Positions 1-46,946 of a stretch of 46,946 nucleotides of DNA are shown one piece after another. Position numbers and translations under genes: made by a program. This DNA comes from Meiothermus sp. Its GTDB lineage: Bacteria; Deinococcota; Deinococci; Deinococcales; Thermaceae. Where the stretch lies: the NCBI RefSeq assembly GCF_025056915.1, contig NZ_JANWVH010000014.1:1-46946 (forward strand). Direction: 5' to 3'. Position 1 is the first letter of the stretch. Each line of letters begins with the position of its first letter. Below the pieces are notes generated by a model that was not told the DNA's origin, ran no database searches, and worked only from the letters and a program-made list of their open reading frames with translations.

Positions 1-751
1 GTACCGGCTCGGTTCCTTGCAAATGGCTGGCATACTTACAACCGCCCGCTCAAGCCGCCCCCACTGACCGGGGAGATGGAGCCTCTGGGAGGGTTCTCGA
101 GTTCGATGATGACGCGTTTCATGGGGGGTCTCTGGGTTGACTGGAGGAACAGTGGGCTAGGAACAACCGGGTAATCGGCAGCCAGCCCTCAGCGAGGTTC
201 TGGATCCCTTGTATTCATCAGCATGATTGCACCGTGGAGCCTGCAATCGAGTTCGCGTTGCAGAACCAGGCACATTTCCCTACGCAACACTGGACGCAAC
301 ACTGGCTTCGAAACCCCTATTCACCCCCTTGCCAGCAAACCCACCTGAGCCTCGCCTGCGAAGGCGCTTTTTGGACCAGAGTTGGCTGGTCTGGTTCGGC
401 GGGGCATGGAGTCTTCGCTCCTGGCCTTTGAGCCAGGTTCGCGATTCTCACAAAAACGTAATCCAACCTTTGGTAGGTGGTTCCAGAGGCTCAGTCCAGG
501 CGGCGATAGACATGGGGTAGTGGGCGAAAAATCAAGTCCGAAGCGGCTTTCTTAATATATGGTCGAATCGGCTGGACAAAAGTGTGGTTATGTTATACGC
601 TTACCTCATCCGAGTTGGTACAAAAACCAAACGGGGGAAGGAACAAAACGTAAGTGAACTGAAGAACCGACCGCAACGCACACCCAACGAGCCGCCCGAC
701 ACCTAAGCCCCTAGCAGAAGCGCCCTGTGGCGCAGACCGAAACGGAAGTGG
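1..751. other. Gene-poor, apparently eroded stretch
   Basis: I see no gene I would defend here. The only ORF with a gene-like beginning is on the minus strand at 122..36: 28 codons starting MKRVIIELENP, with no ribosome binding site, possibly the broken start of a lost gene. A second minus-strand frame starts at 33 and runs off the left edge, too short to judge. Plus-strand frames at 227-520 have poor codon use. The AT-richer part at 545-600 could hold a promoter for the small ORF at 752, but its boxes are badly spaced. Confidence 0.4.
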
Positions 752-898
752 ATGATGAAGAAGCTCGAGCTACCCCTGCACCCCCATCTGAAAGCCATTT
801 TTGGTTCCCCTGCCGACGCCCCTCTGGCAGCACTCGACTGGGAAACCAAAAACCACAAGCTGATGTACGACCACGGCCTCGAGAGCAGCCCCTTGTAG
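752..898 (+). CDS. Possible small protein, 48 aa, unknown function
   Basis: I do not recognise this protein. The frame starts with two ATG codons in a row after a weak GGAAG, and reads MMKKLELPLHPHLKAI and onward to a TAG. Codon use matches the real genes of the window (CTC GAG, CTG, GCC, GAC, CAC), unlike the overlapping frames on either strand. The composition is soluble, with several His, Lys and Asp and one Trp, and no signal peptide or membrane segment. A GTTTGGC/GCCAAAC inverted repeat lies just after the stop. The SSB-like gene begins about 220 bp downstream. It could also be chance. Confidence 0.4.
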   Translation: MMKKLELPLHPHLKAIFGSPADAPLAALDWETKNHKLMYDHGLESSPL

Positions 899-1118
899 CC
901 GTTTGGCGCTTCGCGGCTGCCAAACCACCCCGAACCGGCCCCCCCAGGTCTCGTGGTTACAACCCGCAAAGCCTGCGCTTTTGTCCACAGCAAACTGGCT
1001 GAAAGACCGTCTCAGTTTTACCCGCCAGAGGACGGTACCCGGTGCAGCAGCACACCCCTGAACCGCTTTTTAGCCAAAAGCCCCAACATACCTGACCGAA
1101 ATGTACAAGGAGTAACAC

Positions 1119-1853
1119 ATGTCCACCAATCTGGTTCTTATCAGCGGCGTCCTCAGCAAGCACGAGCTTCGCTACACCCCCAAAGGCACCCCTTTGCTCG
1201 AGGTCTCCCTCATCGGCAAGCGGGCCATCGGCGAAAACCTCCTCTTCTTCCGCACCGACCTCACCTTCTATGGCAAGCTGGCCGAGAATTGGGCCAATCA
1301 ACTGGTCGGCGGGCAGGCCTACCAGGCCATGGGTCGCCTGGTTTACGAATCCTGGGAAGCAGATGGCGTGAAGGGCTCGCGCCTGCGCATTGTGGGCGAG
1401 GAGCTCTTCAAGCTGGAAAACGCCGATGTGCGCGAGGAAGAAAAAGGCCCGGTGCTCTTTGGGGCCGAAAACCGGGTGATTTTGTCGGGCGGCCTGACCG
1501 CCGATCCCGAAATTCGCCAGACCTCGCTCAAAACCCCGGTGGCCAGAGCCAGCCTGGGCTTCTCGAGCTGGGATTCTTCCGCAGGACAGGCCCGGAGCCA
1601 CTACATCGAGCTGGAAGCCTGGCGCGACCTGGCGGTGCAGTTTGCCGGTCTAAAGAAGGGTTCACAGCTACTCCTGGAAGGCTCGCTCAAAACCGAGGTC
1701 TGGGAAGACAGAGAAACCAAAACCAAGCGCTTCAAGCGCGTCCTGGAAGTCCAGCGCGTTACCCCCTTGGCCCGCATCCGCAGCACCGAGCACAACCCGG
1801 AAAAACCGCAGGTGGTGGGCACCAGGGCCAAAACCAAAACCAGGGCCGCCTGA
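1119..1853 (+). CDS. SSB-like protein with two OB folds and no acidic tail
   Basis: A single-stranded DNA-binding protein paralogue, 244 aa. Two OB-fold halves can be read: residues about 1-100 (LVLISGVLSKHELRYTPKG) and about 115-220 (RVILSGGLTADPEIRQT, then HYIELEAWRDLA and LLLEGSLKTEVW). This is the Thermus/Deinococcus type of SSB, where one chain carries two OB folds. Replicative SSBs end in an acidic tip (…DDLPF) that recruits partner proteins. This one ends in a basic KTKTRAA, so it is more likely an accessory paralogue, for example in natural transformation or repair; that role is inference. The start is set by AAGGAG seven bases before the ATG. A perfect-stem terminator follows. Confidence 0.8.
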   Translation: MSTNLVLISGVLSKHELRYTPKGTPLLEVSLIGKRAIGENLLFFRTDLTFYGKLAENWANQLVGGQAYQAMGRLVYESWEADGVKGSRLRIVGEELFKLENADVREEEKGPVLFGAENRVILSGGLTADPEIRQTSLKTPVARASLGFSSWDSSAGQARSHYIELEAWRDLAVQFAGLKKGSQLLLEGSLKTEVWEDRETKTKRFKRVLEVQRVTPLARIRSTEHNPEKPQVVGTRAKTKTRAA

Positions 1854-1886
1854 ATTGCCCTTCCGTGCTTCGGGGACCAATCGGCA

Positions 1887-1920
1887 TAGAGGCGCACGGG
1901 CCGTGCGCCTCTACTTTCTC
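1887..1920 (+). terminator. Intrinsic terminator after the SSB-like gene
   Basis: A 27-bp palindrome at 1887-1913 with perfect 13-base arms (TAGAGGCGCACGG and its complement around a single G), followed by CTTTCTC. It lies 33 bp after the stop codon of the SSB-like gene. Confidence 0.8.
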
Positions 1921-1946
1921 GAATGACGGTGCAGATGAAATCGGCT

Positions 1947-2045
1947 TATCGCGCTCTTCACAGACGTGACCGCCCATCCAGGCGGCCACGGTTCTGTTCA
2001 GAACCAGGCTTTCTCGAACCCGAGTGGCTCATAATGAGCGCTCTA
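1947..2045 (+). repeat. Interspersed repeat family 1, short form (copy A)
   Basis: A 99-bp element, the best preserved short copy. Its left end is TATCGCGCTCTTCACAGA; its right end, read inward on the other strand, is TAGAGCGCTCATTATGA, so the ends form an imperfect terminal inverted repeat beginning with TA. Inside are hairpin I (GTGACCGCC, 6-nt loop, GGCGGCCAC) and hairpin II (GGTTCTG, TT, CAGAACC), then GAACCCGAGTGGCTC before the right end. Six other copies or fragments are in this window. No coding capacity is apparent. Confidence 0.8.
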
Positions 2046-2090
2046 TCGCTGAGCGAGCCGTAGGAGGGGCGAAGCAGGAAGCAGCAACTT

Positions 2091-2192
2091 GGAGGTAGAG
2101 GGCAGGTGTTGGAGACCTACCACCTACCTCCCGACCACCCACTCCCATCTTGTGAATCCTTGAAAGCTGCTGGTACGCCTGAAGTCGGTGTT
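2091..2192 (+). repeat. Interspersed repeat family 2 (copy 1)
   Basis: A dyad-rich sequence (arms GGAGGTAG and CTACCTCC) with the signature GTTGGAGACCTACCACC, then CCTTGAAAGCTGC and GGTACGCCTGAAGTCGG. The same ordered blocks recur at 16941-17023 (plus) and 37351-37445 (minus), each time beside a family 1 element. Just downstream, at 2211-2242, a 16-bp unit GCAGGCTGGCAAAGGA is repeated once in tandem with small changes. The rest of the gap to aceB shows nothing recognisable. Confidence 0.6.
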
Positions 2193-2331
2193 TCATCACC
2201 GCCCAAATAGGCAGGCTGGCAAAGGAGCAGGCTGGGAAAGGTCCACCACCTATCCCTCAATGATTTCCAGCGCTGACCTACGCCCTGCGATGACCCCCCA
2301 AAGTTGCTGAAGGGCCGAAAGCTATCTATGG

Positions 2332-3906
2332 TCAGTCCAGCCGCTCGTAGGCGGGCAGGGTCAGGAACTCCTTGAACTCGGGTTGCAGCACCAGTTCGTC
2401 CAGTAGTTGGGCGGCCTCCTCGAGGTTCTTCATCCCGGCCAGCTTGGTCATCTCTTCCTGCTTGAGCTGAGCATACAACTCAGGGGTGAAGGTGCGCCCA
2501 TCCTCCAGCTTGGCGCCCTTGCGAAGCCACTGCCACAGCTGCGAGCGGGAGATTTCGGCGGTGGCGGCGTCTTCCATCAGGTTGAAGATGGCCACCGCCC
2601 CGCTTCCGCCCAGCCAGGCCGCCATGTATTGCAGCTCCACGCTGATGTTGTTGCGAACCCCGGCCTCGGTAATTTTGCCGCCCGGCACGTTGAAGTCAAT
2701 GAGCTGTTCGGCCCTCACTTGGCCGTCTACCTCCTCGCGCAGGCGGTCTTTCTGGTGGGGCTTCTCGCCCAGCACCCGGTCGAAAACAGCCAGGGCCACC
2801 GGCACCAGGTCGGGGTGGGCCACCCAGGTGCCGTCGAAGCCGTCCCCGGCCTCGCGCTCCTTGTCCTTGGTGACCTGTTCGATGGCCCGTGCGTTCACCT
2901 CGGGATCCTTGCGGCTGGGGATAAAGGCCGACATCCCCCCAATGGCGTGGGCCCCGCGCTTGTGGCAGGTACGCACCAAAAGCTCGGTGTAGGCCCGCAT
3001 GAAGGGCACGGTCATGGTGACCTGGGCCCGGTCAGGGAACAAGACATCGTGGGTGGCGAACTTCTTGATGCAGCTGAAGATGTAGTCCCAGCGCCCGGCA
3101 TTGAGGCCCGCGGCGTGCTCGCGCAGCTCATAGAGGATTTCCTCCATCTCGAAAGCGGCCAGGATGGTCTCGATGAGCACCGTAGCCCGGATGGTGCCCT
3201 GGGGAATCCCCAGGTAGCTCTGGGCGAACTTGAAGACCTCGTTCCAGAGGCGGGCCTCGAGGTGGCTCTCGAGCTTGGGCAGGTAGAAGTAAGGCCCGCT
3301 GCCCCGCTTCAGGAGTTCATGGGCGTTGTGGAAGAAGTAGAGCCCAAAGTCGAAGAGGCTCCCCGACATGGGCTCGCCGTCCACCAGCACGTGCCGCTCC
3401 AAGAGGTGCCAGCCCCGGGGGCGCACCAGCAAAGTGGCAATTTTCTCGCCCAGCCTGTATTCCTTCTCGGGCGTGCTCAGGCTAATGGTGCGGCGCACCG
3501 CGTCCATCAGGTTCTGCTGGCCCTGCACCACGTTGGCCCAGGTGGGCGAGAGGGAGTCCTCGCAGTCGGCCATAAAGACCTTGGCCCCGGAGTTGAGCGC
3601 GTTGATCATCATCTTGCGCTCGGTGGGGCCGGTAATCTCGGTGCGGCGGTCGTTGAGGTCGGGCGGTGCGGGCGCGACCTTCCAGTCGCCCTCGCGCATG
3701 AAACGGGTGTGGGGCAGGAAGTCCGGTTTCTCACCGGCGGCAATGCGCCGGGCCACCTCGGCGCGGCGTTGCAGCAGACCCTTGCGAACCGGATTAAACT
3801 CGCGTTGGAGCCCGGCCAAAAAGGCCAGGGCTTCGGGGGTGAGCACGCTCTCGGAAGCGGGGAGCTTTGGGCCGATAATCTCAACACCTTTGGGCATCTG
3901 GCTCAT
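2332..3906 (-). CDS. aceB: Malate synthase A
   Basis: Condenses glyoxylate with acetyl-CoA to malate, the second step of the glyoxylate bypass, in the cytosol. The 524-aa length suits the A-type enzyme. Family hallmarks are [12 protein letters not shown]-like text near residue 85 (here [17 protein letters not shown]), [38 protein letters not shown] with the conserved active-site Arg, [10 protein letters not shown], and [13 protein letters not shown] near the C terminus. The start is placed by GGAG (AGGAGACTCCT) just before the ATG. It is divergent from an IclR-type regulator, the usual controller of this gene. Isocitrate lyase is not in the window. Confidence 0.97.
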
Positions 3907-3958
3907 AGGAGTCTCCTGGGTACAGGGAGCAGAACGGCTTGCCTCCTGGCTATGCCCA

Positions 3959-4040
3959 AGCCTAGCCCCTTGAAAAAGAGTTTGTCAATCAGTGAGATTA
4001 TTTTGCATCTATTGAAAAATAGAGCCGGCTCACCTATGCT
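3959..4040. promoter_or_regulatory. Divergent aceB/iclR promoter region with candidate operator
   Basis: Toward the IclR gene: TTGAAA (4012-4017), 17-bp spacer, TATGCT (4035-4040), with the ATG only 8 nt after the -10 box, so a leaderless mRNA is expected. Toward aceB on the minus strand: TTGACA (3988-3983), then TAGGCT (3964-3959) after 18 bp. The dyad TCTATT-GAAA-AATAGA (4008-4023) covers the iclR -35 box and is a plausible operator for autoregulation. Operator identity is inference. Confidence 0.65.
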
Positions 4041-4048
4041 CTAAGACT

Positions 4049-4873
4049 ATGGAAACCAAGCGTCGCCCAGGGCGCAACCGCTCCACCGAGGTCGGCGAGG
4101 TGCGCACCCTCGAGCGCGGCCTGCACCTGCTGGAAGTGCTGTCCGAGGCCGAAACCCTCTCCCTTTCGGAACTGGCCCGCCGCACCGACCTCTCCCCCAG
4201 CACCGCCTACCGCCTGCTGGAAACCCTGCGCCGCCGGGGCTTTGCCGACTGGGACGAGGCCAGGGGCCTGTGGAAGGTGGGCCTGCGGGCCTACCAGGTC
4301 GGCTCGGCTTTCCTGACCCGGGGCGGGCTGATTGAGGCCGCCACCCCGGAGATGGAAAAGCTGGTGGACGAACTCAACGAGACCGTCAACCTGGCCGTGC
4401 TGGACGGCCACGAGGTAATCTACATCGCCCAGGTCGAGGGGCGGCAGCTCATCCGCATGTTCACCCGCATTGGGGCCCGGGCCCCCATCTACTGCACCGG
4501 GGTGGGCAAGGCCCTGCTGCTGGAGCACAGCGAGGCCGAGGTGCGGCGCATTGTGGGGGCCGGGCCCTTCAAGCCCTACACCGCCAAGACCATCACCACC
4601 TTAGAGCGCTTCCTGCACACCCTGCACGAAGCCCGCCAGCGCCGCTACGTGCTCGACGACGAGGAGCGGGAGGACGGGGTGCGCTGCATTGCCGCCCCCA
4701 TCCACGACAACCGGGGCAAGGTGGTGGCCTCGATGTCGCTCTCGGCGCCCGCCACCCGGGTGCCCGACGAGCGGCTGCCCGAGCTCGGAGCGCGGGTGCG
4801 CCAGGCCGCCGATGCGGTCTCGGCCCGGCTGGGCTGGGCGGGGTCTCAAGCTCCAGGCTCCACGTGTACCTGA
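4049..4873 (+). CDS. IclR-family transcriptional regulator
   Basis: A 274-aa IclR-type repressor/activator. The N-terminal winged helix-turn-helix covers about residues 20-80 (TLERGLHLLEVL, LSLSELARRTDLSPSTAYRLLETLRRRGF). The effector-binding domain follows (about 95-260), with VNLAVLDGHEVIYIAQVEG, YCTGVGKALL and GVRCIAAPIHD. Its divergent position beside malate synthase suggests it controls the glyoxylate bypass, as IclR does in enterobacteria; the effector cannot be read. The -10 box is 8 nt from the ATG, and no Shine-Dalgarno sequence is present. The last 28 bp overlap the 3' end of the convergent gene. Confidence 0.92.
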   Translation: METKRRPGRNRSTEVGEVRTLERGLHLLEVLSEAETLSLSELARRTDLSPSTAYRLLETLRRRGFADWDEARGLWKVGLRAYQVGSAFLTRGGLIEAATPEMEKLVDELNETVNLAVLDGHEVIYIAQVEGRQLIRMFTRIGARAPIYCTGVGKALLLEHSEAEVRRIVGAGPFKPYTAKTITTLERFLHTLHEARQRRYVLDDEEREDGVRCIAAPIHDNRGKVVASMSLSAPATRVPDERLPELGARVRQAADAVSARLGWAGSQAPGSTCT

Positions 4874-5895
4874 ATGGCCTCGAGCGCCAACCCCACCCGC
4901 ACCACACTGTAGCGCGCTCCGGGGGCTGAAGGGCCGTCGTAGCCCCTCGTTTCCGGAGATTTGAAAAAGCGCACCCGCACCCCCCTTGCGCTAAAACTAT
5001 CCTCCAGGCCCGCCCTGAACGACAAGCCCAGAGCTGCCGGGTCGGGGCTTTGCACCAGGCGGGTCAGCAGCCAGGGCAAGATGCGGGGGCCAAAGACATC
5101 GGTGCTCACAAGGTTTTTTAGCTCCGGGTCGGGTTCGGTCATCGGGCTGCGGCCTAGGTGTATCAGGAACTCCCCCAGGGCCGGGTCGTAGCAGTCGCCC
5201 TGGGCCAGCAGGCTCACCTGCCAGAGGGCAGGGGTGCGCTCGAGGAAGGCCACATGGCTGGCCCCCACCACCTCCCAGGGGCCCCGCTCCGGCACCACCA
5301 GCGCGGTGTTTTCGTCTACCCCCACACCAAGCTCTACCCCGACCTGCTCCACCGCCCGCATGAGCCGCCCAAAGCGCCCCCAGGCCAGAAAATGCTGGTC
5401 TACCTGCACCTTCCTGACCAAGCCCAACCCCGGCTGCAAGGAGAGCGTATCGCCCTCCCCCAGCCAGGTGTCCAGACTTGAACCTCCGGCAATCATGGGA
5501 TCGGCCATCACCGCCGTCCCGGCACTGCTGCCGGCCACCCCGGCGCCTTCCGTAAACCTGCGCCTGAGCAGCGCCAGCACCGGCGTGCCCTGCAAAGCCT
5601 GGGTAATCCGGCGCTGATCTCCCCCAGCAAAGAAAAACCCCGAGCAGCTTTCCATTTGCCGCAGTACCGCAGGGTCATGGGCAAGACTAGCGGCGTTCTC
5701 CAGCGTGATACCAATGTGCTGGGGGTCGAAGCCCTGCGCCCTGAACATGGCCGCATTCCCTTCCCAGCTTTGGGCCGGGTGGCTGCTGGCGGTGGTAAAG
5801 ATGCCGATGCGCGGGCCGCAGTGCTCCAGGATGCTGGCAAACACCGCCCGGTTATCGGCCTGAAGCGCCCCTCCTATCAGAACGACGGTTCCCAT
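4846..5895 (-). CDS. Cyanophycinase-like S51 family peptidase
   Basis: Serine exopeptidase of the S51 family. Visible are the Rossmann-like start (VVLIGGALQADN), the GGDQRRI turn, the nucleophile elbow GSSAGTAVM with its catalytic Ser, and VDQHFLAWGRFGRLMRAV, which matches the cyanophycinase signature. Cyanophycinases cut beta-Asp-Arg dipeptides from cyanophycin and are about 270 aa; this protein is 349 aa, with about 80 extra C-terminal residues of unknown role. No cyanophycin synthetase is in the window, so the substrate may be another beta-aspartyl peptide. It overlaps the convergent iclR gene. A strong terminator sits 5 bp before the chosen ATG. Confidence 0.8.
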   Translation of the reverse strand: MGTVVLIGGALQADNRAVFASILEHCGPRIGIFTTASSHPAQSWEGNAAMFRAQGFDPQHIGITLENAASLAHDPAVLRQMESCSGFFFAGGDQRRITQALQGTPVLALLRRRFTEGAGVAGSSAGTAVMADPMIAGGSSLDTWLGEGDTLSLQPGLGLVRKVQVDQHFLAWGRFGRLMRAVEQVGVELGVGVDENTALVVPERGPWEVVGASHVAFLERTPALWQVSLLAQGDCYDPALGEFLIHLGRSPMTEPDPELKNLVSTDVFGPRILPWLLTRLVQSPDPAALGLSFRAGLEDSFSARGVRVRFFKSPETRGYDGPSAPGARYSVVRVGLALEAIQVHVEPGA

Positions 5896-5900
5896 GTTCT

Positions 5901-5923
5901 AAAAAAACCGGGATTGCTCCCGG
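5901..5923 (-). terminator. Intrinsic terminator between speD and the S51 peptidase gene
   Basis: On the minus strand CCGGGA, loop GCAA, TCCCGG, then seven Ts. It would end speD transcription, but the T-tract stops just 5 bp before the downstream ATG at 5895. Confidence 0.85.
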
Positions 5924-5952
5924 CCCTGAGTCGCATACTTGGGTTCGGGCAG

Positions 5953-6393
5953 CTACCCGATGCGGGCCTCCACATATTCCCGCTCACCGGCCACAATTTG
6001 CCGGGCGAGTTCGATGTCCTTGGGGTACTCCTTGCCCCGGTTGATGAGATAAGTCTCGTAGCGCCCAATTTCGAAGTGCTCGACCACTCGTTTGAGGGCC
6101 CTGCTCAGGTCAAACTCCTTGCAGGAAAAAATGTCCACGCTGATGAAGCGCTGGCTGGGAAAGGTATGAATCGCAATGTGGCTCTCGGCGATGATCACCA
6201 CCCCCGAAATTCCCTCCGCCTGACCTGGCATGGCCGGGTAGCGCTGCACGATGGGCGGCAGCACCTTGGTCATCTCCATCTCTTCGGGAAGCTGATCCAG
6301 AACCTGCCGGATCAGCTCGAAGTCCGCCAGCTTTTCTGCGTTTGCGTGGTAGCCGTCTATCATCAGGTGCGGGCCAAAACCAAACAGTTCCAA
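5953..6393 (-). CDS. speD: S-adenosylmethionine decarboxylase proenzyme
   Basis: Makes decarboxylated AdoMet, the aminopropyl donor for polyamines, which are abundant and varied in Thermaceae. Prokaryotic class 1B, 146 aa with the start used here. The self-cleavage site is E70-S71 in AESHIAIHTFP; S71 becomes the pyruvoyl cofactor, and H76 and C91 are the conserved processing and catalytic residues. I place the start at TTG 6393 (MELFGFGPHL) because GGAGG lies 7 nt upstream; the longer TTG frame at 6408 would put that site inside the gene. A small hairpin (GCTTG/CAAGC) lies just before the ribosome binding site. Confidence 0.95.
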   Translation of the reverse strand: MELFGFGPHLMIDGYHANAEKLADFELIRQVLDQLPEEMEMTKVLPPIVQRYPAMPGQAEGISGVVIIAESHIAIHTFPSQRFISVDIFSCKEFDLSRALKRVVEHFEIGRYETYLINRGKEYPKDIELARQIVAGEREYVEARIG

Positions 6394-6500
6394 CCTCGTA
6401 TCCTCCAAAAGCTTGCGGCTTTCAAGCCCTGGGTTTTTCCCCGCGCCTTGTCCGCAGCCCCTGCAAGACGGCCACCCAAGGGTCGTCTCAACAGCCCATC

Positions 6501-6529
6501 ATTATGGGCAATGGGGGGGTCAGTGTCAA
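6501..6529 (-). promoter_or_regulatory. speD promoter
   Basis: On the minus strand TTGACA (6529-6524), a 17-bp spacer and CATAAT (6506-6501), close to consensus. Transcription would start near 6494 and give a leader of about 100 nt, unusual here since many genes look leaderless. The leader holds two possible hairpins. Confidence 0.7.
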
Positions 6530-6686
6530 TCAAAGCCCCAAAAAGGCGCTTCTGCACAAAAAATAGGCACCCTTCAGAGCAAGTAGATTGGAATAAGTGT
6601 TATTAATTACACCAGTCCCCCCACAGGTCAATGTGTGCCCCTATTGGTTTCCATACCAACCTTAAAGCGGGTATAGTCTAGAGGAA

Positions 6687-7439
6687 ATGAGCACGAAACC
6701 TGTGACAGGTAGTGAAAAGCAGACCTCGGACCGACAAGACAACTGGTGGATCGAGCCCCTCTTCACGGTGCTAAGCCTGGGCCTGTTTGGGTTGTATGCG
6801 CTGTGGGTTGCCTGGAATCGCCAGCACTACGAGTACGGACCGTATCTTTCGCCCTTCTACTCGATTCCCATACCGGGCGTTCATGCCAAAGACCTCGACT
6901 GGCTGGCCATCTCCCCCGCGTTTCTGGTGCTCTGGATTCCCCTTGGCTTCCGCGCTACTTGCTACTACTACCGCAAGGCCTACTACCGGGCTTTTTTCTG
7001 GGATCCCCCGGCCTGCGCCGTCCCGGAGCTGCGCAAGGCCTACAGCGGCGAGCGCGCGTTCCCCTTTGTGCTCAACAACCTGCACCGTTATTTCTGGTAC
7101 CTGTCGGTTCCGGTTGTCGCTTTCCTCTGGTACGACGCCATAAAAGCTTTTTTCTTCGAGGATGGGTTCGGGGTTGGGGTGGGCAGCCTGGTGATGCTTG
7201 GCAATGTGATTCTGCTCTCCTACTACACCTTCTCCTGCCATGCCTGGCGGCACATCGCCGGAGGCTGCCTTAACTGCATGTCCAAGCACAAAACCCGCTA
7301 CAACCTGTGGCAACGCATCACCCGCATCAACGAGAGCCACGGTTTCTGGGGGGTGACCAGCATGCTGTCGGTGTGGTTCACCGATGTCTACATTCGCCTG
7401 TGCTCGATGGGCACCATCACCGATTTCCGCCTTTTCTAA
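6687..7439 (+). CDS. sdhC: Succinate dehydrogenase membrane anchor, single-subunit Cys/His-rich type
   Basis: A 250-aa integral membrane protein, first gene of an anchor-flavoprotein-iron-sulfur operon. About five membrane segments can be drawn (roughly 24-42, 73-90, 137-155, 165-184, 222-240). It does not look like the usual short heme-b SdhC/SdhD pair. It carries instead FRATCYYYRKAYY, DPPACAVPE, NNLHRYF and a cluster C184-H185-x3-H189, C194-x2-C197. As far as I recall, these features resemble the anchor of actinobacterial Sdh1, for which a membrane Rieske-like cluster has been reported; the assignment is from memory and the cluster is inference here. A TATAGT box ends 9 nt before the ATG. 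Confidence 0.8.
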   Translation: MSTKPVTGSEKQTSDRQDNWWIEPLFTVLSLGLFGLYALWVAWNRQHYEYGPYLSPFYSIPIPGVHAKDLDWLAISPAFLVLWIPLGFRATCYYYRKAYYRAFFWDPPACAVPELRKAYSGERAFPFVLNNLHRYFWYLSVPVVAFLWYDAIKAFFFEDGFGVGVGSLVMLGNVILLSYYTFSCHAWRHIAGGCLNCMSKHKTRYNLWQRITRINESHGFWGVTSMLSVWFTDVYIRLCSMGTITDFRLF

Positions 7440-7451
7440 AGGAGCCAGATT

Positions 7452-9281
7452 ATGGAATCCTACACAACCTACGACTACGACGTACTGGTCATTGGCGCGG
7501 GGGGCGCGGGCCTCAGGGCAGCCATCGCAGCCATTGAAAAAGGGGCCAGGGTGGGCGTTGTCACCAAGAGCCTCCTGGGCAAGGCCCACACCGTGATGGC
7601 CGAGGGGGGCATGGCCGCCGCCATGGGCAATGTGCGCCCGGAGGACAACTGGAAGGTGCACTTCCGCGACACCCTCAAGGGCGGGGGGATGCTCAACAAC
7701 TGGAAGATGGTGGAAAACTACACCAAGGAAGCCCCCGACCGGGTGCGCGAGCTCGAGCAGTGGGGCGCGGTCTTCGACCGTACCCCCGATGGGCGCATCA
7801 ACCAGCGCAACTTTGGGGGCCACTCCTACCCCCGGCTGGCCCACGTGGGCGACCGCACCGGCCTGGAGCTGATCCGCACCCTGCAAGACCACGCCGTCAA
7901 GATGGGCATTCACGCCCACATGGAGACCACCATCTACCGCCTCCTGACCGACGCGGGCCGGGTGGTGGGGGCCCTGGGCTTCAACCGCCAGACCGGCGAG
8001 TTTCTGGTTTTCCGGGCCAAGGCGGTGGTGCTGGCGACCGGGGGCCTGGGCCGGATTTACCAGATTACTTCCAACTCCTGGGAGTGCACCGGCGACGGCT
8101 TCTCGCTCGCCAGCATGGTCGGCGCCGACCTGATTGACATGGAGTTCATCCAGTTCCACCCCACCGGCATGGTCTGGCCTCCCAGCGTGATGGGCATCCT
8201 GGTCACCGAAGGGGTGCGCGGCGAGGGTGGGGTGCTCAAGAACAGCCTGGGTCAGCGCTTCATGTTCGACAACGTGCCCGAGCGGTACAAGGGCGAGTTT
8301 GCCGAGACCGAAGAAGAGGCCGAGCGCTGGTTGCAGGGCGACCGCAACGCCCGCAGGCCGCCGGAACTCCTCACCCGCGACGTGGTGGCCCGGGCCATCC
8401 GCAAGGAGGTCAACGAGGGCCGGGGCAGCCCCCACGGCGGCGCTTTCCTGGACATTGCCAGCCGTCGCCCTGCCGACTACATCAAAAAGAAGCTCCCCAG
8501 CATGTACCACCAGTTCATGAAGCTGGGCAACCTGGACATCACCAAGGAGCCCATGGAAGTGGGCCCGACCTGCCACTACGTGATGGGGGGGGTGCGGGTG
8601 GATCCCGACACCCAGGCCACCAACGTGCCGGGCCTGTATGCAGCCGGCGAAGTGGCGGGTGGCCTGCACGGGGCCAACCGCCTGGGGGGCAACTCGCTTT
8701 CCGACCTGGTGGTTTTTGGCCGCCGGGCAGGCCTGGCCGCCGCCGAATACGCCGCCCAGCAAACCGGCTCGTACCAGGTGGACGAGGCCCAGGTACAGGC
8801 CTACATTGCCGAGGCCCTGCAGCCTTTCCACAACCCCCAGGGCGAGAACCCCTTTGCTCTGATGAAAGAGCTGCGCAGCACCATGCAGAAAAACGCGGGC
8901 ATCATGCGCGAGGAGGGCGAGCTCAAAACGCAGCTCGAGATCCTGGAAAACCTTAAAAAGCGGGCCTGGAACACCTCGGTCTCGGGGGGAAGGGCCTACA
9001 ACCCGGGCTGGCACACCGCGCTGGACATCCGCCTGATGGTGGAGATTTCCCAGGCGGTGGTGCTGGCTGCGCTGGCCCGTAAGGAAAGCCGGGGTGGGCA
9101 CGCCCGCCTGGACTACCCCGACCCCGACCCCACCTTTGCCAAGCTCAATCACATCATCCGGCGCAGCCCCGACGGCAGCCTGAGCGTGGTGGCCGAGCCG
9201 CTGCCGGAGATGCCGGAAGAGCTGCGTAAAGTGGCCGAGGCCAAAGACCTCAAGGAACTCAGCGATAAGGTAGGAGCCTAA
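7452..9281 (+). CDS. sdhA: Succinate dehydrogenase/fumarate reductase flavoprotein subunit
   Basis: The FAD-bearing catalytic subunit, 609 aa, which interconverts succinate and fumarate and feeds electrons to SdhB. The dinucleotide fold is VLVIGAGGAGLRAA (G15, G17, G20). H46 in KAHTVMAEGG aligns with the His that holds FAD covalently. Substrate and proton-transfer residues lie in QFHPTG, EGVRGEGG, GPTCHYVMGG and HGANRLGGNSLSD. The C-terminal helical region is RAWNTSVSGGRAYNPGW. It lies 12 bp after the anchor gene and 1 bp before sdhB, so the three are one transcript. The complex sits on the cytoplasmic face of the membrane. Confidence 0.96.
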   Translation: MESYTTYDYDVLVIGAGGAGLRAAIAAIEKGARVGVVTKSLLGKAHTVMAEGGMAAAMGNVRPEDNWKVHFRDTLKGGGMLNNWKMVENYTKEAPDRVRELEQWGAVFDRTPDGRINQRNFGGHSYPRLAHVGDRTGLELIRTLQDHAVKMGIHAHMETTIYRLLTDAGRVVGALGFNRQTGEFLVFRAKAVVLATGGLGRIYQITSNSWECTGDGFSLASMVGADLIDMEFIQFHPTGMVWPPSVMGILVTEGVRGEGGVLKNSLGQRFMFDNVPERYKGEFAETEEEAERWLQGDRNARRPPELLTRDVVARAIRKEVNEGRGSPHGGAFLDIASRRPADYIKKKLPSMYHQFMKLGNLDITKEPMEVGPTCHYVMGGVRVDPDTQATNVPGLYAAGEVAGGLHGANRLGGNSLSDLVVFGRRAGLAAAEYAAQQTGSYQVDEAQVQAYIAEALQPFHNPQGENPFALMKELRSTMQKNAGIMREEGELKTQLEILENLKKRAWNTSVSGGRAYNPGWHTALDIRLMVEISQAVVLAALARKESRGGHARLDYPDPDPTFAKLNHIIRRSPDGSLSVVAEPLPEMPEELRKVAEAKDLKELSDKVGA

Positions 9282-9282
9282 G

Positions 9283-10053
9283 ATGTCAACCGTCACCTTC
9301 AGAGTATTTCGAGGCGACCGGAGCGGCGGTGAGCTCAAAGACTACACCGTCGAGGTACAAGAAGGCATGGTGGTGCTGGATGTCATCCACCAGATTCAAG
9401 CCGAACAGGCCCCCGACCTGGCCTGCCGCTGGAACTGCAAGGCCGGCAAGTGCGGCTCCTGCGGCGCGGAGGTCAACGGCAAGCCCACCCTGATGTGCAT
9501 GACCCGCCTCGACACCATTGACACCTCCAAACCCGTTACGGTGCGGCCCATGAAGACCTTCCCGGTGATCCGCGACCTGGCCACCGATGTAAAGTGGAAC
9601 TACGAGGCCAATAAGAAAATCAAGCCCTTCACACCGTCGCCCAACACCGACTGGATTATGTTCCAGGAGGATGTGGACCGGGTGCAGGAGTTTCGGAAGT
9701 GCATCGAGTGCTTCCTGTGCCAGAATGTCTGCCACGTGCTGCGCGAGCACGACGAGAAAACCGGCTTCATCGGGCCGCGCCTGCTGGTGCGTACCGCCAG
9801 CCTGGAGATGCACCCCCTCGACACCGCCAACCGCCTCGAGATGCTCAAAAACGAAGGCGGCATCGGCTACTGCAACATCACCAAGTGCTGTACCGAGGTC
9901 TGCCCCGAGCACATCCACATCACCGACAACGCCATCATCCCGCTCAAGGAACGGGTGGTGGACGAATACTACGACCCGGTTCTGGGATTCTTCCGGCGCC
10001 TCTTTAGCAGCAAGAAGCGGGCCGAGCCCAGCGGTCAGGCAGCCGACGACTGA
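9283..10053 (+). CDS. sdhB: Succinate dehydrogenase/fumarate reductase iron-sulfur subunit
   Basis: Carries electrons from the SdhA flavin to the membrane anchor, 256 aa. The N-terminal ferredoxin domain has the [2Fe-2S] ligands C52, C57, C60 and C72 (NCKAGKCGSCG … LMC). The C-terminal domain has C140-x2-C143-x2-C146-x3-C150 and C197-x4-C202-C203-x3-C207-P for the two further clusters. The tail from about residue 235 is charged and of low complexity. The ATG follows the sdhA stop by one base, suggesting coupled translation. A strong terminator closes the operon. Confidence 0.96.
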   Translation: MSTVTFRVFRGDRSGGELKDYTVEVQEGMVVLDVIHQIQAEQAPDLACRWNCKAGKCGSCGAEVNGKPTLMCMTRLDTIDTSKPVTVRPMKTFPVIRDLATDVKWNYEANKKIKPFTPSPNTDWIMFQEDVDRVQEFRKCIECFLCQNVCHVLREHDEKTGFIGPRLLVRTASLEMHPLDTANRLEMLKNEGGIGYCNITKCCTEVCPEHIHITDNAIIPLKERVVDEYYDPVLGFFRRLFSSKKRAEPSGQAADD

Positions 10054-10070
10054 GTAACCCCGAAGCCGGG

Positions 10071-10109
10071 CCCCTCTCCAGGATGCGAACAGGAGAGGGG
10101 TTTATTTTT
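10071..10109 (+). terminator. Intrinsic terminator of the sdh operon
   Basis: Stem CCCCTCTCC (10071-10079) and GGAGAGGGG (10092-10100) with a 12-nt loop, followed by TTTATTTTT. It lies 17 bp after the sdhB stop. Confidence 0.93.
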
Positions 10110-10235
10110 GCTTCATTCACCGAAGCGCTCGGGGTATTACCCCCGGCTGGACGGCACCACATAAGGCCAGGTCAGTGGCCTCTGTCAGACCATTTGCGAA
10201 ACCCCGAACCTATTGCAGAATGATAAGAAAGTTTT

Positions 10236-11312
10236 ATGCCGCCGCAGCCCATCCTCGAGCTCGAAGACTCCACGGCTCCCCTGCGGGCCCGGGCTTATTT
10301 TTACATCCTGCCGGTGGTGGTGTGGGCCGCGCTGTTTGCCTGGTTCCAGCTCGACATCCCCAGCGAGGAAACCTTTTACGAGAAGTATTCGCTGCTGATT
10401 ATGGCGGTCTGGTTGGGGCTGTGCTGGTTGGGGCTATTGCTGCCCAGGTGGGTGCGCTTTCACACGGTCGAGCGGGGGGTCTTCTGGAGCACGGCGCTGC
10501 TGATGGTGTTCAACGTTTACTATAACCTGCTGGCCGTGAACAGCGAGGGGCTTTGGAATTCCTCGCTGTGGATTGCGGTGGTGTTTGTGATGGCCTACTT
10601 TGTGTTCGCACCCCGCCAGGCCTGGCTGGTTTCACTGGGAATTTTCGCCGCTTTTGTGATAGTGGGCCTGCTAGCCCTGGTGCCCCCGTCCTTGCGGGGA
10701 ATGCCCCTGGACCAAAACGCAGTCGTACAGCTTTACGTTTCTCAGTTGTGCTATTTGATTCTGTTCCGGCTGCTGGTGCTCTCCAAGGAGCACTCCCTGC
10801 GGGTGCGCCTCGAGGCGGCGAAACTATACGGGCTGGCCCACACCGACCCACTAACCAATGTAGCCAACCGCCGCTCGATTATGGAAGCCCTGTATCAGGC
10901 CCTCGAGCAAAACCGTCAGACCGGCCAACCCCTGTCGCTGGCCTTGCTCGATCTGGACCGCTTCAAACAAATCAACGACCAGTATGGGCACGAGATGGGC
11001 GATAAGGCGCTGGTGCATACCGCCCAGGTTCTAAAGCAAAACCTGCGCCCAGGCGACCTGTTGGGGCGTTGGGGTGGAGAGGAGTTTGTGCTGCTGCTAC
11101 CCAATACCTCCCTCCAGGAAGCCCGGCAGCTTTGTGAGCACCTCCAGCAGAAGCTAATCGAGAACCCCCTGGACAACCTGCGGCCTGTGTCGGCCAGCTT
11201 TGGCATTGCCACAGCAACGCCGGGCGACACGCCCGATTATCTGATCTCCAGGGCCGACACCGCAATGTACCTCTCAAAGCAGGCGGGGGGCAATCGGGTG
11301 GAAGTAGCCTAA
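10236..11312 (+). CDS. Membrane-bound diguanylate cyclase (GGDEF)
   Basis: Predicted to make cyclic di-GMP from two GTP. The N-terminal ~190 aa form about six membrane segments, beginning near residue 22 (FYILPVVVWAALFAW), with no recognisable sensory domain outside the membrane. The GGDEF domain spans about 200-358: HTDPLTNVANRR, LDLDRFKQINDQYGHEMGD and the active motif GGEEF. An RPGD motif exactly five residues before GGEEF is the classical RxxD inhibitory site, so product inhibition is likely. It overlaps the 3' end of the convergent antiporter gene by 4 bp. Confidence 0.93.
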   Translation: MPPQPILELEDSTAPLRARAYFYILPVVVWAALFAWFQLDIPSEETFYEKYSLLIMAVWLGLCWLGLLLPRWVRFHTVERGVFWSTALLMVFNVYYNLLAVNSEGLWNSSLWIAVVFVMAYFVFAPRQAWLVSLGIFAAFVIVGLLALVPPSLRGMPLDQNAVVQLYVSQLCYLILFRLLVLSKEHSLRVRLEAAKLYGLAHTDPLTNVANRRSIMEALYQALEQNRQTGQPLSLALLDLDRFKQINDQYGHEMGDKALVHTAQVLKQNLRPGDLLGRWGGEEFVLLLPNTSLQEARQLCEHLQQKLIENPLDNLRPVSASFGIATATPGDTPDYLISRADTAMYLSKQAGGNRVEVA

Positions 11313-12238
11313 GCCAAGCCGCTGACCTCGAGAACAAACAGCACATACATCAGCAAAAACAGCATTCCCTCCCAGCTCGAGATGCGCCGATCCTGCACGA
11401 GCAGGTAGAACAGCAGCGCGGAGCCCACCACAAAGGGCAGCGCAAACCCCGTCAGTTCGGGCGGCGCCTTGACCCCGCCGTAAACGGCCCCCGCCCCCAC
11501 CACCACCAGCGCGTTGAACACACATGAGCCCAGGATGTTGCCCACCGCCAGGGAAGCCTTGCCCTGCCGTGCCGCCGTGATGCTGACCACCAACTCGGGC
11601 AGGGTTGTGCCCAGGGCCAGAATCGTCACCGCCACAATGGCCGTGGGCACGCCGAGGCCGCTGGCCAGGCCCTGAAGACTGCTGACCGTCCAATCGGCCC
11701 CGAAGTAGATGCCCACCGCACAAAGCCCCACCATGAGCAGATCCCGGCCCGCAATAGGGGGCCTGGTTTCACTCTTCTGCCCGCTGCCACCTTCCTTCAG
11801 CAAATACGCCACATAGACCCCATAAACGGCCAGCAAACACAGCCCCTCCACCCGGCCCACCACCCCGTCAAACATCACCACTCCCAGCACAAAGGCCGAG
11901 CCCACCAGGAAGTGCAAATCTATGGCAATGTAAGCCTCGCCCAGATACACCGGGCGTAAGACCGAAAAAACCGTGCTCACCCCCAAAATCAGGAGCAGGT
12001 TGGAAACATTGGCCCCCAGCACGTTGCCGCTCACGATCTCCGAGACCCCCTGGCTTACCGAGACCAGCCCCGAAACCAGTTCGGGCAGCGAGGTGCCCAC
12101 CCCCACAATGATGACCCCCACCATAAAGGACGACAGGCCCAGGGCCAGCCCGATGCGCTCGGCAGCTCCGGTGAATAAACGCGCGGAGATAAGCAGCAAG
12201 GCCAGGCTGGCGATGAAGGTCAGGAAAAGCAGCAACAT
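11309..12238 (-). CDS. Ca2+/cation antiporter (CaCA family)
   Basis: A 309-aa membrane exchanger of the Na+/Ca2+ type. Two inverted halves each carry an alpha repeat: GVGTSLPELVSG … GNVLGANVSNL in the first, LALGTTLPELVVS … GNILGSCVFNAL in the second, joined by a short cytoplasmic loop near residues 150-165 (GGSGQKSETRPP). About ten membrane segments are expected. The acidic residue in each SLPE/TLPE motif lines the ion site in this family; the ions moved here cannot be read. A second, different family member lies at 29379. The 239 bp between this start and mnmA hold no recognisable feature. Confidence 0.92.
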   Translation of the reverse strand: MLLLFLTFIASLALLLISARLFTGAAERIGLALGLSSFMVGVIIVGVGTSLPELVSGLVSVSQGVSEIVSGNVLGANVSNLLLILGVSTVFSVLRPVYLGEAYIAIDLHFLVGSAFVLGVVMFDGVVGRVEGLCLLAVYGVYVAYLLKEGGSGQKSETRPPIAGRDLLMVGLCAVGIYFGADWTVSSLQGLASGLGVPTAIVAVTILALGTTLPELVVSITAARQGKASLAVGNILGSCVFNALVVVGAGAVYGGVKAPPELTGFALPFVVGSALLFYLLVQDRRISSWEGMLFLLMYVLFVLEVSGLA

Positions 12239-12477
12239 GGCGTACTCCCAGACAGCACCATACCCGACCAGGCTCTATCCAACCAGCACATAGCTACTGG
12301 AGCAGGGCAAGGCTGTTTTGCCAGGCATCCACGCTCAGGGTGCCCACTTGACGTCGCTTTCCAGCACACACAGTAAAAATCCACCCGCAAGGATGCGGTT
12401 GTTGTCTGGGTTTGACTGCGGGGCTAACGGCTTCGTTGCCCGGGGCTGCACGGGCATTATCGAGTGTCGGAAACTGC

Positions 12478-13584
<1,107 letters not shown>

Positions 13585-13810
13585 GTTGAACCCCAGGAGC
13601 CAGGGCTCCCGAAGATTAAGTGTACCCGATGCTTTTAGGAGCCAGGGCACACTTCCACCGTCGAGACTGGGCAGACTTCAGGGGCGTGTCCATCATGGCC
13701 CTGCGGAGGGCGGCCCAACCCCCATCCCCCTATTCACCTCGGCTTGACCGGCCATCTGCACCGAGCGTGGCTTGCTTGACCCGAACCATGCCTAAGGTGT
13801 CTCCCGCTTG

Positions 13811-13840
13811 TTGACCGAACCGACCACAGTGGCATAGCAT
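13811..13840 (+). promoter_or_regulatory. pyr operon promoter
   Basis: TTGACC (13811-13816), an 18-bp spacer and TAGCAT (13835-13840). Transcription would start near 13847, about 130 nt before pyrR, close to the ~115 nt reported for the Thermus ZO5 pyr operon. The remainder of the mnmA-pyr gap shows no gene. Confidence 0.6.
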
Positions 13841-13855
13841 ATCGCCTGGGAGTAA

Positions 13856-15453
<1,598 letters not shown>

Positions 15454-15488
15454 TCACCAGTAGCCGGTAGCCCATTGCAAGGAGCTTT

Positions 15489-16805
15489 ATGAAGGGTGAA
15501 ATCCTGATCAAGAACGCAAAACTGGTTGACGGGCGCGGCGAGCACGGCCAGGCCGACCTGCTGATTGGCGAGGGGCACATTCTTTCGCTGGCCGGGGGCG
15601 ATGCCCCCACCGTGCTGGACGCTGCAGGGAGGGTGCTGTCGCCGGGGTTTTTCGACCCCCACGCCCATCTGCGCGAACCCGGACAGGAGGTGAAGGAAGA
15701 CCTAAAGAGCGGCCTGACGGCGGCTGCCAGAGGAGGCTATACCGATGTGGTCTCGATGCCCAACACCTCGCCCGTGGTGGACAGCCCCGAGGTGGTGCGG
15801 GCGCTGAAGGAGAAAGCAGCCCGGATCGGTCAAGCCCGGCTCCATCCCGCCGCCGCCCTGACCCAGGGACAGGAGGGCAAGGTGCTGAGCGAAGCCCGCT
15901 TGCTACGCGAGGCAGGAGCCGTCATGCTCACCGACGATGGGCGCACCAACGAAGACGCCGGCGTGCTGGCCCAGGGCCTCCAGTACGCTGCTTCGTGGGG
16001 CCTTTTGGTCTCGGTCCACGCCGAGGACGCCGGACTGCGCCGGGGCGGGGTGATGCACGAAGGGGAGGTTTCATTCCGGCTGGGCCTGCCCGGGAACACC
16101 GGTTTTGCCGAGGCGGCCCGCATCGCCCGCGACCTGGAGATTGTGCGCTATGTGGTGCAGGGGCCGGGGGCCCTAAGCCTGGAACCGGGAAGAAGCCTTC
16201 TGCACGTGCAGCATCTGAGCACCCGCCGGGGTCTGGAACTGCTTCGGCAGGCCAAGCAGGCCGGGCTGCCCGTGAGCACCGAGGTGGGGCCGCACCACCT
16301 GACCCTGACCGATACCCATCTGGAGAGCCTCAACCCCATCTACAAGGTGGCCCCCCCGCTGCGTACCCAGGCCGATGTAGAGGCGCTTTTGAAGGGGCTT
16401 TTGGACGGGACCATTGACTGCATCGGCACCGACCACGCCCCCCACACCCAGGACGAAAAGGAGCTGGACATGCTGCGGGCGCCTTTTGGGATTCCCAACA
16501 TCGAGGTCTGCTGGCCCCTGCTCTACACCGAGCTGGTGCTCAAGCGGGGCTTTCCCCTGCCCACCCTGCTCGAGCGCTTTACCGATGGCCCCCGGCGCCT
16601 GCTGGGCTTCCCGCCCATTCACCTGCGCGAGGGAGCCGAGGCCAGCCTGGTGCTGTGGAGCCCCGCCGACGAGCGCCCGGTGGAGCCCCACACCTTTGCC
16701 TCCAAGGCCAAATACAGCCCCTGGGCCGGCTGGGTGCTGCGGGGCTGGCCAGCTTTGACGCTGGTGGAGGGGCGGGTGGTGTATGCGCAAACGGTGCAGG
16801 TGTGA
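15489..16805 (+). CDS. pyrC: Dihydroorotase
   Basis: Cyclises carbamoyl aspartate to dihydroorotate. Class I type, 438 aa. The metal-site signature [11 protein letters not shown] holds H58 and H60, LTDDGRT carries the bridging Asp in place of a carboxylated Lys, VSVHAEDAG and [11 protein letters not shown] supply further His ligands, and GTDHAPHT the catalytic Asp. The start follows AAGGAG. It lies 35 bp after pyrB; the bbc gene that separates pyrB and pyrC in Thermus ZO5 is missing, and no ORF fits the gap. No later pyr genes follow; repeats start instead. Confidence 0.97.
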
Positions 16806-16940
16806 GCACCGGCGGGGTTTTTGTGCTACCGAGCATTTGTGGAACGCAAGGCCTGCCACTGCCCTGCTCAACCCTCTTACCAACCTTTGCGTGAACACTT
16901 TGCATGGCATGGAAGCGGTGCGCCGGAGCAGGGGTTGGGG

Positions 16941-17023
16941 CGTGGGGAGCAGGGGTTGGAGACCGACCACCCGCTCCCACCCAGTGTTTCCTTGAAGGTC
17001 GGAGGTACGCCTAAAGTTGGTAT
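16941..17023 (+). repeat. Interspersed repeat family 2 (copy 2)
   Basis: Same block order as 2091-2192: GGTTGGAGACCGACCACCC between GTGGGGAGC and GCTCCCAC arms, then TTCCTTGAAGGTCGG and GGTACGCCTAAAGTTGG. It runs directly into a truncated family 1 element. The 130 bp between pyrC and this repeat hold no recognisable feature. Confidence 0.6.
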
Positions 17024-17028
17024 TACGC

Positions 17029-17094
17029 GAAGGCTTTTTCCTTGAAAGAACAGTGGCCGCCTGGGTAGGCGGCCACGTCTGTCAAGCGCGCGAT
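17029..17094 (-). repeat. Interspersed repeat family 1, truncated (copy G)
   Basis: Contains the left half of the element on the minus strand: a degenerate left end (TCGCGCGCTTGACAGA), hairpin I (GTGGCCGCC, 6-nt loop, GGCGGCCAC) and ACTGTTCTTTCAAGGA, a decayed hairpin II. The right terminal repeat is replaced by family 2 sequence. It lies 30 bp past the 3' end of livM. Confidence 0.65.
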
Positions 17095-17124
17095 GAGAAA
17101 GCTTGAAACGGGGGGTCAGCGTCT

Positions 17125-18195
17125 TCAATAGGGCAGCGGCCAGGTTCGGAAATAATCCCGAATCCGGCCCCATAGCCCCACCAGACCCCGGGGTTCCAGG
17201 ATCAGAAAGAGCAGAATCAGCACCCCAAAAGCCACGCTGCGCCAGGCCGAAAGCTGGGCCACGTACTGTGGCCCAAAGGCTCCGGCAATCACGCTCAGGA
17301 CTTCGGGAATCAGCACGATGAAAAAAGCACCCAACACCGCACCCAGCACGGTTCCGGCCCCACCCACAATCACAATGGCCAGGTACTGAATGCTGAAGGA
17401 GAGCACGAAGTTTTCCGGGGTCACCGCCCCAATCAGGTGCATCAGAATGCCCCCGGCGATGCCCCCGTAAAAGGCCGAAAGGGCAAAGGCGGTGAGCTTG
17501 GAGCGCACCAGGTCTACCCCGGAAAGCTGGGCCGAAAGGTCGTTGTCGCGCACCGCGAACCAGGCCCGGCCCGCGCGGGTGGAGAGCAGGCGCTTGGCAT
17601 AGAAGAACATCGGGATGGCAAAGAACAGACCCAGGTAGAAAATCACCCGGTCGTCGGCCAGCGAAAGGCCCAGCATGGTGCCCTCAGCCGGGAGCTTGCG
17701 CCCCGCCACCCCGCCGGTGAAGTCTGTCCAGCGTTTGAAGATGTAATCGGCCAGGAACTGAAAGGCCAGGGTGGCGATGGCCAGATAAGCGCCCTTGATG
17801 CGGAGGGAAGGAATGCCCAGCACCACGCCGATGAGGGCGGCCACCAACCCTCCGGCAAGAATGCCCAGGGGGGCCAGGTCGCCCGAGAGGTGGCTGGAGG
17901 TATAGGCGCCAATCCCCACAAAAGCGGCCTGACCCAGCGAAATCTGGCCCGCACCGCCCACCAGCAGGTGCAGGCCCAGCCCGGCCAGCGCAGCCACCAG
18001 AATCTGGGTGGCGACAAACATCGGGTACTGTGGCAACAACAAAGGCAGCAGCAGCAACCCCACAATGGCCACGGCCAGCCAGAAGCGGCCCTGCGGGGTG
18101 CTGGCGTAGGCTTCATCCTGGCGGTAGTCCTCGCGCACCGTGCGGGAAAAGCGACGGCTAAAGGCATCGGTGAGGGATTGACTCAGGCGGTACAT
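17125..18195 (-). CDS. livM: Branched-chain amino acid-type ABC transporter permease (LivM)
   Basis: Second membrane permease of a Liv/HAAT-type importer, 356 aa. After a charged N-terminal tail of about 40 aa come eight to ten membrane segments. Family signatures are LGLHLLVGGAGQISLGQAAFVGIGAY, LRIKGAYLAIATLAFQ, TRAGRAWFAVRDNDLSAQLSGVD and YLAIVIVGGAGTVLGAVLGA (quoted in parts of the family's core). Last gene of the operon, 34 bp after the acyl-CoA ligase. The substrate need not be an amino acid; related systems with ligases import aromatic or fatty acids. Confidence 0.92.
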   Translation of the reverse strand: MYRLSQSLTDAFSRRFSRTVREDYRQDEAYASTPQGRFWLAVAIVGLLLLPLLLPQYPMFVATQILVAALAGLGLHLLVGGAGQISLGQAAFVGIGAYTSSHLSGDLAPLGILAGGLVAALIGVVLGIPSLRIKGAYLAIATLAFQFLADYIFKRWTDFTGGVAGRKLPAEGTMLGLSLADDRVIFYLGLFFAIPMFFYAKRLLSTRAGRAWFAVRDNDLSAQLSGVDLVRSKLTAFALSAFYGGIAGGILMHLIGAVTPENFVLSFSIQYLAIVIVGGAGTVLGAVLGAFFIVLIPEVLSVIAGAFGPQYVAQLSAWRSVAFGVLILLFLILEPRGLVGLWGRIRDYFRTWPLPY

Positions 18196-18229
18196 GGTCG
18201 GGTCTCCTCCGGAGATTCCACAGGCTCCA

Positions 18230-20137
18230 TCACGTTCCTACCTTCTGTCCGGCGGATACCGGTGTGCCCACATCGGCAATCTGGACTTCGGCCTCGAGGG
18301 TTCCCTGGCCCTCCAGGTAGCGGATGGGCAGGCTCAGCCTGACCTGCTTGGAGCCGTCGTAGAGGGCCGCCAGCAGGCCCGCATAGCGCGACTCCACCGT
18401 GCCGCGCTTGACCTTGCGGGTGCGGGTAATCTCCTCGTCGTCGGCGTGGAGTTCCTTGGGCAGAATAGCAAAGCGGCGCACCTTGAGCTCCTCGGGCAGG
18501 CTCTCGCAGGCCATTTTCAGCTCCTGGGCAATCAGCTCGTAGACCAGCGGGTTGGCGGTCAGGCTCTGGTAGGTGGTGAAGATGATGCCGCGCTTGCGGG
18601 CCCAGTTCTGGGTGTTCTCGGGGTCGAGCTCGATCAGGGCGGTCACGAAGGGCCGGCCATGGCCAATCACCACCGCCTCCCGGATGTAAGGCGAGTACTT
18701 CAGGCGATTTTCCAAAAACTGCGGCGCAAAGCGGGTGCCGTCGGCCAGGGCCCCCACCTCCTTGAGGCGGCCCAAAAGCACCAGGTGACCGTTTTCATTG
18801 AAGAAGCCGGCATCGCCCGTGCGGAACCAGCCATCTTCGGTGAAGGACTCGCGGGTGGCCGCCTCGTTTTTGAAATAGCCGCTAAACACCTGCGCACCCT
18901 TGACCTGAATCTCGCCATCCTCGGCGATGCGCACTTGGGTATTGCGCAGGGGCTTGCCCACCGTCTCGGGTGGGGTATCGCCGGGCAGGTGGGCCACGCT
19001 GGTGGCCGCCGTCTCGGACTGGCCATAGACCTGGCGGATATCCACCCCCAGGGCGCGGAAAAAGGTGAAGACCTCCGGGCCCAAAGGCGCCCCGCCGGTA
19101 GCGGCAATGCGGCAGGCCGCCAGCCCCAGGCGGGCCCGGATCGGGCGGGCCACCAGCGGATAGGCCAGCGCCCGCGCCAGGTTCAGGCCAAAGCCAATCG
19201 GCTCTTTGCGGAACTCGCGCTGGGCGCACTCGAGCAAAACCCCCATGCCCCAGCTATACACCGCTTTCTTTAGGCCGTCGGCATCCTCCATGCGGCTGCG
19301 CACAATGGCCGCCATATCCTCCCACAGCCGCGCCGGGGCCAGGTAGAAGTCGGGCTGGACTTCCTTGACGTCCTCACGCAGGGTAATCATGTCCTCCGGG
19401 AAGTGCAGCACGGTACCGTCGGTCAGGCCCCGCACCACCGTTAGCATCTGTTCGCCAATCCAGGGCAAGGGCAGGTAGGAAAACACCCACTCGCCCCCGG
19501 TGATGGTAATGGTGTCCTTGCCCGCCTCGGCCCCCGCAATCAGCTGGGCATGGGTCAGCATGGCCAGCTTGCTGCGGGCCGTGGTGCCCGAGGTCGGGGC
19601 CAGCAGGGCAATGGTCTCGGGCCTGACCCCGGCTCTGGCCGCCTCCACGGCCTGTCGGCTCGGCCCCGACTGCCCGAGCTGCTGGGCTGCGCTGAAAGGC
19701 CGCACCCGCTCGCTCCAGTACTTGCTCATGCCGGCTTCTTCCCAGACCAGCACAAACCGGAGCCTGTCCAGGTGGGGCAGCACCTTGTCGAGTTGTTCTT
19801 CATCCGAGACCACGATGCCCGCACACTCGGAGAACTCGATGAAATAGCCGACCTCCTCCGGCATGGCGTCGGCGTAGATGCCCATCGGCCAGGCCCCCAC
19901 GGCCTGGGCGGCCAGCTCGGCCATCACCCACTCCGGCGCGTTCTGGCCCAGGATGGCCAGCACCCGGCCCGGCTCCAGCCCCAGTTGCAACAGCCCGCCC
20001 GCCAGGTCGTCCACCTTCTCCTTCAGCTCGGCCCAGGGTGTGGTCTCCCACACCCCCAGGCGCTTGACCCGCAGGGCCGGTGCCTGGGGTTTGGTCTGGG
20101 CGTGATGGGCCAGGTAGTCCACCAAAGTCCGGCTCAT
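18230..20137 (-). CDS. AMP-forming acyl-CoA ligase within the Liv-type operon
   Basis: Activates a carboxylic acid to its CoA thioester through an acyl-adenylate. 635 aa. The nucleotide-binding loop is LLAPTSGTTARSKLAML, the adenine motif YGQSETAATS, and the ribose/hinge region DGWFRTGDAGFF … LLGRLKEV; a Lys-rich ITRTRKVKRGT lies in the C-terminal domain. About 60 further residues follow, with no clear match. The start has GGAGGAG upstream and overlaps the livG stop by 4 nt, so the two are co-translated. Its place between transporter genes suggests that the imported substrate is trapped as a CoA ester. Chain length or aromatic specificity cannot be read. Confidence 0.9.
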   Translation of the reverse strand: MSRTLVDYLAHHAQTKPQAPALRVKRLGVWETTPWAELKEKVDDLAGGLLQLGLEPGRVLAILGQNAPEWVMAELAAQAVGAWPMGIYADAMPEEVGYFIEFSECAGIVVSDEEQLDKVLPHLDRLRFVLVWEEAGMSKYWSERVRPFSAAQQLGQSGPSRQAVEAARAGVRPETIALLAPTSGTTARSKLAMLTHAQLIAGAEAGKDTITITGGEWVFSYLPLPWIGEQMLTVVRGLTDGTVLHFPEDMITLREDVKEVQPDFYLAPARLWEDMAAIVRSRMEDADGLKKAVYSWGMGVLLECAQREFRKEPIGFGLNLARALAYPLVARPIRARLGLAACRIAATGGAPLGPEVFTFFRALGVDIRQVYGQSETAATSVAHLPGDTPPETVGKPLRNTQVRIAEDGEIQVKGAQVFSGYFKNEAATRESFTEDGWFRTGDAGFFNENGHLVLLGRLKEVGALADGTRFAPQFLENRLKYSPYIREAVVIGHGRPFVTALIELDPENTQNWARKRGIIFTTYQSLTANPLVYELIAQELKMACESLPEELKVRRFAILPKELHADDEEITRTRKVKRGTVESRYAGLLAALYDGSKQVRLSLPIRYLEGQGTLEAEVQIADVGTPVSAGQKVGT

Positions 20138-20889
20138 GCGCTCCTCCCCAAATAAGCCTCGGCCACCCGCGGGTTCTCCCGCACCCCTGCCGGGGCGCCC
20201 TGGTACAGCACCTCGCCATACGACATCACCAGCACGCCGGTGGAGAGCTCGAGCACCGCCTTGAGGTCGTGCTCAACCAGCACCAGCGTCACCCCCCACT
20301 CGCGCCGGGCATCCAGCAAAAAGCGGGCCAGGTCTTGCTTTTCCTCCAGGCTGAGGCCCGCCATCGGTTCGTCTAAAAGCAGCAGTTTGGGCCGCCCGGC
20401 CAAGGCCCGCGCCACCTCCACCCGCTTTTGCAGGCCGTAGGGCAGAGCCCCAGCCGGCGCGTGGCGGTAGGGGGAGAGGTGCAGGTAGTCCAGCACCTCC
20501 TCGGCATGGCGGCGAATTTTCCACTCCTGCACTGCTTTAGGGGCCAGGTCGGTGTAGCCGCCCACGGCCAGCTCGGCCCCCAGTTTAACATTGTCCAGCA
20601 CGGTCATTCCCCGGAAGAGCTCGAGGTTCTGGAAGGTGCGGCCCAGCCCCTTGCGCACCCGGGCCTGGGGGCTTTGCCCGGCCAGGTCTTCGCCCAGGAA
20701 CACCACCCGGCCCTGCTGCGGCCTGTACAGCCCCGACAGCACGTTGAGCAGGCTGGTCTTGCCGGCCCCGTTGGGGCCAATCACCGCAAAGAGGTCGCCC
20801 TCCGAAACACTAAAACGCACCCCCACCAAAGCCTTGACGCCCCGGAAGGAGAGGTGCAGATCCTGCGCCTCCAGCAGCACCCTAGCCAT
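20134..20889 (-). CDS. livG: ABC transporter ATP-binding protein (LivG)
   Basis: One of two ATPases powering the Liv-type importer, 251 aa. Walker A IGPNGAGKTSL, Q-loop region FLGEDLAGQ, a degenerate signature (ALPYGLQKRVEVARAL in place of LSGGQ, common in LivG), Walker B LLLLDEP and the H-loop LVEHDLKAVLEL. The long insert FQNLELFRGMTVLDNV is typical of LivG. It overlaps the ligase gene by 4 nt and lies 54 bp after livF. Confidence 0.95.
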   Translation of the reverse strand: MARVLLEAQDLHLSFRGVKALVGVRFSVSEGDLFAVIGPNGAGKTSLLNVLSGLYRPQQGRVVFLGEDLAGQSPQARVRKGLGRTFQNLELFRGMTVLDNVKLGAELAVGGYTDLAPKAVQEWKIRRHAEEVLDYLHLSPYRHAPAGALPYGLQKRVEVARALAGRPKLLLLDEPMAGLSLEEKQDLARFLLDARREWGVTLVLVEHDLKAVLELSTGVLVMSYGEVLYQGAPAGVRENPRVAEAYLGRSA

Positions 20890-20943
20890 ACAGACCCTCC
20901 ACCCAGGCCGCCCGCCTGCGCCCCACCGCCGCGCCCTTCCAAC

Positions 20944-21729
20944 TCAGACCCATCGCTTCCTCCTGCGGTAGCGTTTGGCCTCGGCGAACCCCCCCGCCAC
21001 CGCGCCGCCCAGGTAGAACTCCATCACGTCGGCATCGGCCTGGGCTTCCTGGGCCGTCCCCTCGAAGACCACCCGGCCCTGCTCCATCACATACACCCGC
21101 TCCACAATGGCAAAGGCCGCCCGGGCGTTCTGCTCGACCAGCACCAAAGTCAGGCCCTTGTCGCGCCGAAGTTCGTTCAGGACGCGCATGACCTCCTCGG
21201 TCAGTTTGGGCGAAAGCCCCAGGCTGGGCTCGTCCACCACCAGAATTCGGGGTTCGGTGAGGAGGGCCATGCCCAGCAGGAGCATCTGCTGCTCACCCCC
21301 CGAGAGGTAGCCCCCCTGCTCGAAGCGGCGCTCGTAGAGGCGGGGAAAACGGGTAAAAATCTCGTCGGTAATCTCCTTCTGGCGCTGCGGTGTGAGCTTG
21401 TGGGCGGCAGCCCGCAGGTTTTCCAGCACGGTCAGGTAGCGAAAGATGGGGCGGCCCTCGAGGATGGCCGTCAAGCCCAGCTCGGCCACCTTGAGGGCGG
21501 GCAGGTGGTTGGCCTCCTGCCCGTTGACGACAATCTTTCCATCCAGAACCCGGCCATCGTACTGCGGCAACAAACCCGACAAGGCCCGCACCAGGGTACT
21601 TTTCCCGGCCCCGTTGGGGCCTAAGAGCGCAATGGCCTCACCGGCCCCTGCCCGCAGGCTCACGCCCTGCAGGGCCAGGATAACCCCGCGGTAAACCACC
21701 TTCAGGTTCTCTACGTTTATTTCAGCCAT
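20944..21729 (-). CDS. livF: ABC transporter ATP-binding protein (LivF)
   Basis: Second ATPase of the importer, 261 aa from ATG 21729. Walker A LGPNGAGKSTLVRAL, signature YLSGGEQQMLLLGMAL, Walker B ILVVDEPSLGLSPKL, H-loop LVEQNARAAFAI. I prefer this ATG to the GTG six bases upstream because AAGGTG then lies at a usable distance. It differs from most LivF in an inserted stretch around residue 60 (YDGRVLDGKIVVNGQEANHL), otherwise ordinary. Confidence 0.94.
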   Translation of the reverse strand: MAEINVENLKVVYRGVILALQGVSLRAGAGEAIALLGPNGAGKSTLVRALSGLLPQYDGRVLDGKIVVNGQEANHLPALKVAELGLTAILEGRPIFRYLTVLENLRAAAHKLTPQRQKEITDEIFTRFPRLYERRFEQGGYLSGGEQQMLLLGMALLTEPRILVVDEPSLGLSPKLTEEVMRVLNELRRDKGLTLVLVEQNARAAFAIVERVYVMEQGRVVFEGTAQEAQADADVMEFYLGGAVAGGFAEAKRYRRRKRWV

Positions 21730-21790
21730 ATTCACCTTGTTTCAAGTCGCGCGCGCTGGCGTTGCCCAATCTGCGATGTATACTCACCCC

Positions 21791-22705
21791 TCACACCCGC
21801 TCGATGCGGTGCTGGCCCAATAGGCCGTAGGGGCGGAAGAGCAGCACCAGCAAAACAATCAGGAAGGGTATGGCCTGGGTAATGCCGGGCAGGAGGGACT
21901 CCAGGTAAAGCTGCGAAAAGGCTTCAATGAGGCCAATCAAAAGCCCCGCCACCACCGCTCCCGGCACCGAGTCGAACCCACCCAGAATGGCCACCGGAAA
22001 GACAATCAGCCCCAGCAAGACCAGATGGTGACCCGGCCCGCCCCCTCCCGCCGCCCCGGCTAAAAAGGCGCCGCCCACCGTGGCCATCACCGCCGAGATG
22101 CCCCAGGCGATGGCGACCACCCTGGGGGCGTTGATGCCCATGGCCAAGGCCGCAGTCTCGCTTTCGGAAACCGCTCTCAACAAAACCCCATACCGGCTGT
22201 ATTTGAGCCCCCCCACCAGCAAGAGCGCCAGCGGCAGGGCCAGCAACAGGCTCCAAACCGCCTTGGAGGATAAAAACACCCCTCCCAGGCTGAAGGCCAG
22301 GTTGGGCACCTCCTTGGGCAGCTGGGCCACATCGGCGGCCCCCATGGCTTTCTGATCGGGCCCCCACAGAATGAGCGCTGTGCCGTCCAGGGTGGAGGCC
22401 AGACCGATGGTCGCCATAATCACGGCCACCACGTTGCGGCCCAGCAGGGGCCGCACGAACCCCCGCTCCACCAGCACCCCAAAAAGGAAAGCCAGGGGCA
22501 GCGCCAGCAGAATGGCCAGGAGCAGCGGAAAAAAGAGCGACATGGTGTAAGTCAGGTAAGCCCCGATCAGCATGAACTCGGCGATGGCAAAGTTGACCAC
22601 ACTGGTCGCCCGATAGACCAGCACAAACCCAGCCGCAATGACCGCGTACAATGCGCCGTTGGCCAGACCATTGAGGGCGGTTTGTATAACAAGTGCAAAA
22701 TCCAT
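21791..22705 (-). CDS. livH: Branched-chain amino acid-type ABC transporter permease (LivH)
   Basis: First membrane permease of the importer, 304 aa, eight to nine membrane segments. Signatures: ALNGLANGALYAVIAAGFVL, ATSVVNFAIAEFMLIGAYL, GVLLRAVSESETAALAMGIN (the ATPase-contact loop) and VFPVAILGGFDSVPGAVVAGL. It lies between the binding-protein gene and livF with short gaps. Confidence 0.94.
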   Translation of the reverse strand: MDFALVIQTALNGLANGALYAVIAAGFVLVYRATSVVNFAIAEFMLIGAYLTYTMSLFFPLLLAILLALPLAFLFGVLVERGFVRPLLGRNVVAVIMATIGLASTLDGTALILWGPDQKAMGAADVAQLPKEVPNLAFSLGGVFLSSKAVWSLLLALPLALLLVGGLKYSRYGVLLRAVSESETAALAMGINAPRVVAIAWGISAVMATVGGAFLAGAAGGGGPGHHLVLLGLIVFPVAILGGFDSVPGAVVAGLLIGLIEAFSQLYLESLLPGITQAIPFLIVLLVLLFRPYGLLGQHRIERV

Positions 22706-22781
22706 TGTTTAGCCTTTTGCGATATGCAGAGGGCCGAGAGCCCCAAACCCTGGCCCCGACCCTCGACGCTGGTCAGCAAGT

Positions 22782-23975
22782 TTAGAGTTTCGAGCCGTCC
22801 ACCCAGTCGGTGATGGCGTCAAAGCGCCCATCCCGCACGTTGGCCCGCCAGAGTTTGGTGAAGGGCAGCCGACGGCTCACCCAGCGCATGTTGCGCGCCT
22901 GCCCTCCGGCGTTGTAGTCGCCCAGCCCCTCGAGGGCCTCAATCATGCCGGGACGGGTCAGCTTACCTGCCGCCGCCGCCCTCCGCATCGCCTCGGCAAT
23001 CACATCCATGGCCATCCAGGAACCCATGTAGTAGGTTGTGCGGTAGGACAAATCGCGGCCTTTGGCCCGCCGCAGGGCCCGAATCTGCTCCACCGCAGGC
23101 ACGGTGGTGTCGTAGTAGTAAGCGTTGTGGTAGGTCACAATGAAGCCATCGGCGGCGGCCCCTGCCCGCTGCATCAGGGCCAGTTCGGCGGAGTAATAGG
23201 TGCCCATAAAGGTCGCCCGGATGCCCTGCTCCCGCGCAGCGCGCACCAGAATGGGCTCCACCGTCAGCACATAGCCTTGCAAAATCACGAAATCGGGCTG
23301 GGCCTGGCGTAGCTTGGTCACGATGGGGGTGGCGTCGGCAATGGCCAGCGGCGTCACCTCCTCGCCCACAATCTGGAAGCCCAGCCGGGCCGACTGCTCC
23401 TTGATGAAGGGGATGGGGTCGCGGCCAAACTCGGAGTTGGAGTAGCACAGGAAAATTTTGGCCCCACGCCCCCTCTGGCGGCGTATCTGTTGCAAAAGCG
23501 CCCCGGCCATGTCGTTGTAGGTGGGGCCGAACACGAAGATGGTGGGGTAGGTTTGTGGGTCGGCCAGTTCGTTGGAGAACGAGGTGGCCGTGTAGGGCAG
23601 GCGCAGGCGGGTGATTTCAGGGGCCAGGGCTTTGGACAGGCCGGTGGAGTTTCCGTACACGAAGACCAGCTCCTCCGGGCTTTCGCGCTGCACGATGCGG
23701 TTGAAAACAGCGGTACCCCGGGCCACATCGTAGCCATCGTCCTCCACCACCAGCTCAAAGCGTCGCCCGCCAATCCCACCAGCATCGTTGATGCGGTCGG
23801 CTGCATCACGGAATGCGTCCAAAGCCGCATTGCCCGCAAAGGCAAAGGCACCGGTGAGGGGCAGGATGGCCGCGAGCTTGACCGGACGGGCCTGAGCGCG
23901 GGCAATCATCCAGGGGCTATACACCGCAGAAGCTGCCAGACCTGCTTTGAGCACTTGCCGACGGTTCATTTTCAT
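22782..23975 (-). CDS. livK: ABC transporter substrate-binding protein (LivK type)
   Basis: Periplasmic/extracytoplasmic receptor of the importer, 397 aa. The N terminus MKMNRRQVLKAGLAASAVYS has a twin-arginine pattern (NRRQVLK) and ends at an ARAQA-like cleavage site, suggesting Tat export. The mature part is a type 1 periplasmic-binding fold: VKLAAILPLTGAFAFAG, INDAGGIGGRRFELVVEDD, VFVYGNSTGLSKALAPE. First gene of the operon, with AGGAGG at good spacing before the first ATG. The presence of an acyl-CoA ligase in the operon argues for a carboxylic-acid ligand. Confidence 0.93.
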   Translation of the reverse strand: MKMNRRQVLKAGLAASAVYSPWMIARAQARPVKLAAILPLTGAFAFAGNAALDAFRDAADRINDAGGIGGRRFELVVEDDGYDVARGTAVFNRIVQRESPEELVFVYGNSTGLSKALAPEITRLRLPYTATSFSNELADPQTYPTIFVFGPTYNDMAGALLQQIRRQRGRGAKIFLCYSNSEFGRDPIPFIKEQSARLGFQIVGEEVTPLAIADATPIVTKLRQAQPDFVILQGYVLTVEPILVRAAREQGIRATFMGTYYSAELALMQRAGAAADGFIVTYHNAYYYDTTVPAVEQIRALRRAKGRDLSYRTTYYMGSWMAMDVIAEAMRRAAAAGKLTRPGMIEALEGLGDYNAGGQARNMRWVSRRLPFTKLWRANVRDGRFDAITDWVDGSKL

Positions 23976-24185
23976 GTACTTCCTCCTTTTGGGTTACTGG
24001 TTCGATTGTGTTGTGCCCATAGGATACATGACCACCCGCAATTTGTGTACCCGGTTCAAAACCTTTCGGAAAAAGCCCGCCCCTATCGAAATTGAAGGGC
24101 CTCTATAAAGCCCCTCCTCATTGCTCAAAGACCGGCCTGCTGCCGAGCCTGACGCGTCATTTGGTTTTTTTGAGCGCGCTCAGAG
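23976..24185. other. Upstream region of the Liv-type operon
   Basis: About 210 bp before the operon. On the minus strand a TATCCT -10-like box lies near 24025, but no matching -35 box is convincing, so an activator may be needed. A weak GGGCC/AGCCC dyad lies around 24090-24115. No gene is seen. Confidence 0.35.
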
Positions 24186-24289
24186 TATCGCGCTTTTCAC
24201 AGAGCGGGCCGCCCATTCAGGCGGCCACGGTTCTATCCAGAACAGACTTATCTCGAACCCGCATAGCTCAGAATGTGAGAAGAGCACCC
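24186..24289 (+). repeat. Interspersed repeat family 1, short form (copy B)
   Basis: Left end TATCGCGCTTTTCACAGA; hairpin I is degenerate on its left arm (GGGCCGCC with GGCGGCCAC); hairpin II GGTTCTATCCAGAACA; then TCTCGAACCCGCATAGCTC and a decayed right end (GTGAGAAGAGCACC). The right end stops about 5 bp from the stop codon of the minus-strand DinB-like gene. Confidence 0.75.
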
Positions 24290-24293
24290 CACT

Positions 24294-24794
24294 TCAGCCC
24301 GCTTCCACATACGAGGCGATGTACTCCAATTCCTTCAGGTGCCGCAGGTCGTGGCCAGCCAGCATCTGCACGATGAAGGTGATGGTCTCGGGGCCGCGTT
24401 CGGGGTGGTAGGCCACTTTGTTCCAGTCCTGAGGCTCCAGGTTGCGCAATAGCTCGAGGTTCCACCGCCGCAGGCCGCTAAAGGCATCCAGGGCCAGCCG
24501 GGCCGAGTAACTCTCGTAGTTGCGGTAGCGAATGCCCCAGCGGTCGTGGTCGAAGGCCTGGGCCTTTTCGGTGCCGGCCAAGGCCTGGCGCAGGCGGAAG
24601 CCGTAGCCAATCTCGAGGTCGGCGAGGTGGCAGTAGATCTCCCCTGCCGTCCAGTGGGTCAGCTCACAGCCCCGGCGCATGTCCAGCCGGGGGAACAAAT
24701 CGCTCAGCAGTTCGGGCGTCTGCGCCAGCACTTCCAGGGGGTCGCGGTCACCCAGGGCCTCGAGGTTCTTCTGGACATACTCGAGTTTTTCCAT
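24294..24794 (-). CDS. DinB/YfiT-like four-helix protein
   Basis: A 166-aa protein of the DinB-like metal-binding superfamily. His residues at helix positions expected for the metal site are in LTHWTAGEIYCHLADLEIGY and LAGHDLRHLKELE. Such proteins in Firmicutes and Deinococcota include bacillithiol- or mycothiol-dependent transferases, and a bacillithiol gene (bshC) is elsewhere in this window, but no link is shown. A TAGCAT box lies 6 nt before the ATG, without a Shine-Dalgarno site, so a leaderless mRNA is expected. Family 1 repeats flank the gene on both sides. Confidence 0.8.
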   Translation of the reverse strand: MEKLEYVQKNLEALGDRDPLEVLAQTPELLSDLFPRLDMRRGCELTHWTAGEIYCHLADLEIGYGFRLRQALAGTEKAQAFDHDRWGIRYRNYESYSARLALDAFSGLRRWNLELLRNLEPQDWNKVAYHPERGPETITFIVQMLAGHDLRHLKELEYIASYVEAG

Positions 24795-24825
24795 ACGACC
24801 ATGCTAGTGCCAGAGCCCCGGTACA

Positions 24826-25023
24826 GAATTCCCCTTTCACAGACGTGGCCGCCTACGAAAACGAGAAGGGACAAAGAGACGTGCCTCACCGAGGTGAAGC
24901 CCGCTTGTCTGCGTTGCGTCTGGGCCGAGACGCACGTTTTCGAGTTTCCAGGCGGCCACTGTTCTGTTCAGGACAAAGCTTGCTTATAGTCGAATGGCTC
25001 TAAATATGTGAAGAGCGCTCTAA
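24826..25023 (+). repeat. Interspersed repeat family 1, long form (copy C)
   Basis: About 198 bp. The left end is decayed (CCCCTTTCACAGACGTGG); the right end GTGAAGAGCGCTCTA is intact. Some 95 bp lie inside the loop of hairpin I, between GTGGCCGCC and GGCGGCCAC. They include two further hairpins, TCACC-GA-GGTGA and GCGTCT-GGGCCG-AGACGC. Hairpin II is TGTTCTG-TT-CAGGACA. The right end contains the stop codon (TAG, minus strand) of the TldE gene. Confidence 0.8.
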
Positions 25024-26336
25024 GCCCCGGCAAAGGACAGCTCGGCCACCTCCACCATGGGCGAACCCACGATGCCCATCATGGGGTTCCACTCCAGCTT
25101 GGTGCCCAGGGCGGTGATGTGGGCCAGCAGGGTTAGAAAGTTGCCGGCCACGGTAAAGTTCTCCACCGGATAGGCCACCTCGCCCCCCTCGACCCGAAGC
25201 CCCAGGGCTTGCAGGCTGAACTCCCCCGAGATGGGGTTGGCCCCGGCGTGCAGGCCCATCAGGTCGGTTACGATGATGCCCTCCTCCAGCCTCACCCCCT
25301 GCCCTGGCTGCACGAACAGGTTGGAAGGCGCCACGCCCAGCACGCCCTTGTAGCTGCGCGAGGCATGGCCGGTGTTCTCCACGCCCATCCGACGGGCGGT
25401 CTCGGAGTTGTGGGCGAAGGTGCGAAGCACCCCATTTTCAATGAACACGGTGCGCCGGGCTGCGGTGCCCTCGGCGTCGAAGGGGCGCGAGGCCAGCCCG
25501 TCGGGCAGGGTGGGGTCGTCCACCAGGGTAAAAATCTCCGAAGCCACCCGCTGCCCCAGCTTGTCGGCCAGCAGGCTCTTGCCCTCCAGCACGTTCTTGG
25601 CCGAGAGCAGGAACCAGCCCATCATGCCCAGGAGCTGCCCAAAGGCTTTGGGCTCGAGGTAGGCCCGGTAGCGCCCGGTCTTGAGGGGGCGGGCCCCCAG
25701 CAGCCGACCGGTGTTCTGAAGGAAAGCCTGGGCGGTGCGGCCCGGCTCGAGGGCGTGGAACTCCTTGGAGAGGTCGAACTCGTAGCCCTGCTTGAGGCTC
25801 TGCCCTTCGGCCATGACCGCGCTGGTGAGGAGCAGGGCGTAACCGTTGCGAAAGGCCCCGGCCACCCCCTGGGTGGAGCCCAGGGTGGCCTGGGTCTCAC
25901 GCTCGGCGTAGCGGGTCATCTGCACCTGCTTGACCCGGGGGTCGGCCCGTAGGCCTGCCTCGAGGGCCAGGGCCGTCTGGCGCTTTTGCTCTAGCGGGGC
26001 CGAAAGCCCCTCGCCCAGCAGGTCGTGCTGGCCCAGCGCCCCTCCGGAGGGCAGGAACCCGCCTGTCTCCGACTGCAAGAGGGCGTTCTCGTGGGCCTCC
26101 TGGAGCACCCAGTCCAGGGCTTCCGGGGTGCGCTCCTCGGTGTAGGCGTAGCCGGTCTTGCCCGCCACCACCACCCGCACCCCCACCCCACCCTGGGTGG
26201 CCTGGGTAATCTCTTCCACCCTGCCGCCGTGGGCCTGGATGGTCAGCTCGCGGCTGTAGGTGGCCAGCACCTCGGCCTCAATGCCCAGCGCTCTGGCTTT
26301 TTGCAACAGGTAGTCTCTGGCTTCTTCAAAGGTCAT
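25020..26336 (-). CDS. pmbA: TldE/PmbA subunit of the TldD/E protease
   Basis: Non-catalytic partner of the heterodimeric TldD/E metalloprotease, 438 aa. Family text: VEEITQATQGGVGVRVVV, GYAYTEERTPEALDWVL, RRTVFIENGVLRTFAHNSETARRMG, and the ending GNFLTLLAHITALG … GIVGSPMVEVAELSFAGA. It lacks the HExxxH found in the partner. In E. coli the pair processes microcin B17 and degrades CcdA; no microcin genes are seen here, so the substrate is unknown. GGAGG precedes the ATG. Its stop codon is part of a family 1 repeat terminus. Confidence 0.93.
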   Translation of the reverse strand: MTFEEARDYLLQKARALGIEAEVLATYSRELTIQAHGGRVEEITQATQGGVGVRVVVAGKTGYAYTEERTPEALDWVLQEAHENALLQSETGGFLPSGGALGQHDLLGEGLSAPLEQKRQTALALEAGLRADPRVKQVQMTRYAERETQATLGSTQGVAGAFRNGYALLLTSAVMAEGQSLKQGYEFDLSKEFHALEPGRTAQAFLQNTGRLLGARPLKTGRYRAYLEPKAFGQLLGMMGWFLLSAKNVLEGKSLLADKLGQRVASEIFTLVDDPTLPDGLASRPFDAEGTAARRTVFIENGVLRTFAHNSETARRMGVENTGHASRSYKGVLGVAPSNLFVQPGQGVRLEEGIIVTDLMGLHAGANPISGEFSLQALGLRVEGGEVAYPVENFTVAGNFLTLLAHITALGTKLEWNPMMGIVGSPMVEVAELSFAGA

Positions 26337-26384
26337 CGGCGTTCCTCCAGTATGCAGGGTTCAGGGCGAGGAAACCAGCCCCGC

Positions 26385-27779
26385 TCAGGCTTGCCCACCC
26401 ACCACAATCTCCGAAATGAGCAGGTGGGGCTGGCCCACCTCCACCGGCAGGCTGCCCGAAAGCGAGCCGCACATGCCGGGGCCCATCTCGAGGTCGTCGG
26501 AGACGGCCACAATGCGCTGGATGCTCTCGGGGCCCTTGCCCACCAGCATGGCCCCCCGCACCGGCTCCTCGAGGCGCCCGTGGCGGATGATGTAGCCTTC
26601 CTTGACGGCAAAGTTGTACTCCCCCGAGCCGGGCCGCACCTGCCCCCCGCCCATGTCGGCGGCATACAGGCCATACTCGATGCCCTCGAAGAGTTTTTCC
26701 TTGGGGGTGCTGCCGGGGGCAATGAAGGTGTTGCGCATCCGGCTGGTGGGGGCAAAGGTGTAGTCCTGGCGGCGGCCCGAGCCGGTGGGCCGGTAGCCGG
26801 TGAGCAGGCTGCCGAGCCGGTCTACCATGTAGCTTTTCAGCACCCCGTTCTCGATCAGAACGGTGCGCTCGGTGGCCTGGCCCTCGTCGTCGAACTCCTG
26901 CGAGCCCCAGCCGTGGGGGGTGGTGCCGTCGTCAATGTAGGTGACCACCTCGGAGGCCACTTTCTCGCCAAGCTTGTCGGAGAGCACGCTGGCCTTTTTG
27001 GCGACCGAGGTGGTCTCCAGGAGGTGCCCCAAGGCCTCGTGGAAAATCACCCCGCCGAAGCCGCTGCCAATGACCACCGGCATGGTGCCGGCGGGGGCGG
27101 GCTTGGCCCGCAGGTTGGTCAGGGCCTGCAGGCCCGCTTTGCGCCCAACCTCGGCGGGGGGGTAGCGGTCGAAGAGCTCGAGGCCCACCGAGAGCCCCGG
27201 CCCCACCACCCCGGTCTGCATTCCGCTCTCGTCCTGAGCGATGGCGGTCACATACAGGCGCGTGCGCACCCGACGGTCCTCGGCCCAGGTTCCTTCGCTC
27301 GTAGCCACCAGGACTTCCTGCTCCCACTCCATCAGGTCGCTTTGCACCTGCTTGATCTGGGGCCCCACCCGCGCCCCGGCCTCGGCCTCGCGGATGCGCT
27401 CCAGGCGGTAACGCTTGTCCCGTGCCGTAAAGGGAATCTCGGGGGCGTGCAGGCCTTGCGCGGTGGCCTTGCGAAAGTCAAGCCCGCCCCGGCCCCGCTC
27501 ATCCACCTGCCCGGCGCTGCCCTTGAGCCTGACCAGGGTGTCGGTGAGCTCGAGCAAGCTCTCGGGGCTCAGGTCGTTGGTGTAGGCGTAGACCACCTCG
27601 GTTCCATAGAACAAGCGCAGCCCGGCGCCATACTCGAGGCCGCTGGTGGCCTCCTTCACCTCGCCCGACAGCACCCGCAAGGCCCGCCGCCGCCAGCGTT
27701 CCACATACAACTCCGCAAAGTCGGCCCCACCCACGCGGGCCTTCTGCAACACGTCGCCGACCAACGCTTCTGCTAGCAC
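26385..27779 (-). CDS. tldD: TldD metalloprotease subunit
   Basis: Catalytic zinc protease subunit, 464 aa. The metal motif HEALGH (H247, E248, H252; HExxxH) is intact, and a C-terminal conserved Cys lies in GPGMCGSLSGSLPV. Other family signatures: EYGAGLRLFYG, FDDEGQATERTVLIENGVL, RPTGSGRRQDY. GTG start set by AAGGAGG. The next gene, 48 bp downstream, encodes the partner TldE, and the two form one operon. The pair threads unfolded peptides into a closed chamber in the known E. coli structure. Confidence 0.95.
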   Translation of the reverse strand: MLAEALVGDVLQKARVGGADFAELYVERWRRRALRVLSGEVKEATSGLEYGAGLRLFYGTEVVYAYTNDLSPESLLELTDTLVRLKGSAGQVDERGRGGLDFRKATAQGLHAPEIPFTARDKRYRLERIREAEAGARVGPQIKQVQSDLMEWEQEVLVATSEGTWAEDRRVRTRLYVTAIAQDESGMQTGVVGPGLSVGLELFDRYPPAEVGRKAGLQALTNLRAKPAPAGTMPVVIGSGFGGVIFHEALGHLLETTSVAKKASVLSDKLGEKVASEVVTYIDDGTTPHGWGSQEFDDEGQATERTVLIENGVLKSYMVDRLGSLLTGYRPTGSGRRQDYTFAPTSRMRNTFIAPGSTPKEKLFEGIEYGLYAADMGGGQVRPGSGEYNFAVKEGYIIRHGRLEEPVRGAMLVGKGPESIQRIVAVSDDLEMGPGMCGSLSGSLPVEVGQPHLLISEIVVGGQA

Positions 27780-28012
27780 AAGACCTCCTTCTAACCCTGC
27801 CAGCCTACCAGGATTCCGCCCACCCCATACCCAACTTGAATTGCATTTTGCACGACCCGGCCTGATTGCAAATCAGCACGACTGGCACTGGAGCATTCCC
27901 AATAGTTTTCCCAAACCCCGACTCAACTCTGTGCACACCGCCAAACCCAGGTCACAGGCCCCTCGCCCAGCCCTCATCCTTTGCTCGTGGGCAGCCTTAA
28001 ACTAGAGCTGTT

Positions 28013-29230
28013 TTGAAGGGGCCCCTTGTTCTTCTGTTGCTTCTGGCGCTGCTCTTGGGCAGCGGGGTCTGGGGTCAAAGCCTGCCCCCCATTCGCATTG
28101 GCGACCAGCCGGGGTTTGCACGGGTGGTACTCGACCTGCCCAAAAACACCCCCTACACCATCGAGCCGCTCGGGGCTGCCCTGCGGGTGACCTTACCGGG
28201 ACAGACCCTCACGCCCGGCCTGCACTTCGTGAGCCTGCCCGAGCTGGCAGGCTATGTGCTGGAACAGCATGAAGACAAGGCGGTGCTGATTTTGCTCACG
28301 CCTCAGGGGGTCACGCCCCGCTCCGGGTACAAGACCATGACCCTGGCCGCCCTGGAAGGGGATGGGCAGCGGTTGGTGATTGACCTCTCGGGGGCCTTTG
28401 TGGATACGAGTCCGCTCTCCTCCCCACCCGGTTTTCGCTTTATAAAGGCCCAGGGGCGGCGCTTTTCGGTGGTGCTGGACGCCGGGCACGGCGGCCCCGA
28501 CCCAGGGGCCATGGGGCCGGTGGCCGAGAAATGGGTGAACCTCGAGGTGGCCCTGCGGGTGCGCCGCCTGCTGCAAGAGGCCGGGGTCGAGGTTACGCTA
28601 ACCCGCGAAAGCGATACCGCCTTTTCTCCCGACAAGCGCACCGACCTGACTCAGCGCATAGCCCTGGCCGAGGGCAAACAGATCTTTGTTTCCATTCACG
28701 CCAACGCCACCGTACCGGCCCGGGCCGATGGTTGGTGCGGCCTCGAGGTCTACTACTTTGGCCCCACGGGCGCCCGCCCTTTTTTTCCACCCCCGGCCCC
28801 CCTCACCCCCCCGCCCGTGGCCGTCACCCCCAGTCCGCTGGATATCCTGGCTGCTGCAACCCAGCCAGGCACCCTCGACCCCGGCGCCCAGCCCAGCCCC
28901 GAGGACGTAAACCCCATCCCGCCCCAGAGTCTGCCCAGCCCCACCCCCCAGATGAACTCGGCCCGCCGCATGGAACTCTCGCGCACCCTGGCTGCGCGGG
29001 TGCTCTCGTACATGCTGGGGGCCACTGCCGCCGTCAACCGAGGGGTGCGCAGCGCCGATTTCTTCGTCATCCGCTACGCCAGCGTCCCGGCCATCCTGGT
29101 GGAGATGGGCTACCTGAGCCATCCCATAGAGGGGCAGAACCTGCGCGATGCGAACTATTTAGACCGCATCAGCTACGGCATCGCGCGGGGGGTGCTGGAG
29201 TATCTGGAAAACGACCATCCGCTCGAGTAG
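28013..29230 (+). CDS. N-acetylmuramoyl-L-alanine amidase with AMIN-like N-terminus
   Basis: Cell-wall hydrolase cutting between MurNAc and L-Ala, exported. Signal peptide at 1-21 (LVLLLLLALLLGSGVWG). An AMIN-like beta domain follows (about 25-130). The Amidase_3 domain runs 152-400 with zinc ligands H159 (VVLDAGHGG), E178 (NLEVAL) and H229 (SIHANA), and catalytic E364 (VEMGYLSH). An insertion at about 252-312 is very rich in Pro and Ala (PPPAPLTPPP, PSPTPQ) and probably forms a flexible loop over the domain. It starts with TTG; TAAACT lies 9 nt upstream and there is no clear Shine-Dalgarno site. Confidence 0.92.
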   Translation: MKGPLVLLLLLALLLGSGVWGQSLPPIRIGDQPGFARVVLDLPKNTPYTIEPLGAALRVTLPGQTLTPGLHFVSLPELAGYVLEQHEDKAVLILLTPQGVTPRSGYKTMTLAALEGDGQRLVIDLSGAFVDTSPLSSPPGFRFIKAQGRRFSVVLDAGHGGPDPGAMGPVAEKWVNLEVALRVRRLLQEAGVEVTLTRESDTAFSPDKRTDLTQRIALAEGKQIFVSIHANATVPARADGWCGLEVYYFGPTGARPFFPPPAPLTPPPVAVTPSPLDILAAATQPGTLDPGAQPSPEDVNPIPPQSLPSPTPQMNSARRMELSRTLAARVLSYMLGATAAVNRGVRSADFFVIRYASVPAILVEMGYLSHPIEGQNLRDANYLDRISYGIARGVLEYLENDHPLE

Positions 29231-29378
29231 CCCCCCCTAGCCCCTCAGGGCAGCCTTAACTAAGCAATATCAGGAGCGGCTCTGACATCCTCCACACCTG
29301 CCCTGCACCCCTTCCTGGGCTGTTGTTGGCAAATCGTTACGCGAACCCTCCCGCTTGGTTTCTGTTACCCTACTCGGC

Positions 29379-30341
29379 ATGGAGTTTGTGATTAACCTGT
29401 TGCTGATTGCCGCCGGCATCGTGCTTCTGTACTTTGGGGGCGAAGCGCTGGTGAGAAACGCGGTGGTGCTGGCCCGCAGTTGGGGCATCAGCACCATGGT
29501 GGTGGGCCTCACGGTGGTGGCCTTCGGCACCAGCAGCCCTGAGCTGGCGGCCAGTCTGGCGGCGGCCCTCTCGGGCAGTCCGGCCATCGCCATCGGGAAC
29601 GTGGTGGGTTCCAACATCCTGAACATCCTGTTCATTCTGGGCCTCACCGCCCTGATAGCCCCCATCCGGGCCCAGGCCCAGTTCATCAAGCGCGAGGTGC
29701 CCATCATGATCGGGGCGGCCTTGCTGCTGTTTGTATTTCTTAACTTTGACCAGCAGATAAGCCGCCTCGAGGGGCTCTTATCGGTGGCCTTGCTGGGCCT
29801 GTATATCTGGTTTTTGTACAAGAGCAGCACAGGCGAAAGCACCGAGGTGCAGGGCGAGTTCGACCAGGAATATGGCAAACCCATTCAAGCGGGCTGGCCA
29901 ACCTACGCAGGGGTGGTGTTGGGGCTGGTGCTCCTGGGGGTGGGGGCCCGCCTCCTGACCATCGGGGCGGTGGAGCTGGCCCGGGCCTTTGGGGTTCCGG
30001 AGCTTGTGATTGGTCTGACCATCGTGGCCCTGGGCACCAGCCTCCCGGAGGTGGCCGCCTCCCTCATGGCAGCCCTGCGCCGCGAACCGGACATCGCCCT
30101 GGGCAACATCGTGGGCTCCAACATTTTCAATATTCTGGGCATTCTGGGCATTACGGCCCTGGTACAGCCCATTGGCCTGCCCTGGGAGAGCATCGTGCGT
30201 GACCTGTGGGTCATGCTCGGGGCCAGCGTCCTCTTGTGGCCTTTTCTGGTCACCGGGTTCCGGCTGGGCCGGCGCGAGGGGGGCCTTTTTCTGGGGTTGT
30301 ACGGGGTCTATGTAGCCCTTCTCATCCGAACCGCCAGCTAA
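29379..30341 (+). CDS. Ca2+/cation antiporter (CaCA family), second copy
   Basis: A 320-aa Na+/Ca2+-exchanger-like membrane protein with two alpha repeats: VAFGTSSPELAASL … GNVVGSNILNILF, and VALGTSLPEVAASL … GNIVGSNIFNILGI. Its text is closer to the YrbG/CaxA type than that of the paralogue at 11309, and the first repeat has SSPE rather than SLPE. The start at ATG 29379 (MEFVINLLLIAAG) is preferred because TACCCT lies 7 nt upstream, pointing to a leaderless mRNA. It overlaps the convergent holA gene by 4 bp. Confidence 0.92.
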   Translation: MEFVINLLLIAAGIVLLYFGGEALVRNAVVLARSWGISTMVVGLTVVAFGTSSPELAASLAAALSGSPAIAIGNVVGSNILNILFILGLTALIAPIRAQAQFIKREVPIMIGAALLLFVFLNFDQQISRLEGLLSVALLGLYIWFLYKSSTGESTEVQGEFDQEYGKPIQAGWPTYAGVVLGLVLLGVGARLLTIGAVELARAFGVPELVIGLTIVALGTSLPEVAASLMAALRREPDIALGNIVGSNIFNILGILGITALVQPIGLPWESIVRDLWVMLGASVLLWPFLVTGFRLGRREGGLFLGLYGVYVALLIRTAS

Positions 30342-31276
30342 GGCGCAACTAGCTGGTGCATGCGGGCCAGCAGGGCAAGGGCCCGTTCCAGCGCCAGGCG
30401 CATCTCCCGTCCGGTTTTGGCTGCCATTTCGGCCTCTATCAGTATCTCCAGGGCCTGGGCGATGGCCTCCCCGGTCATTTTCTTGGCAAGCAGCAGGGTT
30501 TGTTTGGCCGCGTAGGGGTGCATGCCCAGGGCGCTGGCTGCCATCCCCTCCCCCATCATGGGGTCGTCCTGCAACAGCGCCCAGGCTTTGGCCACCCGCA
30601 CATACTGCCAGGACAGGGCACCTAAAATCCGCAGGGGGTCTTCACCCCGCTCGAGGAGTTCGCGGGCATACTTGAAAGCCTGGGTGGCCTTGCCCTCGGT
30701 GGTCGAACGCACCAGATCGAAGCCGGAAATGGGGGTGTCCAGGGCTGCCAGGGCCTGCACTTTCTCGAGGGTCATGGGTGGAGAGGCCAGGCTGAGTTTT
30801 TGCAGTTCCTGGTCGAGGGCTTCCAGACCCAGGGCGGGGTTTTCGGCGCTGCCCTTGCCCCCGACCAGACCCGCCAGATACGACGCGATGGCCCCTGGCA
30901 ACTTGAGGTCGTAGTGGCGGGCGCGGTTGACGACCCAGTGGGTCATCTCCTTGGGGCCGGGGGTGGGGTGGTCACGCTTCTGGGCCCTGTCGGCATACCA
31001 CTTGCTGCGGGCTGCCGTGGGGCGGGGGTCGAGCAACAACACCACGGCATCTGCTGGGAGCCCTTCCAGCACTTCCCTGAGGGGTTTCCAGTCGGCCTCG
31101 GTCAGGTCGCGCAGGTCCACCAGGGCCCCGCCGGGGCCAAAAAGCCCCCCTTGAGCCTCCTGGGCCACCAGAATGGGCTCCGGGGGCATCAAGTGGGGGG
31201 CCAGGCCCTGCAAACGGGCCTCTTGCAGCAGGGCTTCGCGGGCCAGAAAGCTGTCGCCGGTAAAAACCTGAATCAT
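30338..31276 (-). CDS. holA: DNA polymerase III subunit delta
   Basis: Delta subunit of the clamp loader, which opens the beta sliding clamp. 312 aa from ATG 31276 (MIQVFTGDSFLAREALL), matching the family's N terminus (…xGDdxyli.ea). Later features: LPADAVVLLLDPRPTAARSKWY, domain II helices with SYLAGLVGGKGS, and the C-terminal collar ILGALSWQYVRVAKAWALL. The ORF extends upstream of this ATG, but that part is Pro/Arg-rich and unlike the family. TATCCT lies 10 nt before the ATG. Confidence 0.9.
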   Translation of the reverse strand: MIQVFTGDSFLAREALLQEARLQGLAPHLMPPEPILVAQEAQGGLFGPGGALVDLRDLTEADWKPLREVLEGLPADAVVLLLDPRPTAARSKWYADRAQKRDHPTPGPKEMTHWVVNRARHYDLKLPGAIASYLAGLVGGKGSAENPALGLEALDQELQKLSLASPPMTLEKVQALAALDTPISGFDLVRSTTEGKATQAFKYARELLERGEDPLRILGALSWQYVRVAKAWALLQDDPMMGEGMAASALGMHPYAAKQTLLLAKKMTGEAIAQALEILIEAEMAAKTGREMRLALERALALLARMHQLVAP

Positions 31277-31506
31277 GTCCAGGGGCAGGATACCAGAGGG
31301 AGGGCGCAGGGGTTGGGGGGTGCAAAAAAGGCCTGGCTCTGCTGGCACCAGCCAACCGGGGTTCTCCGACCTGCGAGGGGTCAACTCCTTTTTCTCAGAC
31401 TCATCGCACCTCCCACCCTTACGCCTCACAAAGTGATCGCGCTAAAGCGTAGTCATGTACCCGGCGCAGCAAAAACCGCTGCATCGGGTATTCGTGGGAA
31501 GCGCTC

Positions 31507-31866
31507 TCAAACCACAGCCTCGAGCGCCGTCGGTTCCGGTGTGGGCTCGAGCGGCGCCCGTGATTCATCCGAAGGGCCAGGTTTATGCCCGTGCTTATCG
31601 GACTTTTCAGCCTCCGGTTTGACCCCCTGGGTGCTGGCGTACTCCCACCAAAGCTGCAAAAGCTGGGGCTCGAGGTCGGCCACCATCCCTTGCAGGCGGG
31701 TCAGCTCGTTGCGGGCAAAGCCGCTATTGACGACCACACCCACCGGCTGGAGGGTGAACTTGGCCCAGGTGTCCCCGTCGCGGGTCACGAAGATGTGCGG
31801 TTTTTCCTGGGCGCTGCCCGACTTGACATAGAAGCGAAAACCACCCCGGCGCATGAGCGTCAACAT
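31507..31866 (-). CDS. DUF4160-like protein with charged tail
   Basis: A 119-aa protein. Residues about 8-75 match the DUF4160 pattern: GGFRFYVKSGSAQEKPHIFVTRDG, WAKFTLQPV, then LQGMVADLEPQLLQLWWEY. Canonical family members are about 80-90 aa and often pair with a DUF2442 protein; none is next to this one. The last ~45 residues are a disordered Pro/Glu/Lys tail (AEKSDKHGHKPGPSDESRAP). The function is unknown; some relatives occur in toxin-antitoxin-like pairs, which I do not see here. TAAACT lies exactly 6 nt before the ATG, with no Shine-Dalgarno site. Confidence 0.75.
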   Translation of the reverse strand: MLTLMRRGGFRFYVKSGSAQEKPHIFVTRDGDTWAKFTLQPVGVVVNSGFARNELTRLQGMVADLEPQLLQLWWEYASTQGVKPEAEKSDKHGHKPGPSDESRAPLEPTPEPTALEAVV

Positions 31867-31992
31867 GCTTAAAGTTTAGCCAACCCTGCTCGAGGTTCTC
31901 GTGTTTCTGACCATCCCGGGCATTGCGCGAACAACCATGCTGCCCTGCCGGCCCACCCAAGCCCCCGCATTTTTCGTATAGATTGAACCCAG

Positions 31993-32712
31993 ATGGACGA
32001 CCGTCTGCGGCTCCTGATTGCAGTGGCCCTGCTGGGGAGCTTTGCGCTTTTTAGCTGGCGCGGCCTGGGCGAGGCGTTTCGGGAGCGCGGGCGCTACACC
32101 GATGCCCTGGGGCTGATACCCGCCGCCGCCACCCCCTTGCGCTTCGCCGTGCCCTCGCTGCGCGAGCTTGCGGTGCGCTACCACCTCGAACCCACCCAGG
32201 CCACCTGCGCCCTGTGTCATATTGGTCGGGAGAGCACAAGGCAACTCAATCCTTTTGGCCGAGACTATCAGACCATCGTGCGCCGGATGCTGGACGAAAC
32301 TGTGGCCGCCGACAGCCCCGAAGCCCGCAGCATCTTTCAGCTCAATGTGGCCCAGATTCGCCAGGCCCTTCGGGAGGTCACCCAGGATGGGCTCGACTCC
32401 GACGACGACGGGTTTGACAACGACCTCGAGTTGCTCTTTGGTTTCAGGCCGGGTGAGGCCGAGTCCAGGCCCAACCTGAAGCCGGAGACCTTATTGGACT
32501 ACCGGGCTCGCTTACGTGGGCTGGCCCGGGAAGGGCGACTCGAAACCTTGCTTCGCTCGGGTGTCCGGGTCGGGCAGGATGAACTGCCGGCACGCGGAAC
32601 TGATTTGGTCTCGAAGAGCAGTGTCCTGGCTTACTGGGGCTTCACCCCAGACCAGACCCCCCTGGTGCGGCTGGAGCGGCTGGCCCTCTACAAAGCGGCG
32701 CTCCATCAATAA
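31993..32712 (+). CDS. Exported one-heme cytochrome c-like protein with Asp-rich Ca2+-binding motif
   Basis: 239 aa. A hydrophobic N-terminal segment (LLIAVALLGSFALFSW, residues 7-22) is a signal anchor. The single heme-c motif is C72-A-L-C75-H76, followed by RQLNPFGRDYQ. Residues about 132-145 (DGLDSDDDGFDNDLE) look like a thrombospondin type 3/EF-hand Ca2+ loop. The combination of C-x2-C-H, NPFG and a DxDxDG motif occurs in uncharacterised extracytoplasmic cytochromes of several phyla; I know no assigned reaction. TATAGA lies 10 nt before the ATG. A bidirectional terminator follows. Confidence 0.7.
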   Translation: MDDRLRLLIAVALLGSFALFSWRGLGEAFRERGRYTDALGLIPAAATPLRFAVPSLRELAVRYHLEPTQATCALCHIGRESTRQLNPFGRDYQTIVRRMLDETVAADSPEARSIFQLNVAQIRQALREVTQDGLDSDDDGFDNDLELLFGFRPGEAESRPNLKPETLLDYRARLRGLAREGRLETLLRSGVRVGQDELPARGTDLVSKSSVLAYWGFTPDQTPLVRLERLALYKAALHQ

Positions 32713-32715
32713 ACC

Positions 32716-32736
32716 ACCCCCCAGTAATGGGGGGGT
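32716..32736. terminator. Bidirectional terminator between convergent genes
   Basis: Stem ACCCCCC, loop AGTAAT, GGGGGGT. It sits between the stops of the cytochrome-like gene (32712) and the TRAP permease (32762). On the minus strand it is followed by GGTTTATT; on the plus strand the tract is poor, so it serves the minus strand better. Confidence 0.65.
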
Positions 32737-32761
32737 AGAAAAGAACCTGACTCAGCGAAGG

Positions 32762-35125
32762 CTAGTCCGCCGCCTGAGGCTGGGGTGTGCGGGTGCTTTC
32801 GCCGCGCAGGAAGAAGAAGAGCCCCAGCACGAAGGGGATGAAGGGCATCCAGAGGTTGGGGTAGGGATAGAACAGGGCGATGGCCAGCAGCCCCATCACC
32901 CAGCTTTCCCAGCGCTGCAAGGGCCGGCGGGTGTACCCCACCGTGGCGGCGGCCAGAAAGACAATGGCTGTACCGGTGAAGAAGAAGCGCTCGAGGATGA
33001 TCAACCAGCCCTCAATCCCCGGCACGTTCTGCACAATCGGCAGAATCAGCAAGCCGGTTCCGGTGAAGGAGAGCAGGAAGAAGAAGCCGATGATGTACTT
33101 GGCCAGCGCCACCCGCGCCGCATAAACCCCGGTCAGGATGGGGTTGGTCTTGAACACCGAGGCCGCGGCATAACCCGAGAGGGCCACCGGGGGGGTCACA
33201 TCGGCCAGCACCGCGTAGTAGAAGAGGAACATGTGGGTCGCCAGCGTCGCGGCCAGCACCGCCTGCTGGGGCTCGAGGCCATACCCCTGGAAGTTAGCGG
33301 CGGCAATCTTGATGATGGCGGGTGCGGTCAGCGAGGCGGTAAGCACGTAGGTCGCCGTGGGCGGCACCCCCATTCCCAGAATCAGGCTGAAGACGGCGGT
33401 GACCAGGGTCGCCAGCAGCAGGCTTTCGCCCGAAACCTGCCCCAGGAACAACGAGAACTTGGAAGGCAGGCCGGTAATCACCATCATGCCGAAAATCAGG
33501 TTGGCGGCCACAATCGCCGAGCCGATGGGAATGAGCTGGCGGAAGCCCTCGGCCAGCCCCAGGGCAATCGGCTCAATGGCCCCCCGCAGCCTGCCGCTGG
33601 CCCAGGCCGGATAAACAAAGGTGCCCAGCAACAGCCCCAGCACAGCTAGGGTAATGGGCAGAACCGGTATTTTCCCCAGTTCCCAGCCTGCCAGCACCGG
33701 CAAAAAAGCCCCCAGCAAAGCCAGCCCGATGCCCAGGGGCAGCCCCAGTTTGTAGGCTGGACTCCGCATGGCCTCGGCCAGGGGGGCAGGCCGCAAGGTG
33801 GGGTCGAGGTAGCAGACCAGGATAAAGGCCAAGGAAGCCAGGTAGACCGCGGTCGAGACCTCGGTGCCCAAGAAGAGCATCACCACAATCAGGATGATGG
33901 GGATAAAGATGGTGCTGTAGCGCAGGGCATAGCTCCGCCGCAGGGTTTCGTCGCCCCCCACCGGAGGCAGCTTGGCCTTGCGGGCATAGAACTCGTTGAA
34001 GGTCAGAATCCCCGCCAGATACAAAAGCATGGGCCCGATGGCCATGATGACCACCCACAGATAGCTAATCTGCAGGATTTCCACCATCACAAAGGCAATC
34101 GAGCCCAGCACCGGCGGGGTGATGAGGGCAATGGTGCCCGCAGTGGCCACCAGACCCGCCGCAATCATCTTGTCGTAGTTGGCTTTTTCGTAAAGGGGTT
34201 TGGTCAGGGTGGCCACAAACTGCGTATCCGCCGCCCCCGAGCCGCTAAACATACCCATGAAGACCGAGGCGATGCCGGTCACCCGTCCGGGGGTCTGCGG
34301 GGTGCGGCCCACCAGGGAAAGGGCGATGTTGGCCACCACTCGCCCCAGCCCCAGCGCCCCTATCAGCCCCGAGAGGATGGTGAAGTAGACCAGGTACTTG
34401 GCCGAGACCCCGGTAATAAGGCCGTAGATGCCCGCTTCGGTCTCGTTGTAGGTTTTGCCCAGAATCAGGTCGATTCCGTTTTTGGCGCCCCGGAAGGTGC
34501 CCGGTACGTACTGGCCATACATGTTGTAGGCCAGGAAAATCAGCACCAGCGAGGGCATGATGGGGCCCAGCAAGCGAGAAACCAGCCCCAGCACCAGGAT
34601 AATGATGCTGAAGGACATGGCCATATCCCAGCCCGCCGGAATCACCGCCCGGTTGACCAGCTCCTCGTAGTAGCGCACCTGGTAAGCCCAGGGCGCAATG
34701 GCCAGCAAGGCAGCGGCGATGTCAGTATAGCGGCGCAACTGGGGCCACAAAGCCGGTAGCACGGCCAGCGCCCAGGCCAGGGTTCCCATCAGCTTGCCAG
34801 CCAGCGGGATGTCCACCCCTGGCACGTTGGGCACCCAGAAGGTATAGAGGAAAGGCAGGGTCAGGGCTGCAAAAACCCACGCACCGATGGTTCGCCTGGT
34901 GGCCGGAAGGCGAGAGGTGATGAGATAACCTGCAACCAGGAGCAGCAAAACGTGGGTAGCCCGGCGAAGCTGAACCTGGTCCAGGATGCTAAAATCCCAG
35001 CGGCTCAGGGGAGTAAAAGGGTGTACCACCAGATACAGGCTGAAAAGGGCCGCTACGAGCAGAATAATCCAGATGACGCGCCCCATCCGGGTGGTTCTAC
35101 CCGCGCTATCCTGAGGTATTTCCAT
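32762..35125 (-). CDS. TRAP transporter fused permease, TAXI type
   Basis: Fused small and large membrane subunits of a tripartite ATP-independent importer, 787 aa, with about 18-20 membrane segments; driven by an ion gradient rather than ATP. The N-terminal ~170 aa correspond to the small (Q) part. The large (M) part has the hallmarks MGMFSGSGAADTQFVATLTKP, GTIALITPPVLGSIAFVM and LGMGVPPTATYVLTASLTAP. The paired receptor gene lies 157 bp upstream, with a terminator between them. TAXI systems import dicarboxylates or glutamate-like acids in the few cases studied; the substrate here is unknown. Confidence 0.93.
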   Translation of the reverse strand: MEIPQDSAGRTTRMGRVIWIILLVAALFSLYLVVHPFTPLSRWDFSILDQVQLRRATHVLLLLVAGYLITSRLPATRRTIGAWVFAALTLPFLYTFWVPNVPGVDIPLAGKLMGTLAWALAVLPALWPQLRRYTDIAAALLAIAPWAYQVRYYEELVNRAVIPAGWDMAMSFSIIILVLGLVSRLLGPIMPSLVLIFLAYNMYGQYVPGTFRGAKNGIDLILGKTYNETEAGIYGLITGVSAKYLVYFTILSGLIGALGLGRVVANIALSLVGRTPQTPGRVTGIASVFMGMFSGSGAADTQFVATLTKPLYEKANYDKMIAAGLVATAGTIALITPPVLGSIAFVMVEILQISYLWVVIMAIGPMLLYLAGILTFNEFYARKAKLPPVGGDETLRRSYALRYSTIFIPIILIVVMLFLGTEVSTAVYLASLAFILVCYLDPTLRPAPLAEAMRSPAYKLGLPLGIGLALLGAFLPVLAGWELGKIPVLPITLAVLGLLLGTFVYPAWASGRLRGAIEPIALGLAEGFRQLIPIGSAIVAANLIFGMMVITGLPSKFSLFLGQVSGESLLLATLVTAVFSLILGMGVPPTATYVLTASLTAPAIIKIAAANFQGYGLEPQQAVLAATLATHMFLFYYAVLADVTPPVALSGYAAASVFKTNPILTGVYAARVALAKYIIGFFFLLSFTGTGLLILPIVQNVPGIEGWLIILERFFFTGTAIVFLAAATVGYTRRPLQRWESWVMGLLAIALFYPYPNLWMPFIPFVLGLFFFLRGESTRTPQPQAAD

Positions 35126-35230
35126 AAGACCTCCTCAAAACAGGCACCTGAACACCTCGCGGTATTGGTTCCAGTTTAGAACCTCTGCGAACACCACACA
35201 GCCCAGAGGCAAAAGCCTTTTTCGAGTCAG

Positions 35231-35264
35231 CAAAAAGCTCCCCCACCCGGGTTGAGGGAGCTTT
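35231..35264 (-). terminator. Terminator between TAXI receptor and permease genes
   Basis: On the minus strand AAAGCTCCC (35264-35256), a 13-nt loop, GGGAGCTTTTTG. Placed after the receptor gene, it probably makes receptor mRNA more abundant than permease mRNA through partial readthrough, as is common for binding-protein transporters. Confidence 0.8.
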
Positions 35265-35282
35265 GGACGTGGCTTTCAAGGT

Positions 35283-36284
35283 CTACCGGATGGCGCCGGT
35301 CTCACGCAGGTAGCGCAAGGCACCGGGATGGAAGGGAATGACCACTTTTTGGTTGTACAGGTCTACGGTGTTCTTGATGGTGGTGTCGCGGGCCGCGGCG
35401 GTGGCGGTCACCAGGGTTTGCAGGTTGCTGAAAACCGCCTTCATAATGGCCGCGGCCAGGTCGTCGGGCATGGAGGCCGGGCACAGGAACACGTTGCCGG
35501 TGTAGAGGGCAAACACGTTGTCTTTGGTGCCGTAGGCGGCCTTGGGCAGCACACCGGTGGTGATGATACCGGGGAACTCTTTCATCAGGAGCTGGGCCGT
35601 GGGGCCATTGCGGGGAGAATCTACCAGCTTGATCTGATCCCCTTTGCGGGCCAGGCTCTGGGCCAGCTCCACCACACTGGCGGTGGGCACCCCCCCAACC
35701 CAGAAGTAGGCATCGATGGTGCCTTCGGACAGGGCTTTGGCCGATTCGGCGGCGGGCAGGCGCTCCCGTTTGGCAAACTCACGCACATCTACACCGGCCC
35801 CCTTGAGCACCAGCAGGGCCAGGTTTTCGGTCGAGGAGCCGGGCTGGCCGGTCGAGACCCGCTTGCCCCGTAGGTCGCCTACAAACTTGATGCCCGAGTT
35901 TTCGGTGGTCACGATGTGGATCAGGCTGGGGTACATGTAGAACATGATGCGCTGCATGTCGGCCTTGCGCTGGGCAAAGCGCGGCTCTTCACCCGTGTAG
36001 GTGACCAGGGCCGAATCGGTGGTGGCCAGGGCACAGTAGTAGGTGCGGGAGGCTGGGTCGGTGCGGTCGCGCAAGAGCAGCAGGTTGTCGTAGGAACCCC
36101 CGGTTTGTTGAGCGGTGGCATCGGCCACTCCCGACTCGCTCAGCAACTTGGCAATGGCCTGCCCGTAGAAGAAAAACACGCCCCCAGTGCTACCCGTAGG
36201 AATAACCACCCGGGGACGCTGCTGGGCCAGGGCCGCCCCCAGCACCAGCATCAAGGCAATTACAAGCACTTTCCACAGCTTCAT
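35283..36284 (-). CDS. TAXI-family TRAP solute-binding protein
   Basis: Extracytoplasmic receptor of the TRAP system, 333 aa from ATG 36284, with AGGAGG at good spacing. Signal peptide MKLWKVLVIALMLVLGAALAQ. The TAXI signature is VVIPTGSTGGVFFFYGQAIAKLL; later GDLRGKRVSTGQPGSSTENLALLVL and DAYFWVGGVPTASVVEL. An upstream in-frame ATG at 36311 would add 9 residues ahead of the ribosome binding site and is rejected. The leader is about 92 nt from the promoter at 36384-36411. Confidence 0.93.
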   Translation of the reverse strand: MKLWKVLVIALMLVLGAALAQQRPRVVIPTGSTGGVFFFYGQAIAKLLSESGVADATAQQTGGSYDNLLLLRDRTDPASRTYYCALATTDSALVTYTGEEPRFAQRKADMQRIMFYMYPSLIHIVTTENSGIKFVGDLRGKRVSTGQPGSSTENLALLVLKGAGVDVREFAKRERLPAAESAKALSEGTIDAYFWVGGVPTASVVELAQSLARKGDQIKLVDSPRNGPTAQLLMKEFPGIITTGVLPKAAYGTKDNVFALYTGNVFLCPASMPDDLAAAIMKAVFSNLQTLVTATAAARDTTIKNTVDLYNQKVVIPFHPGALRYLRETGAIR

Positions 36285-36383
36285 TGAAAAACCTCCTGAA
36301 AACCGGATCAAAAACGGCGTAGTGGGTCACCCAAAACATCGTTCTAGCCCGATGTGTCTTGGGTTATGCTTCCGGCTGTGGTC

Positions 36384-36411
36384 AGTTTACATATTACATG
36401 TAACATGTCAA
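36384..36411 (-). promoter_or_regulatory. TAXI-TRAP promoter with embedded palindromic operator
   Basis: On the minus strand TTGACA (36411-36406), a 16-bp spacer and TAAACT (36389-36384). Inside the spacer is the perfect palindrome TTACATGTAA (36394-36403), within an AT-rich run that contrasts with the GC-rich surroundings. The divergent GntR gene starts 80 bp away, so its product is the obvious candidate to bind here. Confidence 0.75.
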
Positions 36412-36488
36412 GGGGCAGACGCCAGAATACCTGCCGGTAGGGCGCAATCTAAAACGTAAAGTTGGAGTGAATCTGTCTAGATGGAGCT

Positions 36489-37151
36489 ATGAAGCCTCGA
36501 GCCAAGCTGCAATCCGAACGTCTCGCCGACAAGGCCTACGCTGTGTTGCGCTCCCAGATTTTGAAGGGGGTGTTGCCGCCCGGCCACGCCCTCAGCGTGC
36601 CGGAGCTATCGCGCCAGCTCGGGGTCTCGCGCAGCCCGGTGCGCGAGGCGGTGTTGCAGCTGGTGGCCGAGGGGCTGGCCCGGGAACAGGCCCACAAGGG
36701 AGCGGTGGTGGCCCATTTCAGCCTCGAGGATGCGCTGCAAATCCTGGAGGTGCGCGAGGTGCTGGAGGTGGCCTCGGTGCGGCTGGGCGCCAGCCGGGCC
36801 GCTCCTGAAGACCTGGCCCGGCTGAAGCAGGTGCTGCAAGCCCAGGCCAAGGCTCTTCAGGAGAGCGACTTTGTGGGCTACCAGGCCACCGATCTTCAGT
36901 TTCACAGGCTGCTGGGCACCCTCAGCCACAACCCCGTACTGGAGCGGATGGTGGGGCTGCTCAAGGATCAGTCGCACCTGGCGCTGGAACCGGCAGCCCG
37001 CAGCCTGGCCCAGCTCGAGCGGGGGTACCACGAACACCGCTCGGTGCTGGCTGCCCTCGAGGCCCGCAACGCCGAAGGCGCCGGCCTGGCCCTTCTGAAG
37101 CACTTCAAGCGCATCCGGGAAAGCCTGGAAGGTTGGCTGGTAACGAAATAG
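36489..37151 (+). CDS. GntR-family regulator, FadR/FCD type
   Basis: A 220-aa transcription factor. N-terminal winged helix (about 10-75): KAYAVLRSQILKGVLPPG, LSVPELSRQLGVSRSPVREAV. C-terminal FCD ligand domain (about 85-215) with the His/Asp residues expected for metal and carboxylate binding in DLQFHRLL and YHEHRSVLAALEA. FCD regulators commonly sense organic acids. Its divergent position to the TAXI-TRAP genes suggests that it controls their import. GGAG precedes the ATG. The stop codon TAG is also the first three bases of a family 1 repeat. Confidence 0.92.
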   Translation: MKPRAKLQSERLADKAYAVLRSQILKGVLPPGHALSVPELSRQLGVSRSPVREAVLQLVAEGLAREQAHKGAVVAHFSLEDALQILEVREVLEVASVRLGASRAAPEDLARLKQVLQAQAKALQESDFVGYQATDLQFHRLLGTLSHNPVLERMVGLLKDQSHLALEPAARSLAQLERGYHEHRSVLAALEARNAEGAGLALLKHFKRIRESLEGWLVTK

Positions 37152-37345
37152 ACCGCTCTTCCCATACGATGAGCCATTCGGGTTGGAGAAAGCCTGGTTC
37201 TGAACAAAACAGTGGCGGCCTGGAAACTCGAAAACATGCGTCTGGGCCCAGGCGCAACGCAGACCAGCGTGCCTCACCTCGGTGCGGCACGTCTCTTTGT
37301 CTCTTCTCGTGTTCGTGGGCGGCCACGTCTGTGAAGAGCGCAATA
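37149..37345 (-). repeat. Interspersed repeat family 1, long form (copy D)
   Basis: 197 bp, inverted relative to copy C. The right end TAGACCGCTCTTCCCATA starts on the gntR stop codon; the left end, at high coordinates, is TATTGCGCTCTTCACAGA. As in copy C, about 95 bp sit within hairpin I; the inner hairpins are CACC-TC-GGTG and GCGTCT-GGGCCC-AGGCGC, and hairpin II is GTTCTG-AA-CAAAAC on the plus strand. Over about 150 bp it aligns with copy C essentially without gaps. Confidence 0.8.
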
Positions 37346-37350
37346 ATGCG

Positions 37351-37445
37351 CAGTTCCAGGTTCCAGCGTAGTGGCAACCTTCAAAGATATTGAGCGGGGG
37401 CGGTCGGAGGTGGGGCGTGGTCTCCAGCACCCGCACCCTACCCCC
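37351..37445 (-). repeat. Interspersed repeat family 2 (copy 3)
   Basis: On the minus strand: GGGTGCTGGAGACCACGCCCC, then ATCTTTGAAGGTTGCC and CTACGCTGGAACCTGG, in the same order as the other two copies but more diverged. It abuts the left end of family 1 copy D with 5 bp between. The 120 bp from here to the MFS operator hold nothing else I recognise. Confidence 0.5.
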
Positions 37446-37565
37446 GTCCCTGCCTCAACACCCCCACCGCTTGCCGGGTGTTCCAGCCAAAGATGGTACT
37501 GGAGAGCTTTGCGGACGCAAACCCTGCAAAACCGGAATCAACTTCCAGGCCCGAACCGGTTGCGT

Positions 37566-37598
37566 AAACTGACCGGCGGGTCAGTTTAGGGGTATGAT
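37566..37598 (+). promoter_or_regulatory. MFS gene promoter with TetR-like operator
   Basis: A perfect inverted repeat, AAACTGACC, 4-nt spacer, GGTCAGTTT (37566-37587), followed by the -10 box TATGAT (37593-37598), 6 nt before the GTG start. The best -35 match (CTGACC, 18-bp spacer) lies inside the left arm, so a bound dimer would block polymerase. Dyads of the TGACC-n4-GGTCA form are typical of TetR-family sites. No such regulator is in the window. Confidence 0.7.
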
Positions 37599-37604
37599 GG
37601 GGGG

Positions 37605-38846
37605 GTGCTGGCGCTGGCCCTGCTACGAGACCCCCAATATCGCACCTACTGGATTGCGCTGTTCCTTTCCCAACTTGGCACCTGGATGCAAGCAGCCACA
37701 CAGGGTTGGTTGGTGCTGGAGCTGACCGGCAGCGCCGAGCGTCTGGGCTTGGTGGTGGCTTTGCAGTTTCTGCCCTCGCTGCTTTTCTCCATTCCAGCCG
37801 GGGTGCTCTCGGATCGGTACAGCCGACGCAACCTCCTCTTCATCACCCAGGGCGGCATGGCGATGCTGGCCTTTGGCATGTTTGCCCTGATCGTGACCGG
37901 GCTGGTGCGCTACGAGCACGTCCTGGTGTTCGCCTTCCTGTACGGCATGTTCAACGCCATGGACCTGCCCGTGCGGCAAGCCTTCACGGTGGAGCTGGCC
38001 GGTAAGGATCGCTATCCCGGCGCCATCGCCCTCAACTCTTTTGGTTTCAATACCTCGAGGCTGGTGGGGCCGGCCCTGGCCGGGCTGCTCATCGCAGGTT
38101 TCGGGCTTTCCTGGAGCTACCTGGCCAACGCGCTTTCCTTCATTCCGCTCATCGCGGTGCTGTTTTTCACACCCGGCGGCAAAATAGAGCCCCAGCATCG
38201 CGGGGTCATGGAGGATGCCCTCGAGGGCCTGCGCTTTGTCTGGCAAGAGCCCCTGGTACGGCAGGTGGTGGTGCTGGTGGGGCTGACCAGTCTGCTGGGC
38301 ATGAACTTTCAGACCATCGTGCCTTCCTATGCAAGGCTCGAGCTTGGCCTCGACGCGCAGGGGTTCGGCTTCCTGATGTCGGCAGTGGGCCTGGGTTCAA
38401 TCGTGGCCGCCCTGGTTCAGGCCATTGCCTCCAGGGCCCGCCCCATGCGGGCCGTGATCGGCAGCATTATTCTGGGTACGTCGCTGATGACCCTGGCCCT
38501 GCCTCTGCCGACCCTCTGGGTCGCGGTGGTGCTGGGCATTGGTGGTCTGGGCATGATTACCACCATGCTCAACTCCAACACCACCGTGCAACTCATTGCG
38601 CCCGACCGCATCCGGGGCCGGGTGATGTCGGTGTACTCGATGGTCTTGCTGGGCTCGGGGCCGCTGGGCGCCTATCTTTCGGGCTTTTTGATCGAGGCCC
38701 TGGGGGCCCGCTGGGGCGTGGCCGTGATGGGCCTCCTGACCCTGATGGCGGCCCTGGTCATGATTCGCTTTCCCTGGCCCAAAGCGCTGGCCCCCGCGCC
38801 CAAAGCCGAGCCGCCCATGCCCACCCCCCAGGTTGCCTCCGACTGA
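37605..38846 (+). CDS. MFS transporter, EntS-like exporter family
   Basis: A 413-aa major facilitator with 12 predicted membrane segments. The first helix LFLSQLGTWMQAATQGWLVL and the loop IPAGVLSDRYSRRNLL (the MFS motif A position) place it in the EntS/MFS_3 branch, whose members mostly export siderophores, drugs or other small molecules. C-terminal part: DRIRGRVMSVYSMVLLGSGPLG, then a Pro/Ala-rich tail. Start GTG 37605 follows a TATGAT box by 6 nt, suggesting a leaderless mRNA. The palindrome over its promoter suggests ligand-induced expression. Substrate unknown. Confidence 0.9.
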   Translation: MLALALLRDPQYRTYWIALFLSQLGTWMQAATQGWLVLELTGSAERLGLVVALQFLPSLLFSIPAGVLSDRYSRRNLLFITQGGMAMLAFGMFALIVTGLVRYEHVLVFAFLYGMFNAMDLPVRQAFTVELAGKDRYPGAIALNSFGFNTSRLVGPALAGLLIAGFGLSWSYLANALSFIPLIAVLFFTPGGKIEPQHRGVMEDALEGLRFVWQEPLVRQVVVLVGLTSLLGMNFQTIVPSYARLELGLDAQGFGFLMSAVGLGSIVAALVQAIASRARPMRAVIGSIILGTSLMTLALPLPTLWVAVVLGIGGLGMITTMLNSNTTVQLIAPDRIRGRVMSVYSMVLLGSGPLGAYLSGFLIEALGARWGVAVMGLLTLMAALVMIRFPWPKALAPAPKAEPPMPTPQVASD

Positions 38847-38870
38847 CCCCGCCTGGGTATGCTGTGCAAG

Positions 38871-39722
38871 GTGGAGATACTGCCGGCCCTCGAGGCCCGC
38901 TACCAGATGCCCCTGACCCCGCTGGTCGGCGGGGCCGAGGCCCGCACCTTTGCGGGGGATGGGCTGGTGTTCAAAGTCTACCCACCCCAAACCACCGAAC
39001 CAGGCGGCATCTACGCCGCGCGCCTGGAAGCCCTGAACATGACCAAAGCAGGGCTGGCCGAGTGGGTCGTGGAGGCCTACACCCTCAACCAGCACGGCAT
39101 TCTGGTAACCCGGCGCTACCCCGGAACCAACTTTACCCCCACCCGCTTCAGCCAGGCCGCTCTGAACGAGCTGGCCCGATTTTTCGTACACCTCCACAGC
39201 ATCGCAGAACCGGGCGTGGTCAGCCGTTCTCGTCTGCAAAACCGCCTCAACCAGTTTGGCGGCACCCTGCACGACCTTCCCCAGGCCCAGCAGTTGGTGG
39301 GCTGGCTCTGGCAGCACATAGACGAAGTCGCCGGAACCCCCCAGGCGTTCTGCCACCGCGACCCCCATGCGGGCAACATCCTCTTGAAGCATCCCGAGGC
39401 CCAGGGCGTGCCCGAGGCCCTGGTGGTGGACTGGGTGCGCGCCCAGCCCGACGACCCCGCCCGCGACCTGGCCATCCTGACCACCGGCACGCTGGTGCTG
39501 CTGGGCGAGGAAAAGGCCACCGCCGCCCTGCAAAGCATTGTACAGAGCTACCCCGAACCCACCCTGCTCTGGCGCCGCCTGCGCTTCTGGGTGCCCCTCA
39601 CCTACCTGCACGATATGCACTGGTTCCGCACCAAAGAGCCGGCGGGTTTCGAGGCCGCCGTGGCCGACAAGATGCCCAAGGCCCTGCGGTTCTACCAGGA
39701 CTTCAACCCAGAGCTGGCCTGA
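38871..39722 (+). CDS. Aminoglycoside phosphotransferase-like small-molecule kinase
   Basis: A protein-kinase-like (APH/choline kinase) fold, 283 aa. The catalytic loop is CHRDPHAGNILL (HxDxxxxN in the form HRDPHAGN), and the metal-binding motif VVDWVRAQPDDPARDLAIL replaces DFG. The N-terminal lobe has VGGAEARTFAGDGLVFKVY with a candidate ATP-binding Lys. The natural substrate could be a sugar, amino alcohol or homoserine; resistance should not be assumed. I start at GTG 38871 because the upstream ATG (38859) lies within the TATGCT -10 box, 7 nt before the GTG. It follows the MFS gene by 24 bp. Confidence 0.8.
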   Translation: MEILPALEARYQMPLTPLVGGAEARTFAGDGLVFKVYPPQTTEPGGIYAARLEALNMTKAGLAEWVVEAYTLNQHGILVTRRYPGTNFTPTRFSQAALNELARFFVHLHSIAEPGVVSRSRLQNRLNQFGGTLHDLPQAQQLVGWLWQHIDEVAGTPQAFCHRDPHAGNILLKHPEAQGVPEALVVDWVRAQPDDPARDLAILTTGTLVLLGEEKATAALQSIVQSYPEPTLLWRRLRFWVPLTYLHDMHWFRTKEPAGFEAAVADKMPKALRFYQDFNPELA

Positions 39723-39844
39723 TGGGTAGGCCCAAAGCTTGAGGCTTGCATCTCAACCTTCGACTGACCCACGACCCCACCGCGAGCGTGCCCCGGCATT
39801 TTCATTTGCCCTCTGCTGCATCCCAGTGTTACGATTCAGCCAAC

Positions 39845-40471
39845 ATGAAGGTGACCGTGGTCGACCACCCCCTGGTGCAGCACAAGCTGGCCATCATTCG
39901 GGACAAACACACCGGCAACAAAGAGTTCCGTGAGCTGATGGAAGAGGTCACCATGCTCATGGCCTACGAGGCCATGCGCGACCTCGAGCTTGCCCCCGTG
40001 ACCATCGAGACCCCGCTCACCACCATGACCGCTCACATGCTCTCGGGCAAAAAACTGGCGGTGGTCGCCATTTTGCGCGCCGGTCTGATTATGGTGGACG
40101 GCATCCTCAAGCTGGTGCCGGCGGCCAAAGTGGGCCACATCGGGCTTTACCGCGACCCAGAAACCCTCAACCCGGTGGAGTATTACTGCAAACTCCCCGC
40201 CGATATTGCCGAGCGCAGGGTCTTCCTGACCGACCCCATGCTGGCCACCGCAGGCAGCGCGGTGCACGCCCTCTCCATCCTGAAAGCCAGGGGGGCCCAC
40301 CACATCAAGCTGATGAGCATCATCGCGGCCCCCGAGGGCATCAAGCGGGTACAAGAAGCCCACCCCGACGTGGAAATCGTGGTCGCCGCCATAGACAGCC
40401 ACCTCAACGACCACGGCTACATTGTGCCCGGCCTGGGCGATGCCGGGGATCGGATTTACGGCACCAAGTAG
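39845..40471 (+). CDS. upp: Uracil phosphoribosyltransferase
   Basis: Salvages uracil to UMP with PRPP. 208 aa from ATG 39845 ([20 protein letters not shown]), the standard N terminus; the longer frame from 39746 is rejected. Signatures: [31 protein letters not shown] (the PRPP site) and the C-terminal [18 protein letters not shown] that binds uracil. Promoter TTGCCC (39806-39811), 18-bp spacer, TACGAT, 9 nt before the ATG. Confidence 0.97.
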
Positions 40472-40547
40472 CCAGGGGCTCCGGGCAGGGCGCGCACCTT
40501 CATTTGCGCATAACCACCCGCACGGCCCGCCAGGGTTTTGGGTGGGA

Positions 40548-40612
40548 TATTGCGCTCTTCACAGACCTGGCCGCCCACGAAAACGAGCATGCGTCCGGGC
40601 CGAGACGCATCT
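40548..40612 (+). repeat. Interspersed repeat family 1, truncated long form (copy F)
   Basis: Intact left end TATTGCGCTCTTCACAGA, the left arm of hairpin I (TGGCCGCC), then AAAACGAG and the inner hairpin GCGTCC-GGGCCG-AGACGC, which mark it as a deleted long form. The right half is gone. It lies 77 bp after upp. Confidence 0.7.
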
Positions 40613-40701
40613 AACACACCAAGGCGTGCGCCGGGCCTTTTCCCACCCACTCCCCCTGCACAAATCCTCACCCGTTCGCTATAAGCTAGAGCGGCTCAGG
40701 T

Positions 40702-41811
40702 ATGATTGAGTTTCTCAAATCCATCGGCATCGCCAACCCCACCGGCTCGGGCTGGATGATTGTGGTGTTTACGTTCCTGGTGGCCTGGACCGTGACCTGG
40801 CGGTTTATGCCCAGGGTAAGGCAGTTTGCCCTCAAGGTTGGCTGGGCCGACCAGCCCAATGCCCGCCGTCTGAACAAGGAACCCCTGCCCAATGCGGGAG
40901 GCCTGGCCATTTTTGCGGGCGTGGTGGCTGCCCTGGTCGCGGCTACCGCTCTGCGTCCCATTCTGATTCAGGAAGTGCAGGTGCAGGTGCTGGCCATTTT
41001 GCTGGGGGGGGCCATCCTGGTGCTGGTGGGTTTTGTGGATGACCAGTTCGGCCTGCCCCCGCTTTTTCGCCTTTTGGTGCAGTTTCTGGCAGCGCTGCTC
41101 CTGGTCGCGGTGGACATCCGCTTTCATGCGGCCTTCGGCACCGCCCTGGACCCCTTCTGGGGCACGGTGCTCACCATCGCATGGGTGGTGGGTATCACCA
41201 ACGCAGTCAACCTGATGGATGGTGTAGACGGCCTGGCCGGGGGCATCGCCTTTATTACCGCCATGAGTCTGCTGGCGGTATCGGCCCAGAACCCCCAGTG
41301 GGCGGCTGCCACCCTGGTGCTGGCTGCGCTGGCGGGTGCGGCGCTGGGCTTTTTGCGGCACAACTTTTTCCCCTCCAAAATCATCATGGGCGATGCTGGA
41401 GCCTATTTCTTTGGCTATGTGCTGGCCGCCACCGCCTTGCTGGGAAGCCTCAAGGTGACCACGGTTTTTTCGCTGGTTCCCACCGCCTTGTTTTTGCTGC
41501 TGCCCATTCTGGATACCTCGCAGGTGTTTGTCCGCCGCCTGCTCAAGCGGCAAAACCCCATGTCCACCCCGGGCAAAGACCATATTCACCACCGGCTTCT
41601 GGCCAGGGGCTTTTCCCAGCGGCGGACCACCGTTACCCTCTGGGCCATTACCCTGGCCCTGAATCTGGTGGCCATGTGGGTGCAGGGGGTGGGGGGGGTG
41701 GTCATTGCGGTAACGATTATGGGCACCGCATCGCTGCTGGGCTTTACGGTCTGGCGCAAGCTGCGGGCCGTTTGGAAGGAGACCGCACAGCAGGCTCCGG
41801 GAAGCGCTTAG
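40702..41811 (+). CDS. WecA/TagO-like undecaprenyl-phosphate GlcNAc-1-phosphate transferase
   Basis: Integral membrane enzyme of the MraY/WecA superfamily, 369 aa, about 11 membrane segments. It moves a sugar-1-phosphate (usually GlcNAc) from a UDP-sugar to undecaprenyl phosphate, starting a cell-surface polysaccharide. Signatures: LPNAGGLAIFAG, VLVGFVDDQFGL, NAVNLMDGVDGLAGG, KIIMGDAGAYFFG and the cytoplasmic DHIHHRLLARG that separates WecA/TagO types from MraY. TATAAG at 40680 is a possible -10 box, 16 nt before the ATG. The 192 bp after the gene show nothing I recognise. Confidence 0.9.
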   Translation: MIEFLKSIGIANPTGSGWMIVVFTFLVAWTVTWRFMPRVRQFALKVGWADQPNARRLNKEPLPNAGGLAIFAGVVAALVAATALRPILIQEVQVQVLAILLGGAILVLVGFVDDQFGLPPLFRLLVQFLAALLLVAVDIRFHAAFGTALDPFWGTVLTIAWVVGITNAVNLMDGVDGLAGGIAFITAMSLLAVSAQNPQWAAATLVLAALAGAALGFLRHNFFPSKIIMGDAGAYFFGYVLAATALLGSLKVTTVFSLVPTALFLLLPILDTSQVFVRRLLKRQNPMSTPGKDHIHHRLLARGFSQRRTTVTLWAITLALNLVAMWVQGVGGVVIAVTIMGTASLLGFTVWRKLRAVWKETAQQAPGSA

Positions 41812-42003
41812 TTCTGCGTCGCACAAAAGCCCGTTCGTGCCCCCCTCGCTCGGTTCCTCCCCGACCTCGCAGGGGCGGCCTGAGGTTGCAGACCTGGCCC
41901 TTCATGCAATGGGCCTGGGCAAGCACCCTCCCCAACCAGGGCCTCGAGGGCAACCACCCTTTGGAATCTGTGGCCGAATGTGGGTATCTTGACGACCGTG
42001 TAC

Positions 42004-42783
42004 TCAGCTCGAGGCCGAGGTATAGCTCCGCAGGGCAAAGCGCCAGAAGAACCTGGAAAAAACCAGTAGAAAAACCGCTATCAGTAGGGCCAGCCCCAGA
42101 CCGGTCAGGGTCAGGCGGCCCAGCGCGGCCTCGGCGGGCACCGTGGTCAGGAAGGCCACCGGCACCACAAAGGTGAAGACGAAGCGGTAAGCCACCGGAA
42201 AGGCCTGCACCGGGAAACGCCCGGCCTCGAGCAAGGCCCGCAGGACTTCGGTGGCGTTGGCCACCTTGACAAACCAGATGCTGCTGGTGCCGATGATGAA
42301 CCACAGGCTGTAGAGCATCACAAACGCCACCGCCAACAGCCCGAAGCCCATCCAATAGTCGGCCAGGCTCAGCCCCAGGCGCTGGCCTGCGTACACCCAC
42401 AGCAACAGTCCAATCACCCCATCGCTCAGGCCCCAGGGCGAAAGGGTGCGAAAAGAAAGCCAGAACTGGCTGTCCAGCGGCTTTAGCAGCACAAAGTCGA
42501 GGGTACCTTTTTGCACCTGCTCCACCACCCGGTTCAGGTTGGGCGAGAGCAGGGTAAAGGCGAAGCCATCCAGCATCAGGAAGGCGCCCAGCACCAGCAA
42601 GGCTTCCTCGAACCTCCAGCCCCCGGGCTGGTAGCCCCCCTGGTAGAGCAACGAGATTCCGAACAGGCTTCCGGCGGCTCCGCCGAGGGCCGAGAGCAGA
42701 GCCACCAGAAAGTTGCCCCGATACTCGAGCTCGGCCGCCAAGGCGGTTCCCCAAAAGCGGCTCAGCACCCGAAGATAGCGCAT
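42004..42783 (-). CDS. ABC-2 type transporter permease (orphan)
   Basis: A 259-aa membrane protein of the ABC-2 family, DUF990-like: ELEYRGNFLVALLSALGGAAGSL, LLKPLDSQFWLSF, FVMLYSLWFIIGTSSIWFV, and six membrane segments. DUF990-type permeases work as pairs with an ATPase, normally encoded next to them; neither the partner permease nor an ATPase is in this window. TACACT lies 6 nt before the ATG, with no Shine-Dalgarno site, so it appears to have its own leaderless promoter. The gene could be a leftover or serve an ATPase encoded elsewhere. Confidence 0.82.
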   Translation of the reverse strand: MRYLRVLSRFWGTALAAELEYRGNFLVALLSALGGAAGSLFGISLLYQGGYQPGGWRFEEALLVLGAFLMLDGFAFTLLSPNLNRVVEQVQKGTLDFVLLKPLDSQFWLSFRTLSPWGLSDGVIGLLLWVYAGQRLGLSLADYWMGFGLLAVAFVMLYSLWFIIGTSSIWFVKVANATEVLRALLEAGRFPVQAFPVAYRFVFTFVVPVAFLTTVPAEAALGRLTLTGLGLALLIAVFLLVFSRFFWRFALRSYTSASS

Positions 42784-42897
42784 GGGCTCAGTGTATCAGG
42801 CGGCCCAACGGGTCACATGGGGTTTAAGATGGCCTTTGCCCAGAGACATGGTGCGAATCCAGATGCGTTCAGCCTTCGGCTTGGGGCTTTCCCTTCC

Positions 42898-43608
42898 CTA
42901 GCCCCTGAAAGGCCCCCCGCGCCACACCACCGGCCCAATGATTTTGACCGGGTCGTCGCGGTGGCGCACCACCGGCGGCAGGCTGCGGCGGGCCGGGTAA
43001 AACACGATGTGTTCCCCCTCTTCCCGGTAGCGCTTGATGAGCAGCACCTCGTTCTGGCCATCCCAGGCCACCACCACGTCGCCGGCCCTAGGCATTCGGG
43101 CGGTATCCACCGCGACCCGGTCTCCTGGCGCGATGCTCTGGCTTATGGCCCGCACGCCCTCGGAAACCATGCAGTCGCCATTGACCGCAAAAACCACCAC
43201 GTTTTCGGGCTGGGCCCCGAGTTTTCGCAGGTCCTCCAGCGGCACCGAGGCCAGTTCTTCCATGGAGGCCGAACCCTCCTGACCCGCCCAAACCGCTGCC
43301 TGGACCGGGAACGTGACAAATCGCAGCCTGGCTTCCATGCGCCGGGCTCCCTCAGGCACCGGGCTTTCGGAAAAGGTTAGCTCCAACCCGGTCGCCTCCG
43401 AGAACTCCCGCAGATTCCAGCCCAGCACCTGCAGCAGAGCCCGCAGTTTGGCCGCTCCCAGGCCCAGCGTGGGGTGAATCAGGCCGCGCTCGAGGCGGCT
43501 CACCTCGGTCTGGTTGAGCAGCCCCGATGCCTGCGCTAGCTGGCTTTGCGAGAGGCCCTGGCGCTGGCGTTGCTGGCGGATGGCAATGGCCCAGTAAGGG
43601 GGGTTCAT
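42898..43608 (-). CDS. XRE-type regulator with S24 (LexA/CI-like) domain, Cys at nucleophile position
   Basis: A 236-aa CI-like regulator. The N-terminal helix-turn-helix (about 8-65) reads LSQSQLAQASGLLNQTEVSRLERG. The C-terminal S24 peptidase-like domain has a candidate Ala108-Gly109 cleavage site (AAVWAGQEG), NGDCM at 144-147 where GDSM is expected, and the general-base Lys192 in LLIKRY. The nucleophilic Ser is thus Cys146. Self-cleavage in response to DNA damage may be lost, slowed or Cys-driven; which one cannot be told. It faces a small membrane-protein gene across a region with two operator-like dyads, so autoregulation is likely. Confidence 0.88.
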   Translation of the reverse strand: MNPPYWAIAIRQQRQRQGLSQSQLAQASGLLNQTEVSRLERGLIHPTLGLGAAKLRALLQVLGWNLREFSEATGLELTFSESPVPEGARRMEARLRFVTFPVQAAVWAGQEGSASMEELASVPLEDLRKLGAQPENVVVFAVNGDCMVSEGVRAISQSIAPGDRVAVDTARMPRAGDVVVAWDGQNEVLLIKRYREEGEHIVFYPARRSLPPVVRHRDDPVKIIGPVVWRGGPFRG

Positions 43609-43631
43609 GGAATGGCCTCGAGACGATGCTA

Positions 43632-43673
43632 AGTCATTTTGATTAAGAGGTAAGGAAAAAAGTCATATTGACT
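43632..43673. promoter_or_regulatory. Twin operator-like dyads between the S24 regulator and holin-like genes
   Basis: Two related boxes 29 bp apart: AGTCATTTTGATT (43632-43644) and AGTCATATTGACT (43661-43673); the second is a perfect 5-3-5 palindrome. The second includes TTGACT, which with TAGCAT (43691-43696, 17-bp spacer) makes a plus-strand promoter. The first adjoins a minus-strand TAGCAT (43631-43626). The region is strikingly AT-rich for this genome. Confidence 0.65.
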
Positions 43674-43749
43674 AATCATCTCTTCTATAATAGCATATCA
43701 CAACCGATTGTTCTGTTTTTAGCGTAATCCCTTCAGACCCAGGTGCCCC

Positions 43750-44124
43750 ATGGAACCCAAACCCTCCACCCTCGATTTTCTGGCCCGGCTCGAGCCCTGG
43801 CAGTTTTGGGGCATTATCGGCCTGTTCGCCGGTGCGGGCGCCTTGCTCCGCTTCCTGGTCGAGAGCGCACAAGGCCCGTGCTGGAAGAGGGCTCTGCGCG
43901 TTTTGAGCAGCGCTTTCTGGGGCACCCTGGCCGCCCTCCTGGTCTCGGACTGGCTCACCCTTTCGCCCAAAAGCCTTCTGGTTCTGGCCACGCTGCTGGG
44001 CTGGGTTGGCTCGGAGGTCACCCTGGGCCAGCTGCTCAGGGTTGTGGGCAAGAAGACCGACCTGAAGCTCGAGGCCCCTAAATCCCCCCGCAAGAAAAAC
44101 GGTCGGAAAAAACCGGTGAAATAG
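43750..44124 (+). CDS. Small membrane protein, holin-like
   Basis: 124 aa, unrecognised by family. Three hydrophobic segments (about 18-37 FWGIIGLFAGAGALLRFLV, 48-68, 73-90), then a strongly basic tail (KSPRKKNGRKKPVK). Small size, two or three helices and a basic C terminus resemble phage holins, and a CI-like regulator is divergent to it, but no endolysin or phage gene is nearby. AGGTG lies before the ATG. It may be a remnant or a host protein under stress control. Its stop codon is the first three bases of a family 1 repeat. Confidence 0.5.
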   Translation: MEPKPSTLDFLARLEPWQFWGIIGLFAGAGALLRFLVESAQGPCWKRALRVLSSAFWGTLAALLVSDWLTLSPKSLLVLATLLGWVGSEVTLGQLLRVVGKKTDLKLEAPKSPRKKNGRKKPVK

Positions 44125-44224
44125 AGCGCTCTTCACGTACTTAGAGCCATTCGACTAGAAAGCTTTGTCCTGGACAGAACAGTGAGCGCCTGGATAGGCG
44201 GCCATGTTTGTGAAGGGCGCGACA
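44122..44224 (-). repeat. Interspersed repeat family 1, short form (copy E)
   Basis: 103 bp, same orientation as copy D. The right end TAGAGCGCTCTTCACGTA begins on the stop codon of the holin-like gene. Hairpin II is TGTCCTG-GA-CAGAACA; hairpin I is damaged on one arm (GAGCGCC … GGCGGCCAT). The left end, at high coordinates, is TGTCGCGCCCTTCACAAA, where the initial TA has become TG. Confidence 0.8.
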
Positions 44225-44247
44225 ACATCCCAGAAACCACGCTCACT

Positions 44248-44275
44248 TTGACGCCCCCCGCTCTGCCGATAGCAT
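44248..44275 (+). promoter_or_regulatory. mqnD promoter
   Basis: TTGACG (44248-44253), a 16-bp spacer and TAGCAT (44270-44275). The -10 box overlaps the first candidate ATG (44274) and ends 7 nt before the second (44283), which supports the second as a leaderless start. Confidence 0.7.
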
Positions 44276-44282
44276 GAATGCC

Positions 44283-45092
44283 ATGGAGCTTGGCTACTCT
44301 TTTTGTCCGAACGATACATTTATTTTTTACGCCCTGGCCCACGGCAAGGTAGCCACCCCCTTCCCCATTGCCGAACGCCTGGAAGACGTGGAAACCCTCA
44401 ACCGCTGGGCCCTGCAGGGCCGGCTCCCCCTCACCAAAATCAGCTACGCTGCTTACGGACGCCTGCGTGAGCAGTATGTTGCGCTCCGCGCCGGAGGGGC
44501 CCTGGGGCGCGGGGTGGGGCCCCTGCTGGTGGCCCGGCAACCCCTGAACAGCCTGCGGGGGCGGAAAATTGCCATTCCGGGTCAGAACACGACCGCGTTT
44601 CTTCTGCTCTCCCTCCATAGCCAGGGCTTTGAACCGATGGAGATGCGCTACGACCACATCATGCCCGCTGTGGCGAGGGGCGAGGTGGACGCCGGTCTTA
44701 TCATCCACGAATCGCGCTTTACCTATCCCCAGCACGGGCTGCAAAAGTTGCTCGATCTGGGCGAGTGGTGGGAGCAACAAACCGGCCTGCCGCTCCCCTT
44801 GGGGGCCATTCTGGCCCGGCGCGACCTGGGCATGGAAACCATTCGGGCTGTAGACGGCGCGGTGCGGGCCAGCCTGGAGTATGCCCGGGCCCATCCCCAA
44901 GAGACCGTGGCCTACATCAAGCAGCACGCCCAGGAACTGCAAGACGAAGTGATCTGGGCCCACATCCACACCTATGTCAACGAGTATTCGCTGGATGTGG
45001 GGCCCGAAGGCGAGGCCGCCGTGGCCGAGCTGTTCCGCCGCGGCGAGGCCGCCGGGCTCCTGCCCGCTTCTCACCTATCGCTCTTTGCTTGA
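44283..45092 (+). CDS. mqnD: 1,4-dihydroxy-6-naphthoate synthase (futalosine pathway)
   Basis: Acts on cyclic de-hypoxanthine futalosine in the futalosine route to menaquinone, the route used by Thermus. 269 aa from ATG 44283 (MELGYSFCPNDTFIFYAL), a periplasmic-binding-protein-like fold working in the cytosol. Signatures: CPNDTF near the N terminus, KISYAAYG, VGPLLVA, IPGQNTTAFLLL, DAGLIIHESRFTY, LPLGAILARRDL. The ORF extends three codons upstream to 44274, but the -10 box covers that ATG. Other mqn genes are not in the window. Confidence 0.95.
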   Translation: MELGYSFCPNDTFIFYALAHGKVATPFPIAERLEDVETLNRWALQGRLPLTKISYAAYGRLREQYVALRAGGALGRGVGPLLVARQPLNSLRGRKIAIPGQNTTAFLLLSLHSQGFEPMEMRYDHIMPAVARGEVDAGLIIHESRFTYPQHGLQKLLDLGEWWEQQTGLPLPLGAILARRDLGMETIRAVDGAVRASLEYARAHPQETVAYIKQHAQELQDEVIWAHIHTYVNEYSLDVGPEGEAAVAELFRRGEAAGLLPASHLSLFA

Positions 45093-45244
45093 ACCCGGTG
45101 CAGGCTTGGCCTGTTTAGGGGGAGAAAAACCGTGTCTGCTGGCCTTCTTTGGAACTTTGTCCAGCCGCTTTACACGGGGGCCCCAATAGGCGTGTTTCTC
45201 ACAATTTGTATTCTTCACCAAAAGTGTCCTCGAGCCAGAACCGC

Positions 45245-45250
45245 TAAATT
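45245..45250 (+). promoter_or_regulatory. -10 box of the CRP/FNR-family gene (leaderless)
   Basis: TAAATT ends 6 nt before the ATG at 45257; no Shine-Dalgarno site and no clear -35 box are present. TTTCTCACAATTTG (45195-45208) upstream could bind a CRP-like activator, which is speculative. Confidence 0.5.
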
Positions 45251-45256
45251 AAAGCC

Positions 45257-45898
45257 ATGACCCCGGAGTTTATCGCCACACTGCCGCCCGAGGCCAGGGC
45301 CGAAGCCGAGCGGGTATTCCGTAGCTTCACGGCCCGGCGGGGCAGCTATGTGTGCTATCCCGAGGACGAAGCCAAGACCCTGTACTTCGTGCAGGAGGGC
45401 TGGGTTCGGCTGTTCCAGCTGGGGCCCCAAGAAGAAGAAATCACCCTGACCGTGGTGGGGGCCGGAGACATTTTCGGCGAAGGCGCCCTGCTGCCCGGTG
45501 AGCGCTACGGCGTGTTTGCCGAGCCGCTGGTTGACTGCGAGCTGCTCTCGGCCTCCAGAGAAGACCTGCAACGCCTGACTGGCCGCTTCCCCGAGGCCCA
45601 GGCCGCTTTTGTGCTCCTGCTCTCGCGCAGGCTGCGCAAAGCCGAGGAACGCCTGCGGGACCTGCGCTTCAAAGAGGTGCTGCCCCGGCTGGCCAAAGCC
45701 CTGCTCTCGGCCATGCGCAAGGGCGAGGAGGGCCTCGAGGTCACCCTCTCCCATCAAGACCTGGCCCACCTGGCCGGCTCCACCCGCGAAACCATTACCA
45801 AGGTGCTGGGCGAGCTGGCCATGGACGATGCCATCGAACTGGGCTACCGGCGTATCCTGATCCTCAAGCCCGACACCCTCAGGCGGATGTCGCTGTAG
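45257..45898 (+). CDS. CRP/FNR-family transcriptional regulator
   Basis: 213 aa. N-terminal cyclic-nucleotide-binding-like beta barrel (about 10-115): LYFVQEGWVRLFQLGPQEEEITLTVVGAGDIFGEGALL. The phosphate-binding R-S pair of cAMP-binding CRP reads R-Y here (LPGERYGVF), so cAMP binding is doubtful. The dimer helix is about 115-140. Helix-turn-helix: LEVTLSHQDLAHLAGSTRETITKVLGEL. No FNR-type Cys cluster. Thermus has several CRP/FNR proteins that act without a known ligand, and I recall one encoded next to mqnD in T. thermophilus; this gene may be its orthologue. Confidence 0.9.
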   Translation: MTPEFIATLPPEARAEAERVFRSFTARRGSYVCYPEDEAKTLYFVQEGWVRLFQLGPQEEEITLTVVGAGDIFGEGALLPGERYGVFAEPLVDCELLSASREDLQRLTGRFPEAQAAFVLLLSRRLRKAEERLRDLRFKEVLPRLAKALLSAMRKGEEGLEVTLSHQDLAHLAGSTRETITKVLGELAMDDAIELGYRRILILKPDTLRRMSL

Positions 45899-46071
45899 CA
45901 AAAAAACGCTGGGACGGCCCGGCCACATCTGGCTTGGAACCTCGAGGCAAGCGCAAATTCTGGATTCCAAGGCATCTTTGGGTTATGCCAAAGCCACCTG
46001 CACCCACCTGGGCCGCAATGCCGCCACAAGTTACGCTACGACGAACCCCCAGGCGATAGAATCCCCTAGCC

Positions 46072-46946
46072 ATGCCCGACCCCCTGCACCCGTTTCTGCC
46101 TTATGACCTACAAAGCCTGCCGGATTTGCTGCGCACGGCCCGGGATGCGCCGCGCGAGGCCCTGCGGGCAGGGCTGGTGGCCTACCTCCAGCGGCTGGGC
46201 GCCCCCAAAGCCAGCCTCGAGGCCGCCGAGCAACTGGCGCACCCCAACAGCCGGGTGGTGGTCAGCGGGCAGCAGGCCGGGCTGCTGACCGGGCCGGCCT
46301 ACACCTTTTACAAGGCCCATGCCGCGCTCAAGCTGGCCAGGGCATACACTTCCCTGGAACAACCGGTGGTGCCGGTCTTCTGGGTGGCTTCGCAAGACCA
46401 CGACACCGACGAAATCCGCAGCGTGGAACTGCTGGACTTCGAAGAACGCATACACCGCCTGGAGCTCCCCCTTCCCCCAGCGCACCCTGCCGGGCGCATT
46501 CCCTTTGCCCCTTATTTTGCCCAGGTCTGCAACCTGCTGCGCTCCTTTAACGGGTATCCCGAGGTGCGCGAGCGCATCTGCCGGGCCATGCTGGGCAACT
46601 GGAGCTACAGCGAGGTTTTTGCCCGGCTGATGCTGGAATTCCTGGGCCCTTATGGGCTGGTGGTCTTCGACCCCATGGCCAAGGAGCTGGCCCCCCTGTT
46701 TGTGCCGGCCCTGGAGCGGGAGATTGCCAATCCCCTGGCTTCCTCCGAGGCCATCAACCGCACGGCCCAGGCCATGAAACAAGCGGGCCTCGAGCCCGCG
46801 CTGGGCCGGGGCGAGGCCGCCACCAACCTGTTTTTGGAGGGTTCGGATGGGGTTCGTCGGCTGCTGCGCTTCCGCGAGGGTCGCTTTGACGACGGCCTGG
46901 AACGCTACAGCCCCGCCGACCTGCGAGCCCTGCTGGCCCACGACCC
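46072..46946 (+). CDS. bshC: Bacillithiol biosynthesis cysteine-adding enzyme BshC (5' part)
   Basis: Adds Cys to GlcN-malate in bacillithiol synthesis. The frame is open for 291 codons and runs off the right edge; the family is about 520 aa, so a little over half is present. N-terminal signatures: VVVSGQQAGLLTGPAYTFYKAHAAL (residues about 62-86) and PVVPVFWVASQDHDTDEIRSVELLD, the most conserved BshC block; later GPYGLVVFDPMAKEL. ATG 46072 is preceded by TAGAAT 9 nt upstream and lacks a Shine-Dalgarno site. Deinococcota make bacillithiol, which fits. Confidence 0.93.
   Translation, partial: MPDPLHPFLPYDLQSLPDLLRTARDAPREALRAGLVAYLQRLGAPKASLEAAEQLAHPNSRVVVSGQQAGLLTGPAYTFYKAHAALKLARAYTSLEQPVVPVFWVASQDHDTDEIRSVELLDFEERIHRLELPLPPAHPAGRIPFAPYFAQVCNLLRSFNGYPEVRERICRAMLGNWSYSEVFARLMLEFLGPYGLVVFDPMAKELAPLFVPALEREIANPLASSEAINRTAQAMKQAGLEPALGRGEAATNLFLEGSDGVRRLLRFREGRFDDGLERYSPADLRALLAHD

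Follow-up and report, generated by a model that had tools for sequence, protein, structure and literature searches.

We found that short palindromic repeats scattered through a Meiothermus genome are very probably copies of a TA-specific, non-autonomous DNA transposon without genes (a MITE) belonging to the genus Meiothermus. The window analysed here, a stretch of 46,946 nucleotides, is contig 55 of the source genome (G000; 3.02 Mb in 191 contigs). The initial annotation had listed seven copies or fragments in it, the full ones sharing terminal inverted repeats and two hairpins (I and II). A repeat search combined with direct reading revealed that all seven places are mutually homologous and lie in both orientations, five being full or near-full and two fragments, and the inverted repeats and both hairpins were seen in the full copies (Table 1). 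Profile searches with short- and long-form models recovered them at 1947-2045, 17024-17094, 24186-24289, 24829-25022, 37149-37345, 40548-40589 and 44122-44222, their best E-values ranging between 4e-8 and 1.7e-66. The copy formerly placed at 24826-25023 was confirmed with altered limits: its start was moved to 24835 because 24827-24834 (AATTCCCC) is host DNA that is also present at the empty site in a related genome (G005).

Table 1. Copies of the element in the window; strand is the direction from left end to right end
Coordinates	Strand	Form	Ends and completeness	Stop codon supplied by right-end TAG
1947..2045	+	short, near-full	small deletion in right end	
17024..17094	-	fragment	left end with hairpin I and a portion of hairpin II	
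24186..24291	+	short, full length	right terminus degraded, CCCCA in place of CTCTA	
24835..25022	+	long	about 8 nt of left end missing	minus-strand ORF ending 25020
37149..37345	-	long, full 197 bp	TA at both ends	plus-strand ORF ending 37151
40548..40612	+	fragment	left end and an arm resembling the medium form	
44122..44224	-	short, full 103 bp	left terminus TG	plus-strand ORF ending 44124

The terminal inverted repeats carry the core GCGCTCTTCACA at both ends. When 29 short copies from several genomes were tabulated, with one 104-nt weak match and all longer or shorter copies omitted, the left end had T at position 1 in 23 copies and A at position 2 in 28, and the right end had A as its last base in 27, preceded by T in 22. 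On these counts the TA that had been proposed for both ends holds for most copies, while several ends deviate. From TA to TA the short form has a modal length of 106 bp and the long form measures 197 bp; sizes cluster at ~106, 150-167 and 190-197 bp, the difference being additional palindromic arms within the loop of hairpin I, and one related genome (G013) also holds 264-282-bp forms bearing one more arm. A 447-kb sample, made up of the window and 20 stretches from contigs known beforehand to hold copies, contained the element at 54 places, including two tandem pairs. Fifteen of these were 95-110 nt, 11 were 146-170 nt and 13 were 186-200 nt long, and the remaining 15 were fragments or other sizes. 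At 106-197 bp the element is too short for a transposase gene, in agreement with the earlier statement that none is encoded. Short forms in G000 commonly have the loop CATCCA, and the arm of its long forms ends in TTTCCAGG; in G013 both short forms seen (L154 and L157) have CATCCC and most long forms TTTCCCGG. Within each lineage, then, the short and the long forms vary in step. An inverted loop (TGGATGGG or TGGATAGG) was also found (L016, L019, L021, L056 and L059). That long, medium and short forms coexist would reflect palindromic arms having been lost or gained, probably through slippage. Tiny remnants consisting of the two inverted ends alone were seen at L017:1022-1058 and L165:292-318.

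Filled and empty orthologous sites, which the initial annotation had proposed to compare between strains, were then compared between related genomes, and at three of the nine sites examined a relative was cleanly empty, with one TA in place of the element. The copy at L066:5949-6053 of G000 is flanked by TA on both sides and the G013 counterpart (L099) is empty with a single TA; in G005, G008 and G016 the element is absent and the junctions have diverged. At L066:16560, G005 (L103) is empty, reading AACCC-TA-GCGGG, and G013 (L104) is filled, reading CAGCC-TA-element-TA-GCGGG with a clean duplication and clean TA at both ends; the copy in G000 is degraded. The site of the window copy at 24835-25022 is empty in G005 (AATTCCCC-TA-CGCCCC) and in G015, each time with a single TA, and G008 also has no element there, but TC rather than TA. 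The other six sites had diverged or rearranged junctions or were filled by another element. In addition, 20 G013 regions were chosen for having exact cores in facing orientation; all 19 copies displayed from them started and ended with TA, and the remaining region (L165) held a copy that lacks the TA on its left side. The empty sites with a single TA identify the repeats as a MITE, and several features that define such elements were found together: terminal inverted repeats, a short gene-less body, TA duplication relative to empty sites and a high, dispersed copy number. The prominent hairpins and high copy number would also suit a single-strand element of the REP or IS200/IS605 type, in which a Y1 transposase would act on the hairpins. 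Terminal inverted repeats and TA duplication are not expected of the Y1 mechanism, however, and with both present here, the latter at empty sites, we regard such an origin as scarcely credible.

Some further arrangements were seen at individual sites. Two tandem copies at L028 share one TA. In the near-complete genomes G016, G007 and G013, a long distance separates the genes that flank L066:4679-4841; those that flank L066:13408-13573 are separated in G005 and G013 but lie together both in G016 and in G008. Copies may have recombined at these two places.

The copies are far more numerous than chance would give. The exact 12-mer end core GCGCTCTTCACA occurred 186 times in G000 and its reversed control not once. 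Twelve of 18 Meiothermus genomes held the core, with 134 occurrences in G013, 39 in G005, 37 in G003, 30 in G015, 27 in G008, 18 in G002, 7 in G001 and one to three in four further genomes of the genus; six had none, and the reversed pattern appeared 0 or 1 times in each of the 18. A BLAST search in which no genome had more than 13 candidates scored gave matches in 11 of 61 genomes, the source genome included, and in two of 20 genera. The search of related genomes for further copies, suggested in the initial annotation, was thereby carried out, and its reading of the repeats as a mobile MITE is upheld by these matches together with the empty and filled sites. Its count of seven is correct for the window, and the family as a whole is far more numerous and extends beyond the source genome. 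The search of G000 scored 40 of 254 candidates. By extrapolation from the sample, G000 may hold ~300 copies in total after scaling for the exact-core density of the sample (78 per Mb against 61.5 per Mb genome-wide), or ~380 without scaling. Among named genomes, a looser pattern found 12 stretches, all 12 in Meiothermus (M. granaticius, M. hypogaeus and uncultured Meiothermus), and a stricter pattern gave no match; plasmid records, phage records and viral contigs contained no match to the element. The right half of an element was observed at L038 in a genome of another Thermaceae genus (G018), where its TAG closes an open frame of 144 codons whose coding score is high.

We also examined how the copies lie relative to genes, which were called with a simple hexamer caller of our own rather than a published one. 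The right end begins with TAG, a stop codon composed of the TA target and the first base of the right end, and the neighbouring gene is predicted to terminate at this TAG in 14 of the 54 sample copies, including those at 24835, 37149 and 44122 of the window. With duplicates and ends having less than 150 nt of flank omitted, 31 of 86 right ends stopped the neighbouring open coding frame, compared to none of 95 left ends. Counted in three sets, the right ends gave 5/20, 21/55 and 5/11 and the left ends 0/23, 0/57 and 0/15; in the other two frames a stop was never supplied by right ends and was supplied by 2 of 95 left ends. Two of the 54 copies lay more than half in coding sequence. For the 51 copies left after excluding three without a gene on one side, 24 were situated between convergent genes, where non-coding TA sites would predict a fraction of 0.142 (p 2e-8), and one between divergent genes, where they would predict 0.254 (p 1e-5). 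Copies that overlapped the 3′ end of a facing gene or lay within 20 nt of it pointed their right end toward the gene in 21 cases and their left end in 3, and beyond 20 nt there was no bias in end orientation. At L081:7921 an open coding frame is stopped by a lone right end, the rest of the element being absent.

Targeting of stop codons beyond chance was considered and rejected: stop-codon use in convergent regions (5/24) equalled the TA-site expectation of 0.216, and the excess in tandem regions (9/26 against 0.118 expected, p 0.002) can be explained by selection against promoter insertions. Likewise, random TA insertion followed by selection can account for the context bias without homing. 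It is therefore improbable that the transposase homes to the TA of TAA or TAG in one orientation, with the right-end TAG restoring the stop; if true, this would be a built-in safe-landing design through which a gene-dense genome could carry hundreds of copies. For a MITE that inserts at TA and is then sorted by selection, we envisage that a transposase supplied in trans would recognize the ends (TA plus NNGCGCTCTTCACA) and join the element into a TA dinucleotide with duplication of the TA, as seen at the orthologous sites. Few insertion points close to genes would be harmless, and the TA within a TAA or TAG stop codon would be among them: a right end reading TAG would rebuild the stop and a left end, reading TAT or TAC, would not. 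The copies left by purifying selection would then lie at the 3′ ends of genes, their right end turned toward the gene.

The strong bias toward gene 3′ ends and convergent genes, together with a consensus that folds into a stable cloverleaf (-49.8 kcal/mol), could point to a functional RNA or terminator element retained at the 3′ ends of mRNAs because of its hairpins. Selection would also yield the 3′-end bias, however, and the orthologous sites are empty in relatives. Moreover, in 42 full copies (32 from G000) the paired fractions did not differ from those of shuffled sequences (0.907/0.906, 0.920/0.921 and 0.878/0.877), and compensated cells (1, 0 and 2) were not above shuffles, so that covariation of paired bases was not detected; an Rfam scan of the window gave no family at gathering score. 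A conserved RNA function is accordingly very unlikely. Given the lack of covariation, the hairpins look like a trait of the mobile ancestor of the MITE that is decaying in each copy.

To which family the mobilizing transposase belongs was approached through the ends of resident insertion sequences (IS). In the initial annotation the TA ends had been taken to suggest mobilization by an IS630/mariner-like transposase. TA duplication is the hallmark of IS630, and such a partner would fit the duplication observed at orthologous sites and the abundance of IS630 in the genus, where the model NF033545 matched 16 of 18 genomes. We found, however, that 44 fetched IS630-type loci (14 from DDE_3 searches in six genomes and 30 from NF033545 searches in the 18 genus genomes, some of them overlapping or truncated at contig ends) contained no facing pair of GCGCTCTTCACA cores at two or fewer mismatches, and their readable ends begin otherwise, for example with TACCAA, TACACC, TAATACC, TAGTAC or TAAGAA. 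In G000, DDE_3 matched none of four candidates and NF033545 gave two weak matches (best E 2.6e-10, frame broken), although repeated IS may be absent from this draft assembly. The proposal of an IS630/mariner-like partner was not borne out by these loci, and mobilization of the same MITE by an IS630/Tc1-mariner transposase now appears rather unlikely. A further 55 IS4/IS5-type loci (25 from DDE_Tnp_1 searches in four genomes and 30 from IS5 transposase searches in the 18 genus genomes) yielded no convincing matching ends. The comparison of termini with IS of the same genomes, another of the checks proposed at the outset, thus gave no convincing match in 99 IS630-type and IS4/IS5-type loci, a total in which several places were fetched twice and many were cut by contig ends.

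A different resemblance came from the IS5 family. G000 contains an open-frame element of this family (NF033580, E 1.5e-53; C169, L194) of 863 bp with ends TA-GAGYGTGTCTGAATAG, and its relatives in G001, G002, G006, G007 and G012 have TA-GAG at one end or both, whereas an IS5-type element in G010 (L208) starts with TAAGAG. Among the 30 IS5-type loci, four had a TA-flanked inverted-repeat pair with GAG, two had pairs that looked like chance and 24 had none. The right end of the Meiothermus element, TA-GAGCGCTCTTCACA, shares TAGAG(C) with some IS5-family ends and differs from IS630-type ends; its left end (TATCGC or TACAGC) has no GAG in common with IS5-type ends. On account of the shared TA-GAG ends, IS5 is a better guess than IS630 for the source of the transposase. 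The shared TAGAG is suggestive only, and we give about an even chance to an enzyme of the IS5 family (NF033580-like, TA-flanked, with GAG ends), more than we give to IS630.

Several loci were inspected as possible autonomous partners and rejected. L220, an IS5-type locus of G017, was alone among the 99 loci in having facing cores; its two pairs, with two mismatches per core and the TA not in place, were judged to be chance. L170 and L182 hold copies of the MITE itself. In the loci screened for core pairs, 31 pairs lay 0.5-3.5 kb apart, many of their ends being visibly copies of the element, and the pair at L081 was inspected with no transposase seen. The larger core pairs of G013, taken from the first 100 of 215 places, were mostly copies with other MITEs nested in them. 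Nesting was observed in L151, L153-L163 and L166 of this genome, where other repeat families lie inside the element and form composites of 394-809 bp; one is ~340 bp with ends GTGGTCTGGTAAC, others have ends TACCAGATTCGG or TACCGGATTC, and the insertions are mostly at the same TTA near the right end of the element. In the window, an IS630-like end (TAATACCAACTTTAGG) at 17017 on the minus strand directly adjoins the fragment at 17024-17094.

Collectively, the data add a dense MITE family to the Thermaceae and provide what would be an example of a mini-transposon that fills a compact genome by occupying and rebuilding stop codons. The many nearly identical copies in G013 could aid identification of the transposase. 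We found no description of the exact element in the open-access literature on Meiothermus and MITEs, consistent with the remark in the initial annotation, and in the available part of a paper on the Thermus mobilome the term MITE appears only within the program name MITE-Hunter (PMC6352166).

TA-ended bacterial MITEs with these traits have been described before, namely Correia, ERIC and RUP, according to the available part of one source (PMC2229807). The Correia/NEMIS element of Neisseria likewise has TA ends and terminal inverted repeats and comes in two main sizes, ~107 and 155 bp, that differ by an internal segment (PMC2229807). The Meiothermus element differs from it in having at least three sizes and nested palindromic arms and in belonging to another phylum, and the two are likened by description, not by sequence. 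RUP of S. pneumoniae resembles it in length (107 bp), TA target, copy number (108) and enrichment between convergent genes (PMC2229807, PMC3049150). The ends of RUP resemble those of resident IS630, whereas no such partner was found for the Meiothermus element; the IS5-family element L194 has TA at both ends and GAG as its first bases, as the Meiothermus element does, but its ends differ past TAGAG and it encodes a transposase. BOX, another repeat of S. pneumoniae, is modular (boxA/B/C). Both enrichment between convergent genes and stop codons supplied by repeats are known from pneumococcal repeats, and for 36 annotated genes the stop codon at the very 3′ end comes from BOX, as given in the available part of the source (PMC3049150). 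Unlike in BOX, the stop in the Meiothermus element consists of the TA target and the first base of the right end.
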